NCBI GenBank assembly: GCA_903850735.1 | Contig: CAINMN010000256.1 | Span: 1-54,591 of the forward strand | Length of the DNA: 54,591 nucleotides | Direction: 5' to 3' | Origin: an uncultured Burkholderiales bacterium | GTDB lineage: Bacteria > Pseudomonadota > Gammaproteobacteria > Burkholderiales > Burkholderiaceae_C | In this document: positions 1 through 54,591 of the stretch, one piece after another | How positions within the stretch are numbered: the stretch's first letter is position 1 | Layout: each line of letters opens with the position of its first letter | Translations under genes and position numbers: made by a program | The notes under the pieces: model-generated | Databases searched by the model: none | The model's input: the letters and a program-made list of their open reading frames with translations, nothing else | Told to the model about the DNA's origin: nothing

Positions 1-436
1 CGCCACCATGGTTTTCGCTTTCGGCATGCCAGAAATGGTTGAAGCCCGCGCCAAACAGGCAGGCCAGCGAGGCAAACGAGCCGATGTGGCCGCCCAGATC
101 GCCACCATCTGCGGGGTTGTGACGGTTGGCCTTGACCACCATGGCCATGGCGTTCCAGCGCATGTAGGCGCGCAGGCGCTCTTCAATTTCAAGGTTGCCA
201 GGAGAGCGCTCTTCCTGGTCAGGCTCAATGGTGTTGACATAGCCCGTGGTTGCAGAAAACGGCATGTCAATGCTTTTTTCGCGTGCATGTTCCAGCAATT
301 GCTCCAGCAAATAGTGGGCACGTTCTGGGCCTTCAGCTTGAATGACGGCGGATAGCGCGTCCATCCATTCGCGGGTTTCCTGGCTGTCCGTGTCGTTCAC
401 GGCCATGGGGCGCAGGTCGTTGGGTTGTGCTGACAT
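1..436 (-). CDS. aceE: pyruvate dehydrogenase E1 component, N-terminal part (partial)
   Basis: The first about 145 residues of the homodimeric E1 subunit of the pyruvate dehydrogenase complex, which decarboxylates pyruvate with thiamine diphosphate. The gene runs off the left edge, so the active-site domains are not visible. The reading frame is open from the ATG at 436, which follows a GGAGACA ribosome binding site. The start MSAQPNDLRPM, the segment DTDSQETREWMDAL, and the segments ANRHNPADGGDLGGHI and FNHFWHAESENHGG are typical of AceE: the last two include the conserved HN..DGDLGGHI-like region of the family. It is divergent from the sensor kinase at 600, with a 163-bp AT-rich gap between them. 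Confidence 0.93.
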   Translation of the reverse strand, partial: MSAQPNDLRPMAVNDTDSQETREWMDALSAVIQAEGPERAHYLLEQLLEHAREKSIDMPFSATTGYVNTIEPDQEERSPGNLEIEERLRAYMRWNAMAMVVKANRHNPADGGDLGGHIGSFASLACLFGAGFNHFWHAESENHGG

Positions 437-511
437 GCTTGTCTCCTCTTATATGCACGGTTGAGAGCATCCCTGTTTTGAACGCTTCAGTCCAGAGTGT
501 CGCATATTTTT

Positions 512-559
512 TTGAATATTTCAAATTGCGGCTATTGATTTCATATTATGAATTATCAA
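512..559. promoter_or_regulatory. AT-rich dyads between aceE and the sensor kinase
   Basis: The divergent gap (437-599) is much richer in A+T than its surroundings. It holds two dyads. TTGAA/TTCAA arms at 512-516 and 520-524 are separated by three bases. TTCATA-T-TATGAA at 540-552 is a perfect palindrome, set inside near-symmetric TTGAT/ATCAA flanks (535-559). Such sites commonly bind dimeric regulators and could control aceE, the kinase, or both. The regulator is unknown. A DNA-binding role is inferred from symmetry and position only. Confidence 0.35.
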
Positions 560-599
560 AATTCAAGGTGTTTGGCCTATCCCCTACACTGTCAGCGCC

Positions 600-3116
600 A
601 TGTCCGAGGAACGCCAACACTTTTCCCCCCTGAAAAACATCAGCAACCGATGGATTGGCTGGTGGCGACGCCAAAGCCCGAGCCGGCAAGACCGTTTCGC
701 ATTGCTGGGCCCGTTGCTCTCGGTGGTTCTTTTTTTAGCGGCCATCGTCACCGCATTTGGCTACCTGCGCTACGAGGAAATTGAGCGCGAACAAGAAAGC
801 GTTCGCCGCGACCTGGAGTACGCCCAGCAGCGCCTGCGCTTGCGCCTGTTGGAGCGCCAGGAACAAATCATGCGCATCGCCCGCGATGTCGCCGACAGAC
901 AAATTGGCCTGAACGAATTCATCGACGAGACAGAGGCATTGGTGAGCCAGCATCCCGAGTTGTCCTCGATCACCTGGGTGGACGCCAAGCGCCGGATTCG
1001 GGCCAGTTCGGCCGGCTTGGGGGTACAAGGCGCTCAAATTCGAAATGCGGGCGAGATGCTGCGCCACCCAGAATCGGAAAACACCTTCACCATGGCGCGT
1101 GAGTTGCAGCAATCGGTTTACTCGCAACCCATTTTTCGCAACCTGCCTGGCCGCCCGACGCTGACGCAACTGCAACTGCATGTCCCCTTGATCTGGCATG
1201 GCAAGTTTGAAGGCGTCATCATGGCGGAATACGCCATTGACGGCCTCATGCGCTTTGTGATCCCTGCTGAAATCACGGGCCGCCATGCGGTCTCCTTCGT
1301 CGACGCCAGCAACAACTTGCTGGCGGGGCAGGCCATTCAAACCCGTGGCCGCATCGGCGCCACCATGCCCTGGATGGCGCAAGCCTATGAATACTCTGTG
1401 CCTGTTTCTCCCGTGGGCAACAGCCTTCAGTTGCGCGCGCAGGCCTACCGCACCTCGCAAGGCCTGATTGGCAACGGCATGTTCTGGCTGGTCACCGCCC
1501 TGAGCTTGATGACGACATGGATGCTGATCGGAACCTGGCGCCATACACGCCGCCGCTTGCAAGCACAGCGGGCCTTGGTGGCCGAAACCAATTTCCGGCG
1601 CGCCATGGAAAACTCCATTTTGACGGGCATGCGCGCGCTGGACCTGAAGGGCCGCATCACGTATGTGAACGCCGCCTTTTGCCAAATGACCGGCTGGGAG
1701 GAAGGCGAGCTGGTGGGTCGCACCCCGCCCTACCCCTATTGGCCTGAATCGGACCGAGACAACCTCATGAAGGTGCTCAGCGACGAGCTCAGCGGCAAGA
1801 CCAGCAGCATGGGCATGCAGGTGCGCGTCAAGCGCAAAGATGGCAAATTGTTTGACGCGCGCTTGTATGTGTCGCCCTTGATCGACGCCAAGGGCGAGCA
1901 AACCGGCTGGATGACCTCCATGACCGACATCACCGAGCCCAACCGCATCCGTGAGCAATTGTCGGCATCCTATGAACGCTTCACCACCGTGCTCGAGGCG
2001 CTGGACGCCTCCGTCTCGGTGGCGCCCTTGGGCAGCTCTGAGCTGCTGTTCACCAACAAGATGTACCGGCTTTGGTACGGCAACCAGAGCGAAGGGCATT
2101 TGCTCATGCTGGCGCGTGCAGGCATGCCCGAGCGATCGGCCTCCCCCACCGATGACGATGTGGATTTGTTGGCAGGCCTGCCTTCGGAAAGCCTGACCTC
2201 CGCTTCTTCTGAAAATGCAGAGATCTATGTCCATGAACTGGGCAAATGGCTGGAAGTGCGATCGCGCTACCTCAACTGGGTGGATGGCCGCTTGGCGCAA
2301 ATGGTGATTGCCACCGACATCACACCACGCCGTCAGGCTGAAGAGCAAGCCGCGATGCAGGCCGAGCGCGCCGCGTCGGCCAGCCGCCTCATCACCATGG
2401 GCGAGATGGCCTCCAGCGTAGCCCATGAACTGAACCAGCCGCTGACGGCCATCAGCAACTATTGCAACGGCATGGTCTCGCGCATTCGCAGCCAGCAAAT
2501 TTCTGAAGATGACCTGTTGAAGGCCTTGGACAAAACTGCGCACCAAGCACAACGCGCCGGTCAGATCATTCAGCGCATCCGAAGCTTTGTGAAACGCAGC
2601 GAGCCCAACCGAACCCTCACCGACGTGGCCCCCATGGTCGTGGAGGCGGTGGAATTGGCCGACATTGAACTGCGCCGCCACCAGGTCAAGCTGAGCTACT
2701 TTGTGTCGGCCAAGTTGCCCCAGTTGATGGTGGACCCCATCCTGATCGAACAGGTGATGGTCAACTTGCTGAAAAACGCCGCCGAGTCCATCAACCACGC
2801 CCAGCGCCCTTTGTCCGAGCGCCATGTGGAATTGCAGGTCGTGCCGCGCGATGTGGCTGGCCAAAAGGTGGTGGAATTTTCTGTGACCGACAGTGGCAAA
2901 GGCCTGGCGCCCGAAGTGCTGGAGCGCTTGTTCGAGGCCTTCTTCTCCACCAAGTCCGAAGGCATGGGCATTGGGCTGAATTTGTGCCGAAGCATCGTGG
3001 AATCCCACCAAGGCCGAGTGCAAGCCGAGAACCTCTACAATGGCGCCGAAATCAGGGGTTGCTGCTTCTCCTTCTGGATTCCGGCAGTTGAAGCAGGCTT
3101 GGCCTCTGGTTCATGA
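600..3116 (+). CDS. membrane-bound PAS sensor histidine kinase
   Basis: An 838-residue inner-membrane sensor kinase that should autophosphorylate on His and pass phosphate to the FixJ-type regulator encoded just downstream. Membrane segments lie at about residues 33-56 and 293-313, enclosing a periplasmic sensing domain of about 235 residues. A PAS domain follows (about 330-460), then a second PAS-like region (about 460-580). The HisKA box has HELNQPL with the phospho-accepting His near 609. The ATP-binding domain shows the N box (VNLLKNAAES, about 720), DSGKGL (about 764) and GMGIGLNLC (about 788). The ligand cannot be told from sequence. No strong ribosome binding site precedes the chosen ATG. 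Position next to aceE suggests a link to central carbon or organic-acid sensing, but this is inference. Confidence 0.9.
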   Translation: MSEERQHFSPLKNISNRWIGWWRRQSPSRQDRFALLGPLLSVVLFLAAIVTAFGYLRYEEIEREQESVRRDLEYAQQRLRLRLLERQEQIMRIARDVADRQIGLNEFIDETEALVSQHPELSSITWVDAKRRIRASSAGLGVQGAQIRNAGEMLRHPESENTFTMARELQQSVYSQPIFRNLPGRPTLTQLQLHVPLIWHGKFEGVIMAEYAIDGLMRFVIPAEITGRHAVSFVDASNNLLAGQAIQTRGRIGATMPWMAQAYEYSVPVSPVGNSLQLRAQAYRTSQGLIGNGMFWLVTALSLMTTWMLIGTWRHTRRRLQAQRALVAETNFRRAMENSILTGMRALDLKGRITYVNAAFCQMTGWEEGELVGRTPPYPYWPESDRDNLMKVLSDELSGKTSSMGMQVRVKRKDGKLFDARLYVSPLIDAKGEQTGWMTSMTDITEPNRIREQLSASYERFTTVLEALDASVSVAPLGSSELLFTNKMYRLWYGNQSEGHLLMLARAGMPERSASPTDDDVDLLAGLPSESLTSASSENAEIYVHELGKWLEVRSRYLNWVDGRLAQMVIATDITPRRQAEEQAAMQAERAASASRLITMGEMASSVAHELNQPLTAISNYCNGMVSRIRSQQISEDDLLKALDKTAHQAQRAGQIIQRIRSFVKRSEPNRTLTDVAPMVVEAVELADIELRRHQVKLSYFVSAKLPQLMVDPILIEQVMVNLLKNAAESINHAQRPLSERHVELQVVPRDVAGQKVVEFSVTDSGKGLAPEVLERLFEAFFSTKSEGMGIGLNLCRSIVESHQGRVQAENLYNGAEIRGCCFSFWIPAVEAGLASGS

Positions 3117-3156
3117 CAGTTCAAGCAAGTTATTCAGGGCGGCGGAGAGTTTCCTT

Positions 3157-3783
3157 ATGAGTTTGATCCCGAAAAAAGGCACGGTCTATGTGGTCGATGA
3201 CGACGAGGCCGTGCGTGACTCGCTGCAGTGGCTGCTCGAGGGCAAAGACTACCGCGTGCGTTGCTTTGACTCCGCCGAGACCTTTCTCAGCCGCTACGAC
3301 GCGCGCGAGGTGGCCTGCCTGATCGTGGACATTCGCATGGGCGGCATGACCGGCCTGGAATTGCAAGACAAACTCATTGAGCGCAAGTCGCCCCTGCCCA
3401 TTGTGTTCATCACTGGCCATGGCGACGTGCCCATGGCGGTGACCACCATGAAAAAGGGCGCCATGGACTTCATCCAGAAGCCCTTCAAAGAAGACGAATT
3501 GGTGAGCCTGGTCGAGCGCATGCTGGAACACGCCAAAGAGTCTTTTGCCGAATTCCAGCAAGCCGCCAGCCGCGATGCGTTGATGGCCAAGCTGACCTCG
3601 CGCGAAGCCCAGGTGCTGGAGCGCATCGTGGCCGGCCGCTTGAACAAGCAAATTGCCGACGACCTGGGCATCAGCATCAAGACCGTGGAAGCGCACCGCG
3701 CCAACATCATGGAAAAGCTGAATGCCAACACCGTGGCCGATTTGCTGAAAACCGCCCTCGGACAATCCGCCCCCAAGGCCTGA
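3157..3783 (+). CDS. FixJ/NarL-type response regulator
   Basis: A 208-residue two-domain transcription factor. The receiver domain (about 9-125) has the acidic pocket VVDDDE, phospho-acceptor Asp58 (IVDIRMGG), and the conserved Thr and Lys in ITGHGD and QKPF. The LuxR-type helix-turn-helix lies at about 145-205 ([15 protein letters not shown]...[26 protein letters not shown]). The start at 3157 is preferred over an upstream in-frame start inside the kinase gene, because GGCGGAGAG precedes it at the right distance. It lies 40 bp after the kinase, so the two form a two-component operon closed by the terminator at 3811. Confidence 0.92.
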
Positions 3784-3809
3784 CGCCTCTCACCCACAGA
3801 GCCCAACCA

Positions 3810-3834
3810 AACGCCCGTGCCCACGGGCGTTTTC
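3810..3834 (+). terminator. intrinsic terminator of the two-component operon
   Basis: A CGCCCG stem (3812-3817) pairs with CGGGCG (3824-3829) around a six-base loop, and can be extended by A-T pairs. Four T residues follow. It lies 27 bp after the response-regulator stop and just before folD. The short T-run makes it moderately strong. Confidence 0.65.
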
Positions 3835-3847
3835 CATTGAAACGACC

Positions 3848-4702
3848 ATGACTGCACACCTGATCGACGGCAACGCCCTCTCCCAGCAACTTCGCCACAA
3901 CGTGGCCGAGCGCGCGCTTGCGCTGAAAAACCGCGGCATCACGCCTGGCCTGGCAGTGGTCCTGGTGGGCGACAACCCAGCCAGCCAGGTGTATGTGCGC
4001 AACAAGGTCAAAGCCTGCCAGGATGCAGGCTTGCATTCGGTGCTGGAGAAATACGAGGCCAGCCTGAGCGAAGCCGATCTGCTGGCGCGCGTCGAAGCGC
4101 TGAACCAGGACCCCCGCATTCACGGAATCCTGGTGCAGTTGCCGCTGCCCGCTCACATTGATGCGCAAAAAGTCATTGAGGCCATTTCGCCCAGCAAAGA
4201 CGTCGATGGCTTTCACATCGCCAGCGCAGGCGCCTTGATGACCGGCATGCCCGGCTTCTGGCCGTGCACCCCTTATGGCTGCATGAAGATGCTGGAAAGC
4301 ATTGGCTACAACTTGCGTGGCAAACATGCTGTGGTCATTGGGCGCAGCAACATCGTGGGCAAGCCCATGGCCTTGATGCTGCTGCAACAAAATGCCACGG
4401 TCACCATTTGCCACAGCGCCACGACCGACCTGAAAGCGCACACGCTGCAAGCCGACGTCATCGTCGCGGCCGTGGGACGGCGCAACATCCTGACCGCCGA
4501 CATGGTCAAGCCCGGCGCTGTGGTGCTGGATGTGGGGATGAACCGCAACGACGAAGGCAAGCTCTGCGGCGATGTCGACTTCGCCGGTGTACGCGAGGTG
4601 GCCAGCCACATCACCCCCGTTCCCGGTGGGGTTGGCCCCATGACCATTACCATGCTGCTGGTGAACACGCTGGAAGCTGCAGAAGCAGCGGCCGCACATT
4701 GA
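3848..4702 (+). CDS. folD: bifunctional methylenetetrahydrofolate dehydrogenase/cyclohydrolase
   Basis: A cytoplasmic enzyme of one-carbon metabolism: it oxidises 5,10-methylene-THF to methenyl-THF with NADP and hydrolyses this to 10-formyl-THF. The 284-residue length is normal for FolD. The N-terminal catalytic region contains [16 protein letters not shown] with the conserved Tyr and Lys. The dinucleotide-binding domain contains [16 protein letters not shown]. The family signature [12 protein letters not shown] is near the end. It is transcribed in the same direction as the oligopeptidase gene 31 bp downstream. Confidence 0.97.
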
Positions 4703-4733
4703 AAAACCACTGACGCAAACCCAGATCGTTCCC

Positions 4734-6785
4734 ATGACCGCCACTTTGCCCCTGCTCGACTTCACCGACCTGCCCCGCTTTGACGCGGTCACCCCCGACC
4801 AGGTCGAGGGTGCCGTCGGAGAACTGTTGCAACGCGCCGAACAAGCGCTGGAAACCGTCACCGCGCCTGAATTCCCGGCAGACTGGGCACGCATGGCCAG
4901 CGTGCTCGATGTGGCCACCGAGCAGCTGGGCCGCGCCTGGGGCGTCATCAGCCACCTGAATGCCGTGGCCGACACGCCTGAATTGCGTGCCGCCTACAAC
5001 CAGGCGCTGCCCCGCATCACCGACTTCTGGACCCGACTGGGTGCTGATGAGCGCTTGTTCGCCAAGTACCGCGCCATGGACAGCCACCAGCTCGATGCGG
5101 CACAGCAACAAGCGCTGAAAAACGCACTGCGCAATTTCGTGCTGTCGGGCGCCGAGTTGGTGGGCGATGCCAAAACCCGCTTTGCGCAAATTCAGGAACG
5201 CCAGGCCGAACTCGGCCAAAAATTCAGCGAGAACGTGCTCGATGCCACGGACGGTTGGACTTACCTGGCCCAAGAAGACGAACTCAGCGGCGTGCCCGCC
5301 GATGTGAAAGAGGCAGCCCGCTTGGCAGCCGAGCGCGCCGGACTGCAAGGCTACCAACTGAACCTGAAAATGCCCTGCTACCTGCCGGTCATGCAATTCG
5401 CCGATAACGCGGCCTTGCGCCAAACCCTTTACCGCGCTTACGTCACCCGCGCCTCCGACCAAGCCGACGAGGCCACGCTGAAATTCGACAACAGCGCACT
5501 GATCCGCGAATTGTTGGCCTTGCGACAAGAAGAAGCGCGTTTGCTGGGTTATGCCAACTTTGCCGAGGTGTCGCTCGCTCCCAAAATGGCGAGCTCGCCG
5601 GCCGAAGTGATTCGCTTCCTGCGCGACCTGGCCCAACGTGCCCGCCCCTACGCTGAAAAAGACTTGCAAGACCTGCGCGTCTTTGCGCGCGAGTCGCTGC
5701 AATTGAACGACCCTCAGCCTTGGGACTGGCCCTACATTGGCGAAAAGCTGAAAGAAGCGCGCTACGCCTTCAGCGAACAAGAGGTCAAACAGTACTTCAC
5801 CGCGCCCAAGGTGCTGGACGGTTTGTTCAAGATCATTGAGCCCTTGTTTGAAGTCGCCATTCGCCGCGACCAAGCGCCGGTGTGGCACCCCAGCGTCAGC
5901 TTTTACCGCATTGAGCGCCAAGGCCAGCTGGTCGGACAGTTCTACCTCGACCCCTCAGCACGCAGCGGCAAACGCGGTGGCGCCTGGATGGACGACGTGC
6001 GCGCGCGCTGGCTTCGCCCCGACACCGGCCAATTGCAAACCCCCATTGCCCACCTGGTCTGCAACTTTGCCGACGGCGTCGGCGACCAGCCCCCCTTGCT
6101 GACCCACGACGACGTGACAACCTTGTTCCATGAGTTCGGGCATGGCCTGCACCACATGCTCACCCAGGTGAACGAGCGCGATGTTTCCGGCATCAGCGGC
6201 GTGGAATGGGATGCGGTGGAACTGCCCAGCCAGTTCATGGAAAACTTTTGCTGGGAATGGTCGGTGCTGCGCCACATGACGGCCCATGTGGAAACTGGCG
6301 AACCCTTGCCACGGGCGCTGTTCGACAAAATGGTGGCTGCGCGCAATTACCAAAGCGGGCTGCAAACGCTGCGCCAAATCGAGTTCTCTTTGTTCGACAT
6401 GTTGCTGCACACCGACCACAACCCGGCAGAGGATTTCATGCCGCTGCTGCAGCAAGTGCGCAGCGAAGTCGCCGTGATGTTGCCGCCGGCCTGGAACCGC
6501 ATGGCCCATTCCTTCAGCCATATTTTTGCGGGCGGCTATGCCGCCGGCTATTACAGCTACAAATGGGCCGAGGTCTTGAGTGCCGATGCCTATGCCGCGT
6601 TTGAAGAAACCGCCCTGCCCGATGGTTCACCCAACCCCGAAACGGGCCGACGCTACCGCGAAGCCATTTTGGAAGCGGGTGGCAGCCGCCCGGCAATGGC
6701 GTCGTTCAAAGCCTTTCGCGGCCGCGAGCCCACGCTGGACGCCTTGCTGCGCCACCAGGGCATGTCGCCCGCGGAGGTCAGCTGA
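4734..6785 (+). CDS. prlC: oligopeptidase A (M3 family zinc peptidase)
   Basis: A 683-residue cytoplasmic metallopeptidase of the thimet/oligopeptidase A family that degrades short peptides, including cleaved signal peptides. The zinc motif HEFGH is at about residue 466 within LFHEFGHGLHHML. The third-ligand Glu region (VELPSQFMENF) follows about 30 residues later. C-terminal motifs HSFSHIFAGGYAAGYYSYKW are those of the family. The length matches E. coli PrlC (680). Its TGA stop directly abuts the stop of the convergent rpiA. Confidence 0.95.
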   Translation: MTATLPLLDFTDLPRFDAVTPDQVEGAVGELLQRAEQALETVTAPEFPADWARMASVLDVATEQLGRAWGVISHLNAVADTPELRAAYNQALPRITDFWTRLGADERLFAKYRAMDSHQLDAAQQQALKNALRNFVLSGAELVGDAKTRFAQIQERQAELGQKFSENVLDATDGWTYLAQEDELSGVPADVKEAARLAAERAGLQGYQLNLKMPCYLPVMQFADNAALRQTLYRAYVTRASDQADEATLKFDNSALIRELLALRQEEARLLGYANFAEVSLAPKMASSPAEVIRFLRDLAQRARPYAEKDLQDLRVFARESLQLNDPQPWDWPYIGEKLKEARYAFSEQEVKQYFTAPKVLDGLFKIIEPLFEVAIRRDQAPVWHPSVSFYRIERQGQLVGQFYLDPSARSGKRGGAWMDDVRARWLRPDTGQLQTPIAHLVCNFADGVGDQPPLLTHDDVTTLFHEFGHGLHHMLTQVNERDVSGISGVEWDAVELPSQFMENFCWEWSVLRHMTAHVETGEPLPRALFDKMVAARNYQSGLQTLRQIEFSLFDMLLHTDHNPAEDFMPLLQQVRSEVAVMLPPAWNRMAHSFSHIFAGGYAAGYYSYKWAEVLSADAYAAFEETALPDGSPNPETGRRYREAILEAGGSRPAMASFKAFRGREPTLDALLRHQGMSPAEVS

Positions 6786-7472
6786 TCAGAACGTGAAGGT
6801 CTTGACGCCCGTGGCCGTGCCCAGCAGGCACACGCTGGCTTTTTGGTGCGCGAACACACCGACCGTGATGACCCCCGGCCATTGGTTGACTTGAGACTCG
6901 AAGCCCAGCGGATCGCTGATCTTCAAGCCGCGCACGTCCAGGATGTGCTGCCCGTTATCGGTGACCAACGGCTGGCCGTCTTTCAGGCGCAGGCTGGCTT
7001 GGCCGCCCAGGGCCGCAAACTGGCGCATGATGCGCGCGGCCGCCATGGGAATCACTTCCACTGGCAAGGGAAAAGCGCCCAGGGTGTCCACCCATTTGGA
7101 CTCATCGGCGATGCAGACGAACTGCCGCGACTGCGCCGCCACGATTTTCTCGCGCGTGAGCGCAGCGCCGCCGCCTTTGATCATGTAGCCCTTGGCATCG
7201 ATTTCATCTGCCCCGTCGATGTAAACCGAGAGTTGCTCAACCGCTTCGGCTTCCAACACCGCAATGCCATGCTGGCGCAAGCGCTCGGTGGAGGCCACCG
7301 AGCTGGAGACGGCGCCGGGAATTTTGTCCTTGATGGTCGCCAGTGCGTCAATGAACTTGTTCACCGTAGAGCCTGTGCCCACGCCCACCACTTCGCCGGG
7401 CACCACATAGCGCAGCGCAGCTTGCCCGACCAGGGCCTTGAGTTCATCTTGGGACAGGGGGGTCGTGCTCAT
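6786..7472 (-). CDS. rpiA: ribose-5-phosphate isomerase A
   Basis: This 228-residue enzyme interconverts ribose 5-phosphate and ribulose 5-phosphate in the pentose phosphate pathway. Family motifs seen are [16 protein letters not shown] (phosphate loop), DGADEID and [14 protein letters not shown] with the catalytic acidic and Lys residues, and YPVEVIP-like [11 protein letters not shown] chose the ATG at 7472 ([11 protein letters not shown]) and not the longer in-frame extension, because it gives the normal RpiA length. No clear Shine-Dalgarno is visible. It is divergent from pyrD, with only 38 bp between the starts, so promoters must overlap. Confidence 0.95.
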
Positions 7473-7510
7473 CGGCGAAAATCCAGGAAATTGAAAAAAG
7501 AGATTATCCA

Positions 7511-8590
7511 ATGTTGAACGCGCTTTCTTACGCAATGCTTCGCCCCTGGCTGTTTGGAATGGATGCCGAGACGGCCCATGAAAAAACCCTGCACGCCCTG
7601 GCCAGCACCCAAAACACGCCCTTGCAATGGGCTTATGCGCAAAAGCAAGTCCAAGACCCGGTGGTGGTGGCTGGGCTTCGCTTTCCCAACCGCGTCGGCC
7701 TGGCAGCAGGCCTGGACAAAAACGCCCATTGCATCGATGCCTTGGCCGCCCTGGGCTTTGGCTTTGTGGAAGTGGGCACCGTCACGCCCAAAGGCCAACC
7801 CGGCAACCCCAAACCCCGCATGTTCCGCCTGCCGCAAGCCAACGCGCTGATCAACCGCCTGGGCTTCAACAACGAGGGCTTGGCGGCCTTTGTGCAGAAT
7901 GTGCAAAAAGCGCGCTGCAGACAACAAGCCGGCAGCATGCTGCTGGGCTTGAACATTGGCAAAAACGCGAGCACCCCCATTGAGCAAGCGGCCGACGACT
8001 ACCTGACCTGCCTGGATGGCGTCTACCCTTACGCCGACTACGTCACCGTCAACATCTCCAGCCCCAACACACAAAATTTGCGCAGCCTGCAAAGCGACGA
8101 GGCGCTCGAGGCCTTGCTGTTGGCGCTGGCCGAACGCCGTCGCGCGCTGGCGCAAACCCACCAGCGCCTGGTCCCCCTGTTCATCAAAATCGCCCCTGAC
8201 CTGGACAGCGATCAGGTCGGTTTGCTGGCCAAGACCTTGCGCCGCTTGTGCATGACGGGAGAGGAAGTGAATGACAACGCCTGGGGCCTGATCGCCACCA
8301 ACACCACCCTGTCGCGCGAAGCGGTGCAAGGCCTGCCCCATGCCAGCGAAACCGGCGGCCTGTCCGGCGCACCCGTGCTGGAAAAAAGCAATGCCGTCGT
8401 TCGGCAATTGCGCGCGGCCCTGGGCAAGAACTTCCCCATCATGGGTGTGGGCGGCATTTTGAGCGGCGCCGATGCGGTGTCCAAAATCGAAGCCGGCGCC
8501 GATGTGGTGCAGATCTACACCGGTCTGATTTACCGAGGGCCTGCGTTGGTGGAAGAAGCTGCTTTGGCTCTGAAGGCCGCTGCGGCCTGA
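7511..8590 (+). CDS. pyrD: dihydroorotate dehydrogenase (quinone), class 2
   Basis: The fourth step of pyrimidine synthesis: oxidation of dihydroorotate to orotate with FMN, passing electrons to membrane quinone. The 359-residue length and the N-terminal helical extension (residues about 1-45) are those of membrane-associated class 2 enzymes. Motifs are [34 protein letters not shown] (containing the class 2 catalytic Ser), FIKIAPDL, and the FMN phosphate region [19 protein letters not shown]. In some relatives pyrD follows aat-ate, but here it is separate. Confidence 0.96.
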
Positions 8591-8597
8591 AGCCCCC

Positions 8598-9713
8598 TCA
8601 GGGCGCCTGCAAGGCCTCGACCACCGCAGCGCCAATGGCCAGCGAGCTGGTCAGCCCGGGCGACTCAATGCCAAACAAATTGACCAAGCCCGGCACGCCA
8701 TGGGTTTGCGGGCCTTGCAGCACAAAGTCACGCGCCGCCTCGTGCGGGGCATTGATCTTGGGGCGAATCCCGGCGTAGCCAGGAATCAGGCTGCCGTCTT
8801 GCAGCGCGGGCCAGTACTTGCGAACCTCGGCATAAAAGGCATCGCCGCGCGCGGGGTTGACCACCAAATCTTCCGGGCTGTCCACCCATTCCACATCGGG
8901 ACCGAATTTGGCCTGCCCGCCCAGATCGATGGTCAGGTGCACCCCCAAACCGGCTGCTTCGGGCACCGGGTAAATCAGGCGTGAAAACGGTGAACGCCCC
9001 GACAAGGTGAAGTAATTGCCTTTGGCAAAGTAAGCCGTCGGGACATGCTCGGCCGGCAAGCCATGAAAGGCCTTGGCCAACCATGGCGCCGTCAGGCCTG
9101 TGGCATTGACCACCACCGAGGCCATCAGCTCTGTGCCATCGACCATCTGCAACACCATGCCATCGGCGTGGCAAACCAGCGACTGCACGGGCGAGTTGAA
9201 GGCGACCATGCCGCCTGCATTTTCAAAATCACCCTGGTAACTGAGCATCAGGGCATGGCTGTCCACAATGCCGGTGCTGGGCGAATGCAAGGCGGCCAGG
9301 CAGGACAAGGCCGGCTCCATGGCCTGGGCTTGTTCTGCACTCAGCCAGGCCAGGTCATTCACGCCATTGGCGCGGGCTTTGTCTTGAATGCCCTGCAGTT
9401 GTGCCACCTGGGATTCCTGGGTGGCCACAATCAGCTTGCCGCAGCGCTGGTGGGGCACGCCGCGCTCTTGCGCGTAGGCGTAGAGCATTTCGCGGCCTTG
9501 CACACACCAGCGGGCTTTGAGCGAACCTTTGGCGTAGTAGATACCGGCATGGATCACCTCGCTGTTGCGCGAACTGGTGCCCGTGCCAATGGCAGGCGCC
9601 GCCTCCAGGATCAGCCACTCCTTGCCAGCGCCAGCTTTGGAGAGCGCCAAGGCGCGCGCCACAGCCAAACCCACCACGCCTGCGCCAATGATGACGCCAT
9701 CCACCTTGTCCAC
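8598..9713 (-). CDS. LhgO-like FAD-dependent oxidoreductase
   Basis: A 371-residue DAO-fold flavoenzyme close to L-2-hydroxyglutarate oxidase/dehydrogenase. The FAD motif [16 protein letters not shown] is at the N-terminus, followed by the LhgO-type segment [14 protein letters not shown]. Later segments [31 protein letters not shown] and the C-terminal [15 protein letters not shown] are also typical. The GTG at 9713 is taken as the start because AAAGGAAA precedes it at proper spacing. An in-frame TTG at 9743 would extend it by ten residues. The phasin terminator lies immediately upstream, so it probably has its own weak promoter or relies on readthrough. The substrate is inferred. Confidence 0.82.
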
Positions 9714-9751
9714 GTCAGCGTTTCCTTTTTTTGCAAAACCCAATCATCCAA

Positions 9752-9778
9752 TAAAAAACGGCACCCGAAGGTGCCGTT
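9752..9778 (-). terminator. intrinsic terminator of the phasin gene
   Basis: On the minus strand CGGCACC pairs with GGTGCCG around a short loop (TTCG), followed by six or more T residues. The arms are at 9759-9765 and 9770-9776. It lies 20 bp after the phasin stop and just upstream of the FAD oxidoreductase gene. Confidence 0.9.
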
Positions 9779-9798
9779 GGCGCCAGAGCGACAAGAAA

Positions 9799-10344
9799 TC
9801 AACGCTTTTTGGCGGCCGTCTTGCTGGCATTCACCGCGGTGCTGGCCATGGTTTTGTAATTGGCTTCAGCCACATCGGAAGCTTGCTTCACAGCCTTTTG
9901 AACCGATTCCAGGGCGTTGTTGCCAGCAGCCACGGCCGTTTTGAAGGCGGCCACAGCGGCTTCGGAGCCGGCGGGTGCGTTCTTGGCAGCGTTGTCCACC
10001 AGGTCCTGGAAAGCCTTCTGGGCTTCGGCCATTTTGCCTTCGAACACTTTGTTGAAATCAGCGCCAGTGCTGGTGGCAATGTCGTAGAGGTGGCGGTTGT
10101 AGGTCACCGCTTTTTCAGCCAGGGGCTGGAACATGCTGGCTTGCAGGGCCAACAGTTGCTGCGCGTCTTTCACGCTCAGAACGTCGTGCGCTTGGTGTTG
10201 TGAATCGGACAGCGCGGCTTTGGCAGCGGCGAGGTTCAATTCAATCAATTGCTCCACGCCGGCGAAGGCTTTGTTGGTCAGGCCCACGAGGGTTTCGAGG
10301 TTGGCTTTGTTGGCAGCCACAATTTGGTCAGGGGTCAGCGACAT
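9799..10344 (-). CDS. phasin (polyhydroxyalkanoate granule protein)
   Basis: A 181-residue amphipathic, Ala-rich protein of the phasin family, which coats PHA granules and controls their size and number. It starts [19 protein letters not shown], a form seen in Burkholderiales phasins. The rest is mostly helix, with the segments [17 protein letters not shown] and [18 protein letters not shown] and a Lys-rich tail ending KTAAKKR. A GGAGAT ribosome binding site lies before the ATG. It stands alone with its own terminator, which fits the high expression of phasins. No PHA synthase is in the window. Confidence 0.92.
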
Positions 10345-10414
10345 GTCAAATCTCCAAAAGTAATTTCAAACTGGTTTGATCAGTGCTGCCCTGAGGCCGA
10401 TTGCCAGAGTCATG

Positions 10415-10427
10415 TTGCAGTGCAGCA
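10415..10427. promoter_or_regulatory. TGCA-type dyad upstream of the phasin gene
   Basis: TTGCAGTGCAGCA contains the palindrome TGCA-G-TGCA and lies about 70 bp upstream of the phasin start. PhaR-type repressors in other PHA producers bind TGC-rich repeats near phasin promoters, so this is a plausible operator. The match is short and the assignment is inference. The rest of the gap (10345-10515) shows nothing else clear. Confidence 0.3.
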
Positions 10428-10515
10428 TGGAATGAAGTATAGGGGGAACCCTGATCAAAACAAGGGTTTCGCCATTCTTTAGAGGACGCAGACTAAATCC
10501 TCAAAAAGACAAGGA

Positions 10516-11121
10516 TCAGGGGGTCGCTTGCCCATGCGACCAATGGATTTGCCAGTTGTCGCGGTAGCTTTTGGCCAAGTCCGGGCTGCGCAACACCAGA
10601 ATGTTCTCGGCATTTCGGGTGTCGGCCGAGTTGGTGAAGTTGTAACTGCCCGTGACCACCACCGAAGCATCAATGACCATCACCTTGTTGTGGGCGATGG
10701 CATGGGCGCCATCGAATTTCACCGGCAGAGAGGCTGCTTCCAACAAATCAATCACATAACGGTTGGTTTGGCTGCTTTTTTTGTCCAGCAACACTTGCAC
10801 TTTGACGCCACGCTGTTGCGCACGCAACAGGGCTTGGGCTATGGCGTTGTGGGTGAAGCCATAGGCTTGCACCAACACCTCCTCGCGGCTGTCGTCAATG
10901 GCCTTCACAATCACCTGCCCTCCCCCCGAGGGGGGTGTGAAGGCCACGGCGAGCACCTCCGCCGTGATGGCGCCCGCAGGCATTTGCCGAGGGGCCTGTG
11001 TTTGCACATTGCGCGCAGACACCACGCCCGGCGCGTCGTGCTCGCGCGAGGCATTGACCAGCCACTGGACCAGCGCCAAACCCAAGATCACCAGGGAAAT
11101 TCCCGTTTTTTGATAACGCAT
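10516..11121 (-). CDS. exported PLD-superfamily nuclease-like protein
   Basis: A 201-residue protein with one phospholipase D catalytic motif: His144, Lys146 and Asp151 in HNKVMVID, followed by GSYNFTNSADTRNAEN. The size and the single HKD motif match the Nuc-type endonuclease subgroup, which works as a dimer. An N-terminal hydrophobic segment (residues about 7-22) suggests export or membrane anchoring. No good ribosome binding site is seen at the ATG. It is divergent from the MFS gene. Whether the substrate is DNA, RNA or lipid cannot be told. Confidence 0.8.
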   Translation of the reverse strand: MRYQKTGISLVILGLALVQWLVNASREHDAPGVVSARNVQTQAPRQMPAGAITAEVLAVAFTPPSGGGQVIVKAIDDSREEVLVQAYGFTHNAIAQALLRAQQRGVKVQVLLDKKSSQTNRYVIDLLEAASLPVKFDGAHAIAHNKVMVIDASVVVTGSYNFTNSADTRNAENILVLRSPDLAKSYRDNWQIHWSHGQATP

Positions 11122-11219
11122 GGGGCTGCATCTTAGCCAGAAATGAAGTGCAACTTAATTTTGAAGTGAGCCCAAATGCGTGAATCGGACGGGATAATCC
11201 ACCCAGACCTGATTGCCCC

Positions 11220-12413
11220 ATGACCCGAACCTCCTCTCACGGTGTGTCGCCTGCCGTTCAGCGCGCCATCCTGCACCTGTCGTTTGCCACTTTCTCCAGC
11301 ATGACCATCCAGCGGTTGTGCGACCCCATGCTGCCGCAACTGGCCAAAGACTTTCAAGCCAGCATGGGACAAGTGGCGGCCGTCATTTCCTGGTTTGCCA
11401 TCGTCTATGGTGCGGCACAAATTTTTTACGGCCCCCTGGGGGATCGCTTTGGCAAGATGCGCGTGATTGCCTTGGCCACCCTGGGTTGCAGCCTGGGCTG
11501 CCTCGGCTCGGCGCTGGCGACCAGCCTGAATGAATTGGTCCTGGCGCGCATGCTGGCCGCTGCATGCGCTGCCGCCATCATTCCCATGGCGATGGCCTGG
11601 GTCGGCGATGTCGTGGCCTATGAAGTTCGCCAGGAAACCCTGGCCAGGTTGGGGCTGGGCTCCACGCTGGGCATGGTGGGCGGCCAAATCATCGGTGGCC
11701 TGTTCACCGACACGATTGGCTGGCGCTGGGCCTTTGGCGGCATGGCCTTGCTGTTTATGGCGGTTGGCACCTTGCTGCTGAGTCGTCAGCAGAAGCACGA
11801 TCGCATGCCCAGCTCAGAAGGGCTGCCGACACAGCAGGCATTCCACCTAAAAGTGTTCCGCGTGTTGCAAGAAAAGCGCCCTCGCCTGGTGCTGACCACC
11901 GCCATGCTCGAGGGGGCATTCGCCTTTGGTGTGGTGGCCATGGCAGCCTCGCATTTGCACCACCGTCATGACCTGTCGCTCACGCTATCAGGCGGCATCG
12001 TGGCTTTGTTTGGCCTGGGCGGCGTGGGCTACATGCTGAGCGCGCGCTTTTTCATACGGCGGCTGGGCGAAAGCGCCATGTTGCGCCTGGGCTCGGCCTT
12101 GTTTGCCGCGGCATTCGCCGTGATGGCCTTCTCGCCTTGGTGGCTGTTGACCCTGCCCGCGAGCGTGCTGGCCGGCCTGGGCTTTTTCATGTTCCACAAC
12201 ACCTTGCAAGTGCTGGCCACGCAAATGTTTCCGCCCGAACGCGGGACCTGCATGGCCTTGTTTGCGGGCTTGCTGTTCACGGGGCAATCCGTGGGCGTGC
12301 TGCTGGCCGCGGTCCTGCTGGCCTGGATCGGCTCGGCCTGGGTGTTGGCCCTGGGCGGCCTGATGCTGGCCGTGCTGGGACAATCTCTTCCTGTTTTTCT
12401 TCGCCGTTGTTAA
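11220..12413 (+). CDS. MFS transporter
   Basis: A 397-residue inner-membrane transporter with about twelve hydrophobic segments. The loop between segments 2 and 3 carries the MFS signature YGPLGDRFGKMR. The first helix pair (SFATFSSMTIQRLCDPMLPQL) resembles the drug/arabinose efflux group of MFS proteins. Substrate is unknown. It ends four bases before the start of the exonuclease gene, so the two are probably co-transcribed. Confidence 0.85.
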   Translation: MTRTSSHGVSPAVQRAILHLSFATFSSMTIQRLCDPMLPQLAKDFQASMGQVAAVISWFAIVYGAAQIFYGPLGDRFGKMRVIALATLGCSLGCLGSALATSLNELVLARMLAAACAAAIIPMAMAWVGDVVAYEVRQETLARLGLGSTLGMVGGQIIGGLFTDTIGWRWAFGGMALLFMAVGTLLLSRQQKHDRMPSSEGLPTQQAFHLKVFRVLQEKRPRLVLTTAMLEGAFAFGVVAMAASHLHHRHDLSLTLSGGIVALFGLGGVGYMLSARFFIRRLGESAMLRLGSALFAAAFAVMAFSPWWLLTLPASVLAGLGFFMFHNTLQVLATQMFPPERGTCMALFAGLLFTGQSVGVLLAAVLLAWIGSAWVLALGGLMLAVLGQSLPVFLRRC

Positions 12414-12416
12414 ACC

Positions 12417-13328
12417 ATGAACCCAAGCCCTGAAGACATGGCGCGCGCGCTGGACGCGCACCCCGACTACCGCGTGCTTCGCCGCCTGCAGCCTCGCACC
12501 AGCTTCAACCCGGTCACGGAGGGCTTGCCTTGCGCGCGTGGCATCGTGCTGGACACCGAAACCACCGGGCTCAGCTCGGAAACAGACCGCGTCATTGAAC
12601 TGGGCATGCTGCTGTTTGAGTTTGACCCCACCAGCGGCCTGATCTACCGGGTGCTGGAAGTGTTTGACGAGCTGGAGGATCCGGGTTTTCCGATCTCCCC
12701 GGCCAACACCGCCATTCACCACATCACCGACGCCATGGTGCAAGGCAAACGCATTGACGACGCCAAGGTGGAACGCTTGCTCAAGGGGGTGTCCGTGGTG
12801 ATTGCCCACAACGCAGGCTTTGATCGCCCCTTCGTGGAGCAACGCTGGCCTGCTTTTGAAAACCTGCTGTGGGCCTGCAGCATCCGTGACATCGACTGGC
12901 AAGCCGAAGGCTTTGGCTCGGCCAAGCTGGAGTACCTGTTGCAAACCCAGGGCATCTTTTATGAGGCCCACCGCGCCGAGACCGACTGCTGGGCTTTGCT
13001 GGAACTGCTGCACCACCAGTTGCCCCAAAGCCAGCAACCCGCCTTGTTGAGCCTGCTGGAAACCTTGAATCAACCCCAGTTGAAGCTTTCTGCCCTGGGC
13101 TCGCCGTTTGAAACCAAGGACTTGCTCAAGCAGCGCGGTTACCGTTGGTCAGGTGAGCAACGTTGCTGGAGTCGGCTGCTCAGTGGCGAACAAGCGCTGG
13201 AGGAAGAGCTCAGTTGGCTCAAGCGGCGTGTTTACGGCAATCGCGGCGCCCAGGTGGAATTGGAAACCCTGGGGGGAACCATCCGCTACTCCAACCGCCA
13301 AGGCCAAAAGAAGCTGGTCCCTCTGTGA
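12417..13328 (+). CDS. DnaQ-like 3'-5' exonuclease domain protein
   Basis: A 303-residue protein with a DEDD-type exonuclease core at about residues 40-205. Exo I is LDTETTGL (Asp46, Glu48), Exo II VVIAHNAGFDRPF, and Exo III the HRAETDCWALLELL segment (DEDDh type, His before Asp). A C-terminal region of about 90 residues (KDLLKQRGYRWSGEQRCWSR) is rich in Trp, Arg and Lys and may bind nucleic acid. It is too short and differently built to be the polymerase III epsilon chain. It probably acts in DNA repair or RNA processing, which is inference. Confidence 0.82.
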   Translation: MNPSPEDMARALDAHPDYRVLRRLQPRTSFNPVTEGLPCARGIVLDTETTGLSSETDRVIELGMLLFEFDPTSGLIYRVLEVFDELEDPGFPISPANTAIHHITDAMVQGKRIDDAKVERLLKGVSVVIAHNAGFDRPFVEQRWPAFENLLWACSIRDIDWQAEGFGSAKLEYLLQTQGIFYEAHRAETDCWALLELLHHQLPQSQQPALLSLLETLNQPQLKLSALGSPFETKDLLKQRGYRWSGEQRCWSRLLSGEQALEEELSWLKRRVYGNRGAQVELETLGGTIRYSNRQGQKKLVPL

Positions 13329-13332
13329 GGCC

Positions 13333-13743
13333 TCAGTAAGGCACGGCCTGCCAGGGTACAGGGCAGGTGGCCACATTGGGGTAGTACTGCTGGTAACTCG
13401 CACAATAGTAAGCCACTTGCGGCGGGGGGGTCACAACCACCGGCGGATAAACCGGGGTGGCATACACAGGGTTGTGGGTGGCATAAAGCACCGAGCCCAC
13501 CACAGCGGCGGCCACCACGGGGCCCAGCCAGCCATTGCCGTGACCGCCGTGATGGCGGAAATGATGGTGGTGGCCATAGCCGCCTCCCCTGACCACCGGC
13601 CCCGTGCCCCAGCCATGGGATGCCGCGCGCGGCGTGACCGTGACGCTGCGCCAACCGCCATGGCCATGGCCGTCACCGGCCTGGGCAGGCATGAGCACCA
13701 TGGCGTTGATGCAACAGATGGCAGTGATCAGCAATTTTTTCAT
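13333..13743 (-). CDS. His/Gly-rich exported protein of unknown function
   Basis: A 136-residue protein. A signal peptide (MKKLLITAICCINAMVLMP, cut after AQA) is followed by a region dense in Gly and His (GGGYGHHHHFRHHGGHGNG), a short hydrophobic stretch (GPVVAAAVVGSVLYAT), and a Pro/Tyr-rich tail with two Cys (YYCASYQQYYPNVATCPVPW). Such tails are common in small periplasmic or outer-membrane proteins of Burkholderiales. The ATG at 13743 has AGAGG upstream and is chosen over one nine codons earlier. Metal binding by the His cluster is plausible but unproven. Confidence 0.75.
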   Translation of the reverse strand: MKKLLITAICCINAMVLMPAQAGDGHGHGGWRSVTVTPRAASHGWGTGPVVRGGGYGHHHHFRHHGGHGNGWLGPVVAAAVVGSVLYATHNPVYATPVYPPVVVTPPPQVAYYCASYQQYYPNVATCPVPWQAVPY

Positions 13744-13826
13744 GGTGGCCTCTTTGGTGATGCCCATCACATGTCAGGGCACTGTCTTAACGCCACAGAT
13801 GTCATTGCGGATGACAGGGCGATCGC

Positions 13827-14786
13827 TCAAGGCGCCTTCAAAGGCCAAGGGGAACGGAAGCTCGCCCCTTGCAACAGGTGATGGCGCGCAAACCAGGCCC
13901 AATCGTGCCAGAAAGGTTCGGCATGCAAGGTCCATTGGACAAACAAGGCCAACACTGGCTTTTCAGTTTGCAGCGCGGGCTGTAAAACTTCACGGTGTCC
14001 CGCAGAGTCCACCCAGTCGTTGCCAGAAAACCAGGTCAGGCTGACCAGGCAAAGCGCCAGCAGCCCGCCCATGAATGGCTGGCCACGCCACAACCAGCGT
14101 CGGGCACGGGTGCCGCGAAACGCATGCATCAGCAGCAAAGAAACCGCTTGCGAAATGTTCAGCAAGGCAAAAAACAAAGACACGCCCAAGGCGATGGGCA
14201 ACACCACGGTCTGGCGGTAAGCGTCGTTGAGCATTTGCTGCGCTTCTTCGACATCGAACATGGGCGCAGACAGGGCGCTGGGCGTCAGCAATTGTTTGTC
14301 CAGCTCAGAAACGTCCACGCCCAAAGAGGCGGCGGGGAACAGGGCTTTGACACTGTCGCGCAAGGCGTCCGACATCCCGACGCGGCCCAAAGCCAAGCCC
14401 TTGAGGGTGAAGCCTCCATCGGCCACAAGCGTGCGCATCGACAAGCGTTGGACGCTGGTGACCTTGTCCAGCTCACTGGCTTGCTGCAGCAAAAAATCGA
14501 TGAGCCGCGTTTGGGCTTGCCACATCACGCTGATGCCAATGACCATGCTGAGAAGCCCAGACAGCGAGCGCGCAGGGATCCAGCGGTCCAGCCAGCGCCA
14601 AAGCAGCAAACCCAAGCCACATCCAGAGAGGCAACGCCCCCAGAATTCCAGCCCGTCCAGGTCGTCGCGGTCAAAGGCTTGGCTTGCGAACTCCAGCAAT
14701 CTGTGGTTGAAGGACAACTCCACCACGGTATAGAGGGTCAGGAGCGCGAGGAACCAGGGATTTTTCTGAAGGGCAAGACGGAGCAT
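13827..14786 (-). CDS. integral membrane protein of unknown function
   Basis: A 319-residue protein that I do not recognise. Hydrophobic segments lie near residues 10-25, 50-65, 75-90, 195-215 and 235-252, with a soluble section (about 95-190) between the second and third groups. It starts with an ATG preceded by GGAGAACA. The frame is open throughout and has GC-rich codon use like its neighbours. Flanking genes give no functional hint. Confidence 0.72.
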   Translation of the reverse strand: MLRLALQKNPWFLALLTLYTVVELSFNHRLLEFASQAFDRDDLDGLEFWGRCLSGCGLGLLLWRWLDRWIPARSLSGLLSMVIGISVMWQAQTRLIDFLLQQASELDKVTSVQRLSMRTLVADGGFTLKGLALGRVGMSDALRDSVKALFPAASLGVDVSELDKQLLTPSALSAPMFDVEEAQQMLNDAYRQTVVLPIALGVSLFFALLNISQAVSLLLMHAFRGTRARRWLWRGQPFMGGLLALCLVSLTWFSGNDWVDSAGHREVLQPALQTEKPVLALFVQWTLHAEPFWHDWAWFARHHLLQGASFRSPWPLKAP

Positions 14787-14871
14787 TGTTCTCCATTAGA
14801 ACAGCTCAGCGCGGCGTCTACTTTTCCTTTGTGTGAAGCTAGGTAAAGTTGACTCTCCCATTGAAGCGCTT

Positions 14872-16215
14872 TCAAACCAGCGCGGCCTCGATGGCCAAAG
14901 CCACACTGCCCAATCGCGCATCGTCACCGCGCACCGATGACACCATCAGTCCCACGGGCAACTCGCCAGCGACCTGGCAAGGCAGGCTGAACGAGCAGCC
15001 ATCGAGAAAATTGATGGCAAAGGTGTTGCGCAGCATGTTGCGGTTGGCGGCGGCAAAGGCCTCGTCGTCCTGCACAAGCAGGTCCAGCTCAGGCGCCACG
15101 CTGGGTACCGTCGGACTGAGAATGGCGTCGTAGCCTGCCAGCGCCGCAGTCACGCGTTGAATCCACTGCTGGCGGTTGGACAGCATGCGCAAATAGTCGG
15201 CCGCACTGATGTTTTGGCCCAGCTTCACACGGGTGGCTACACGCGGGTCGAGTTGCGCCATGGCATCGGCGATGCGCTCATGGTGTGCAGCCCAGCACTC
15301 CACGGGGGAAAAGCCACCCGGCGCATTCAGGGTGGCAATCTCGGCCAACTCGGGCAAAGCGATGTCCTCCAGCAAAGCCCCGGCTTGCGACAAGCGGGAC
15401 AGGCTGCGCTCGAAGGCCCGCGTCACTGTGGGGTCCAGGCCGTCCAGCATCAGGGTTTGGGGAACGGCCAGGCGTCGCCCTTTCAGCGGGCGTTGCGCCA
15501 CAGCCAAGGGCTGGCCAGACAGCACGCCATCGACGCGCAAACAATCCGCGACCGAGCGGGTCATGGCGCACACCGTGTCCAGCGAGTGCGACAGCGGCAC
15601 CGCGCCTTCCAGCGGCACCCGCGTCTGCGTGCTTTTGAAGCCGACCACGCCACACAAGGCCGCAGGAATGCGGATGGAGCCGCCGGTATCCGAACCCAGG
15701 CCCGCCACGGCCAATCCCAAGGCCACCGACACAGCCGCCCCCGAAGAGGAGCCGCCAGGGATGCGCCGCACCTGCGTGTCCGCAGGGTTCACCGGTGTGC
15801 CGTAATGCGGATTGATGCCAATGCCAGAGAACGCCAACTCGGTCATGTTGGTCTTGCCCAAAATGGCCGCACCCGCAGCGCGCAAACGTGCGACCGCAGG
15901 CGCATCCTGGCGGGCGGGCGCATCGCCCGCGAACACCGTGGTGCCAGCGGTGGTGGTTTCACCCGCCACGTCGTACAAATCCTTGATGGTCACAGGCGCC
16001 CCCGCCAAGAGCCCCAGCATCAAGCCCGCCGCATGCGCTTCATCGGCATGGCGTGCCGCCAATCGGGCGGCCTGTGGGTAAAGCTTGGTGAACACATGGG
16101 CTGCGGCCGAAGACTCGGCACGTGCCAGGCAGTCTTCTACCCAGGCTTGGGCGCTGAAGGCACCGGCCTGCCGTTGCTGGATGAAATCGGAGAGCGTGAC
16201 TGGGAAAAGAGACAT
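14872..16215 (-). CDS. amidase signature family enzyme
   Basis: A 447-residue hydrolase related to GatA and other amidases. The Ser-cisSer-Lys triad is present: Lys78 in TIKDLYDV, Ser156 in PGGSSSGAAVS and Ser180 in GSDTGGSIRIPA. The start at 16215 (MSLFPVTLSDFIQQ) is chosen over a much longer in-frame extension that would overlap the divergent gene and gives no homologous N-terminus. It is not beside gatB or gatC, so it is more likely a catabolic amidase or allophanate-hydrolase-like enzyme than the tRNA amidotransferase subunit. Confidence 0.88.
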   Translation of the reverse strand: MSLFPVTLSDFIQQRQAGAFSAQAWVEDCLARAESSAAAHVFTKLYPQAARLAARHADEAHAAGLMLGLLAGAPVTIKDLYDVAGETTTAGTTVFAGDAPARQDAPAVARLRAAGAAILGKTNMTELAFSGIGINPHYGTPVNPADTQVRRIPGGSSSGAAVSVALGLAVAGLGSDTGGSIRIPAALCGVVGFKSTQTRVPLEGAVPLSHSLDTVCAMTRSVADCLRVDGVLSGQPLAVAQRPLKGRRLAVPQTLMLDGLDPTVTRAFERSLSRLSQAGALLEDIALPELAEIATLNAPGGFSPVECWAAHHERIADAMAQLDPRVATRVKLGQNISAADYLRMLSNRQQWIQRVTAALAGYDAILSPTVPSVAPELDLLVQDDEAFAAANRNMLRNTFAINFLDGCSFSLPCQVAGELPVGLMVSSVRGDDARLGSVALAIEAALV

Positions 16216-16231
16216 GGTGAAAAATAGGCCA

Positions 16232-16681
16232 ATGATGAAAGGACTGTGCACGGATTTCTTCGGCCCTGCAAGCCAGCGGGCCAGATGGCTGATTGTGGCG
16301 GCACTCGCATGCCACTTGCCGCTGCAAGCCATGTCATGGTTTCGGCCGGCCACCCCCTTCACAGAATACCCGCTTTCCAACGCCGAGACAGCGCGCTTGG
16401 GCCGACAAGCTGGCTGGCCGGCAGACGATCCCACCACCTGGATGATCATGGTGCGCAATCCCCTGTCCGGCCCCATCACTTGCCGTGAGGTGCAGTTTTT
16501 TCAGAAAAACCCTGATGCCCAAGTTCGTGTGAGGGTCTTGCAACCGCCGCTATACGTTCCAGCGGGGCAAAGTCGCAACAGCTTATTGGCTGATGTGCGT
16601 AAAAACGAAATTCGCGATTGGGGCATGCAATGTTTTTGTTTGAAGGCGACACGCGAAGGGTCATGCGAAAAATTGTCATGA
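16232..16681 (+). CDS. small exported Cys-containing protein of unknown function
   Basis: A 149-residue protein with a likely signal sequence (hydrophobic residues about 18-33). The mature part has four Cys, two of them in the segment WGMQCFCLKATREGSC. I do not recognise the family. Two adjacent ATG codons (16232, 16235) could start it, and the ribosome binding site is weak. The longer upstream reading frame overlaps the amidase antisense and is not used. Confidence is moderate because codon use is less biased than in neighbouring genes. Confidence 0.55.
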   Translation: MMKGLCTDFFGPASQRARWLIVAALACHLPLQAMSWFRPATPFTEYPLSNAETARLGRQAGWPADDPTTWMIMVRNPLSGPITCREVQFFQKNPDAQVRVRVLQPPLYVPAGQSRNSLLADVRKNEIRDWGMQCFCLKATREGSCEKLS

Positions 16682-16751
16682 CCATACAAACTTGAGGGAT
16701 TTTCCTTTGCGAAAACAAGTGACAACCCTCAGTGTTGGGGTCCTCTGCGCA

Positions 16752-16760
16752 TGCTATGCT
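16752..16760 (+). promoter_or_regulatory. candidate extended -10 promoter for the liv-catabolic cluster
   Basis: TGCTATGCT matches the extended -10 form (TG-N-TATNNT), with the hexamer at 16755-16760, 27 bp before the livG-like ATG. No good -35 hexamer is seen at 17 bp. Position supports a role for the transporter and catabolic genes downstream. Confidence 0.3.
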
Positions 16761-16786
16761 GATTTCAATGCTTTTCATAAAAAACC

Positions 16787-17566
16787 ATGGCTGAAGACAT
16801 CATTCTGGAGACACGTGGGCTCGTCAAAGAGTTCAAGGGCTTTGTGGCCGTCAATGACGTATCCATTGGCGTTCGCAGAGGCCAGATCCATGCCCTGATT
16901 GGACCCAACGGGGCGGGCAAGACCACGTTTTTCAACCTCCTCACCAAATTCCTGATTCCCACGCGCGGCTCCATTTTGTTCAATGGCCACGACATCACTG
17001 CGGAAAAGCCGGCCCAGGTGGCGCGCCGCGGCATCGTTCGCTCGTTCCAAATCTCCGCCACCTTCCCGCACTTGAGCGTGCTGGAAAACGTGCGCATCGC
17101 GCTGCAACGCAGCACGGGCACGTCCTACCATTTCTGGCGTTCTGAAAAAAGCCTGTCGCAGCTCAACGGACGCGCCATGGAGTTGCTGGAAACCGTGGGC
17201 CTGGAAAATTTTTCCAACACCCTGGCGGTCGAGCTGGCCTATGGCCGCAAGCGCGCCCTCGAAATTGCCACCACCTTGGCCACCGAGCCCGAGTTGATGC
17301 TGCTCGATGAACCCACGCAAGGCATGGGCCATGAAGACGTTGACCGCGTCACCCAGCTGATCAAGAAGGTGGGCGCCAACCGCACCATCCTCATGGTGGA
17401 GCACAACATGAACGTGGTCTCCAGCATTGCCGACACCATCAGCGTGCTGCAGCGCGGCCAGGTCATTGCCGAAGGCCCCTACAACGTCGTGTCCACGAAT
17501 CCCCAGGTGCTGGAAGCCTACATGGGCAGCACCGAAGCCGAACTGGAGGGCGGTCATGGCCACTGA
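16787..17566 (+). CDS. ABC transporter ATP-binding protein, LivG type
   Basis: One of two ATPases of an importer of the branched-chain amino acid/aromatic acid class. The 259-residue protein has Walker A GPNGAGKT (39-46), the family's modified signature LAYGRKRALEIA in place of LSGGQ, and Walker B LMLLDEPTQGM followed by the H-loop EHN. It acts at the cytoplasmic face with the permeases encoded at 19554 and 20446. Its stop codon overlaps the start of the livF-like gene. Being first in a catabolic cluster argues that the substrate is a carboxylic or aromatic acid and not leucine. Confidence 0.92.
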   Translation: MAEDIILETRGLVKEFKGFVAVNDVSIGVRRGQIHALIGPNGAGKTTFFNLLTKFLIPTRGSILFNGHDITAEKPAQVARRGIVRSFQISATFPHLSVLENVRIALQRSTGTSYHFWRSEKSLSQLNGRAMELLETVGLENFSNTLAVELAYGRKRALEIATTLATEPELMLLDEPTQGMGHEDVDRVTQLIKKVGANRTILMVEHNMNVVSSIADTISVLQRGQVIAEGPYNVVSTNPQVLEAYMGSTEAELEGGHGH

Positions 17567-18272
17567 GCAGCCCCAAGAATTCCTGAAAATTTCCAACCTG
17601 CACGCCTACTACGGCGAGTCGCACATCCTTCATGGCGTCGACCTCACGGTCAACCACGGCGAAGTGGTCACCCTGCTGGGTCGCAATGGCGCAGGTCGTA
17701 CCACCACCATCAAATCCATCCTGGGCCTGGTGGGTCGTCGCACCGGCTCGGTGCTGGTCAACGGCCAAGAAACGGTCGACTGGTCGCCCCACCGCATTGC
17801 CCGCTTGGGCATGGGCTATTGTCCGGAAGAGCGCGGCATTTTCGCCAGCCTGTCCTGCGAAGAAAACCTGCTGTTGCCGCCCGTCATTGCCCCCAACGGC
17901 ATGACACTGGACGAAATTTACGAAATGTTCCCCAACCTGTACGAGCGTCGCAACAGCCCCGGCACGCGACTGTCAGGTGGCGAACAGCAAATGCTGGCGG
18001 TGGGACGCATTCTGCGCACCGGCGCGCGACTGTTGCTGCTCGATGAAATTTCCGAAGGCCTGGCGCCCGTGATCGTGCAAGCTTTGGCCCGCATGATCCG
18101 CGCCCTGCGCGCCAAGGGGTTCACCATCATCATGGTGGAGCAAAACTTCCGGTTTGCCGCCCCGCTGGCTGACCGTTTTTATGTCATGGAACACGGACAA
18201 ATTGTGGAAGGCTTCGCTGCCAGCGAGCTCAGCCACAAAATGACCATGCTGCATGAATACCTCGGGGTCTGA
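17556..18272 (+). CDS. ABC transporter ATP-binding protein, LivF type, with Arg in Walker A
   Basis: The second ATPase of the importer, 238 residues. The ATG at 17556 lies inside the end of the livG-like gene (11-bp overlap), which suggests translational coupling. The signature RLSGGEQQML and Walker B LLLLDEISEGLAP are intact. The Walker A loop reads GRNGAGRTT: codon CGT at residue 48 gives Arg where the catalytic Lys is expected. Related importers sometimes show this change, so the pair may rely on the other ATPase or tolerate Arg. Confidence 0.92.
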   Translation: MATEQPQEFLKISNLHAYYGESHILHGVDLTVNHGEVVTLLGRNGAGRTTTIKSILGLVGRRTGSVLVNGQETVDWSPHRIARLGMGYCPEERGIFASLSCEENLLLPPVIAPNGMTLDEIYEMFPNLYERRNSPGTRLSGGEQQMLAVGRILRTGARLLLLDEISEGLAPVIVQALARMIRALRAKGFTIIMVEQNFRFAAPLADRFYVMEHGQIVEGFAASELSHKMTMLHEYLGV

Positions 18273-18300
18273 GACCCACCATCACCATCAGGAGACAATG

Positions 18301-19515
18301 ATGAAACGCAAACTTCTTTCGTTCGCCGCAGCGGCCGTCTGCGCCTTGGCCACGGGCGCACAAGCCCAGATTTCCGACGGCATCGTCAAGATCGGCGTGC
18401 TCAATGACATGTCCGGCCTCTACTCTGACATCGGCGGCCCTGGCTCGCTGACCGCCGCCAAAATGGCCGTGGAAGACTACCTCAAGGCCACCAAGAGCAC
18501 CTTGAAAGTGGAAGTGGTCGGCGCCGACCACCAAAACAAGCCTGACGTGGGCTCCAACATCGCCCGCCAGTGGTACGACACCGAAAAAGTGGACGCCATC
18601 GTGGACGTGCCCACCTCCTCCGTGGCGCTGGCCATCAACCAGGTCACCCGCGACAAGGGCAAGATCATGCTGAACACCGGCGCTGCCACGGCAGACCTGA
18701 CCGGCAAGGCCTGTAGCCCCAACACCATTCACTGGCTGTATGACACCTGGATGCTGGCCAACGGCACCGGCACCGCTGTGGTCAAAACGGGCGGAGCCTC
18801 CTGGTTCTTCCTGACGGCAGACTATGCCTTCGGCCACGCCCTGGAGCGTGACACCGAAGCTGTGGTTGTCAAGAATGGCGGCAAAATCCTGGGCAAGGTT
18901 CGCCACCCCCTGGCCACCCAAGACTTCTCCTCCTTCCTGCTGCAAGCGCAAGCCTCCAAAGCCAAGATCATTGGCTTGGCCAACGCCGGCGGTGACACCA
19001 TCAACTCCATCAAGCAAGCTTCGGAATTTGGCATCGTCAAGGGTGGCCAGAACTTGGCCGGCCTGTTGGTGTTCCTGCCTGACGTGCATGCATTGGGACT
19101 GGAAAAAGCCCAAGGCCTGATCTTCACGGAAACCTTCTACTGGGACCTGAACGACCAGACGCGCGCTTGGTCACGCCGCTTTGCAGCAGCCAACGGCGGC
19201 AAATACCCCTCGATGGACCAAGCCGGTGTGTACGCCGTCATCCTGCATTACCTGAAAGCGGTGGATGCAGCCAAGACCGACGACGGCACCAAGATCACGG
19301 CCAAGATGAAGGAAATGCCCACGGATGACCCGTTGTTCGGCAAGGGCACGATTCGCCAAGACGGTCGCAAGATCCACCCCGCTTACTTGTTTGAAGTCAA
19401 GTCGCCTGCGGAATCCAAAGGCCCCTATGACTACTACAAGCTGCGTGCCACCATCCCCGCTGACCAGGCTTTCCGCCCGCTCAACGAGGGTGACTGCCCG
19501 TTGATCAAGAAGTAA
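18301..19515 (+). CDS. ABC transporter periplasmic substrate-binding protein, LivK type
   Basis: A 404-residue receptor of the Peripla_BP_6 class, catching the substrate for the importer encoded around it. A clear signal peptide (MKRKLLSFAAAAVCALATG, cut after AQA) precedes the mature start QISDGIVKIGVLNDMSG. A GGAG ribosome binding site at 18291 favours the ATG at 18301 over the ATG directly before it. The ligand is unknown. Relatives bind aromatic acids, urea or short amides as well as amino acids. Confidence 0.92.
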   Translation: MKRKLLSFAAAAVCALATGAQAQISDGIVKIGVLNDMSGLYSDIGGPGSLTAAKMAVEDYLKATKSTLKVEVVGADHQNKPDVGSNIARQWYDTEKVDAIVDVPTSSVALAINQVTRDKGKIMLNTGAATADLTGKACSPNTIHWLYDTWMLANGTGTAVVKTGGASWFFLTADYAFGHALERDTEAVVVKNGGKILGKVRHPLATQDFSSFLLQAQASKAKIIGLANAGGDTINSIKQASEFGIVKGGQNLAGLLVFLPDVHALGLEKAQGLIFTETFYWDLNDQTRAWSRRFAAANGGKYPSMDQAGVYAVILHYLKAVDAAKTDDGTKITAKMKEMPTDDPLFGKGTIRQDGRKIHPAYLFEVKSPAESKGPYDYYKLRATIPADQAFRPLNEGDCPLIKK

Positions 19516-19553
19516 TTTTTGGCTCCCTGTTTCAGCAAGACACGAACATCACG

Positions 19554-20438
19554 ATGGAAATATTTGGCATTCCCTCCCAGGCCCTGTTCGGGCAGTTGTT
19601 GATCGGCCTGATCAACGGCTCCTTTTACGCCCTGCTCTCGCTGGGCCTGGCCGTGATTTTCGGCTTGCTGAACATCATCAACTTCACCCACGGCGCCCAG
19701 TACATGCTGGGCGCGTTTGTGGCCTACCTTAGCCTCCAGTACTTGGGCCTCAATTACTGGGTGTCGCTGCTGCTCACGCCTTTGCTGGTGGGTGCGACCG
19801 GCGTCATCATTGAGCGCACCATGCTGGCGCGCCTGTACAAACTGGACCACCTGTATGGCTTATTGCTGACCTTCGGCCTGGCCCTGATCATCCAAGGGGT
19901 GTTCCGCAACGAATTCGGCTCTTCCGGCATGCCCTATGCCGTGCCCTCGTTGTTCGCCGGCGGCGTCAACCTGGGTTTCATGTTCTTGCCCAAATACCGT
20001 GGTTGGGTGATCGTGGCCTCGTTGGTCATCTGTCTTGCCACCTGGTATGTGATTGAGCGCACCAAGCTCGGCGCTTATTTGCGCGCAGCCACCGAAAACC
20101 CCTCGCTGGTGCAAGCCTTTGGCGTCAATGTGCCGCGCATGGTCACCCTCACCTACGGCTTCGGCGTGGCGCTGGCCGCGCTGGCGGGCGTGATGGCCGC
20201 CCCGATTTACCAGGTCAGCCCGATGATGGGCGTGGACATCATCATCGTGGTGTTTGCCGTGGTGGTGATCGGCGGCATGGGCTCCATCATGGGGGCCATC
20301 GTCACCGGATTTGGATTGGGACTGATCGAAGGCCTGACCAAAGTGTTCTATCCCGAAGCGTCCAACACCGTGATTTTCGTCATCATGGTGATTGTTCTGT
20401 TGATCAAACCCGCCGGTCTGTTCGGTACCCAAAAATAA
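19554..20438 (+). CDS. ABC transporter permease, LivH type
   Basis: A 294-residue inner-membrane permease with about eight hydrophobic segments. Family features are the opening QLLIGLINGSFYALLSLGLA, the segment GLLNIINFTHGAQYMLG, and the loop ERTKLGAYLRAATENP that contacts the ATPases (EAA-like). The late segment VVIGGMGSIMGAIVTGFGLG is also conserved. It is seven bases before the second permease gene. Confidence 0.94.
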   Translation: MEIFGIPSQALFGQLLIGLINGSFYALLSLGLAVIFGLLNIINFTHGAQYMLGAFVAYLSLQYLGLNYWVSLLLTPLLVGATGVIIERTMLARLYKLDHLYGLLLTFGLALIIQGVFRNEFGSSGMPYAVPSLFAGGVNLGFMFLPKYRGWVIVASLVICLATWYVIERTKLGAYLRAATENPSLVQAFGVNVPRMVTLTYGFGVALAALAGVMAAPIYQVSPMMGVDIIIVVFAVVVIGGMGSIMGAIVTGFGLGLIEGLTKVFYPEASNTVIFVIMVIVLLIKPAGLFGTQK

Positions 20439-20445
20439 GCTCACC

Positions 20446-21411
20446 ATGGCCAACGCGTCCGACTCCTCCACTCCGTACATCGAGCACAGCAACCGTCACC
20501 AAGGCATCGCCTTCCTGGTCATGGCGGCCCTTTTCGCGATCGGCCCGCTGGTGGTCTATCCCATCTTCCTGATGAAGGTGATGTGTTTTGCCTTGTTCGC
20601 CTGCGCCTTCAATTTGCTGATTGGTTTTGGCGGCCTGCTCTCCTTTGGCCACGCCATGTTCTTGGGCACGGCGGGCTATGCGGCGGCCCACTCGGCCAAA
20701 GTCTGGGGCTTCACGCCCGAGCTGTCCTTGTTGTTTGCCACGCTCTGTGCCTCGGCCCTTGCCGTGGTGACTGGCATGCTGGCGATTCGCCGCCAAGGCA
20801 TTTATTTCGCCATGATCACCCTGGCCTTGTCGCAGATGGTGTTCTTCTTCTATTTGCAATCGCCCTTCACCGGCGGTGAAGACGGCATTCAAGGCGTGCC
20901 TCGCGGCAAATTGTTTGGCGTGATCGACCTGTCTGAAAACACGCCGATGTACATCTTCGTGCTGACCATCTTCCTCGCCGGGTTTGGCCTGATTTGGCGC
21001 ATCGTTCACTCGCCTTTTGGCCAAGTGCTCAAAGCCATTCGCGAAAACGAGCAACGCGCCTTGTCCTTGGGCTACGACACCGACCATTACAAATTGGTGG
21101 CGTTCATTCTTTCCGGCACGGTCGCGGGTGTGGCTGGTGCCACCAAGTCCATGGTGTTCCAGTTGGCGTCCTTGACCGACGTTCACTGGTCCATGTCGGG
21201 TGAAGTGGTTCTGATGACCCTGGTGGGTGGCCTGGGCACCTTGTTCGGACCGGTCTTCGGCGCCGCCGTCATCGTCACCATGCAAAACTACCTGGCGCAA
21301 CTCGGTGCCTGGGTCACGATCGTGCAAGGCATCATTTTCGTCATCTGCGTGCTGGCCTTCCGCCGCGGCGTGATCGGCGAAATCGCCAACCTCATCCGCA
21401 AGCCGCTCTAA
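20446..21411 (+). CDS. ABC transporter permease, LivM type
   Basis: A 321-residue permease, partner of the LivH-type protein. Seen are about ten hydrophobic segments, the LivM segment NLLIGFGGLLSFGHAMFLG, the coupling loop SPFGQVLKAIRENEQRALSLG, and the late segment LVGGLGTLFGPVFGA. It ends the transporter part of the cluster. A hairpin and a REP-like element follow before the GlcG-like gene. Confidence 0.94.
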   Translation: MANASDSSTPYIEHSNRHQGIAFLVMAALFAIGPLVVYPIFLMKVMCFALFACAFNLLIGFGGLLSFGHAMFLGTAGYAAAHSAKVWGFTPELSLLFATLCASALAVVTGMLAIRRQGIYFAMITLALSQMVFFFYLQSPFTGGEDGIQGVPRGKLFGVIDLSENTPMYIFVLTIFLAGFGLIWRIVHSPFGQVLKAIRENEQRALSLGYDTDHYKLVAFILSGTVAGVAGATKSMVFQLASLTDVHWSMSGEVVLMTLVGGLGTLFGPVFGAAVIVTMQNYLAQLGAWVTIVQGIIFVICVLAFRRGVIGEIANLIRKPL

Positions 21412-21418
21412 TTTTTCC

Positions 21419-21440
21419 GAGGCCCCACCCCCGGGGCCTC
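21419..21440 (+). other. GC-rich hairpin after the LivM-type gene
   Basis: GAGGCCCC and GGGGCCTC form an 8-bp perfect stem around six bases. No T-run follows on either strand, so it is not a normal intrinsic terminator. It may stabilise the transporter mRNA or attenuate downstream transcription. Confidence 0.45.
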
Positions 21441-21475
21441 CGTCATTGCGAGCCCCTTCAGGGGCGCGGTAACGC
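21441..21475. repeat. REP-like palindromic element
   Basis: CGTCATTGCGAG leads into an inverted repeat (GCCCC-TTCA-GGGGC) and ends CGGTAACGC. Short intergenic elements opening with GTCATTGCGAG are frequent in bacterial genomes as REP-type repeats. Only one copy is in this window, so the repeat nature cannot be shown here. Confidence 0.4.
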
Positions 21476-21501
21476 CGTTCTCTCTCCACCCCCACTCCAC
21501 C

Positions 21502-21927
21502 ATGTCCAACATCACCCTTTCCCAAGCCCAAAACATCCTCGCCGGCGCCCTGGCCCATGCCCGCAAAGCCAACTTCAAGCCCATGGGCGTGATCGTGGTG
21601 GACGCCTCCGGCAACACCGTGGCCTATGCCCGCGAAGATGGCGCCAGCATGTTCCGTTTCGACATTGCCCAAGGCAAGGCCTGGGGCGCTGTGGGCATGG
21701 GCGTGTCCAGCCGCACCTTGTTTGAGCGTGCCAAGGACAACCCCAACTTTTTCGTGTCGCTGGCCTCCACCGCCCAAGGCAAATTCTTGCCCCAAACCGG
21801 CGCCGTATTGATCAAGGATGCACAAGGCCAAGTGATCGGCGCGGCAGGCGCCAGTGGCGGCACCGGCGATGAGGACGAAGAAATTTGCATTGCCGGCATT
21901 CAGTCGGTGGGTCTGAGCGCTGGTTAA
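21502..21927 (+). CDS. GlcG/HbpS-family protein
   Basis: A 141-residue small cytoplasmic protein of the GlcG (DUF336) family, some members of which bind haem or cobalamin. It starts MSNITLSQAQNIL and has the family core GVIVVDASGNTVAYAREDGA, followed by GAVLIKDAQGQVIGAAGASG near the end. Such genes are often found in operons for degradation of organic acids and aromatics. It is 20 bp before the dioxygenase gene. The specific role is not known. Confidence 0.88.
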   Translation: MSNITLSQAQNILAGALAHARKANFKPMGVIVVDASGNTVAYAREDGASMFRFDIAQGKAWGAVGMGVSSRTLFERAKDNPNFFVSLASTAQGKFLPQTGAVLIKDAQGQVIGAAGASGGTGDEDEEICIAGIQSVGLSAG

Positions 21928-21947
21928 AACCGCAGAAAGGACAGCGC

Positions 21948-22850
21948 ATGTCGCATGCCTCCTCCTTGATTGCCGGTTTGCGCAGCGTGGCACTCAACGT
22001 GCCTGACCTGGCTTTCGCCGAAAAGTTCTTCACCGACGTCTGGCACCTGGACATTGCGCATCGCCGCCCAGGGGTGATTTACCTCTGCGGCACGGGCGAA
22101 GACGACCATTTGCTGGCGCTTCATGAAAAGCCCGGCGCGGCGCAAATTCGCCACGTCAGCTTGCGGGCACGACATGCACAGGCCCTGAACACCATTGCAC
22201 AATCAGCCGTTCTTCACGGAGGGCGTGTGCTTCAATCCCCCGGCGAGGCCGCAGACCCGAGCGGTGGCATCGCGGTTCAGGTCGCCGATGCCGATGGCCG
22301 CGTGTTTGAAATCGTGCATGGCGACCGCTTGCGAGCGCAACCCTCACGCGTGGCCGACCGACCCGAGCGATTGGCCCATGCGGTGCTCAACACCCACGAT
22401 GTGGCCCTGACCCAGGCCTTCATGGAAAACGTGCTCGATTTTTCTCTGTCGGACCGCACCCGCATCATGGCCTTCATGCGCTGCAACAGCGACCACCACA
22501 GCGTGGCCCTGGGCATCAGCGACAACGATGCGCTCAACCACATTGCCTTTTTCATGCCCGACCTGGAGTCGGTGATGCGCGGCGGTGGCCGCATGCGCGA
22601 TGCGGGCTACGACATTCACTGGGGACCGGGCCGACACGGCCCGGGCAACAACGCCTTCAACTATTTCATTGGCCCGTTTGACATCGTGATCGAGTACACC
22701 GCCGAGGTGTCGCAAATCGATGACAGCTACCCTGTGGGCCAACCCGACAACTGGACCTGGCCACCCGGCCGCGTGGACCAGTGGGGCATTTCAGCACCGC
22801 CGAGCGCGCGCCTCAAAGAAGCCCAGCGGGCCATCTTGTTTGCTGCTTGA
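21948..22850 (+). CDS. extradiol-type (VOC) ring-cleavage dioxygenase
   Basis: A 300-residue protein built of two glyoxalase/bleomycin-type modules, like type I extradiol dioxygenases such as BphC. The likely iron ligands are all present in the C-terminal half: His144 (LAHAVLNT), His198 (NHIAFFM) and Glu249 (VIEYTAE). The conserved acid-base pair region DHHSVALG (183-184) and RHGPGNN are also there. It should open a catechol-like ring next to the hydroxyls. The ATG at 21948 follows AGAAAGGA. Genes for a monooxygenase and a FAH-family hydrolase follow, which supports a meta-cleavage route. Substrate unknown. Confidence 0.87.
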   Translation: MSHASSLIAGLRSVALNVPDLAFAEKFFTDVWHLDIAHRRPGVIYLCGTGEDDHLLALHEKPGAAQIRHVSLRARHAQALNTIAQSAVLHGGRVLQSPGEAADPSGGIAVQVADADGRVFEIVHGDRLRAQPSRVADRPERLAHAVLNTHDVALTQAFMENVLDFSLSDRTRIMAFMRCNSDHHSVALGISDNDALNHIAFFMPDLESVMRGGGRMRDAGYDIHWGPGRHGPGNNAFNYFIGPFDIVIEYTAEVSQIDDSYPVGQPDNWTWPPGRVDQWGISAPPSARLKEAQRAILFAA

Positions 22851-22874
22851 TTTTTCATACGCAAGGAACCCATC

Positions 22875-23738
22875 ATGCGATTCACCACTTTCCGTCAGGG
22901 CCACGAAGACCGGCTCGGCGTGGTCGTTGGCCAAGAAGTCATTGACCTGCACCAAGCCCAACCCCAGATCAGCTCAGACCTGCGCACCGCCTTGCGTGCC
23001 GGCCAAAACCTGATCGGCGCCGCACAAGCGGCCATCGCCAGCCCAGCGCCGCGCATGGCCTTGAGCAGCCTGGAACTCTCACCGTTGCTGCCAGAGCCTG
23101 GCAAGATCATTTGCCTGGGCTTGAACTATTTCGACCATGCCAAAGAAGGCGGCCGTGACAAGCCCGAATACCCCTGGTTCTTCCTGCGCTCTGCCAGCTC
23201 CTTGCTGGCGCCGAACGCCAAGGCGCTGCGCCCCAAGGTGTCGGAGCAACTGGACTACGAAGCCGAGTTGGCTGTGATCATTGGCACAACGACCAAGCAC
23301 GCCACGATGGACAACGCCCTGAATGCGGTGTTTGGCTACAGCTGCTTCAACGACATTTCGGTGCGCAACTACCAGCGCAAAACGCCGCAATGGACCATTG
23401 GCAAGAACTTCGACCGCACCGGCGGTTTCGGCCCGGTGCTGGTCACCCAGGACGAGTTGCCCGAAGGCGCCACCAACCTGCGCATTCAGTCGCGCCTGAA
23501 TGGCCAGATCATGCAAGATGCCAACACCCGCGACATGATCTGGGGCGTGGCGGAAACCATTGTGCTGTTGTCCGAATGCGTGACTCTGGAGCCCGGCGAC
23601 CTGATCATCATGGGCACGCCCGCAGGCGTGGGCCATGCCCGCACCCCACAGGTGTGGATGAAGGCGGGCGATTCGATTGACATCGAGATCGAGCAGATCG
23701 GCATCCTGCACAACAGCATCGAAAACGAAGCCGCGTAA
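22875..23738 (+). CDS. fumarylacetoacetate hydrolase family enzyme
   Basis: A 287-residue C-C bond hydrolase, decarboxylase or isomerase of the FAH superfamily. The conserved start of the catalytic domain KIICLGLNYFDHAKE is at about residue 77. Metal-binding acids are visible in LDYEAELAVIIG and FNDISVRNYQ, and the family C-terminal segment LEPGDLIIMGTPAGVG is present. An AAGGAA ribosome binding site precedes the ATG. In this cluster it probably acts on the ring-opened product of the dioxygenase, comparable to HpcE/MhpD-type or acylpyruvate-hydrolase steps. The exact reaction is inferred. Confidence 0.88.
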   Translation: MRFTTFRQGHEDRLGVVVGQEVIDLHQAQPQISSDLRTALRAGQNLIGAAQAAIASPAPRMALSSLELSPLLPEPGKIICLGLNYFDHAKEGGRDKPEYPWFFLRSASSLLAPNAKALRPKVSEQLDYEAELAVIIGTTTKHATMDNALNAVFGYSCFNDISVRNYQRKTPQWTIGKNFDRTGGFGPVLVTQDELPEGATNLRIQSRLNGQIMQDANTRDMIWGVAETIVLLSECVTLEPGDLIIMGTPAGVGHARTPQVWMKAGDSIDIEIEQIGILHNSIENEAA

Positions 23739-23743
23739 AACCC

Positions 23744-25291
23744 ATGCCGACGCCCGATCTGTTCGATGTCGCCATCGTGGGCTACGGACCGACGGGAGCG
23801 GTGGCTGCTGGCCTTTTGGGCCAGCATGGCATTCGCACTTGGGTGGGCGATCGCGTGCACACGGTGTACGACAAACCGCGTGCGATTGCGCTGGACCATG
23901 AAATCATGCGGGTGCTCCAGGCGCTGAACATTGCCGAGGCCCTGCAGCCTCACATGGAGCCCTTCACCAACTCAGAGTTTTTTGGCGTGGACGGCCAACT
24001 CATCAAGTGCATGTCCACCATCGCACCGCCCTACCCCCTGGGCTATGCGCCGTCGATCGTGTTTTCACAGCCGCCAATGGAAGCTTTGCTGCGCGAGCGC
24101 GTGGCTGCCCTGCCCTCGGTGACTGTGCAACTGGGGCAAAACGTGGTCGACTTGTCGCAAGACGAGCAGGCCGCCACCCTGACGGTGCAAGATGACAATG
24201 GACAGCGTCATGAGGTGCGTGCCCGCTATGTGATCGGTTGTGATGGCGCCTCCAGCTTTGTGCGTCAGAAGATGGGGCTGCCGCTGGACGACCTGGGCTT
24301 TGACGAACCCTGGCTGGTGGTGGACATGCTGGTGAACGACAGCGGCCTGGCCAAGCTGCCGCGCACCAGCGTGCAGTTTTGCGAGCCCCAACGTCCCACC
24401 ACGCTGGTGATCGGCCCAGGCCGTCACCGCCGCTGGGAACTGGCCATCAACCCCGGCGAGGACCCGCAGCAACTGGCCACGCCCGAGGGCGTCTGGTCCT
24501 TGCTGTCGCGCTGGCTGACGCCGCAAGACGCCACCCTGTGGCGCCAAGCCAGCTACCGATTCCATGCGCTGGTGGCCCAGCGCTGGCGCCAGGGCCGTGT
24601 TTTTCTGGCAGGCGATGCAGCCCACCAACAACCCCCCTTTCTGGGCCAAGGCATGTGCCAAGGCATTCGCGACGCCGCCAACCTCTGCTGGAAGCTGCAG
24701 GCCGTGTTGCAGCACCATGCCTGCGACGCCCTGCTCGACACCTACGGCGAGGAGCGCCAACAGCATGTGCGCGAACTCACCACCCGCATCAAAGGCATCG
24801 GTCAACTGGTGGGCGAGCGCGATGTGGCCAAAGCCCGCGCGCGCGATGCGAAGTTGTTGGCTGAATGCGGTGGCGTGGTGCAGCCTACGCCGAGACAAAA
24901 CGTTCAGCCCGCACTGGCCAAAGGCTTGCTGAACGACGCTGGCCATGGTCCTGTGGGCACTTTGTTCCCACAACCCTGGCTCAGCGGCGACACCGCCCCA
25001 TGCCGCATGGACGAACGTTGGGGCACCGGCTGGCGGGTGGTGCTGTCCGCCGCAGCGCCGCCCGAAGCCAGCGCCGCAACAGCGAGCTTCGACGCCATGC
25101 CCATGAAAGTTTGTCAACTCGGACAAACCGGTTTTGTGGAAACCGAAGGGGTCGTGTCAAATTGGCTGCAAACCCATCAGGCGATGGCCGTTGTCGTGCG
25201 ACCCGACCACTGTGTGTACGCCATGGCCACCCACCCCGAGCAACTGCACACGCAGCTGACACAACTTCAACAAGCCTTGCGCCCGGTTTGA
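23744..25291 (+). CDS. FAD-dependent aromatic monooxygenase, MhpA-like
   Basis: A 515-residue class A flavoprotein hydroxylase. Three motifs of the family are seen: the GxGxxG dinucleotide fold (VAIVGYGPTGAVAAGLL, near residue 7), the DG motif (GCDGASSFVRQKMG), and the GD motif (GRVFLAGDAAHQQPPFLGQG, about residue 285). The closest recognisable relatives are 3-(3-hydroxyphenyl)propanoate hydroxylases. It should add a hydroxyl to a phenolic acid, making the substrate of the extradiol enzyme encoded upstream. It lies five bases after the FAH-family gene. Confidence 0.9.
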   Translation: MPTPDLFDVAIVGYGPTGAVAAGLLGQHGIRTWVGDRVHTVYDKPRAIALDHEIMRVLQALNIAEALQPHMEPFTNSEFFGVDGQLIKCMSTIAPPYPLGYAPSIVFSQPPMEALLRERVAALPSVTVQLGQNVVDLSQDEQAATLTVQDDNGQRHEVRARYVIGCDGASSFVRQKMGLPLDDLGFDEPWLVVDMLVNDSGLAKLPRTSVQFCEPQRPTTLVIGPGRHRRWELAINPGEDPQQLATPEGVWSLLSRWLTPQDATLWRQASYRFHALVAQRWRQGRVFLAGDAAHQQPPFLGQGMCQGIRDAANLCWKLQAVLQHHACDALLDTYGEERQQHVRELTTRIKGIGQLVGERDVAKARARDAKLLAECGGVVQPTPRQNVQPALAKGLLNDAGHGPVGTLFPQPWLSGDTAPCRMDERWGTGWRVVLSAAAPPEASAATASFDAMPMKVCQLGQTGFVETEGVVSNWLQTHQAMAVVVRPDHCVYAMATHPEQLHTQLTQLQQALRPV

Positions 25292-25302
25292 AAGGACTTC
25301 CC

Positions 25303-26280
25303 ATGCAACGACGACACCTGATGCACGCTGCTGCAGCCGCCCTGGCCAGCAGCGTCGGCGTGACAGCGCACAGCCAAAGCGCCTGGCCAGACCGCCCGGT
25401 GAAATTCATTTTGTCGCAGCCCCCTGGCTCGGGCCCCGACAACGTCGCGCGCTTGCTCTCAGAGCGCTTGGCCAAGGCCTTGGGCCAGGCCGTGGTGATC
25501 GAGAACAAGCCCGGCGGGCAAAACGTGATTGGCGCGCAAGCGGCGGCCCGCTCTGCGCCCGATGGCAGCAACTTCTACTTCGCCACCACCGCGGCCCTGG
25601 TGACCAACCGGCATCTGTTCAAAACCATGCCCTACGATCCGCAAAAAGACTTTGCGGCGGTGGCCTTCATTGCCAAAAGCCCTTTCGCGGTCTTGGTCCG
25701 CGCCGACTCGCCCATCGGCTCCATGCAAGACCTGGTGGCGCGCTCCAAGGCCAATCCTGGGAAACTCTCGGTGGCCAATGAGGGCCCGCGCACCTTTGGC
25801 GGCATCATCGCGCGCCTGATCAATGCCCGCACCCGCATGGAAGCCAACCTGGTGGCCTATGCTTCCGTCGGCGTGGCGGTCCAAGACGTGCTGGGTGGGC
25901 ACTCGGACGCCGTGGTGGCCGATCTGGCGTCTACTGCGCAACTGGTCAAGCAAGGGCGCCTGCGCTTGCTGGCGGTCACGTCTGGCAAGCGCGTGGCGGG
26001 CTGGGACAGCGTCCCTGCCTTGTCCGAAATGATTCCCCAGTTCGAGATGGTCGGCTGGTTCACACTGGTGGCCCCTACGGGCACGCCGGCGGCCATCGTT
26101 CAGCGCATGCACCGCGAGGTCAACGCTTTGCTGGCCGATGCCGAGGTCGCGCAACGCATGCTGACCATTGGCCCGATCGCGGAACCCTTGAGCAGCCCGG
26201 AGGCTGTGGAAGCCTTCCTGAAGCAGGAACACGAGCGCTGGGCGGAAGTGGCCAAAGAAATAGGGCTATTGCCCGAGTAA
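25303..26280 (+). CDS. Bug/TctC-family periplasmic receptor
   Basis: A 325-residue extracytoplasmic solute receptor of the tripartite tricarboxylate (Bug) family, very abundant in Burkholderiales. Signal sequence MQRRHLMHAAAAALASSVGV carries a twin Arg and may be Tat- or Sec-routed. Mature features are WPDRPVKFILSQPPGSGPDN, VIENKPGGQNVIGAQA and the segment VAYASVGVAVQDVLGGHSDA. The ATG at 25303 follows AAAGGA and sits 11 bp after the monooxygenase stop. No TctA/TctB permease is near, so it may bring the same substrate to another transporter or act as a sensor. Confidence 0.92.
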   Translation: MQRRHLMHAAAAALASSVGVTAHSQSAWPDRPVKFILSQPPGSGPDNVARLLSERLAKALGQAVVIENKPGGQNVIGAQAAARSAPDGSNFYFATTAALVTNRHLFKTMPYDPQKDFAAVAFIAKSPFAVLVRADSPIGSMQDLVARSKANPGKLSVANEGPRTFGGIIARLINARTRMEANLVAYASVGVAVQDVLGGHSDAVVADLASTAQLVKQGRLRLLAVTSGKRVAGWDSVPALSEMIPQFEMVGWFTLVAPTGTPAAIVQRMHREVNALLADAEVAQRMLTIGPIAEPLSSPEAVEAFLKQEHERWAEVAKEIGLLPE

Positions 26281-26315
26281 TGCAGGCCCCGCTGGGATGG
26301 GCCTAAACTTCGGCC

Positions 26316-26711
26316 ATGTCCCCGCTCACGCTTTATTACGATGGCCGCTGCCCGCTGTGCCAAGCCGAGATGCTGTACTTGCAGCATCGCGACCACCTCG
26401 GCTTGCTCAACTGCGTTGACATCACCCAAACCGACTTTGACGCCAACGCCACCGGCCTGACTTGCGAACGGGCCATGGCCAGCATTCACGGGCAGTTGGC
26501 GAATGGCGACTGGGTGACGGGCGTTGCAGTGTTTGCCGCCGCCTATGAGCGCGTGGGCCTGCACCGCATGGCCTGGTTGTTGTCTCGCCCCAGTTTGCAA
26601 CCGTTGCTGGGTTGGGGCTACGCGCGCTTCGCGCGCCACCGCTACACCTTGTCGCGCTGGTTCGGCCCGAGCATGCTGCGCTTCGTCAAGCGCTGGCTCA
26701 TTCGAGCTTGA
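26316..26711 (+). CDS. DCC-family thiol-disulfide oxidoreductase-like protein
   Basis: A 131-residue protein of the DCC/YuxK family. It has the defining motif YYDGRCPLCQAEM (Cys12 and Cys15), a thioredoxin-like active site. Its middle (DWVTGVAVFAAAYERVGLHRMAWLLS) and C-terminus (YTLSRWFG) fit the family, in which the C-terminal half is often membrane-associated. Function in the cell is not established. A stem-loop spans its stop codon. Confidence 0.85.
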   Translation: MSPLTLYYDGRCPLCQAEMLYLQHRDHLGLLNCVDITQTDFDANATGLTCERAMASIHGQLANGDWVTGVAVFAAAYERVGLHRMAWLLSRPSLQPLLGWGYARFARHRYTLSRWFGPSMLRFVKRWLIRA

Positions 26712-26726
26712 GGCAGGTCCTCAAGC
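26706..26726. other. stem-loop between convergent genes
   Basis: GCTTGAGG and CCTCAAGC form an 8-bp perfect stem around CAGGT, spanning the stop codon of the DCC gene and lying just beyond the alpha-E stop. No T-run follows, so it is at best a weak bidirectional terminator. Confidence 0.4.
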
Positions 26727-26736
26727 CTGTCAACCC

Positions 26737-27690
26737 TCAATTGGGGATCAGGAAATCCCGACTGATGCTGGCGCCCAATTCGTTCACGCGGTCAAGGAAC
26801 TGCGTCAGAAAGGCGTGCAAGCCATTGGCCAGAATTTCATCAATACAACCGTATTGCAATTCGGCGCGCAACTTGCCCGCACGCCGGCTGGTGGCGGCGG
26901 ATTGATCGTTCGCCACCATGGCCAGGTTGCTGACCACTTCGTTCATGCTGGCATGCAAGGAGCGCGGCATGTCGGCGCGCAGCACCAGCAACTCGGCCAC
27001 ACGCTCAGGGCGAATCACGTCACGGTAGACCTTGCGGTAAATCTCAAAGCCCGACACGCTGCGCAGAATGGCGCTCCAGTGGTAGAAGTCGTACTCTTGG
27101 TCCTTGGCGCTGGCCGCGCCAAAAAAATCGCTTTGCACGGCGTGGAACTTCACATCCACCAAGCGCGCCGTGTTGTCGGCACGCTCCAGGAAAGTGCCCA
27201 GCCGCATGAAGTGCAGCGACTCGTCCATCAGCATGGTGCCCACGGTCACGCCGCGCGAGAGGTGTGAGCGAAATTTGACCCACTCAAAGAATTGGCTGGG
27301 GTCGCGCTCGAACTCCCCGGAGCGAATGCGGCGGTTCAACTCCAGCCAGGTCTGGTTTTGGGTTTCCCAGACCTCGGTGGTCAGGGCGCCGCGGACAGCA
27401 CGCGCGTTCTCGCGCGCCGCACGCAGGCACGAAATGATGGACGAAGGGTTGTCCTCGTCTTTCACCATGAACTCCATGACCTTGCGCGCCTTGATTTCGC
27501 CGTACAAGGCCTCGTAGGAAGGCAGCAACTCGCTGATGGAGAGCAGGCCTTTCCAGCCCAGTTCGGCCACCGCCGCAGACTGGGGCAACAAAGACGTCTG
27601 GTAGTTCACGTCCAGCATGCGGGCGGTGTTCTCGGCACGCTCGGTGTAGCGCGACATCCAGAACAAGTGGTCGGCGGTGCGTGACAGCAT
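26737..27690 (-). CDS. alpha-E domain protein
   Basis: A 317-residue, mostly helical protein consisting of one alpha-E (DUF403) domain. It opens MLSRTADHLFWMSRYTERAENTARM, with acidic and basic residues spaced as in the family. Alpha-E proteins almost always occur next to circularly permuted ATP-grasp ligases and transglutaminase-like proteins, and are thought to be partners in peptide or amide synthesis. No biochemical role is established. It begins three bases after the ATP-grasp gene stop, with GAGAG overlapping as ribosome binding site, so the two are translated from one mRNA driven by the sigma-54 promoter at 29167-29181. Confidence 0.93.
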   Translation of the reverse strand: MLSRTADHLFWMSRYTERAENTARMLDVNYQTSLLPQSAAVAELGWKGLLSISELLPSYEALYGEIKARKVMEFMVKDEDNPSSIISCLRAARENARAVRGALTTEVWETQNQTWLELNRRIRSGEFERDPSQFFEWVKFRSHLSRGVTVGTMLMDESLHFMRLGTFLERADNTARLVDVKFHAVQSDFFGAASAKDQEYDFYHWSAILRSVSGFEIYRKVYRDVIRPERVAELLVLRADMPRSLHASMNEVVSNLAMVANDQSAATSRRAGKLRAELQYGCIDEILANGLHAFLTQFLDRVNELGASISRDFLIPN

Positions 27691-27693
27691 CTC

Positions 27694-29139
27694 TCAGTTC
27701 TCCAGAATCCAGGTGTCTTTGGTGCCACCGCCTTGCGAGGAGTTCACCACCAGGGAACCCTCTTTCAGGGCCACGCGCGTCAAGCCGCCAGGGACCATCT
27801 GAACGGTCTTGCCACTGAGAACAAACGGGCGCAGGTCGATGTGGCGCGGCGCGATGCCACTGTCCACATAGGTTGGACAGGTCGACAGGCTGAGGGTGGG
27901 CTGTGCGATGTAGCGCGTCGGGTCGGCCAACAGCGCTTTGCGGAAATCTTCGATTTCGGCCTGGGTCGCAGCGGGCCCGACCAACATGCCGTAGCCGCCT
28001 GCACCGTGCACCTCTTTCACCACCAATTCGGACAAATGCGCCAAGGTGTATTTCAAGTCTTCTGCATCACGGCACTGGTAGGTCGGCACGTTGTGCAGGA
28101 TGGGCTTTTCACCCAAGTAGAACTCGATCATCTTGGGCACATAGGGGTAAATCGATTTGTCATCGGCAATGCCGGTGCCGATGGCGTTGCAAATGTTGAC
28201 ATGGCCGGCGCGGTAAACGTCGAGCAAACCAGCACAGCCCAGCGTGGAGGTGGGTCGGAATGCCAAAGGGTCGAGGAAATCATCGTCCACACGCCGGTAA
28301 ATCACATCGACGCGGCGCGGCCCCTGCGTGGTGCGCATGTAGACGAAGCGGTCGCGCACAAACAGGTCCTGGCCTTCCACCAACTCCACACCCATTTGCT
28401 GCGCCAGGAAGGCGTGCTCGAAATAGGCGCTGTTGTACATGCCTGGGGTGAGCACCACCACCGTGGGTTCGGCCGTGGTTGACGGGCTGCAAGCGCGCAA
28501 GGTTTCCAGCAACAAATCCGGATAGTGGGCCACCGGGGCCACGGGATACTTGCGAAACAGTTCGGGGAACAGGCGCATCATCATCTTGCGGTCTTCCAGC
28601 ATGTAGCTGACGCCGCTGGGCACGCGCAGGTTGTCTTCCAGCACAAAGTACTCGCCCTCGCCCTGGGCATTGGGTGCGCGCACGATGTCAATGCCGCTGA
28701 TGTGCGAGTAAATGTCGCCGGGCACGTTGACGCCCACCATTTCCGGACGAAACTGGGCGTTCTGCAAAATCTGATCCGAGGGGATCAGCTCGGCCTTCAA
28801 AATCTCTTGGTCGTGGTAGATGTCATGAATGAACCGGTTCAGCGCCGTCACCCGTTGCACCAAACCCTTTTGCATGCTGGACCACTCATGGGCCGGAATG
28901 ATGCGCGGAATCAGGTCGAAGGGAATCAGGCGCTCGGTCCCCGAGCCGTCCGCGTCTTTTTCGCCGTAGACCGCGAAGGTGATGCCCACGCGACGAAAAA
29001 TCATTTCGGCTTCTTCGCGTTGCGCTTGCATCTGGGAGTCGCTCTGCTGCGCCAGCCAGGCGCTGTAATCCTGGTAATGAGGCCTCAAACCCCCCTTTGC
29101 ATAGGGGAGTTGGGCATACATTTCATCAAACATCTTCAT
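27694..29139 (-). CDS. circularly permuted ATP-grasp ligase-like protein
   Basis: A 481-residue protein of the circularly permuted ATP-grasp type 2 family, predicted to ligate carboxylates to amines using ATP. The likely catalytic parts are intact: acidic/Asn residues in VLEDNLRVPSG (about 165), the glycine loop KEVHGAGGYGMLVGP (about 375-388), HIDLRPFVLSG (about 430), and VNSSQGGGTKDTW near the C-terminus. The ATG at 29139 has AGGAG ten bases upstream. A second ATG, two codons later, is possible. The predicted sigma-54 transcript start at about 29155 leaves a 16-base leader that begins at this ribosome binding site. Product unknown. Confidence 0.93.
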   Translation of the reverse strand: MKMFDEMYAQLPYAKGGLRPHYQDYSAWLAQQSDSQMQAQREEAEMIFRRVGITFAVYGEKDADGSGTERLIPFDLIPRIIPAHEWSSMQKGLVQRVTALNRFIHDIYHDQEILKAELIPSDQILQNAQFRPEMVGVNVPGDIYSHISGIDIVRAPNAQGEGEYFVLEDNLRVPSGVSYMLEDRKMMMRLFPELFRKYPVAPVAHYPDLLLETLRACSPSTTAEPTVVVLTPGMYNSAYFEHAFLAQQMGVELVEGQDLFVRDRFVYMRTTQGPRRVDVIYRRVDDDFLDPLAFRPTSTLGCAGLLDVYRAGHVNICNAIGTGIADDKSIYPYVPKMIEFYLGEKPILHNVPTYQCRDAEDLKYTLAHLSELVVKEVHGAGGYGMLVGPAATQAEIEDFRKALLADPTRYIAQPTLSLSTCPTYVDSGIAPRHIDLRPFVLSGKTVQMVPGGLTRVALKEGSLVVNSSQGGGTKDTWILEN

Positions 29140-29166
29140 GAACAGAGCACTCCTGCCTCAGTTATA

Positions 29167-29181
29167 GCAAGTTGGGTGCCA
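29167..29181 (-). promoter_or_regulatory. sigma-54 promoter for the ATP-grasp/alpha-E operon
   Basis: On the minus strand TGGCAC-CCAAC-TTGC followed by TA matches the -24/-12 consensus (TGGCAC-N5-TTGCW) at every core base. GG is at 29180-29179 and GC at 29168-29167. The predicted start of transcription is near 29155, 16 bases before the ATG. NtrC-like dyads lie about 64 and 83 bp upstream, the usual distance for an enhancer-binding activator. Confidence 0.82.
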
Positions 29182-29203
29182 CTGAAAAGCAAGCAGGACC
29201 CGC

Positions 29204-29246
29204 CCATCTTGGCACCAAGATGGTGAGTAGACCCCATTTTGGTGCA
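29204..29246. promoter_or_regulatory. tandem NtrC-like enhancer dyads
   Basis: The classical NtrC site has the form GCACC-N5-GGTGC. Here GCACC-AAGAT-GGTGA (29212-29226) matches 9 of 10 bases and ACCCC-ATTTT-GGTGC (29231-29245) matches 8 of 10. Their centres are 19 bp apart, near two helical turns. The first overlaps a perfect 9-bp inverted repeat, CCATCTTGG-CA-CCAAGATGG (29204-29223). Both lie midway between two divergent starts and could serve both operons. Confidence 0.6.
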
Positions 29247-29296
29247 ATCCAGGTTCATTGCCATCCTAAATTCTGGGCTGTAGACACGGTGGGCAC

Positions 29297-29311
29297 TGGC
29301 TTGGCTCTTGC
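29297..29311 (+). promoter_or_regulatory. sigma-54-like promoter for the transglutaminase operon
   Basis: TGGCTT-GGCTC-TTGC followed by T keeps the essential GG (29298-29299), ten-base spacing and GC (29310-29311), with two mismatches in the -24 region. Predicted transcription start is about 29323, directly before the chosen ATG. The mRNA would therefore be leaderless or the start lies elsewhere. Weaker than the minus-strand site. Confidence 0.45.
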
Positions 29312-29323
29312 TAGAGCATGGAC

Positions 29324-32300
29324 ATGTCGATCCATGCCGCGCTTCACCACGTCACCGAATACCACAACGACCGACCGGTCAAGCTGGGGCCCCAGGTCAT
29401 CCGCCTGCGCCCCGCTCCCCACAGCCGCAGTCGCATCCTCTCGTATTCGCTGCGGGTCGAGCCCGAACAGCACTTCATCAACTGGCAGCAGGATCCCTTC
29501 TCCAACTACCAGGCACGCTTGGTGTTTCCAGAAGCCACAACGGAATTCAAGGTCACGGTCGACGTCGTGGTCGAAATGTCGGTGTTCAATCCCTTCGATT
29601 TCTTTCTCGAGCCGGGCGCCGAACACTTTCCCTTCAAGTACGAACCTCTGTTGGCACAAGAACTAGCGCCCTACCTGGCCAAAGCGCCGCTGACGCCCAA
29701 GCTCAAAGACTATGTCGCCTCGCTTGCTGCGCCCCAAGGCACCACCCGCACCATCGATTTTTTGGTGGGGCTGAACCAGAAACTTCAGCAAGACATTCGT
29801 TACCTGATTCGCATGGAACCAGGCGTGCAAACGCCAGAAGAAACCCTCACCCTGGGCTCGGGCTCATGCCGGGACTCCGGCTGGTTGCTGGTCAATGTGC
29901 TTCGCCATGTTGGCCTGGCAGCCCGCTTCGTCTCCGGCTATCTGATCCAGCTCAAGCCCGATGTGAAATCGCTCGATGGCCCCAGTGGCACCGAGGTCGA
30001 CTTCACCGACCTGCATGCCTGGTGCGAGGTCTACCTGCCAGGCGCGGGATGGATTGGCTTGGACCCCACCTCCGGGCTGTTGGCCGGTGAAGGCCATGTA
30101 CCGCTGGCCTGCACGCCCCAGCCTTCAAGTGCGGCACCCATCGAAGGCTTGATCGACAAAGCCGAAGTGACGTTCGCGCACAGCATGGCGGTCACGCGCG
30201 TCCACGAGTCGCCGCGTGTCACACGGCCTTACACCGACAACCAATGGGATGCCGTTCTGGCCCTGGGTGAACGGGTCGACCAGCAACTGGTGGCGCACGA
30301 TGTGCGCCTCACCATGGGCGGTGAACCCACCTTTGTCGCCACCGCTGACCGCGACGCGGCCGAATGGAACACCGATGCCTTGGGCCCGACCAAACGTGGT
30401 TATGCCACGCAATTGGTTCACAAACTGCGCGATGAATACGGCCAAGGCGGCTTTCTCCATTTCGGCCAAGGCAAGTGGTACCCCGGTGAGCAATTGCCAC
30501 GCTGGGCCCTCGGCATTTATTGGCGAAACGATGGCAAGCCCTGCTGGCAAAACCCTGAGCTGTTTGCGGACGAGTCACATCCCACGCATTACACGCCGGT
30601 GGACGCACAGCGCTTTGTGCAACACCTCACCCACAAGCTGGGATTGAACAATGACTTCATCACGCCGGGCTATGAAGACACCTGGTATTACCTCTGGCGC
30701 GAGCGCCGTCTGCCGGTCAACGTCGACCCTTTTGACTCCCGTCTTGATGACGAACTCGAGCGCTTGCGCCTGCGCCGCGTGTTCGCGCAAAAGCTGGACA
30801 CCGTCATTGGCTATGTGCTGCCGATTGCCCCCAACGAAAGCCACACACTTGCCGACGCGCCCTGGGTCAGTGGCCCGTGGTTTGTGCGCGATGAGCGCTT
30901 GTATTTGATTCCCGGTGACTCGCCCATGGGCTACCGTTTGCCCCTGGACTCCTTGCCCTGGGTCAGCCAAGAAGACTACCCTTACCAGCACGCGCTGGAC
31001 CCGTTTGCGCCACGCTCACCCCTGGCGGAAAACTTCACACCGCGCCAACTGCGTCAACCGAGCGCCCCCATGGTGGGTTCTGCCCAAGCCAAGTCCGCCA
31101 CTGCGCAGCCACACCATCGCTGCGCCTCAGCACACGATGTCGTGCGCACGGCCTTGTGCGTCGAGGTGCGTGACCCGCGACGCGCCAACGGCCCCCAAGC
31201 GCAAACCCAGGGCCAAGCTGGCGGCGTGCTGTATGTGTTCATGCCGCCGCTGCCCCGCCTGGAGGATTACCTGCGCTTGCTCGCGGCGGTGGAAGCCACC
31301 GCCCAAGAGCTGGACATGCAACTCGTGCTGGAGGGCTACCCGCCGCCACGCGATCCGCGCCTCAAGGTGTTGCATGTCACCCCCGACCCTGGCGTGATCG
31401 AAGTCAATATCCATCCCGCGCACAACTGGCGCGAGTTGGTCGACCACACCGAGTTTTTGTACCAGGCCGCCTTTGAAACCCGCCTGAGCGCTGAAAAATT
31501 CATGACCGATGGCCGCCACACCGGCACAGGGGGCGGCAACCACTTTGTGCTGGGCGGCGCCACCCCGGCCGACAGCCCGTTCTTGCGTCGCCCCGAATTG
31601 CTGGCCAGCCTGATCCTTTACTGGCACAACCACCCCTCGCTGAGCTACCTTTTCAGCGGCATGTTCATTGGCCCCACCAGCCAAGCACCGCGCGTGGACG
31701 AAGCCCGCAACGACCAGGTCTATGAGCTCGAAATTGCGCTCAGAGAAATCATGCGACAGCGAGAAATCCATGGCCAGGAAATGCCTCCTTGGCTGGTCGA
31801 CCGCGCGCTGCGCAACATCCTCATCGACGTCACCGGCAACACCCATCGCAGCGAGTTCTGCATCGACAAGCTTTATTCGCCAGACACCAGCACTGGCCGC
31901 CTGGGCCTGCTGGAGTTGCGCGCGTTTGAAATGCCGCCCCATGCCCAGATGAGCATCGTGCAGCAACTGTTGTTGCGCGCCATGATCGCACGTTTCTGGC
32001 AACAGCCCTACCGCGCGCCTGCCACGCGTTGGGGCACAGAATTGCACGACCGTTTTCTGTTGCCCACCTTTGTCCAAATGGACTTTGAGGATGTCATGTC
32101 GGAAATGCGCGACGCGGGCTTTGCATTCGACAGCGCCTGGTTCGCGCCGCACTTCGAGTTCCGCTTCCCGCGCGTGGGCGACTTGCAAACCCGGGGTATG
32201 GTCATGACCCTGCGCAATGCGCTGGAACCCTGGCATGTCATGGGCGAAGAAGGCGCGCCGGGCGGCACCGTGCGCTATGTAGACTCTTCCTTGGAGCGCA

Positions 32301-32713
32301 TCGAGGTGCGCATCCATGGCTTCAACGAAAGCCGTTATGTGGTCACCGTGAACGGCCGCGCCCTGCCCTTGCAACCCACCGGCACACAAGGCGACTTTGT
32401 CGCGGGCGTGCGCTACCGGGCCTGGAGCCCGCCATCTGCGCTGCATCCCACCTTGAGCAGCGATGCGCCCTTGACCTTTGACCTGTTCGACACCTGGACC
32501 GGTCGCTCACTGGGAGGCTGCCAATACCACGTGGCGCACCCCGGCGGTCGCAACTATGTGACCTACCCGGTGAATGCCTATGAGGCCGAAAGCCGGCGTC
32601 TGGCGCGCTTCTTCCGCCAGGGCCATACGCCGGGCGCCATGGATGTGCCCGAGGCCAGCATTCGCCAACCGGGCAGCCGTGAGTTCCCCTTCACCCTGGA
32701 CCTGCGGCGCTGA
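29324..32713 (+). CDS. large transglutaminase-like protein with C-terminal DUF2126
   Basis: A 1129-residue protein. The N-terminal part (about 1-260) is a transglutaminase-like cysteine hydrolase with a Bact_transglu_N region and core triad Cys182 (GSGSCRDSGW), His231 (DLHAWCEVYLPG) and Asp247 (GLDPTSG). The remaining about 850 residues form the DUF2126 region, usual partner in these clusters. It carries conserved segments such as LTMGGEPTFV, HFGQGKWYPGEQLPRW and TGGGNHFVLGG. No signal peptide is seen, so it should be cytoplasmic. An ATG six bases upstream is possible. It probably cuts or crosslinks peptides made by the ATP-grasp enzymes, which is inference. Confidence 0.93.
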   Translation: MSIHAALHHVTEYHNDRPVKLGPQVIRLRPAPHSRSRILSYSLRVEPEQHFINWQQDPFSNYQARLVFPEATTEFKVTVDVVVEMSVFNPFDFFLEPGAEHFPFKYEPLLAQELAPYLAKAPLTPKLKDYVASLAAPQGTTRTIDFLVGLNQKLQQDIRYLIRMEPGVQTPEETLTLGSGSCRDSGWLLVNVLRHVGLAARFVSGYLIQLKPDVKSLDGPSGTEVDFTDLHAWCEVYLPGAGWIGLDPTSGLLAGEGHVPLACTPQPSSAAPIEGLIDKAEVTFAHSMAVTRVHESPRVTRPYTDNQWDAVLALGERVDQQLVAHDVRLTMGGEPTFVATADRDAAEWNTDALGPTKRGYATQLVHKLRDEYGQGGFLHFGQGKWYPGEQLPRWALGIYWRNDGKPCWQNPELFADESHPTHYTPVDAQRFVQHLTHKLGLNNDFITPGYEDTWYYLWRERRLPVNVDPFDSRLDDELERLRLRRVFAQKLDTVIGYVLPIAPNESHTLADAPWVSGPWFVRDERLYLIPGDSPMGYRLPLDSLPWVSQEDYPYQHALDPFAPRSPLAENFTPRQLRQPSAPMVGSAQAKSATAQPHHRCASAHDVVRTALCVEVRDPRRANGPQAQTQGQAGGVLYVFMPPLPRLEDYLRLLAAVEATAQELDMQLVLEGYPPPRDPRLKVLHVTPDPGVIEVNIHPAHNWRELVDHTEFLYQAAFETRLSAEKFMTDGRHTGTGGGNHFVLGGATPADSPFLRRPELLASLILYWHNHPSLSYLFSGMFIGPTSQAPRVDEARNDQVYELEIALREIMRQREIHGQEMPPWLVDRALRNILIDVTGNTHRSEFCIDKLYSPDTSTGRLGLLELRAFEMPPHAQMSIVQQLLLRAMIARFWQQPYRAPATRWGTELHDRFLLPTFVQMDFEDVMSEMRDAGFAFDSAWFAPHFEFRFPRVGDLQTRGMVMTLRNALEPWHVMGEEGAPGGTVRYVDSSLERIEVRIHGFNESRYVVTVNGRALPLQPTGTQGDFVAGVRYRAWSPPSALHPTLSSDAPLTFDLFDTWTGRSLGGCQYHVAHPGGRNYVTYPVNAYEAESRRLARFFRQGHTPGAMDVPEASIRQPGSREFPFTLDLRR

Positions 32714-32753
32714 ACAAAAGCCATCGGATGGTTGGTGAGAGAATGGGCACACT

Positions 32754-35348
32754 GTGGAAAACGAACGCCAAGCCACTTCGCACCCCCTGACCATCCCTGA
32801 GCGGCTGGCGGCTTGGGCCGAGCCTGCGGCCTCGGGCCATTTCAATGAACTGCGGGGTGCGTCAGAGCCAGCGCAGGCACAGACGCTGGCGCCCGCCTGG
32901 TCCACCTTTTTTGAGCATGTGGGCCATGAAGGCCTGAACGACTTGAACCAACGCACGCGCGACCTGCAGCGGCAGGTGCGCGACAACGGCATCACCTACA
33001 ACGTGTATGCCGACCCGCAAAACCCGCAACGCCCCTGGTCGCTGGACCTGTTTCCCTTGCTGCTGACGCAGCAAGACTGGCAAACCATTGAACAAGGCGT
33101 TCAACAACGGGTGCAAGTGCTGGAAAAGGTCATGGCCGATGCCTACGGTCCCCAGCGCTTGCTGCACGAAGCCTTGATCCCGCCCGCCCTGGTGCAAGGT
33201 CACCCCGGTTACATCCGCTCCATGCATGGCGTCACACCCGTCGGCGACACGCGGCTGCACATTGTCGCCTTTGATTTGGCGCGCAGCCCTCAAGGCCATT
33301 GGTGGGTGGTCTCGCAACGCACGCAAGCCCCCTCAGGGCTGGGCTACTTGCTGGAAAACCGCTTGATCATTTCCCGCTTGTTTCCGCAAGCCTTCGAAGC
33401 CATGCAAGTGCAACGCCTGGCGGGCACCTACCGCGCGCTGATGGAGGGCATCCGGCAGCGCAGCCCGGCCGGAACCGATGCGCACATTGCCCTGCTCACC
33501 CCCGGGCCCTACAACGAAACCTACTTTGAGCATGCCTACCTGGCGCGCTACCTCGGCGTCACCCTGGTCGAGGGCAGTGACCTGACGGTGCGCGACCAGC
33601 GCTTGTACCTCAACACCTTGCGCGGTCTCGAGCCGGTGCATGGCATGATCAAACGCCTCGACGACCAATTCCTGGACCCGCTGGAATTGCGCGCGGACTC
33701 CACGCTGGGCGTGCCCGGCTTGCTGCAAGCCATTCGGGCAGGCCATGTGCTTGTGGCCAATGCGCCGGGCTCGGCCTTTCTGGAGTCGCCCGCCCTGCTG
33801 GGTTTCTTGCCAGCCTTGTCCGAAGCCTTGCTGGGCGAAACCTTGCAATTGCCGTCCTTGCCCACCTGGTGGTGTGGCGAGCGCGCGGCCTTGGACGAAG
33901 CCCAGCACCGCCTGAGCACCAGCGTCATCAAACCCACCTTTCCTTGGGGCTTGCCCGGCAACCCCACCCTGGAATCGGTGCTGGGCCGAGGCTTGAGCGA
34001 ACGCGCGCAAGACGAATGGGCTGGGCGCATGGCGCGCCAAGGCGAAGACTTCACCGTTCAAAATTATTTGCCTTTTTCGCAAATGCCCACCTGGCACAGC
34101 ACGATGGACGGTGGCCGACTGCAACCGCGCTCGGTGCTGCTGCGCGTCTTTGCGGTGGCCCAAGCCAGCGGCCGATGGAATGTGTTGCCCGGTGGGCTGG
34201 CACGCCTGGCGGTGCCGGGTGCTGAAATTGCCTCCATGCAACGCGGTGGCAGCAGCGCCGATGTCTGGGTGCCGTCCCAAGAACACCCGCACGGCGCGGA
34301 GGAAACCGAGACCACCACGGCCAGTGTGCATGTGCCGGCCTCCGCCAGCTTTGGCTTGCGAAAACGCCTGGTCACCAGCCGTGCGGCAGAGAACCTTTAC
34401 TGGCTGGGTCGCTACAGCGAGCGCAGCGAAAACAGCTTGAGCCTGGCGCGCTTTTCACTGGAAGCCCTGAGCGGCGAAAACCAGCACTCACGTCCGCTGT
34501 TGCAGTGGCTGTACGAACTGACGACGCGGCAAGGTCTGGTGCCGCCCGGCGTGCCGCACCCGCAGGCCTCGCGTCGCCTGTTCGAGCGCACCTTGATCGC
34601 CAGCCTCCACAAAGACGACTGGACCAGCGTGGGCTACAACCTGCGCGCGCTGCGACAGGCCGCCTCGGCAGTGCGCGAGCGTTTGTCGCTGGAGCACTGG
34701 AACCTGATTGACCGCACGGAAAAAGATTTTTTTGCGCAATGCGACAAACTCACACAACAAGGTGACGCCGCATCCATCGAGGCACTGCACCTGCTGGACA
34801 CCATCAATCGCCAGCTGGCCGCCATCACCGGCGCCCAGACCGATCGCATGGTGCGAGACGACGGTTGGCGTTTGCTCAGCATTGGCCGGCACGTGGAACG
34901 CCTGGCTTTTCTGTCTTCTGCGTTGAGCTTGGCTTTTGCATCCGGTGGACTCGACCATCCGCAAAAAGACGATGCGGTCTACACCGGGCTGCTGGCGCTG
35001 TTTGACAGCACCATCACCTTTCAGTCGCAGTACCAGCAAAACCGAAGCCTGCCTTCGCTGCTGGCCCTGCTGGTGCAAGACACCGACAATCCGCGCTCGC
35101 TGGCCTGGGTGGCCCAAACGCTCAAAGGACGGCTCTCCAAGCTGGCCGGCAGTGGCGCCGAGGAGCTCGATGGCTTGGCGCGCATGGTGCCCAGCCCAGC
35201 GAGTTGGGTTGCCACAGCGCAACCAACCCGTGACAGCCTGACAACCGAGTTGCAGAACTGCCTGCAGGCCATTTACACCTTGTCCGATGCCATTGGCGCG
35301 CGTTACTTCACGCACCTGCGGGATGGCGAACAAAGCTTGGGCTTCTGA
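32754..35348 (+). CDS. ATP-grasp/alpha-E fusion protein with degenerate ATP-grasp domain
   Basis: An 864-residue fusion: a circularly permuted ATP-grasp-like domain (about 60-510) and an alpha-E domain (about 535-855, opening LVTSRAAENLYWLGRYSERSEN). The fold-determining parts of the first domain align well with the stand-alone protein at 27694 (LTPGPYNETYFEHAYLA, KRLDDQFLDPLELR). However, catalytic segments are changed: LEDNLRVPSG became VSQRTQAPSG (about 185), the glycine loop became PTFPWGLPG (about 393), and NSSQGGGTKDTW became ASMQRGGSSADVW (about 495). The ATP-grasp half is therefore probably inactive or altered. Start is GTG, 40 bp after the transglutaminase. Confidence 0.93.
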   Translation: MENERQATSHPLTIPERLAAWAEPAASGHFNELRGASEPAQAQTLAPAWSTFFEHVGHEGLNDLNQRTRDLQRQVRDNGITYNVYADPQNPQRPWSLDLFPLLLTQQDWQTIEQGVQQRVQVLEKVMADAYGPQRLLHEALIPPALVQGHPGYIRSMHGVTPVGDTRLHIVAFDLARSPQGHWWVVSQRTQAPSGLGYLLENRLIISRLFPQAFEAMQVQRLAGTYRALMEGIRQRSPAGTDAHIALLTPGPYNETYFEHAYLARYLGVTLVEGSDLTVRDQRLYLNTLRGLEPVHGMIKRLDDQFLDPLELRADSTLGVPGLLQAIRAGHVLVANAPGSAFLESPALLGFLPALSEALLGETLQLPSLPTWWCGERAALDEAQHRLSTSVIKPTFPWGLPGNPTLESVLGRGLSERAQDEWAGRMARQGEDFTVQNYLPFSQMPTWHSTMDGGRLQPRSVLLRVFAVAQASGRWNVLPGGLARLAVPGAEIASMQRGGSSADVWVPSQEHPHGAEETETTTASVHVPASASFGLRKRLVTSRAAENLYWLGRYSERSENSLSLARFSLEALSGENQHSRPLLQWLYELTTRQGLVPPGVPHPQASRRLFERTLIASLHKDDWTSVGYNLRALRQAASAVRERLSLEHWNLIDRTEKDFFAQCDKLTQQGDAASIEALHLLDTINRQLAAITGAQTDRMVRDDGWRLLSIGRHVERLAFLSSALSLAFASGGLDHPQKDDAVYTGLLALFDSTITFQSQYQQNRSLPSLLALLVQDTDNPRSLAWVAQTLKGRLSKLAGSGAEELDGLARMVPSPASWVATAQPTRDSLTTELQNCLQAIYTLSDAIGARYFTHLRDGEQSLGF

Positions 35349-35357
35349 AGCTTCACC

Positions 35358-36269
35358 ATGCTGCTGCGCATCACCCACGAAACCCGCTATGACTACGCAC
35401 CTGCCGTGGGCACGGCACAGCATATTTTGCATTTGCAACCGCGTGACACTTTGCGACAGCATGTGGTGCAGCATCAGTTGCAGATCACGCCCGAGCCTTC
35501 ACAAACCTTGGCGCAAACCGATGTGTACGGCAACCCCATGAGCTACGTCGCTTTGCAGGCGCCGCACGAAGCCCTGAGCCTGGTCTCGCGCAGCGTGGTC
35601 AAGACCTTGGGCGCAGCCGCCCCAGCTGCCGCGGCACTGAGCGTGCGCTGGGAAAGTGTGCGCAACCGATTCCGTTACCAGGTCGGTGCGCGCTACGACG
35701 CCGCCATCGACCATGTGTTTGCCTCGCCGCATGTGCCACGCCACCCTGCCTTTCAAGATTACGCTTTGCCCAGCTTCACACCCGGTCGCCCCCTGCACGA
35801 GGCCGCACGCGATCTGAGCGCGCGCATCCATTTTGACTTTCGCTACGAAAGCCACAGCACCGATGTCAGCACACCAGCCTTGGAAGCGCTGCAGCAACGG
35901 CGCGGGGTCTGCCAAGACTTTGCGCACATCTTCATTGCCTGCTGCAGGGCGATGGGCCTGGCCGCGCGCTATGTCAGCGGCTATTTGCTGACGGTGCCAC
36001 CGCCTGGACAGCCACGCCTGATTGGCAGCGATGCCTCACACGCCTGGGCCTCGGTGTACGTGCCCGATGACCAGGAGGGCCCCGGCCATTGGCTGGACTG
36101 CGACCCCACCAACAACCGCTGCGACTGGGAAACACCGGGCGAAGACTATGTCACCGTGGCCATGGGCCGCGACTATGCCGACGTCTCGCCCGTGCGCGGC
36201 GTCATTCACGGTGGCACCCACCACACACTGGCGGTTGCGGTCACCGTCGAACCCGCCGGCGATGCTTAA
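35358..36269 (+). CDS. transglutaminase-like cysteine hydrolase
   Basis: A 303-residue protein with the N-terminal Bact_transglu_N region (MLLRITHETRYDYAPAVG) and the transglutaminase core. The triad is complete: Cys185 (RRGVCQDFAH), His228 (DASHAWASVYVP) and Asp249 (LDCDPTNNR). It lacks a signal peptide. It is nine bases after the fusion gene and ends the operon. Family members of this type act as peptidases or amide-transferring enzymes, and the likely partner is the product of the ATP-grasp proteins. Its TAA stop overlaps the stop of the convergent gene in the tetranucleotide TTAA. Confidence 0.93.
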   Translation: MLLRITHETRYDYAPAVGTAQHILHLQPRDTLRQHVVQHQLQITPEPSQTLAQTDVYGNPMSYVALQAPHEALSLVSRSVVKTLGAAAPAAAALSVRWESVRNRFRYQVGARYDAAIDHVFASPHVPRHPAFQDYALPSFTPGRPLHEAARDLSARIHFDFRYESHSTDVSTPALEALQQRRGVCQDFAHIFIACCRAMGLAARYVSGYLLTVPPPGQPRLIGSDASHAWASVYVPDDQEGPGHWLDCDPTNNRCDWETPGEDYVTVAMGRDYADVSPVRGVIHGGTHHTLAVAVTVEPAGDA

Positions 36270-37306
36270 AGTTTGACCACGGCCGCCTTGCCCAGCACTT
36301 CGTTTTCGTAAGCGTGCAAAGAAGGCAAGCCCCCTGTGTGCAAAAACAAAACCCGCTCCCTCGGCTTGAAGAAGCCCTGCCGGGCCAAACCGATGAGGCC
36401 GGCCATAATTTTGCCGGTGTACACCGGGTCCAGCAAAATGCCCTCGGTGCGCGCCAACAGCTGCACGGCCTCCACCATCTTGTCGTTGGGAATGGAATAC
36501 TTGGGCTGCCAATAGCCGCCCACGCTGACCACCGCTTCGCGCGGCACCGTCATGGGAATGCCAATCAAGTCCAGCACCGCTTGCGCTTCGCGGTGCACCA
36601 ACGGCTCTTGATCCGCCGGGTCGCGGCTGACCCCCACGCCCACGATGGGCACCTGAATGTGGTTGCCCAAAAAACCCGCCAACAGGCCGCCATGGGTGCC
36701 CGAGCTGCCGGAGCCGACAACCACACGGTCAAAGGACACGCCCTGGTCAAAGCATTGTTGTTGCAGCTCTTGGGCGCAGGCCGCATAGCCCAGGCCGCCA
36801 ATGGCATTGGAGCCGCCACCCGGAATGATGTAGCCCTTGCGCCCTTGCGCCAACAACTGCGCTGCCTCGGCTTGCATGGCTTGCGCCATGTTGCTGCCAC
36901 CGGGCACCACGGTGATGGCTTCCACGCCCATCAAACGGAACATGAAATGGTTGCCGCTGGCGTCGTCGTCGTAACTGTGGGGCACGCGCTCTTCAATCAC
37001 GAACCGGCACTTCAGGCCTTCTTTGACGGCGGCGGCCAGGGAGATGCGGCAATGGTTGGATTGCGGCGCACCGCAGGTGATCAGGGTGTCGGCACCTTGG
37101 GCCAAGGCATCGGCCACCAGAAATTCCAGCTTGCGTGTTTTGTTGCCGCCGGGGAACAAGCCCAGCATGTCATCGCGCTTGACCCAAAGCTCGGGGCCTT
37201 GTCCATCCGGGCAGCTGGCTGCCAGCGCTTGGGAGAATCGCGGCATGGGCTCCAGTGGCGTGGCAAAGGGGGTGTAGCGGCGGCGAGGGAAACGGGACAG
37301 GTCCAT
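36266..37306 (-). CDS. D-cysteine desulfhydrase/ACC deaminase family PLP enzyme
   Basis: A 346-residue fold-type II PLP enzyme. The cofactor Lys is Lys56 in [11 protein letters not shown]. Family segments are [29 protein letters not shown]-like [15 protein letters not shown], the phosphate-binding region [14 protein letters not shown], and the C-terminal [13 protein letters not shown]. The closest options are D-cysteine desulfhydrase (releasing sulfide, pyruvate and ammonia) and the related L-cysteate sulfo-lyase CuyA. Sequence alone does not decide, and no sulfite exporter or cysteate gene is adjacent. AGGA precedes the ATG. Confidence 0.85.
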
Positions 37307-37332
37307 GGTTCACATCCTAAGAGACAAAGGGT

Positions 37333-37893
37333 TCATTTCCAGCGAATCGGTTCGATCATCACGCTGCCGCGTTGGCTGCTCAGGGTCAGCGCGCCTTCCT
37401 GCACCGTGGCCTGCAGCTGCATGCTGCGCTCGGCCAATGCGCTCAAGGCTTGCGAGGCTTCGGTGGGCACGCGCCACACCTGCAATTTATCGAGCCTGGA
37501 CAACTTGTTTTCAATGCCGCGCCACCAGACCTCTGCAGCGTGGTGAAAGGCATAGACGATGACCGCGTCGGCTTTGCTGCAGGCCTTGGACAAAGGCTTG
37601 TCCTCGGGTTGGCCGACTTCGATCCACAGCCGCTTGCGGCCGGTGAAATCGGTGAGGGACACATCGGGGTCGTCCGGATCCGACAGGCCGGCGCCAAAAG
37701 CCAGGGTGCCATCGCCATTGCAAACGGACTGCAAGGTATGGGCTTGCAAAGCCAATGCCACCAGACGAACCATCATGCGCTCATCGGTTTCGCTGGGGTG
37801 ACGCGCCAAAGTGAGGGAGTGATCGGCGTAATAACTGTGATCGATGTCGGCCATTTGCAAGCCGGCTTTGAAGATGGTGGATTTGATGGCCAT
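37333..37893 (-). CDS. YaeQ family protein
   Basis: A 186-residue cytoplasmic protein of the YaeQ family, whose fold resembles PD-(D/E)XK nucleases. It starts MAIKSTIFKAGLQMADIDHSYY and contains HPSETDERMMVRLVALAL, LSDPDDPDVSLTDFTG-like GLSDPDDPDVSLTDFTGR, and IEVGQPEDKPLSKACSKAD, all recognisable family blocks. E. coli YaeQ was reported as a suppressor linked to RfaH, but its molecular role is unsettled. It ends 26 bp before the PLP-enzyme gene start and may be co-transcribed with it. Confidence 0.92.
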   Translation of the reverse strand: MAIKSTIFKAGLQMADIDHSYYADHSLTLARHPSETDERMMVRLVALALQAHTLQSVCNGDGTLAFGAGLSDPDDPDVSLTDFTGRKRLWIEVGQPEDKPLSKACSKADAVIVYAFHHAAEVWWRGIENKLSRLDKLQVWRVPTEASQALSALAERSMQLQATVQEGALTLSSQRGSVMIEPIRWK

Positions 37894-37967
37894 GACCGAT
37901 TATCGCGGGGGTTACAGCGTTTGCCTTGGACGCGTCGATAATTTGTGGCGTGTCAACGCACTACCCC

Positions 37968-38918
37968 ATGACGTCCACCGCCCCCACCCGCGCCACCCAC
38001 CTGCCCGTTCACCTGGCCTTGTTTGGCATCACCGTGGTTTGGGGTTTGAACCTCTCAGTCGTCAAATCGCTGACCCAAATTCTTGACCTCAGCCTGATTG
38101 CCATGTTGCGCATGCTGGCCTGCGTGGCCTGCCTGACGCTGCTGTACCGCCACAAGATTGCCTTGATTCGCCATTGGCGCGCATCTTTGTGGGCGCAGGC
38201 CACCTTGGCGGGCGTGTTGATGGTCTATGTGAACCAGGTGTTGTTCACCCAGGCCATGGGGCGCACCAGCGCCACCAATGCCGCCTTGATCATCGCCTTG
38301 GGGCCCATGGTGTCGGCCAGCTTGGAATATGTGTTTTTCCGAAAGCCGATGGGCCGTCGCATGCGCTGGGGCCTGGTGCTGGCTTTGATCGGTGTGGTCA
38401 CGGTCATCACCCACCGCCCAGGTGCGCAATGGCAGCAAGCGGCCTTGGGCGATGTGCTGATTTTCTGCTCGGTCGTGACCTTTGCCGTGGGTGGCGCCCT
38501 CACCCAACGCATTTCGGGCGAACTCGATCCCATGAGCATGACCTGGTACACCCATGTTTTGGGCGGCATTCTGTTGTGCATCGACAGCATGTTGCGCTTG
38601 GACGACATCGTCACGCCCCTGGCCGCTCTTGATGCCAAGGCCTGGGGCATGACCCTGTTTTCAGGCTTGGTGGCCACAGGCCTGGGGGCTGTCATCTGGG
38701 CCAAAGGCATTGCGGTGCTGGGCGTGGGCAGAACCGCCGCCTATCTGTCCTGGGTTCCGGTCCTGGGCGTGGCGTTTGGCGCGCTTTTGTTGGGCGAGCC
38801 TGTCACCTACTGGCATGCACTGGGCGTGGGCTTGGTGCTGATGGGCACGGTGCTGAGCTGGCCCGAGGCCATGTGGTCTTTGGTGCGGGGCCGGCTTGGA
38901 TTTAAATCGTGGCGATGA
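37968..38918 (+). CDS. EamA/DMT-family transporter
   Basis: A 316-residue inner-membrane protein with ten predicted hydrophobic segments in two EamA repeats (about 10-140 and 155-300). Typical segments are HLALFGITVVWGLNLSVVK and the C-terminal YLSWVPVLGVAFGALLLGEP. Family members export metabolites or amino acids, and the substrate here is unknown. The ATG at 37968 is taken as the start. An in-frame TTG 42 bases earlier is less likely. No clear ribosome binding site is seen. Its end overlaps the convergent aroE by 17 bp. Confidence 0.87.
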   Translation: MTSTAPTRATHLPVHLALFGITVVWGLNLSVVKSLTQILDLSLIAMLRMLACVACLTLLYRHKIALIRHWRASLWAQATLAGVLMVYVNQVLFTQAMGRTSATNAALIIALGPMVSASLEYVFFRKPMGRRMRWGLVLALIGVVTVITHRPGAQWQQAALGDVLIFCSVVTFAVGGALTQRISGELDPMSMTWYTHVLGGILLCIDSMLRLDDIVTPLAALDAKAWGMTLFSGLVATGLGAVIWAKGIAVLGVGRTAAYLSWVPVLGVAFGALLLGEPVTYWHALGVGLVLMGTVLSWPEAMWSLVRGRLGFKSWR

Positions 38919-39738
38919 GCGCCTCACGCAGCGCAGGCGTCACCTCGGGATCCACGCCAAACCAGGCCTTGAACGCGGGCCGCGCCTGGTTCAATAGCAT
39001 GCCCAAACCGTTCACTGTGAGGTTGCCACGCGCGCGTGCCGCTGCCAGCAGCGTGGTCTCCAAGGGAATGTAAATGGCATCACACACCAGGGCATCCGTG
39101 GGCAAGGCGTCGAGTTGCAAGTCCAGGTCGGTCTTGCCATGCATGCCCTGGTCGGTGGTGTTCACCAACATGGCCGCACCTGCCAGCGCGTCATGGCGCT
39201 CAGACCAATCGAAGACGGCCACAACAGGGCCAAACTCGTCTGCCAGCACTTGGGCCTTGCTGCGCGTGCGGTTGATCAGGCGAATCGACGAGGCGCCGGC
39301 ATCGATCAAGCTCAGCACGATGGCGCGTGCCGCACCGCCGCCACCCAGCACCACGATCGGGCCCGCGTCGGCTCGCCAGTCGGGCTTGGCGTCACGCAAG
39401 CTTTGAATGAAACCGTAGCCATCGGTGTTGAAGCCATGCAAAGCGCCATCGGCTTGCACCACCACCAGATTGATGGCACCCATGCGCCGGCCCAAGGGGT
39501 CGACATGGTCCACCCATTGCATGGCCTCAATTTTGTGCGGCAGTGTGATGTTGCAGCCCGCCATGCCCAAAGCCGACAGGCCACGCAAGGCCGCTTCGAG
39601 CCGTTCTGGCCGAACCGCAAACCGGCCATAGGCGCCGCTCAGGCCATACTGTTGGATCCAGTGGGTGTGGATCACCGGGGAGCGCGAATGGGCGACAGGC
39701 CAACCCATCACCCCGGCCATCACGAATTGCTGCGACAT
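38902..39738 (-). CDS. aroE: shikimate dehydrogenase
   Basis: The fourth shikimate-pathway step: NADPH-dependent reduction of 3-dehydroshikimate. The 278-residue length is normal. Substrate-binding SRS (VAHSRSPVIH), catalytic Lys69 (NITLPHK) and Asp106 (GFNTDGYG) are present. The NADP loop VVLGGGGAARAIVLSL and the NRTRSKA segment favour NADP and AroE over YdiB or AroE-like paralogues. The C-terminal segment LGMLLNQARPAFKAWFG is also conserved. Confidence 0.94.
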   Translation of the reverse strand: MSQQFVMAGVMGWPVAHSRSPVIHTHWIQQYGLSGAYGRFAVRPERLEAALRGLSALGMAGCNITLPHKIEAMQWVDHVDPLGRRMGAINLVVVQADGALHGFNTDGYGFIQSLRDAKPDWRADAGPIVVLGGGGAARAIVLSLIDAGASSIRLINRTRSKAQVLADEFGPVVAVFDWSERHDALAGAAMLVNTTDQGMHGKTDLDLQLDALPTDALVCDAIYIPLETTLLAAARARGNLTVNGLGMLLNQARPAFKAWFGVDPEVTPALREALIATI

Positions 39739-39797
39739 GTCCTGTGTTTCCTTCCAAACAGTTCAGGGCGCCAAGGATAGCGTGAAATGAAGCGCAC

Positions 39798-41882
39798 TCA
39801 GTGCGGCTTCATCTCCACCACGGCGTCCACGGCAAAAGCGCCTTGGCCTTGCGGCATGGCGAGCACCGGATTCAAGTCAATCGACAGCACTTGCTCACGG
39901 CACACATCGCCCACCGCCGACAAGCGAGAAAGCATTTGCGCCAAGGCCTCGATGTCCAGCGCAGGCCGACCCCGCGCGCCCATCAGCAAGGGTGCGCCGC
40001 GAATCGAGCGGATCATGGCTTCGGCCACATCGGGTCCGAACGGGCAACGGTGGAACACCACATCCTTGAGCACTTCCACAAAAATGCCCCCCAAGCCGAA
40101 CATGGCCACCGGGCCAAAGACCGGGTCGTGGGTGAGGCCCATGATGCACTCCACGCCCCCCGAGAGTTGGCGCGCCACCAAGACGCCTTCGAGCTTGGCA
40201 TGCGGCAACGCAGCGCGGGCGCGTTGCATCAGCAGTTCATACCCCTCGCGCACCTGCGTCGCTGAATCGATGTTCAACAACACGCCACCGATTTCCGACT
40301 TGTGAAGAATGTCAGGAGACACGATTTTCAGCACAACGGGATAGCCCAGCCGCTGGGCAGCTGCCACGGCGCTGTCGGCATCCAGGCAGACTTCTTCGGG
40401 CGCGCATTGAATGCCAGCTTGGGCCAACCAGCGCTTGGCCTGGGCTTCATTCAAGCTGTTGCCCGGTGCTTGCAAGCCTTGCAAGCTGGGGGGCGCTTGG
40501 CGCGGCTCTCGCGCGAAGGCCTTGCCAAAGGTGTGCATGGCCGCAATGGCCGCTACGGCACGGTGCGGGTCTTCAAACACAGTGAAGCCGTCTTCTTCAT
40601 AGGTTTGCACCCATTCGGGCGCTGCCAGCAAAGACAGCACAAACAACCGGTCGGGGTGTTTCTCGCGCACACGCTGGAGTTCTTTGCGCAGTTTGGGCGC
40701 GGTCGAGGGCGTGCCGGCGGTGTAGGTGAAAAAGCCCAGCAAGCTGCCGTAATTTCCCTCTTCCACCACCGCGTTGGTGAATTGGCCGAGCAAGCTCATG
40801 TCGTTCAAAAATTGGGCCGTGGTGTCCACGGGGTTGCGGGGCGAGGCAAAGGGCAACATGGCCTTGAGCCGGTCTTGGCTGGCTTGCGGCATTTCTGTGA
40901 GTTCCAGGCCCAAAGGCTCGGCCGCATCCGAAATGATCACCCCCGCACCGCCACTCACAGTCAGCACGCCCAAGGACGCACTGAGCGGAAAGACACGGCG
41001 GGTGGCCAGGCGCGCCACATCCAGCATGTGCTCGGTCGTGGTGGCCCGCACCACCCCCATCTCTTTGAGGACGGCGTCCGTGATGGCATCGTTGCCGGCA
41101 ATCGAGGCCGTGTGCGATTGCGCAGCCGCACTGCCAATGTCGCTGGAACCCACCTTCATCATCACCACGGGTTTGTGCGCCAGACGGGCGGCCTCCAGGG
41201 CTTGCAACAAACTGGCACCGTCGCGAATGCCTTCCGAATACACGGCGATCACCTGGGTCTGGTCGTCTTCCACCATGGCCTGAATCATTTCACCCAGGCT
41301 GAGATCGCACTCGTTGCCGGTCATCACACAGGCAGACAGACCAATGCCGCGTGCATGGGTCAAGGCCAGAATGTGCCCCCCATAAGCGCCCGACTGGCTG
41401 AGCACGGCCACCTGGCCTGGCAAAGGAAAGCCCAACTCGACACTGGAGACAAAACTGCCATAGAAACCATTGCGCGGGTTCAGCATCCCCAAGGAGTTGG
41501 GGCCCAGGATGCGCATGCCATGACGCCGCGCACTGGCGACCATTTGCTGCTCCAGCAGGGCCCCCTCAGGCCCTGCCTCGGCAAAACCGGCGCTGAACAC
41601 AATGGCCGCGCCAGTGCCACGTTGTCCCAGCGCTTCGATGACCGGCAACACGCCAGAGGCCGCCACGGCGACCACCGCCACATCGGGGGCTGCGGGCAAG
41701 GCTTCGATCTGGGCATAGCAGGTCAAGCCCTGGACCGTGGAACGCGTGGGATTCACCGGCCAAATCTGGCCTTGAAAGCCCTGGCTCAGCATGTAGCCAA
41801 TGGGACGGCCACCAATGCGCAAGGGATCGTCTGAGGCACCAATGACCGCCACCGATTGCGGCGCCAGAATTTTTCGAAACAT
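39798..41882 (-). CDS. ADP-forming acyl-CoA synthetase (fused alpha/beta)
   Basis: A 694-residue protein joining a CoA-binding domain (about 1-130, VAVIGASDDPLRIGGRPIGYML), a succinyl-CoA-synthetase-like domain with the phospho-His candidate in AQSHTASIAGND, and a C-terminal ATP-grasp domain (about 480-690, with YPVVLKIVSPDILHKSEIGG). This is the architecture of NDP-forming acetate/acyl-CoA ligases and of Pat without its acetyltransferase domain. It activates an organic acid to its CoA thioester reversibly. The acid is unknown. GGAG precedes the ATG. It is divergent from the dehydratase gene. Confidence 0.9.
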   Translation of the reverse strand: MFRKILAPQSVAVIGASDDPLRIGGRPIGYMLSQGFQGQIWPVNPTRSTVQGLTCYAQIEALPAAPDVAVVAVAASGVLPVIEALGQRGTGAAIVFSAGFAEAGPEGALLEQQMVASARRHGMRILGPNSLGMLNPRNGFYGSFVSSVELGFPLPGQVAVLSQSGAYGGHILALTHARGIGLSACVMTGNECDLSLGEMIQAMVEDDQTQVIAVYSEGIRDGASLLQALEAARLAHKPVVMMKVGSSDIGSAAAQSHTASIAGNDAITDAVLKEMGVVRATTTEHMLDVARLATRRVFPLSASLGVLTVSGGAGVIISDAAEPLGLELTEMPQASQDRLKAMLPFASPRNPVDTTAQFLNDMSLLGQFTNAVVEEGNYGSLLGFFTYTAGTPSTAPKLRKELQRVREKHPDRLFVLSLLAAPEWVQTYEEDGFTVFEDPHRAVAAIAAMHTFGKAFAREPRQAPPSLQGLQAPGNSLNEAQAKRWLAQAGIQCAPEEVCLDADSAVAAAQRLGYPVVLKIVSPDILHKSEIGGVLLNIDSATQVREGYELLMQRARAALPHAKLEGVLVARQLSGGVECIMGLTHDPVFGPVAMFGLGGIFVEVLKDVVFHRCPFGPDVAEAMIRSIRGAPLLMGARGRPALDIEALAQMLSRLSAVGDVCREQVLSIDLNPVLAMPQGQGAFAVDAVVEMKPH

Positions 41883-41898
41883 GAGGTCTCCAATTGAA

Positions 41899-41915
41899 CA
41901 CCGCCATCAGCGGTG
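41899..41915. promoter_or_regulatory. inverted repeat between acyl-CoA synthetase and dehydratase genes
   Basis: CACCGC-CATCA-GCGGTG is a perfect 6-bp dyad 17 bp upstream of the synthetase start and about 70 bp upstream of the dehydratase start. It could be an operator for either gene. No regulator is encoded next to it. Confidence 0.3.
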
Positions 41916-41982
41916 CTCATGGTATTGTCATGGCATCGGCGGGCGGGCGGCGTCGCCTGTGCGAAATAACTAGGAGACTTTC

Positions 41983-43713
41983 GTGAGCAACCCACCTTCT
42001 GGCATGAAAAAGGGCTTGACGCATTACGGCGATCAGGGCTTTTCCCTGTTCCTGCGCAAAGCCTTTATCAAGGGCGCGGGCTACACCGATGCGGCCTTGG
42101 AAAGGCCCGTGATCGGCATTGCCAACACGGGCAGCGCCTACAACCCCTGCCATGGCAACGCGCCGCAACTGATAGAAGCCGTCAAGCGCGGCGTCATGCT
42201 GGCCGGCGGCTTGCCCATGGACTTTCCCACCATCTCGATCCATGAAAGCTTTGCGCAGCCCACCAGCATGTTCCTGCGCAACCTGATGTCCATCGACACC
42301 GAAGAAATGATTCGCGCACAACCCATGGATGCGGTGGTGCTGATTGGGGGCTGCGACAAAACCGTGCCGGCGCAATTGATGGGCGCGGCCTCGGCCGGCA
42401 TTCCGGCGATTCAACTCATCACTGGCTCCATGCTCACGGGCTCGCACCGTTCCGAGCGCGTGGGCGCCTGCACCGATTGCCGCCGCTACTGGGGCAAATT
42501 CCGCGCCGAAGAAATCGACGAGCAAGAAATTGCGGCAGTGAACAACCAACTGGTCGCCAGCGTGGGTACCTGCAGCGTGATGGGCACGGCCAGCACCATG
42601 GCCTGCATCGCTGAAGCCTTGGGCATGACAGTGCCGGGAGGCGCTTCGGCACCCGCCGTGTCGGCCGACCGTATTCGCATTGCCGAGCAAACCGGCGCAC
42701 AAGCGGTACAAATGGCCAAAGACCGGCTCACCATCGACAAAATACTGACCGCGAAAGCTTTTGAAAATGCCATGCGGGTGTTGCTGGCCATTGGCGGCTC
42801 CACCAATGGCATCGTTCACCTGACGGCCATTGCCGGGCGCATGGGCTTTGAAGTCGACATGAAAGCCCTGGACCGCATGGGCAACGAAACGCCTGTGCTG
42901 CTCGACCTCAAGCCCTCGGGCGCCCATTACATGGAAGACTTCCATGATGCGGGTGGCATGGCCACCTTGCTGCGCGAGCTCAAGCCTTTGCTGCACCTGG
43001 ACGCCTTGACGGTCACAGGCCGCACCCTGGGCGAGGAACTCGAGCGCGCTGCGCCGCCCTTCCAGCAAGACGTGGTGCGCCCCATGGCACAGCCTATCTA
43101 CCCTCAAGGGGGCATTGCCGTCTTGCAGGGCAACCTGGCGCCGGGTGGCGCCATCATCAAGCAGTCGGCGGCGCATCCCGACTTGATGGAGCATGAAGGA
43201 CGCGCCGTGGTGTTCGAAAACCTGGAAGACATGGCCAACCGCATTGACAGCGACGATCTGGATGTGAACCCTGACGATGTGCTGGTGTTGAAAAACATTG
43301 GCCCGCAAGGCGCCCCAGGCATGCCCGAGGCAGGCTACATGCCCATCCCGCGCAAACTCGCACGCGCCGGCGTCAAGGACATTGTGCGCATCTCCGATGG
43401 TCGCATGAGCGGCACTGCCTTTGGCACGATTGTGTTGCATGTGATTCCCGAATCGGCCATCGGCGGACCGCTGGCTTACGTCCAGAATGGCGACCGCATT
43501 CAGTTGTCGGTCAAAAACCGGTCGCTGCAACTCAAGGTGTCCGAGGAAGAGCTCGCGCGGCGCATGCGCGAACGCCCGATCACGCCACCCCAGGCCGATC
43601 GCGGCTACCGCAAGCTGTACCTGCAGACCGTGACGCAAGCCGACCAGGGCGTGGACTTTGACTTCTTGCGCGCCAGCGAACAACGCGGCACCATTCCCAA
43701 CACCCCTCAATAA
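41983..43713 (+). CDS. IlvD/Edd-family dehydratase
   Basis: A 576-residue iron-sulfur dehydratase. The family Cys residues are seen in LIGGCDKTVPAQLMGAAS and VGACTDCRRYW, and PGGASAPAVSADRIR, GGSTNGIVHL and SDGRMSGTAFG are conserved segments. The length and the divergent context, with a Bug receptor downstream, fit a sugar-acid dehydratase (L-arabonate or D-xylonate type) more than the branched-chain biosynthesis enzyme IlvD, though both share the fold. Start is GTG at 41983, with TAGGAG six bases upstream. Confidence 0.88.
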   Translation: MSNPPSGMKKGLTHYGDQGFSLFLRKAFIKGAGYTDAALERPVIGIANTGSAYNPCHGNAPQLIEAVKRGVMLAGGLPMDFPTISIHESFAQPTSMFLRNLMSIDTEEMIRAQPMDAVVLIGGCDKTVPAQLMGAASAGIPAIQLITGSMLTGSHRSERVGACTDCRRYWGKFRAEEIDEQEIAAVNNQLVASVGTCSVMGTASTMACIAEALGMTVPGGASAPAVSADRIRIAEQTGAQAVQMAKDRLTIDKILTAKAFENAMRVLLAIGGSTNGIVHLTAIAGRMGFEVDMKALDRMGNETPVLLDLKPSGAHYMEDFHDAGGMATLLRELKPLLHLDALTVTGRTLGEELERAAPPFQQDVVRPMAQPIYPQGGIAVLQGNLAPGGAIIKQSAAHPDLMEHEGRAVVFENLEDMANRIDSDDLDVNPDDVLVLKNIGPQGAPGMPEAGYMPIPRKLARAGVKDIVRISDGRMSGTAFGTIVLHVIPESAIGGPLAYVQNGDRIQLSVKNRSLQLKVSEEELARRMRERPITPPQADRGYRKLYLQTVTQADQGVDFDFLRASEQRGTIPNTPQ

Positions 43714-43724
43714 GAAAGACGCAC

Positions 43725-44697
43725 ATGGGCTCACACTTCACACTTCACACGCCGTACCCTGGGCCTGCTGGCGGCCCTCACCCTGATCACAGGTGCGCAG
43801 GCCCAAAGCTGGCCCAGCAAGCCCTTGCGCATCGTCGTGCCTTACCCGCCCGGCGGCTCATCGGACATCATTGCGCGCGCCATCAGCCAGCAACTGTCGG
43901 ACACCTTCAAGCAAAGCGTGATCGTGGAAAACAAGCCGGGGGCCAACGGCAACACCGGATCGGACATGGTGGCCAAGTCCACCGACGGCCACACCTTTTT
44001 ATTGTGCGATGTGGGCGCACTGGCCATTTCGCCCTCGGTGTACACCAAGCTGCCGTTTGACCCCTCCAAAGACCTGCGCGGCGTCACCATGCTGGCCTAC
44101 TCGCCCCACCTGCTGGTGGTGCACCCCTCGGTGTCTGCCAACAACCTGCAAGAGTTGGTTCAACTGTCGCGTCAGCAAGCCCTGAACTTTGCCGTTTCTG
44201 CCATCGGCAGCGCGCCGCATTTGGCCGGCGTGGCCGTGGAAAAAGCCACGCAGGCCCAGTGGAACTACATCCCCTACAAAGGTGGTGCGCAAGCCATTGG
44301 CGACACGGTGGGCGGGCAAACCCAAATTCTGATGAATGGCATGCTGGCCACGCTTCCCCATGTGCAGTCGGGCAAGCTCAAGGTGTTGGGCGTCTCCAAA
44401 GCCACCCGCGTGCCCTTGCTGGCCAATGCGCCAACGCTGGCCGAGCAAGGCGTCAAAGATTTTGAGTCAGGCACCTGGCAAGGCTTGCTGGTGCCGGCCA
44501 ACATGCCAGAAGCCCATGTGCAACGCCTGGCCGCCGAACTCACGCGGATCATCCGCTCACCCGAGGTGCGCGAGCGCCTGGTGTCGCAAGGTGCCGAGGT
44601 CTACACCATGACACCGGCCGAGCTGGCGCGCTTCTTCGAACAAGAGCGAAAGAAATGGGCCGGCGTGGTTCAGGCGGGCAACATCCGCTTGGATTGA
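43725..44697 (+). pseudogene. Bug/TctC-family receptor, frameshifted by a 7-bp repeat
   Basis: A periplasmic solute receptor of the Bug family, open from about 43714 to 44697 in one frame (SWPSKPLRIVVPYPPGGSSD, VIVENKPGANGNTGSDM, QWNYIPYKGGAQAIGD). No ATG, GTG or TTG exists in this frame upstream of the TTG at 43825, which lies after the signal-peptide cut site. The natural ATG at 43725 is in another frame. Between them stand three copies of the 7-mer TCACACT/G. Removing one copy restores MGSHFTRRTLGLLAALTLIT and a cut after AQA. The gene is thus out of frame by one repeat: phase-variable, recently broken, or an assembly error. Confidence 0.85.
43731..43751 (+). repeat. tandem 7-bp repeat in the Bug receptor start
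   Basis: TCACACT (43731-43737), TCACACT (43738-43744) and TCACACG (43745-43751) follow each other without spacing, two codons after the ATG. Since 7 is not a multiple of 3, gain or loss of one copy changes the frame. Two copies give an in-frame signal peptide and three do not. Confidence 0.92.
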
Positions 44698-44720
44698 GCC
44701 TTTGAAGGCTGCTTGCGGGC

Positions 44721-45839
44721 TCAATGGGCCAGGCTGGGCAAGGCAATGTCGGTGGTCCCCGGTCGCACCCAGCGCGGTGATTCACGGGTGGTGTCCAGGC
44801 AGCCCCCCTCGGCATACACCCCTTTGGGATCCCGCAAACGCAGCATGCGATCGGTGATGTGTCGCACCTTTACCGGGTCTTGGCAGGTCTGCTGCACCAA
44901 TTTGGCCACCGCCTCTTCGTCCATGAACAAGCCGCCTTGGTCAGATTGACGCACGCCATGGCGCCAATGGAACAATTCAATGGCTTTGGTCTGTAAGTCG
45001 TAGGGCCGCTGCGGTTGCCAAAAATTGGCGAACAAGCCCTGACCGAGGTAAATCACCCAGGAACCCTCATAGCCTTCAATATCGGAAGAGGCATCGTCCG
45101 GGTTGCGAAACCAGACACGGTCACCCGGCACGAACCAGGTAGGGGGCAAAGGGTCTTCGTTGGAGCCCCACTCATGCAAGAAAACATCATGGAATCGACC
45201 CGAGGCGATGGGTTGCTGCTGCCATTGCGCGACGATTTTCGACAACAAAGCCGGGTGGCTGAAGCGAGCCTCCAGCGCAATGCCCAACAAAATCACATAC
45301 TCGGTGGCGCGGTAGCAAGAAAACGCATAGAGCTTGCCTGAGACCTGCGGTTGGGTCGCTTGCTGCAGGGCTTCGATCAGACATTTGCCAGGCTTGAGCA
45401 AAAAGCCTTTGTCTTCCTGGTATTCCCAGTAATCCACCGGCCGATCCACACGCTCGGTGTGAAAGTCCATGGCCGTATGGCGTGCCGCCTCCACAATGTG
45501 GCAGCGCATGCGAACCGCACTGATGAATTCGTCCAACGAGGGAAACGTCAAAAGCACAGGACTGGCCAGCAAAGCCAAGACGGTCTCACGGCACAGCGCT
45601 TGCGATGGTGTCAGATGGGCGAGTTTGAATTTTTCAGACAGGCTCAGCGTATCGAAATGCGGCAGGTTGTGGCGGGCACAAACTTTTTGCAAGCGGTAAT
45701 GGTGCTGGTGCTCGCGGTCCATGGCTTGGTGACTGACATAGTCTTGCAAGCCCCAAGCCTTCATATGACCCATGGCCTGGCCATGGTCATGGTCTGCCTG
45801 AAGTGCATTTTGCGAACAAATGACAATTCCCTGCGGCAT
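44721..45839 (-). CDS. Tgl-like (Bacillus-type) transglutaminase homologue, altered active site
   Basis: A 372-residue protein whose region 102-290 resembles the spore-coat transglutaminase Tgl of Bacillus: VRMRCHIVEAARHT, KLYAFSCYRATEYVILLGIAL, PGDRVWFRNPD and GSWVIYLGQGLFANFW align with Tgl blocks from memory. The Tgl catalytic Cys, Glu and His positions appear to be Arg177 (with a Cys two residues before), Ser260 and Asn272. The protein may therefore be inactive as a transglutaminase or use other residues. The first 100 residues are unlike Tgl. The start is uncertain, with no ribosome binding site and further ATGs near 45773. Function unknown. Confidence 0.7.
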   Translation of the reverse strand: MPQGIVICSQNALQADHDHGQAMGHMKAWGLQDYVSHQAMDREHQHHYRLQKVCARHNLPHFDTLSLSEKFKLAHLTPSQALCRETVLALLASPVLLTFPSLDEFISAVRMRCHIVEAARHTAMDFHTERVDRPVDYWEYQEDKGFLLKPGKCLIEALQQATQPQVSGKLYAFSCYRATEYVILLGIALEARFSHPALLSKIVAQWQQQPIASGRFHDVFLHEWGSNEDPLPPTWFVPGDRVWFRNPDDASSDIEGYEGSWVIYLGQGLFANFWQPQRPYDLQTKAIELFHWRHGVRQSDQGGLFMDEEAVAKLVQQTCQDPVKVRHITDRMLRLRDPKGVYAEGGCLDTTRESPRWVRPGTTDIALPSLAH

Positions 45840-45894
45840 GTGACGTGAAGGCGGGGGTGCCGCCTAGATAGACGTATCTGTACAACTCTAGCGA

Positions 45895-46923
45895 TTACCC
45901 CCGAGCGATGCCAGTCCAATTTTTAGGGGTTTTCACCCATCGGTGCAAAGCCATGCCCAAGACCACACTGACAAGCCAGGCCAGGCCAAAGAAACTCCAT
46001 GCCCAGAGCGTGCTGTCAGAAGCATGACGGGACCATGCGGCACTGAAGCCCAAGATCACGGCAAAGTGAACCACAAAAATGGCGTAAGAGGCGTCGCTCA
46101 AGGCCTGCCATGTGGCCCGCAAGATCGCCGGCAATGCGTCGCGTTCGCCCACGACCCACAAGGCCCAGGCGGTCACGGCAGCCAGTGCGGGTCGGACACG
46201 AAACGCCATGGCCGCATCGACGAGCAGCATCAACAGCAACAGCGTCAGAAGGCCTCTGGCCACAAGGGATGCACGCGCCCAAGCCGCCAACACGCCCAGG
46301 CCATAGGCGCCCCAAAAATACAAGGCCCACACATCCAGTTCGCTGTAGTGATTGAAGCCCCACCAGGACACCACCGTCAAGACAGCAACACAGCCGATGG
46401 TCAAGGGCGGCGGCACACCCGAGGCGCCACGTGGCAGCAAGCACATCAAGACCGCAAAGGACACATACAGCTGAAAGTCAATCGCCACATACCAGGCACC
46501 TGCTGACAGCGCAGGCACAGCCAACACGCCTTGCAGCATCAGCACATGGGCCATGAACTCCCACAGCGATGGCCACGGCGACATCCACTCGGGCTGGTAA
46601 AAGGGGGCCACAGCCGCCATGACCAGCATCAGCACCAGCAAGGCCACCGCAAACTGTGGGGCCAACCGAAGGTAGCGCCCCCAGATGGCTTGCGGCAGCG
46701 ACAGCTGTCGCCCACTCAAAATGGCTTGCGCTGCCAGAAAACCAGCGATCACCAAAAAACACTGGACCACCAAGCGCCCTTCATCGCCCAGCACACCCAG
46801 CAGGGTCGGATGCGATTCATCCAGCACATGGGCCATGGGCGAATACACCGCCAAATGGTGCAAGACGATCAGCTGAGAAGCCAGGATTTTCAGCGTGTCG
46901 ATCAGCGTGGAGCGCGTGCGCAT
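45895..46923 (-). CDS. acyltransferase family 3 membrane protein
   Basis: A 342-residue inner-membrane protein with about ten hydrophobic segments, of the acyltransferase-3 (OafA/NodX-like) family. The N-terminus LIDTLKILASQLIVLHHLAVYSPM places the conserved His of the family (LHH) in the first helix. The segments VQCFLVIAGFLAA, WYVAIDFQLYVSFA and ASYAIFVVHFAVILG are typical. It may acetylate a surface sugar or small molecule. The ATG at 46923 shares one base with the enoyl-CoA hydratase stop (TGATG), so translation is probably coupled. Confidence 0.88.
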   Translation of the reverse strand: MRTRSTLIDTLKILASQLIVLHHLAVYSPMAHVLDESHPTLLGVLGDEGRLVVQCFLVIAGFLAAQAILSGRQLSLPQAIWGRYLRLAPQFAVALLVLMLVMAAVAPFYQPEWMSPWPSLWEFMAHVLMLQGVLAVPALSAGAWYVAIDFQLYVSFAVLMCLLPRGASGVPPPLTIGCVAVLTVVSWWGFNHYSELDVWALYFWGAYGLGVLAAWARASLVARGLLTLLLLMLLVDAAMAFRVRPALAAVTAWALWVVGERDALPAILRATWQALSDASYAIFVVHFAVILGFSAAWSRHASDSTLWAWSFFGLAWLVSVVLGMALHRWVKTPKNWTGIARG

Positions 46924-47717
46924 CAGGCCTTGTGTTTCCAGCTCGGCGTTCTTTTTTCCACAAAGGCCTGAAAGCCCTCTTGGGCATCGGCATCCATCAT
47001 GTTGCAGGCCATGGTCTGCCCGGCCAGCTGGTAGGCCGCCGCAATGCCCAATTCCAGTTGTTGATAAAACAGGGCTTTGCCCATGCGCACGGCCGTGGCG
47101 GGCTTTTCCACAATTTTTTGGCACAGGCCCAGCACCGTGTCTGTCAACTTGTCATCTGGCACCGCATGGTTGATCAGCCCTTTTTCAACTGCGGCATGGG
47201 CGTCGATGAAGTCGCCCGTGAGCAGCATTTCCATGGCTTGCTTGCGCCCCAGGTTGCGGCTCAAGCCCACGCTGGGCGTGGCGCAGAACAGGCCATAGTG
47301 AATGCCCGAGACCGCAAAGCAGGCCGTGTCAGCGGCCACGGCCAAATCGCACATTGCCACCAGTTGGCAACCGGCAGCGGTCGCAATGCCTTGCACCTGG
47401 GCAATCACCGGTTGCGGCAGGGCTTGGACTGCCAGCATCATGCGGCTGCATTGGGCAAACAGCTGTTGGTAAAAGCGCAGGTCCGGTTGTGCGCTCATCT
47501 CTCGCAAGTCATGGCCGGCACAGAAAGCCCGTCCATTGGCCGCCAGCACCACCACCCGGCAGCTGCTGTCCTGGCTCGCTGTGTCCAGTGCGGCTTGCAG
47601 CGCGGCCATCATGTCGGCCGACAGCGCATTGAAACTGTCGGGACGGTTCAGTGTCAGGCGTGTGACCCCTGGTGCAGGGTGATCTCGCTGAACCCAGTCT
47701 GAAGCGGATGTGCTCAT
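46923..47717 (-). CDS. enoyl-CoA hydratase/isomerase family protein
   Basis: A 264-residue crotonase-fold protein. The oxyanion-hole segments are AFCAGHDLREM (about 65-75) and GIATAAGCQLVAMCDLAVAA (about 108-128). The segment after it, IHYGLFCATPSVGLSRNLG, resembles the ECHDC3 subgroup. The usual catalytic Glu residues of crotonase are not apparent there, so it may act as an isomerase or hydrolase and not as a standard hydratase. It starts 33 bp from the divergent aat gene and is coupled to the acyltransferase gene by a TGATG overlap. Confidence 0.88.
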   Translation of the reverse strand: MSTSASDWVQRDHPAPGVTRLTLNRPDSFNALSADMMAALQAALDTASQDSSCRVVVLAANGRAFCAGHDLREMSAQPDLRFYQQLFAQCSRMMLAVQALPQPVIAQVQGIATAAGCQLVAMCDLAVAADTACFAVSGIHYGLFCATPSVGLSRNLGRKQAMEMLLTGDFIDAHAAVEKGLINHAVPDDKLTDTVLGLCQKIVEKPATAVRMGKALFYQQLELGIAAAYQLAGQTMACNMMDADAQEGFQAFVEKRTPSWKHKA

Positions 47718-47750
47718 GGTGTGTTTCTCAGGCGTGTTCGAACCATAATC

Positions 47751-48527
47751 ATGCCACCAAAGACCATGCCCTCCGCACGCCCCACCCTCCCTTGGCTAGA
47801 GACCAGCGATCCCTTGCCACCGCCCAGCCAAGCCTGGGGCGTGGGCAGTGCTGCGCCGGGCTTGTTGGCGGCGGGCGGCGACTTGTCGGTGCCCAGGCTT
47901 TTGCAGGCTTATTCACAAGGCTGCTTTCCGTGGTTCAGTGCGGGGCAACCGATCTTGTGGTGGTCCACCGACCCGCGCATGGTGCTGCAGCCGGCACAGT
48001 TTCGACTGCACCGCTCCTTGCGCAAGACCCTGCAAAAATTCAAGCAACAGCCGGGCTGTGAAATCCGTTTTGACAGCGCGTTCGAGCGCGTCATCACCCA
48101 TTGTGCCGGCGCATACCGGCCCGGCCAAGAGGGCACCTGGATTGTGGATGCCATGATCGAGGCCTACCTTGACTTGCACCGTGCGGGTCATGCGCACAGC
48201 GTGGAGACCTGGGTCGATGGCGAACTTGTCGGTGGCCTGTATGCGGTCAGCATCGGCGCCGCGGTGTATGGCGAGTCGATGTTTGCCTTGCGCAGCGATG
48301 CCTCCAAGATCGCGCTGGCCGCCCTGGTGGCCTGGAGCCTGGCGCAGCAGGTCCCCTTGATTGATTGCCAGCAAAACACCCCGCATCTGGCTTCTATGGG
48401 CGCAGCTGAAATGCCACGCAGCGCCTTTCTGTCGCACCTGCAGCACCACTGTGGTTTGCCTGAGCGCGATTGGCAATTCCACCCCGTATACTGGAAGCAA
48501 CTTCTGAAGCCTTCATCTCCAACGTGA
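47751..48527 (+). CDS. aat: leucyl/phenylalanyl-tRNA-protein transferase
   Basis: Adds Leu or Phe from charged tRNA to N-terminal Arg or Lys of proteins, marking them for ClpS/ClpAP. The protein is 258 residues from the ATG at 47751. ATG 47766 is also possible, and no ribosome binding site is clear. Family features are [26 protein letters not shown], split as [14 protein letters not shown] and GCFPWF, the segment [12 protein letters not shown], and [18 protein letters not shown]. Its stop overlaps the GTG start of the next gene (GTGA). Confidence 0.95.
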
Positions 48528-49303
48528 CGCATCTCAAGGATTTGCCGCTCCACTCGTTGCAGTTTTATGCAACGGCGCCCTATCCATGCAGTTACCTGGA
48601 CGACCATCAGGCGCGCTCACAGGTGGCCACGCCCAGCCACCTGATCCACAACGACACCTATTCGGAATTGGTCGCCAAAGGCTTTCGCCGCAGCGGCATG
48701 TTCACCTACCGCCCCTACTGCGATGGCTGCCGCGCCTGCGTGCCTTTGCGCGTGCTGGCCGATGCGTTTGAGCCCAGCCGCAGCCAGCGGCGTGCCTGGC
48801 AACGTCATCAAACCCTGCAAGCCCGTGTCTCACGGCTGTGCTTCATCCCTGAACACTACCAGCTGTATTTGCGCTACCAGACCGGCCGCCATGCGGGCGG
48901 CGGCATGGACCACGACAGCATTGACCAATACACCCAATTCCTATTGCAAAGCCGGGTGAACTCGCGGCTGGTGGAGTTTCGTTTGCCAGACCAGGACGGC
49001 CAACCCGGCGCCCTCAAAATGGTGTCCATCCTTGATGTCTTGAACGATGGCTTGTCTGCGGTTTACACCTTCTACGAGCCCGAGCCCGCCACCAGCTACG
49101 GCACCTACAGCGTGCTCTGGCAAATCGAGCAAGCCAGATCGCTGGGCTTGCCCTACCTGTACCTGGGCTACTGGATTGAGCAAAGCGACAAGATGAACTA
49201 CAAAGCACTCTTTCACCCCCATGAAGTGCTCCATGAGGGTACCTGGACACCGGCAACAGTTTCACAAGATAAAATAGCGGGATGCGAAACAAGGAAGCCA
49301 TGA
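48524..49303 (+). CDS. ate: aspartate/glutamate leucyltransferase (Bpt/Ate)
   Basis: Transfers Leu (Bpt type) from tRNA to N-terminal Asp or Glu, the second branch of the bacterial N-degron pathway. The 259-residue protein has the Cys-rich N-terminal domain ([34 protein letters not shown] with Cys at the conserved spacing) and C-terminal blocks [22 protein letters not shown] and [15 protein letters not shown]. The GTG at 48524 overlaps the aat stop by four bases, so translation is coupled. Its own stop overlaps the start of the IclR gene. Confidence 0.95.
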
Positions 49304-50064
49304 CCGCCTCGACGCCGACCATTCAGGTGATCGAGCGTATGTTTGCCCTGATCGATGTGCTGGCCTCGCGCGAAGAGCCGATCAGCCTCAAAGAAATCAG
49401 CGAGAAAACCGGGCTTCACCCATCCACCACGCACCGCATCTTGAACGACCTCACCCTGGGGCGTTTTGTGGACCGGCCCGAGGCAGGCAGCTACCGTTTG
49501 GGCATGCGCTTGCTGGAGTTGGGCAACTTGGTCAAAGGACGGCTCAATGTGCGCGATGCCGCCCTGCTGCCCATGCGTGAATTGCACAAGCAGATTCAAC
49601 AACCTGTGAACCTGAGCGTGCGTCAGGGCGATGAAATCGTTTACGTGGAGCGCGCCTACAGCGAGCGTTCGGGCATGCAAGTGGTGCGCGCCATTGGCGG
49701 CCGCGCCCCCTTGCACCTCACCTCGGTGGGCAAATTGTTCCTGGCCGCCGAAGAACCCCAGCGCCTGCGGGCCTATGCCACACGCACGGGCCTGGCTGGG
49801 CATACCCGCAACAGCATCACCCAGCTGCCTATTCTCGAACGCGAGCTGTCCAAGGCACGTCAGTACGGCGTGGCACGGGACAATGAAGAGTTGGAATTGG
49901 GTGTGCGCTGCATGGCTGCAGGCATTTACGACGACCAGAGCCGGTTGGTGGCAGGCTTGTCGATTTCAGCGCCAGCAGACCGCCTGGACGAAGGCTGGCT
50001 TGCGAAGTTGCAAGACACAGCCCAGGAAATTTCGCGCGCCCTGGGGCACCGCAGCGAGCGCTGA
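49300..50064 (+). CDS. IclR-family transcription regulator
   Basis: A 254-residue regulator with an N-terminal winged helix (about 8-70: [21 protein letters not shown]) and a C-terminal effector-binding domain (about 85-250: [41 protein letters not shown]). The ATG at 49300 overlaps the ate stop (ATGA) and has AAGGA upstream. An in-frame ATG 18 bases earlier is possible. Its target is unknown. Overlap with ate suggests shared transcription and not a functional link. It ends one base before the convergent endopeptidase stop. Confidence 0.9.
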
Positions 50065-50065
50065 A

Positions 50066-51037
50066 TCAGGTTTGCGGCATGCGCCCCGCGTGGCGTGCTT
50101 CCACCCAGCGGCGAACCCGCTCGGCATCGGCAATGCGGCTGAGCTTGCCAGCGGAATCCAGGAACACCATGATCAGCTTGCGGCCACCCACTTTGGCTTG
50201 CATGACCAAGCATTGACCGGCTTCGGAGATGTAACCGGTTTTTTGCAGGCCAATGTCCCAATTGGGGTTGCTCACCAAGCGGTTGGTGGTGTTGTATCGC
50301 AAAGTTTGGCGGCCCACTTCGACCACATGGCTGGTGGAGGTGGAATATTCACGCAACAAGGGATCGTTGTAGGCACTGGCGACCAGGGTGGCCAGGTCTT
50401 TGGCGCTGGACTGGTTTTTGCTCGACAGGCCCGTGGGCTCGACATAGCGCGTATCGCGCATGCCCAACTGAGCCGCCTTGGCGTTCATCAGGTGCACAAA
50501 GCTCGCCATGCCGCCCGGATAGGTGCGACCCAGTGCATGGGCTGCGCGGTTTTCGCTTGACATGAGGGCCAGGTGCATCAATTCGCCGCGGGTCAGCGCA
50601 GCGCCAACGCGCAAGCGCGAGGTGCTGCCCTTTTCGGTGTCCACGTCGTCCTGGGTGATGGTGATGGTTTCATCCAGGTCGAGGTTGGCCTCGCTGATGA
50701 CCAAGCCCGTCATGAGCTTGGTGATGGAAGCGATGGGCAACACGGCCTGGTCGTTTTTGCTGAGCAGCACTTCCTGAGTGTCTTGGTCGATGACGTAGGC
50801 CACACTGGACTTCAACGCCAACTCATCGGGCGTGGCGTGCAGCCCGGCCATCTGTCCATAGGTAGGACGGGCAGCGACGACGGTTTTCACGGCTGCCTTG
50901 CGCACCGCCTTGGCCTTGGCTGCCGAAGCAATGGCCCGCTCTTTGGAGCGGGCAGCCTTTTGATCTTTGGCGGCATGCGAAGAAACCATTCCCATGGCCA
51001 ACACCAAACCCAGAGCAGCAGTCAGCAGTCTTTTCAA
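50066..51037 (-). CDS. pbpG: D-alanyl-D-alanine endopeptidase (PBP7 type)
   Basis: A 323-residue periplasmic peptidoglycan hydrolase of the S11 family that cuts DD-crosslinks. A signal peptide (MKRLLTAALGLVLAMGMVSS, cut after HA or AA) is followed by a Lys/Ala-rich linker (about 25-55). The three penicillin-binding motifs are present: SITK (Ser104, Lys107), SEN (Ser161-Asn163) and KTG (about 265). There is no C-terminal amphipathic anchor, which fits PBP7 and not PBP5. It lies downstream of the leuA terminator and has its own promoter region. Confidence 0.92.
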   Translation of the reverse strand: MKRLLTAALGLVLAMGMVSSHAAKDQKAARSKERAIASAAKAKAVRKAAVKTVVAARPTYGQMAGLHATPDELALKSSVAYVIDQDTQEVLLSKNDQAVLPIASITKLMTGLVISEANLDLDETITITQDDVDTEKGSTSRLRVGAALTRGELMHLALMSSENRAAHALGRTYPGGMASFVHLMNAKAAQLGMRDTRYVEPTGLSSKNQSSAKDLATLVASAYNDPLLREYSTSTSHVVEVGRQTLRYNTTNRLVSNPNWDIGLQKTGYISEAGQCLVMQAKVGGRKLIMVFLDSAGKLSRIADAERVRRWVEARHAGRMPQT

Positions 51038-51098
51038 AACGGGAACCTCGTCAAATTTGTTCGAATCTTATCGCCTAAGTGGCCAGTGTAACCAGAAA

Positions 51099-51136
51099 TA
51101 AAAAATCGCGCAAGATCAAAGACTTGCGCGATTTTC
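51099..51136 (-). terminator. intrinsic terminator after leuA
   Basis: A 13-bp perfect stem, with arms at 51103-51115 and 51124-51136, encloses an eight-base loop. On the minus strand it ends in a T-run (51101-51106). It lies about 29 bp after the leuA stop and separates leuA from pbpG. Confidence 0.93.
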
Positions 51137-51164
51137 CTCAGGCTCGATTCGACAAGGACTCGGG

Positions 51165-52703
51165 TTAACCCTGGGCCGCCACGCGATCCGCTTTGCTGTG
51201 GAGTTTGTTCAGCGCGCTCAAGTAAGCCTTGGCAGAGGCCACCACGATGTCCGGGTCCGAGCCCACACCGTTCACCACACGTCCACTGTTTTGCAAACGC
51301 ACGGTCACTTCACCCTGGCTTTCGGTGGAGCCGCTGATGGCATTCACAGAGTACAGCACCATTTCAGCGCCACTCTTGACCTGCTGCTCAATGGCCTTGA
51401 GCGAGGCATCGACAGGCCCGTTGCCATCCGAGGCGGACTTCACCTCTTTGCCGTCCACCGTGATGACGATTTCGGCATGCGGCTTCTCACCCGTTTCGCT
51501 GTGCTGTGAGAGCGACACGAAAGCGTATTGCTCTTTGTCGTTGGTCACACTTTCGTCATTGACCAAGGCCAGGATGTCTTCGTCAAAAATTTCGCTCTTG
51601 CGATCGGCCAGTTCCTTGAAGCGCGTGAAGGCCGTGTTGATCTCGGCTTCGCTCTCGAGTTGCACGCCCAGGTCTTGCAAACGCTGCTTGAAGGCATTGC
51701 GGCCACTGAGTTTGCCCAACACAATTTTGTTGGCGCTCCAACCCACGTCTTCGGCACGCATGATCTCATAGGTGTCACGCGCTTTGAGCACGCCGTCTTG
51801 GTGAATGCCTGAAGCGTGCGCAAAGGCATTGGCCCCCACCACCGCTTTGTTGGGTTGCACCACAAAGCCCGTGGTCTGGCTCACCATGCGGCTGGCAGCC
51901 ACGATGTGCTGGGTGTCAATGCCCAACTCCAGGCCAAAGTAATCTTTGCGGGTCTTGACCGCCATGACCACCTCTTCCAACGAACAGTTGCCGGCACGCT
52001 CGCCCAAGCCATTGATGGTGCACTCGATCTGGCGTGCGCCACCGAGCATGACACCGGCCAGCGAGTTGGCCACCGCCATGCCCAGGTCGTTGTGGCAATG
52101 CACCGACCAGATGGCTTTGTCGCTGTTGGGCACGCGCTCACGCAGCGTCTTGATGAATTGACCATAGAGCTCTGGAATGGCATAGCCCACGGTGTCCGGC
52201 ACGTTGATGGTAGTGGCCCCTTCGGCGATGACCGCTTCGATCACGCGGCACAGAAAGTCCACATCACTGCGGTAACCATCTTCCGGGCTGAACTCCACAT
52301 CCGCAACCAGGTTGCGGGCATAGCGCACCGATTGCTTGGCCTGCTCGAACACCTGGTCGGGCGTCATGCGCAGCTTCTTCTCCATGTGCAAGGGCGAGGT
52401 GGCAATGAAGGTGTGGATACGGGCGCGCTGCGCGCCTTTCAAAGCCTCGGCGGCGCGGGAAATGTCACGGTCATTGGCACGCGACAAAGAGCACACGGTG
52501 GAGTCCTTGATGGCATTGGCAATGGCCTGCACCGCCTCGAAGTCGCCGTTGGAGCTGGCCGCAAAGCCTGCCTCGATCACGTCCACTTTCAGGCGCTCGA
52601 GTTGACGCGCGATGCGCAGCTTCTCGTCGCGCGTCATCGATGCGCCGGGGGACTGTTCGCCATCGCGCAAGGTGGTGTCGAAAATGATGAGCTTGTCTGA
52701 CAT
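51165..52703 (-). CDS. leuA: 2-isopropylmalate synthase
   Basis: The first committed step of leucine synthesis: condensation of acetyl-CoA with 2-oxoisovalerate. The 512-residue length fits the long bacterial form. The N-terminal HMGL-like barrel has [13 protein letters not shown] (Asp9, Arg13, Asp14) and the metal-binding [11 protein letters not shown]. The segment [19 protein letters not shown] is conserved. The C-terminal LeuA allosteric domain (about 400-505) carries leucine feedback control. The ATG at 52703 has AAGGAG upstream and is preferred over a longer frame. Transcription is predicted to be controlled by the leader and attenuator at 52751-52859. Confidence 0.97.
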
Positions 52704-52750
52704 GAAAGAACTCCTTGAATCTTGAGAAACCCGCAGCGCTGAACGACAAC

Positions 52751-52784
52751 AAAACAAAAGGCCCGCTGCGGGTGCATACGGGCC
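52751..52784 (-). terminator. attenuator terminator before leuA
   Basis: On the minus strand GGCCCG (52784-52779) pairs with CGGGCC (52765-52760) around a 13-base loop that has its own small GC pairing. TTTTGTTTT follows (52759-52751). It stands between the leader peptide and leuA. The base segment GCCCGT (52783-52778) in its first arm can pair instead with ACGGGC (52822-52817) inside the leader reading frame, giving an antiterminator. Confidence 0.8.
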
Positions 52785-52808
52785 TGTGTGGGTTGTTCGC
52801 GTGCGCTA

Positions 52809-52859
52809 CTAAATCCGCCCGTGGGAGCGTAGGATTAGTAGGGCCAGCAACGTGTTCAT
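52809..52859 (-). CDS. leucine-rich leader peptide of leuA
   Basis: A 16-codon reading frame, MNTLLALLILRSHGRI, between pssA and leuA. Five of its 16 residues are Leu, three of them coded by the rare codon CTA (52841-52839, 52838-52836, 52832-52830), next to an Ile. It ends in TAG 25 bases before the attenuator. When leucyl-tRNA is scarce, ribosomes should stall at CTA codons and leave the ACGGGC segment free to form the antiterminator. The ribosome binding site is weak (TGAG). Confidence 0.78.
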   Translation of the reverse strand: MNTLLALLILRSHGRI

Positions 52860-52868
52860 GAATCTCAA

Positions 52869-52897
52869 TGTATCACAAAATTTCAGGGCCGGGTCAA
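52869..52897 (-). promoter_or_regulatory. candidate sigma-70 promoter for the leuA leader
   Basis: On the minus strand TTGACC (52897-52892), a 17-bp spacer and GATACA (52874-52869) with a TG two bases before the -10. The predicted start near 52862 is only about three bases before the leader ATG, so the leader transcript would be almost leaderless. The -10 match is imperfect. Confidence 0.4.
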
Positions 52898-52904
52898 GCC
52901 TGTG

Positions 52905-53705
52905 TCATTTGTGCAACCCGCGCTCGTCCGGCTCATCGGTCGAGGTGCTGATGACGCTGGTCTGCAAGCCTTTGGCGCGGCGCCACACATAAACCACGTA
53001 ACCGCTCAAGCCATACAGCACAAACAGGGAGAACAAGACCGTGGGGGGATGGATGTTGATGACGGCAATGACGATGGCGAGCAACACGATGGCGGCAAAA
53101 GGCACGCTTTTGCGCATCTGCACATCCTTGAAGCTGTAGAAAGGGACATTGGTGACCATGGTCAGGCCAGCAAACAGGCACATCGCAAACATGGGCCAGG
53201 CCACACTGGCGGTGTCGACCTGCGCTTCGGTCATCAACCAGATGAAACCTGCCACCAAGGCTGCGGCAGCCGGTGACGGCAAGCCTTGAAAGTAACGCTT
53301 GTCCACCACGGTGGTGTTGACATTGAAGCGCGCCAACCGCAAGGCCGCGCAGGCACAGTACACAAAGGCGGCCATCCAGCCCCAGCGTCCCAGGCCGCGC
53401 AGCGACCATTCATAGGCGATCAGGGCCGGCGCCGCGCCAAACGACACCATGTCGGCCAGCGAGTCCATTTGCTCGCCGAAGGCGCTTTGGGTGTTGGTCA
53501 TGCGTGCCACGCGGCCATCCAGGCTGTCGAGCACCATGGCGCAAAACACGCCGATGGCAGCCAAATCAAACTGGCCGTTCATGGCCATGACGATGGCGTA
53601 AAAGCCACCGAACAAAGCCGCCAGCGTGAACAGATTGGGCAACACGTAAATGCCCTTGCGGGGCTTGTGCGGCGTCTCTTCAGCGGGTTCTGGGCGATCA
53701 GGCAT
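52905..53705 (-). CDS. pssA: CDP-diacylglycerol-serine O-phosphatidyltransferase
   Basis: Makes phosphatidylserine from CDP-diacylglycerol and serine at the inner membrane. The 266-residue protein has the full CDP-alcohol phosphotransferase motif with Asp63, Gly64, Ala67, Arg68, Gly77, Asp81 and Asp85 (LDGRVAR...G...D...D). About seven hydrophobic segments make it the integral-membrane type II enzyme, unlike E. coli PssA. The ATG at 53705 has GGAG upstream and gives the family N-terminus. The gene is 11 bp after psd, its pathway partner. Confidence 0.94.
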   Translation of the reverse strand: MPDRPEPAEETPHKPRKGIYVLPNLFTLAALFGGFYAIVMAMNGQFDLAAIGVFCAMVLDSLDGRVARMTNTQSAFGEQMDSLADMVSFGAAPALIAYEWSLRGLGRWGWMAAFVYCACAALRLARFNVNTTVVDKRYFQGLPSPAAAALVAGFIWLMTEAQVDTASVAWPMFAMCLFAGLTMVTNVPFYSFKDVQMRKSVPFAAIVLLAIVIAVINIHPPTVLFSLFVLYGLSGYVVYVWRRAKGLQTSVISTSTDEPDERGLHK

Positions 53706-53716
53706 GCGAACTCCGT

Positions 53717-54367
53717 TCAGGGCAACTGCGCCAGGATGGTGGTGGTGGCCGACACCTTGTCGCCGGGCGCCACTTTGGGCTGGGCTGTCAGCGGCAAGTA
53801 CACGTCCACGCGGGAGCCAAAGCGGATGAAGCCATAGCGCTGGCCTTTGTGCAAGGCTTCGCCGGGTTGCACGTAGCAAAGAATGCGGCGGGCAATCAAG
53901 CCTGCCACTTGCACCAGGGTGATGGTGTGGGCTTGTCCCGCCACCTGCGCGTCAATCACCACGGCATTGCGCTCGTTCTCTGTGGATGCCTTGTCCAGGT
54001 CGGCATTCACAAACAGGCCCGGAAAGTAATTCACCTGCCGCACCGTGCCGTCCACGCTGGAGCGGTTGCTGTGCACATTGAACACATTCATGAAAACGCT
54101 GATCAGCAAGGCATCGCGGCCTGCATACGGGTCGAAGGCTTTTTCCACCTTGACGATGCGGCCATCGGCCGGCGACAGCACAGCGTTCGGTTCGGTGGGC
54201 ACTTGCCTGGGCGGATCGCGAAAAAATTGAATGACAAAAATGGCCACGATATCCAGCGGGAGCGCAGGCGCCCAGCCCCACCAGAGGTTCGCCACAACAG
54301 CCAGCAACACACTGCCAGCAATGAAAGGCCAACCTTCGCGGGCCAAAATGGGGTGCGGATAATTCAT
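53717..54367 (-). CDS. psd: phosphatidylserine decarboxylase proenzyme (short type)
   Basis: Converts phosphatidylserine to phosphatidylethanolamine. The 216-residue length is that of the short (type II, archaetidylserine-like) group. Self-cleavage should occur at Gly184-Ser185 in [11 protein letters not shown], giving a pyruvoyl small subunit. SPADGR (Asp68) and NVFNVHSNR (His99) are conserved catalytic regions. Two hydrophobic segments near the N-terminus (about 13-27 and 33-48) anchor it. It lies upstream of pssA in the same operon, downstream of the ilvC terminator. Confidence 0.95.
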
Positions 54368-54400
54368 GGTCTAAGTGTATCCCCTGCCAGCCGTCCATCG

Positions 54401-54427
54401 AAAAAAAAGGCCACCGAAGTGGCCTCT
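54401..54427 (-). terminator. intrinsic terminator after ilvC
   Basis: On the minus strand AGGCCAC pairs with GTGGCCT around TTCG (arms 54408-54414 and 54419-54425), followed by a run of eight T residues. It separates ilvC from psd. Confidence 0.92.
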
Positions 54428-54449
54428 CGGATTCAGGCCTGAGCCTGCA

Positions 54450-54591
54450 TCAGTTGCGGGTCTGGTCGACCAGCTTGTTCTTGGCAATCCAAGGCATCAT
54501 GGCGCGCAACTGGCTGCCCACCACTTCGATCGAATGCTCGGCGGTCAGGCGACGGCGTGCGGTCATGCTGGGGTAGTTCAAGCGGCCTTCC
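54450..54591 (-). CDS. ilvC: ketol-acid reductoisomerase, C-terminal end (partial)
   Basis: The last 46 residues of the NADPH-dependent enzyme that converts acetolactate to dihydroxyisovalerate in valine, leucine and isoleucine synthesis. The gene runs off the right edge. The C-terminus reads [20 protein letters not shown] and ends [16 protein letters not shown], both typical of class I IlvC. The link ilvC-psd-pssA-leuA is common in Burkholderiales. Confidence 0.92.

Follow-up and report, generated by a model that had tools for sequence, protein, structure and literature searches.

The stretch of DNA analysed here (54,591 nucleotides, referred to below as the window) raises the question of how two divergently oriented groups of poorly understood genes for ATP-grasp, Alpha-E and transglutaminase-like proteins are controlled in a freshwater bacterium. 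The window represents one contig of a 3.09 Mb genome that is distributed over 382 contigs. The start codons of the minus-strand group (ATG at 29139) and the plus-strand group (ATG at 29324) are separated by 184 bp, and the genes concerned are the following.

26737-27690, minus strand: Alpha-E protein of 317 aa (PF04168, 332 bits)
27694-29139, minus strand: circularly permuted ATP-grasp protein of 481 aa (PF14403, 551 bits; PF04174, 504 bits)
29324-32713, plus strand: Bact_transglu_N, Transglut_core and DUF2126 protein of 1129 aa (PF09899, 1344 bits; PF08379; PF01841)
32754-35348, plus strand: fused ATP-grasp and Alpha-E protein of 864 aa (PF14403; PF04168)
35358-36269, plus strand: small transglutaminase-like protein of 303 aa (PF08379; PF01841)

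According to the original prediction, the minus-strand genes are preceded by a site that matches the σ54 core fully and that would place the transcript start at an AGGAG ribosome-binding site. Indeed, TGGCACCCAACTTGC at positions 29181-29167 carries all 10 core letters. Transcription from σ54 promoters usually starts about 12 nt past the C of the -12 element, which is located at 29167. The predicted start is therefore 29155, the base that immediately precedes AGGAG, and with this usual spacing the mRNA would begin with C-AGGAG and have a leader of 16 nt ahead of the ATG at 29139.

29167-29181, minus strand: predicted -24/-12 σ54 promoter, TGGCACCCAACTTGC, 10/10 core letters, GG-N10-GC
29150-29155, minus strand: transcript start at 29155 as predicted from promoter spacing, followed by AGGAG (29154-29150)

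The pattern TGGCAY-N5-TTGC has two matches in the window, namely TGGCACCCAACTTGC and a match ending at 37760 on the minus strand that falls within the open frame 37333-37893. In the entire genome to which the window belongs, 32 matches were found as compared to 7 matches for a reversed control pattern. Upstream of the minus-strand site are two dyads, which had been described as having the NtrC form GCACC-N5-GGTGC and as lying at distances of 64 and 83 bp from the predicted transcript start. These distances proved to be correct, but the full form did not, since each dyad matches TGCACC-N5-GGTGCA at 9 of 12 positions and is composed of one good half and one degenerate half.

29211-29227, plus-strand reading: NtrC-like dyad 1, GGCACCAAGATGGTGAG, centre at 29219, 9/12
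29230-29246, plus-strand reading: NtrC-like dyad 2, GACCCCATTTTGGTGCA, centre at 29238, 9/12

The two dyads are 19 bp apart. Measured from its centre, dyad 1 is 64 bp away from the minus start and 104 bp away from the plus start (both predicted, the latter being described below), and the respective distances for dyad 2 are 83 and 85 bp. Both dyads have an A as the first and a T as the last base of the spacer, as is the case in the NtrC form. An inverted repeat, CCATCTTGG/CCAAGATGG, was considered as a separate operator and rejected, because it overlaps dyad 1 and only one of its arms is intact in the nearest relative (L003). Of 20,000 first-order Markov sequences modelled on the 184-bp intergenic region, 0.2% contained a 10/10 core on one or the other strand and 1.5% contained two dyads of at least 9/12. 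The minus-strand site by itself (P of about 0.002) is thus only moderately surprising. With these rates, the window alone is suggestive and does not amount to proof, and it is the comparison with relatives that is decisive.

We therefore turned to the DNA upstream of the ATP-grasp gene in related genomes, where 'genus' refers to genus g1 of the classification used. The 115 upstream loci were chosen mostly by rank from two lists with matches in 41 of 61 and in 143 of 250 genomes, respectively; rows of low identity, partial or tied rows and some rows of lower rank were excluded. A core of at least 9/10 was found in 73 of the 115 loci, whereas the reversed pattern was found in none and the opposite strand gave 3. 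For cores of at least 8/10 these numbers were 88, 3 and 14, respectively, and 28 loci had a full 10/10 core. In all 15 of the closest genus loci (L002-L016) the -24/-12 site is positioned 39-43 nt before the ATG, and an SD-like tetramer precedes the gene. TGGCA and TTGC are invariant in the alignment of these 15 loci, the mean column identity of the region being 38%. The site of Limnohabitans radicicola (L193) is identical to that of genome G235 (L087, label g30), and named Limnohabitans other than sp. Jir61, which belongs to genus g1, accordingly seem to fall in another genus. A further set of 79 titled loci, which partly overlaps the 115 loci and from which one of 80 (L191) was dropped as it had no upstream sequence, contained cores of at least 8/10 in 62 and of at least 9/10 in 35 loci, with 2 and 0, respectively, for the reversed control. 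In this titled set, the -24 element of Variovorax, Rhodoferax and Hydrogenophaga often reads TGGCCC or TGGCCT.

Two side observations were made on these loci. In five genus loci (L004, L006, L007, L008 and L015), the DNA upstream of the ATP-grasp gene resembles the 3' end of another frame, which by eye is ComEC-like, and the -24/-12 site is still kept. In addition, the proteins encoded by L174 and L186 share 83% and 82% identity, respectively, with the protein of the window, and the titles of their contigs, Singulisphaera and Akkermansia, therefore look mislabelled.

The invariance of the -24/-12 letters bears on the view that the minus transcript is driven by an ordinary σ70 promoter. This view could build on TGCTATAAC at 29169-29161 on the minus strand, which would serve as an extended -10 element overlapping the σ54 site, and on the finding that homologous genes were still inducible in an rpoN mutant of Pseudomonas putida (PMC7801951, see below). 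However, the TATAA letters vary across the 15 aligned relatives, in which TGGCA and TTGC do not, and no σ70 match with -35 and -10 hexamers 16-18 nt apart was detected in 29100-29360 by a scan that demands a T at the last -10 position. Reading TTGCTATAAC as the extended -10 element of a σ70 promoter was likewise rejected, because it is not conserved. We therefore regard σ70 control as very improbable.

The specificity of the dyads was evaluated by keeping the half-sites and varying the spacer from 0 to 11. Among the 73 loci with a core of at least 9/10, 39 have an N5 dyad of at least 10/12, as compared to 1-9 for each of the other eleven spacers. The 42 loci whose -24/-12 site is weaker showed the same tendency (16 with N5, 0-5 with other spacers). 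It should be noted that the window itself has no dyad of at least 10/12, and that the background is high at the 9/12 strength of the window dyads, since at this threshold N5 dyads are present in 56 of the 73 loci and other spacers reach 17-33. The spacer bases, which were not included in the score, favour A (25 of 44) at the first position and T (27 of 44) at the last. In the titled set, for which this single spacing was scored, an N5 dyad of at least 10/12 was found in 19 of 79 loci. Altogether, the comparison of the intergenic region across relatives, which had been proposed as a check, revealed conservation of both the -24/-12 site and the N5 dyads.

This conservation has its boundaries. 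A core below 9/10 was found before the ATP-grasp gene in 42 of the 115 loci, including loci from clades whose genomes carry NtrC. In family f8, none of the 8 loci examined (L017, L096-L098, L105, L106, L108 and L109) has a good site, the best core being 7, and the same is true for the 3 examined loci of genus g39 (L099, L101 and L103), where the best core is 6. The ATP-grasp gene has been kept in these two groups, and NtrC scored over the cut-off in 10 of their 11 genomes. Control may have moved or been lost in f8 and g39. Altogether, NtrC scored over the cut-off in 44 of 46 genomes tested, the exceptions being G008, which is 72% complete, and G127, a member of f8. The idea that absence of the site tracks absence of NtrC, as in G127 and its locus L109, was rejected as uninformative, because a good site is likewise missing from the other 7 examined f8 loci, where NtrC is present.

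The genome to which the window belongs encodes the factors that such a control region would need. Firstly, rpoN is present, as judged by one σ54 DNA-binding domain (PF04552, 214.5 bits). Secondly, eight matches to σ54-activator domains were obtained, four with strong scores of 231-247 bits and four with weak scores of 20-28 bits. Of these, L064 alone passes the cut-off for ntrC (TIGR01818, 617 bits versus 558.6), despite the fact that the gene is cut by a contig end. As for the other three full activators, L065 has a flagellin gene at a distance of about 4 kb, L062 adjoins a MotB-like gene, and L063 precedes frames resembling FliE, FliK and FlgB. The flagellar placement of L063 was made by eye, since the FliK-like and FlgB-like frames near it had no Pfam match.

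Other genes of the same genome present a comparable arrangement. The glutamine synthetase gene (L081) has, like the window, a -24/-12 site with two upstream N5 dyads. Its dyads match better (11 and 10 of 12, as opposed to 9/12 in the window), are located at a greater distance upstream and are separated by 50 bp instead of 19 bp, whereas its -24/-12 site (8/10) is weaker than the minus site of the window (10/10). A gene for an NMT1-like binding protein has a 10/10 site with two 9/12 dyads, and a gene for a TorF-family porin has a 9/10 site with an 11/12 dyad. Furthermore, an isocitrate lyase gene (PF00463) in L070 is preceded by a 9/10 site around position 1720, and an N5 dyad of 11/12 is located 220 bp upstream of that site. 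It is possible that this represents a further NtrC target, or it may be due to chance.

These findings also allow us to consider a σ54 promoter that responds to an enhancer-binding protein other than NtrC. The imperfect dyads of the window would be compatible with such a protein, as would the situation in Variovorax, where 16 of 17 titled loci have no N5 dyad of at least 10/12 and most do have a -24/-12 site of 8-9/10. Nevertheless, the genome has only four strong activator domains, the three that fall short of the ntrC cut-off sit on contigs with flagellar genes or flagellar-like frames, and the dyad signal is specific to the N5 spacing. Together with data on an ntrC mutant of Burkholderia (PMC5491218), this makes a different activator very improbable, and NtrC is the activator that we prefer.

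The relation of these genes to nitrogen has been documented for two homologous clusters, as described in the portions of the respective reports considered here. In Burkholderia cenocepacia H111, I35_5080 (DUF404/407), I35_5081 (DUF403), I35_5082 and I35_5083 (transglutaminase-like) form a four-gene cluster whose members were changed -8.2, -9.4, -9.4 and -6.0 fold, respectively, in an ntrC mutant under nitrogen limitation, and they are listed as common targets of σ54 and NtrC (PMC5491218). The gene families are the same as those in the window, but they are arranged there under four consecutive locus tags and here in two divergent groups that share one control region. The considered portion of that report makes no mention of a leaderless start for I35_5080-5083.

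In P. putida KT2440, the gene for the circularly permuted ATP-grasp protein PP_2688 showed a log2 change of 3.99 on nitrate versus ammonium, and its promoter was up 3.7-fold upon nitrogen depletion, whereas the promoter of PP_2685 was constitutive (PMC8050072). In another study, nitrogen limitation of the wild type raised the expression of PP_2686-2688 by 12.61-, 11.04- and 14.66-fold, with PP_2685 being nearly flat (1.12); these three genes are listed under ntrB/ntrC, and in a relA/spoT mutant their increase amounted to 17- to 37-fold (PMC7801951). The window resembles the PP_2685-2688 cluster in having the circularly permuted ATP-grasp gene with its neighbours. A difference is that the P. 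putida cluster includes the proteasome-like PP_2685, whereas the sole proteasome-family match of the present genome is located on another contig. Genes of this type often form an operon with Anbu, a role in peptide synthesis has been suggested, and nitrogen limitation of P. putida increases Anbu (PMC5666114). The proteasome-family protein in question is encoded at positions 1171-1995 of L311 (contig C344; PF00227, 27.7 bits) and is Anbu-like by eye. No -24/-12 site of at least 8/10 was found before this gene, and in view of this and its location a link of an Anbu gene to the cluster was rejected.

The published data on rpoN dependence are in conflict between the two organisms. In the P. putida rpoN mutant, nitrogen limitation still raised the expression of PP_2686-2688 by 14.16-, 16.02- and 19.61-fold, and the same was observed for urtA (11.12 in the mutant versus 12.7 in the wild type; PMC7801951). 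This speaks against a sole dependence on σ54 in P. putida, unless the test was leaky. The proposal that low nitrogen is the physiological trigger of the ATP-grasp/Alpha-E genes nonetheless draws support from the conserved -24/-12 sites and N5 dyads, the presence of genes for σ54 and NtrC, and the published induction of homologous clusters. This proposal is not new, since nitrogen induction and NtrC dependence have already been published for such clusters. Our literature search found no paper that covers both Limnohabitans and NtrC.

What the original prediction had missed is a divergent site on the plus strand, which is positioned directly before the transglutaminase/DUF2126 gene.

29297-29311, plus strand: predicted divergent -24/-12 site, TGGCTTGGCTCTTGC, 8/10 core letters, 12 nt before the ATG at 29324

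The -24 element of this site reads TGGCTT, which is weaker than TGGCAC, and the predicted plus start is near 29323. When the first 150 residues were used as the query, the transglutaminase gene was found in 45 of 84 genus genomes, and 33 of these 45 loci were examined (L252-L281, L005, L013 and L018). TGGC-N7-TTGC precedes the transglutaminase ATG in all 33, and sites of at least 8/10 are present in 33 of 33 as compared to 1 of 33 for the reversed pattern. The distance from the GC of the site to the ATG is 12 nt in 22 loci, 13 nt in 5, 14 nt in 2 and 15 nt in 4. No two of the 33 upstream 60-mers are alike, and the letters between the site and the ATG vary while the spacing has been kept. Moreover, N5 dyads of at least 10/12 are located upstream in 20 of the 33 loci (0-2 for other spacers), and N5 dyads of at least 9/12 in 30 (2-13 for other spacers).

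The situation is different in the other genera of the family. The transglutaminase gene is present in 138 family genomes, and 29 of these with newly fetched loci were examined. A site of at least 8/10 was found in 27 of the 29 loci, at a distance of 28-159 nt in 23 of them and of 13-15 nt in 4 (L285, L293, L295 and L310), L285 having two further sites upstream. The locked spacing is therefore mainly a feature of genus g1. Outside the genus, N5 dyads on the transglutaminase side are no more common than dyads with other spacers (3 of 29 versus 0-3).

With a start twelve bases past the C, the placement of the plus promoter in the genus puts the predicted +1 at the start codon, either exactly or within a few bases, and the mRNA would begin one to four bases before the AUG. 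The site thus predicts a σ54-driven transcript that is leaderless or nearly leaderless. In this respect the plus gene would resemble the leaderless mRNAs of start-site maps, which start at or beside the AUG (PMC3616915, PMC4842269). The B. japonicum report among these two describes an extended -10 motif at leaderless genes. The parts of PMC3616915, PMC9045368 and PMC4842269 considered here name no leaderless σ54 gene; we make no claim that such an arrangement is without precedent. SD-like tetramers were found before the transglutaminase gene in 5 of 33 genus loci and in 6 of 29 family loci. Their absence was dismissed as proof of leaderless translation, since they are rare elsewhere in the family as well and their absence is thus not specific for the genus; it does fit with leaderless translation.

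The plus promoter might be real and its message yet possess a leader, if transcription started earlier or if a different start codon were used. Start points of σ54 promoters vary by a few bases, which would allow an earlier start, and the spacing of 13-15 nt in 11 of the 33 loci leaves a few leader bases. On the other hand, the same start codon is aligned in the genus and in family loci where the promoter is further upstream. Specifically, the codon at the aligned place is an ATG in 28 of the 29 family loci and a TTG in L302, so that the assigned plus start codon is likely to be right. In addition, the distance from the site to the ATG has been kept although the intervening bases vary. We consider a message with a leader rather unlikely, and a start at or beside the AUG is the reading adopted below.

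Two -24/-12 sites with their conservation, N5 dyads, and genes for σ54 and NtrC can all be read directly from the sequences. On this basis, we consider it highly probable that the 184 bp constitute a bidirectional, NtrC-activated and σ54-dependent control region for both groups of genes. For the events at this region we infer the following course. Upon nitrogen limitation, phosphorylated NtrC would bind to both dyads (29211-29246), which most likely serve both promoters. It would then activate σ54 RNA polymerase at the minus site (29167-29181), leading to expression of the ATP-grasp and Alpha-E genes from a presumed operon with the short AGGAG leader. NtrC would also activate the plus site (29297-29311), from which a second presumed operon for the transglutaminase/DUF2126 protein, the fused ATP-grasp/Alpha-E protein and the small transglutaminase would be transcribed. 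The latter transcript would begin at the AUG or a few bases off.

The more specific proposal is that one NtrC enhancer drives two divergent σ54 promoters with opposite modes of translation, namely SD-led translation for ATP-grasp/Alpha-E and leaderless translation for transglutaminase/DUF2126, with the +1 locked to the AUG in the genus. We favour this proposal by a narrow measure. Its new element is the second promoter with a predicted leader that is locked and close to zero in length, and a σ54 site fixed at the start codon would be an unusual arrangement that has been kept in the genus. On strong comparative grounds, our present findings extend the published link between nitrogen starvation and the ATP-grasp/Alpha-E/transglutaminase system to freshwater relatives of Limnohabitans. 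If the proposal is true, these bacteria would possess a dedicated leaderless σ54 promoter, and a large enzyme would be made during nitrogen starvation via SD-independent initiation.
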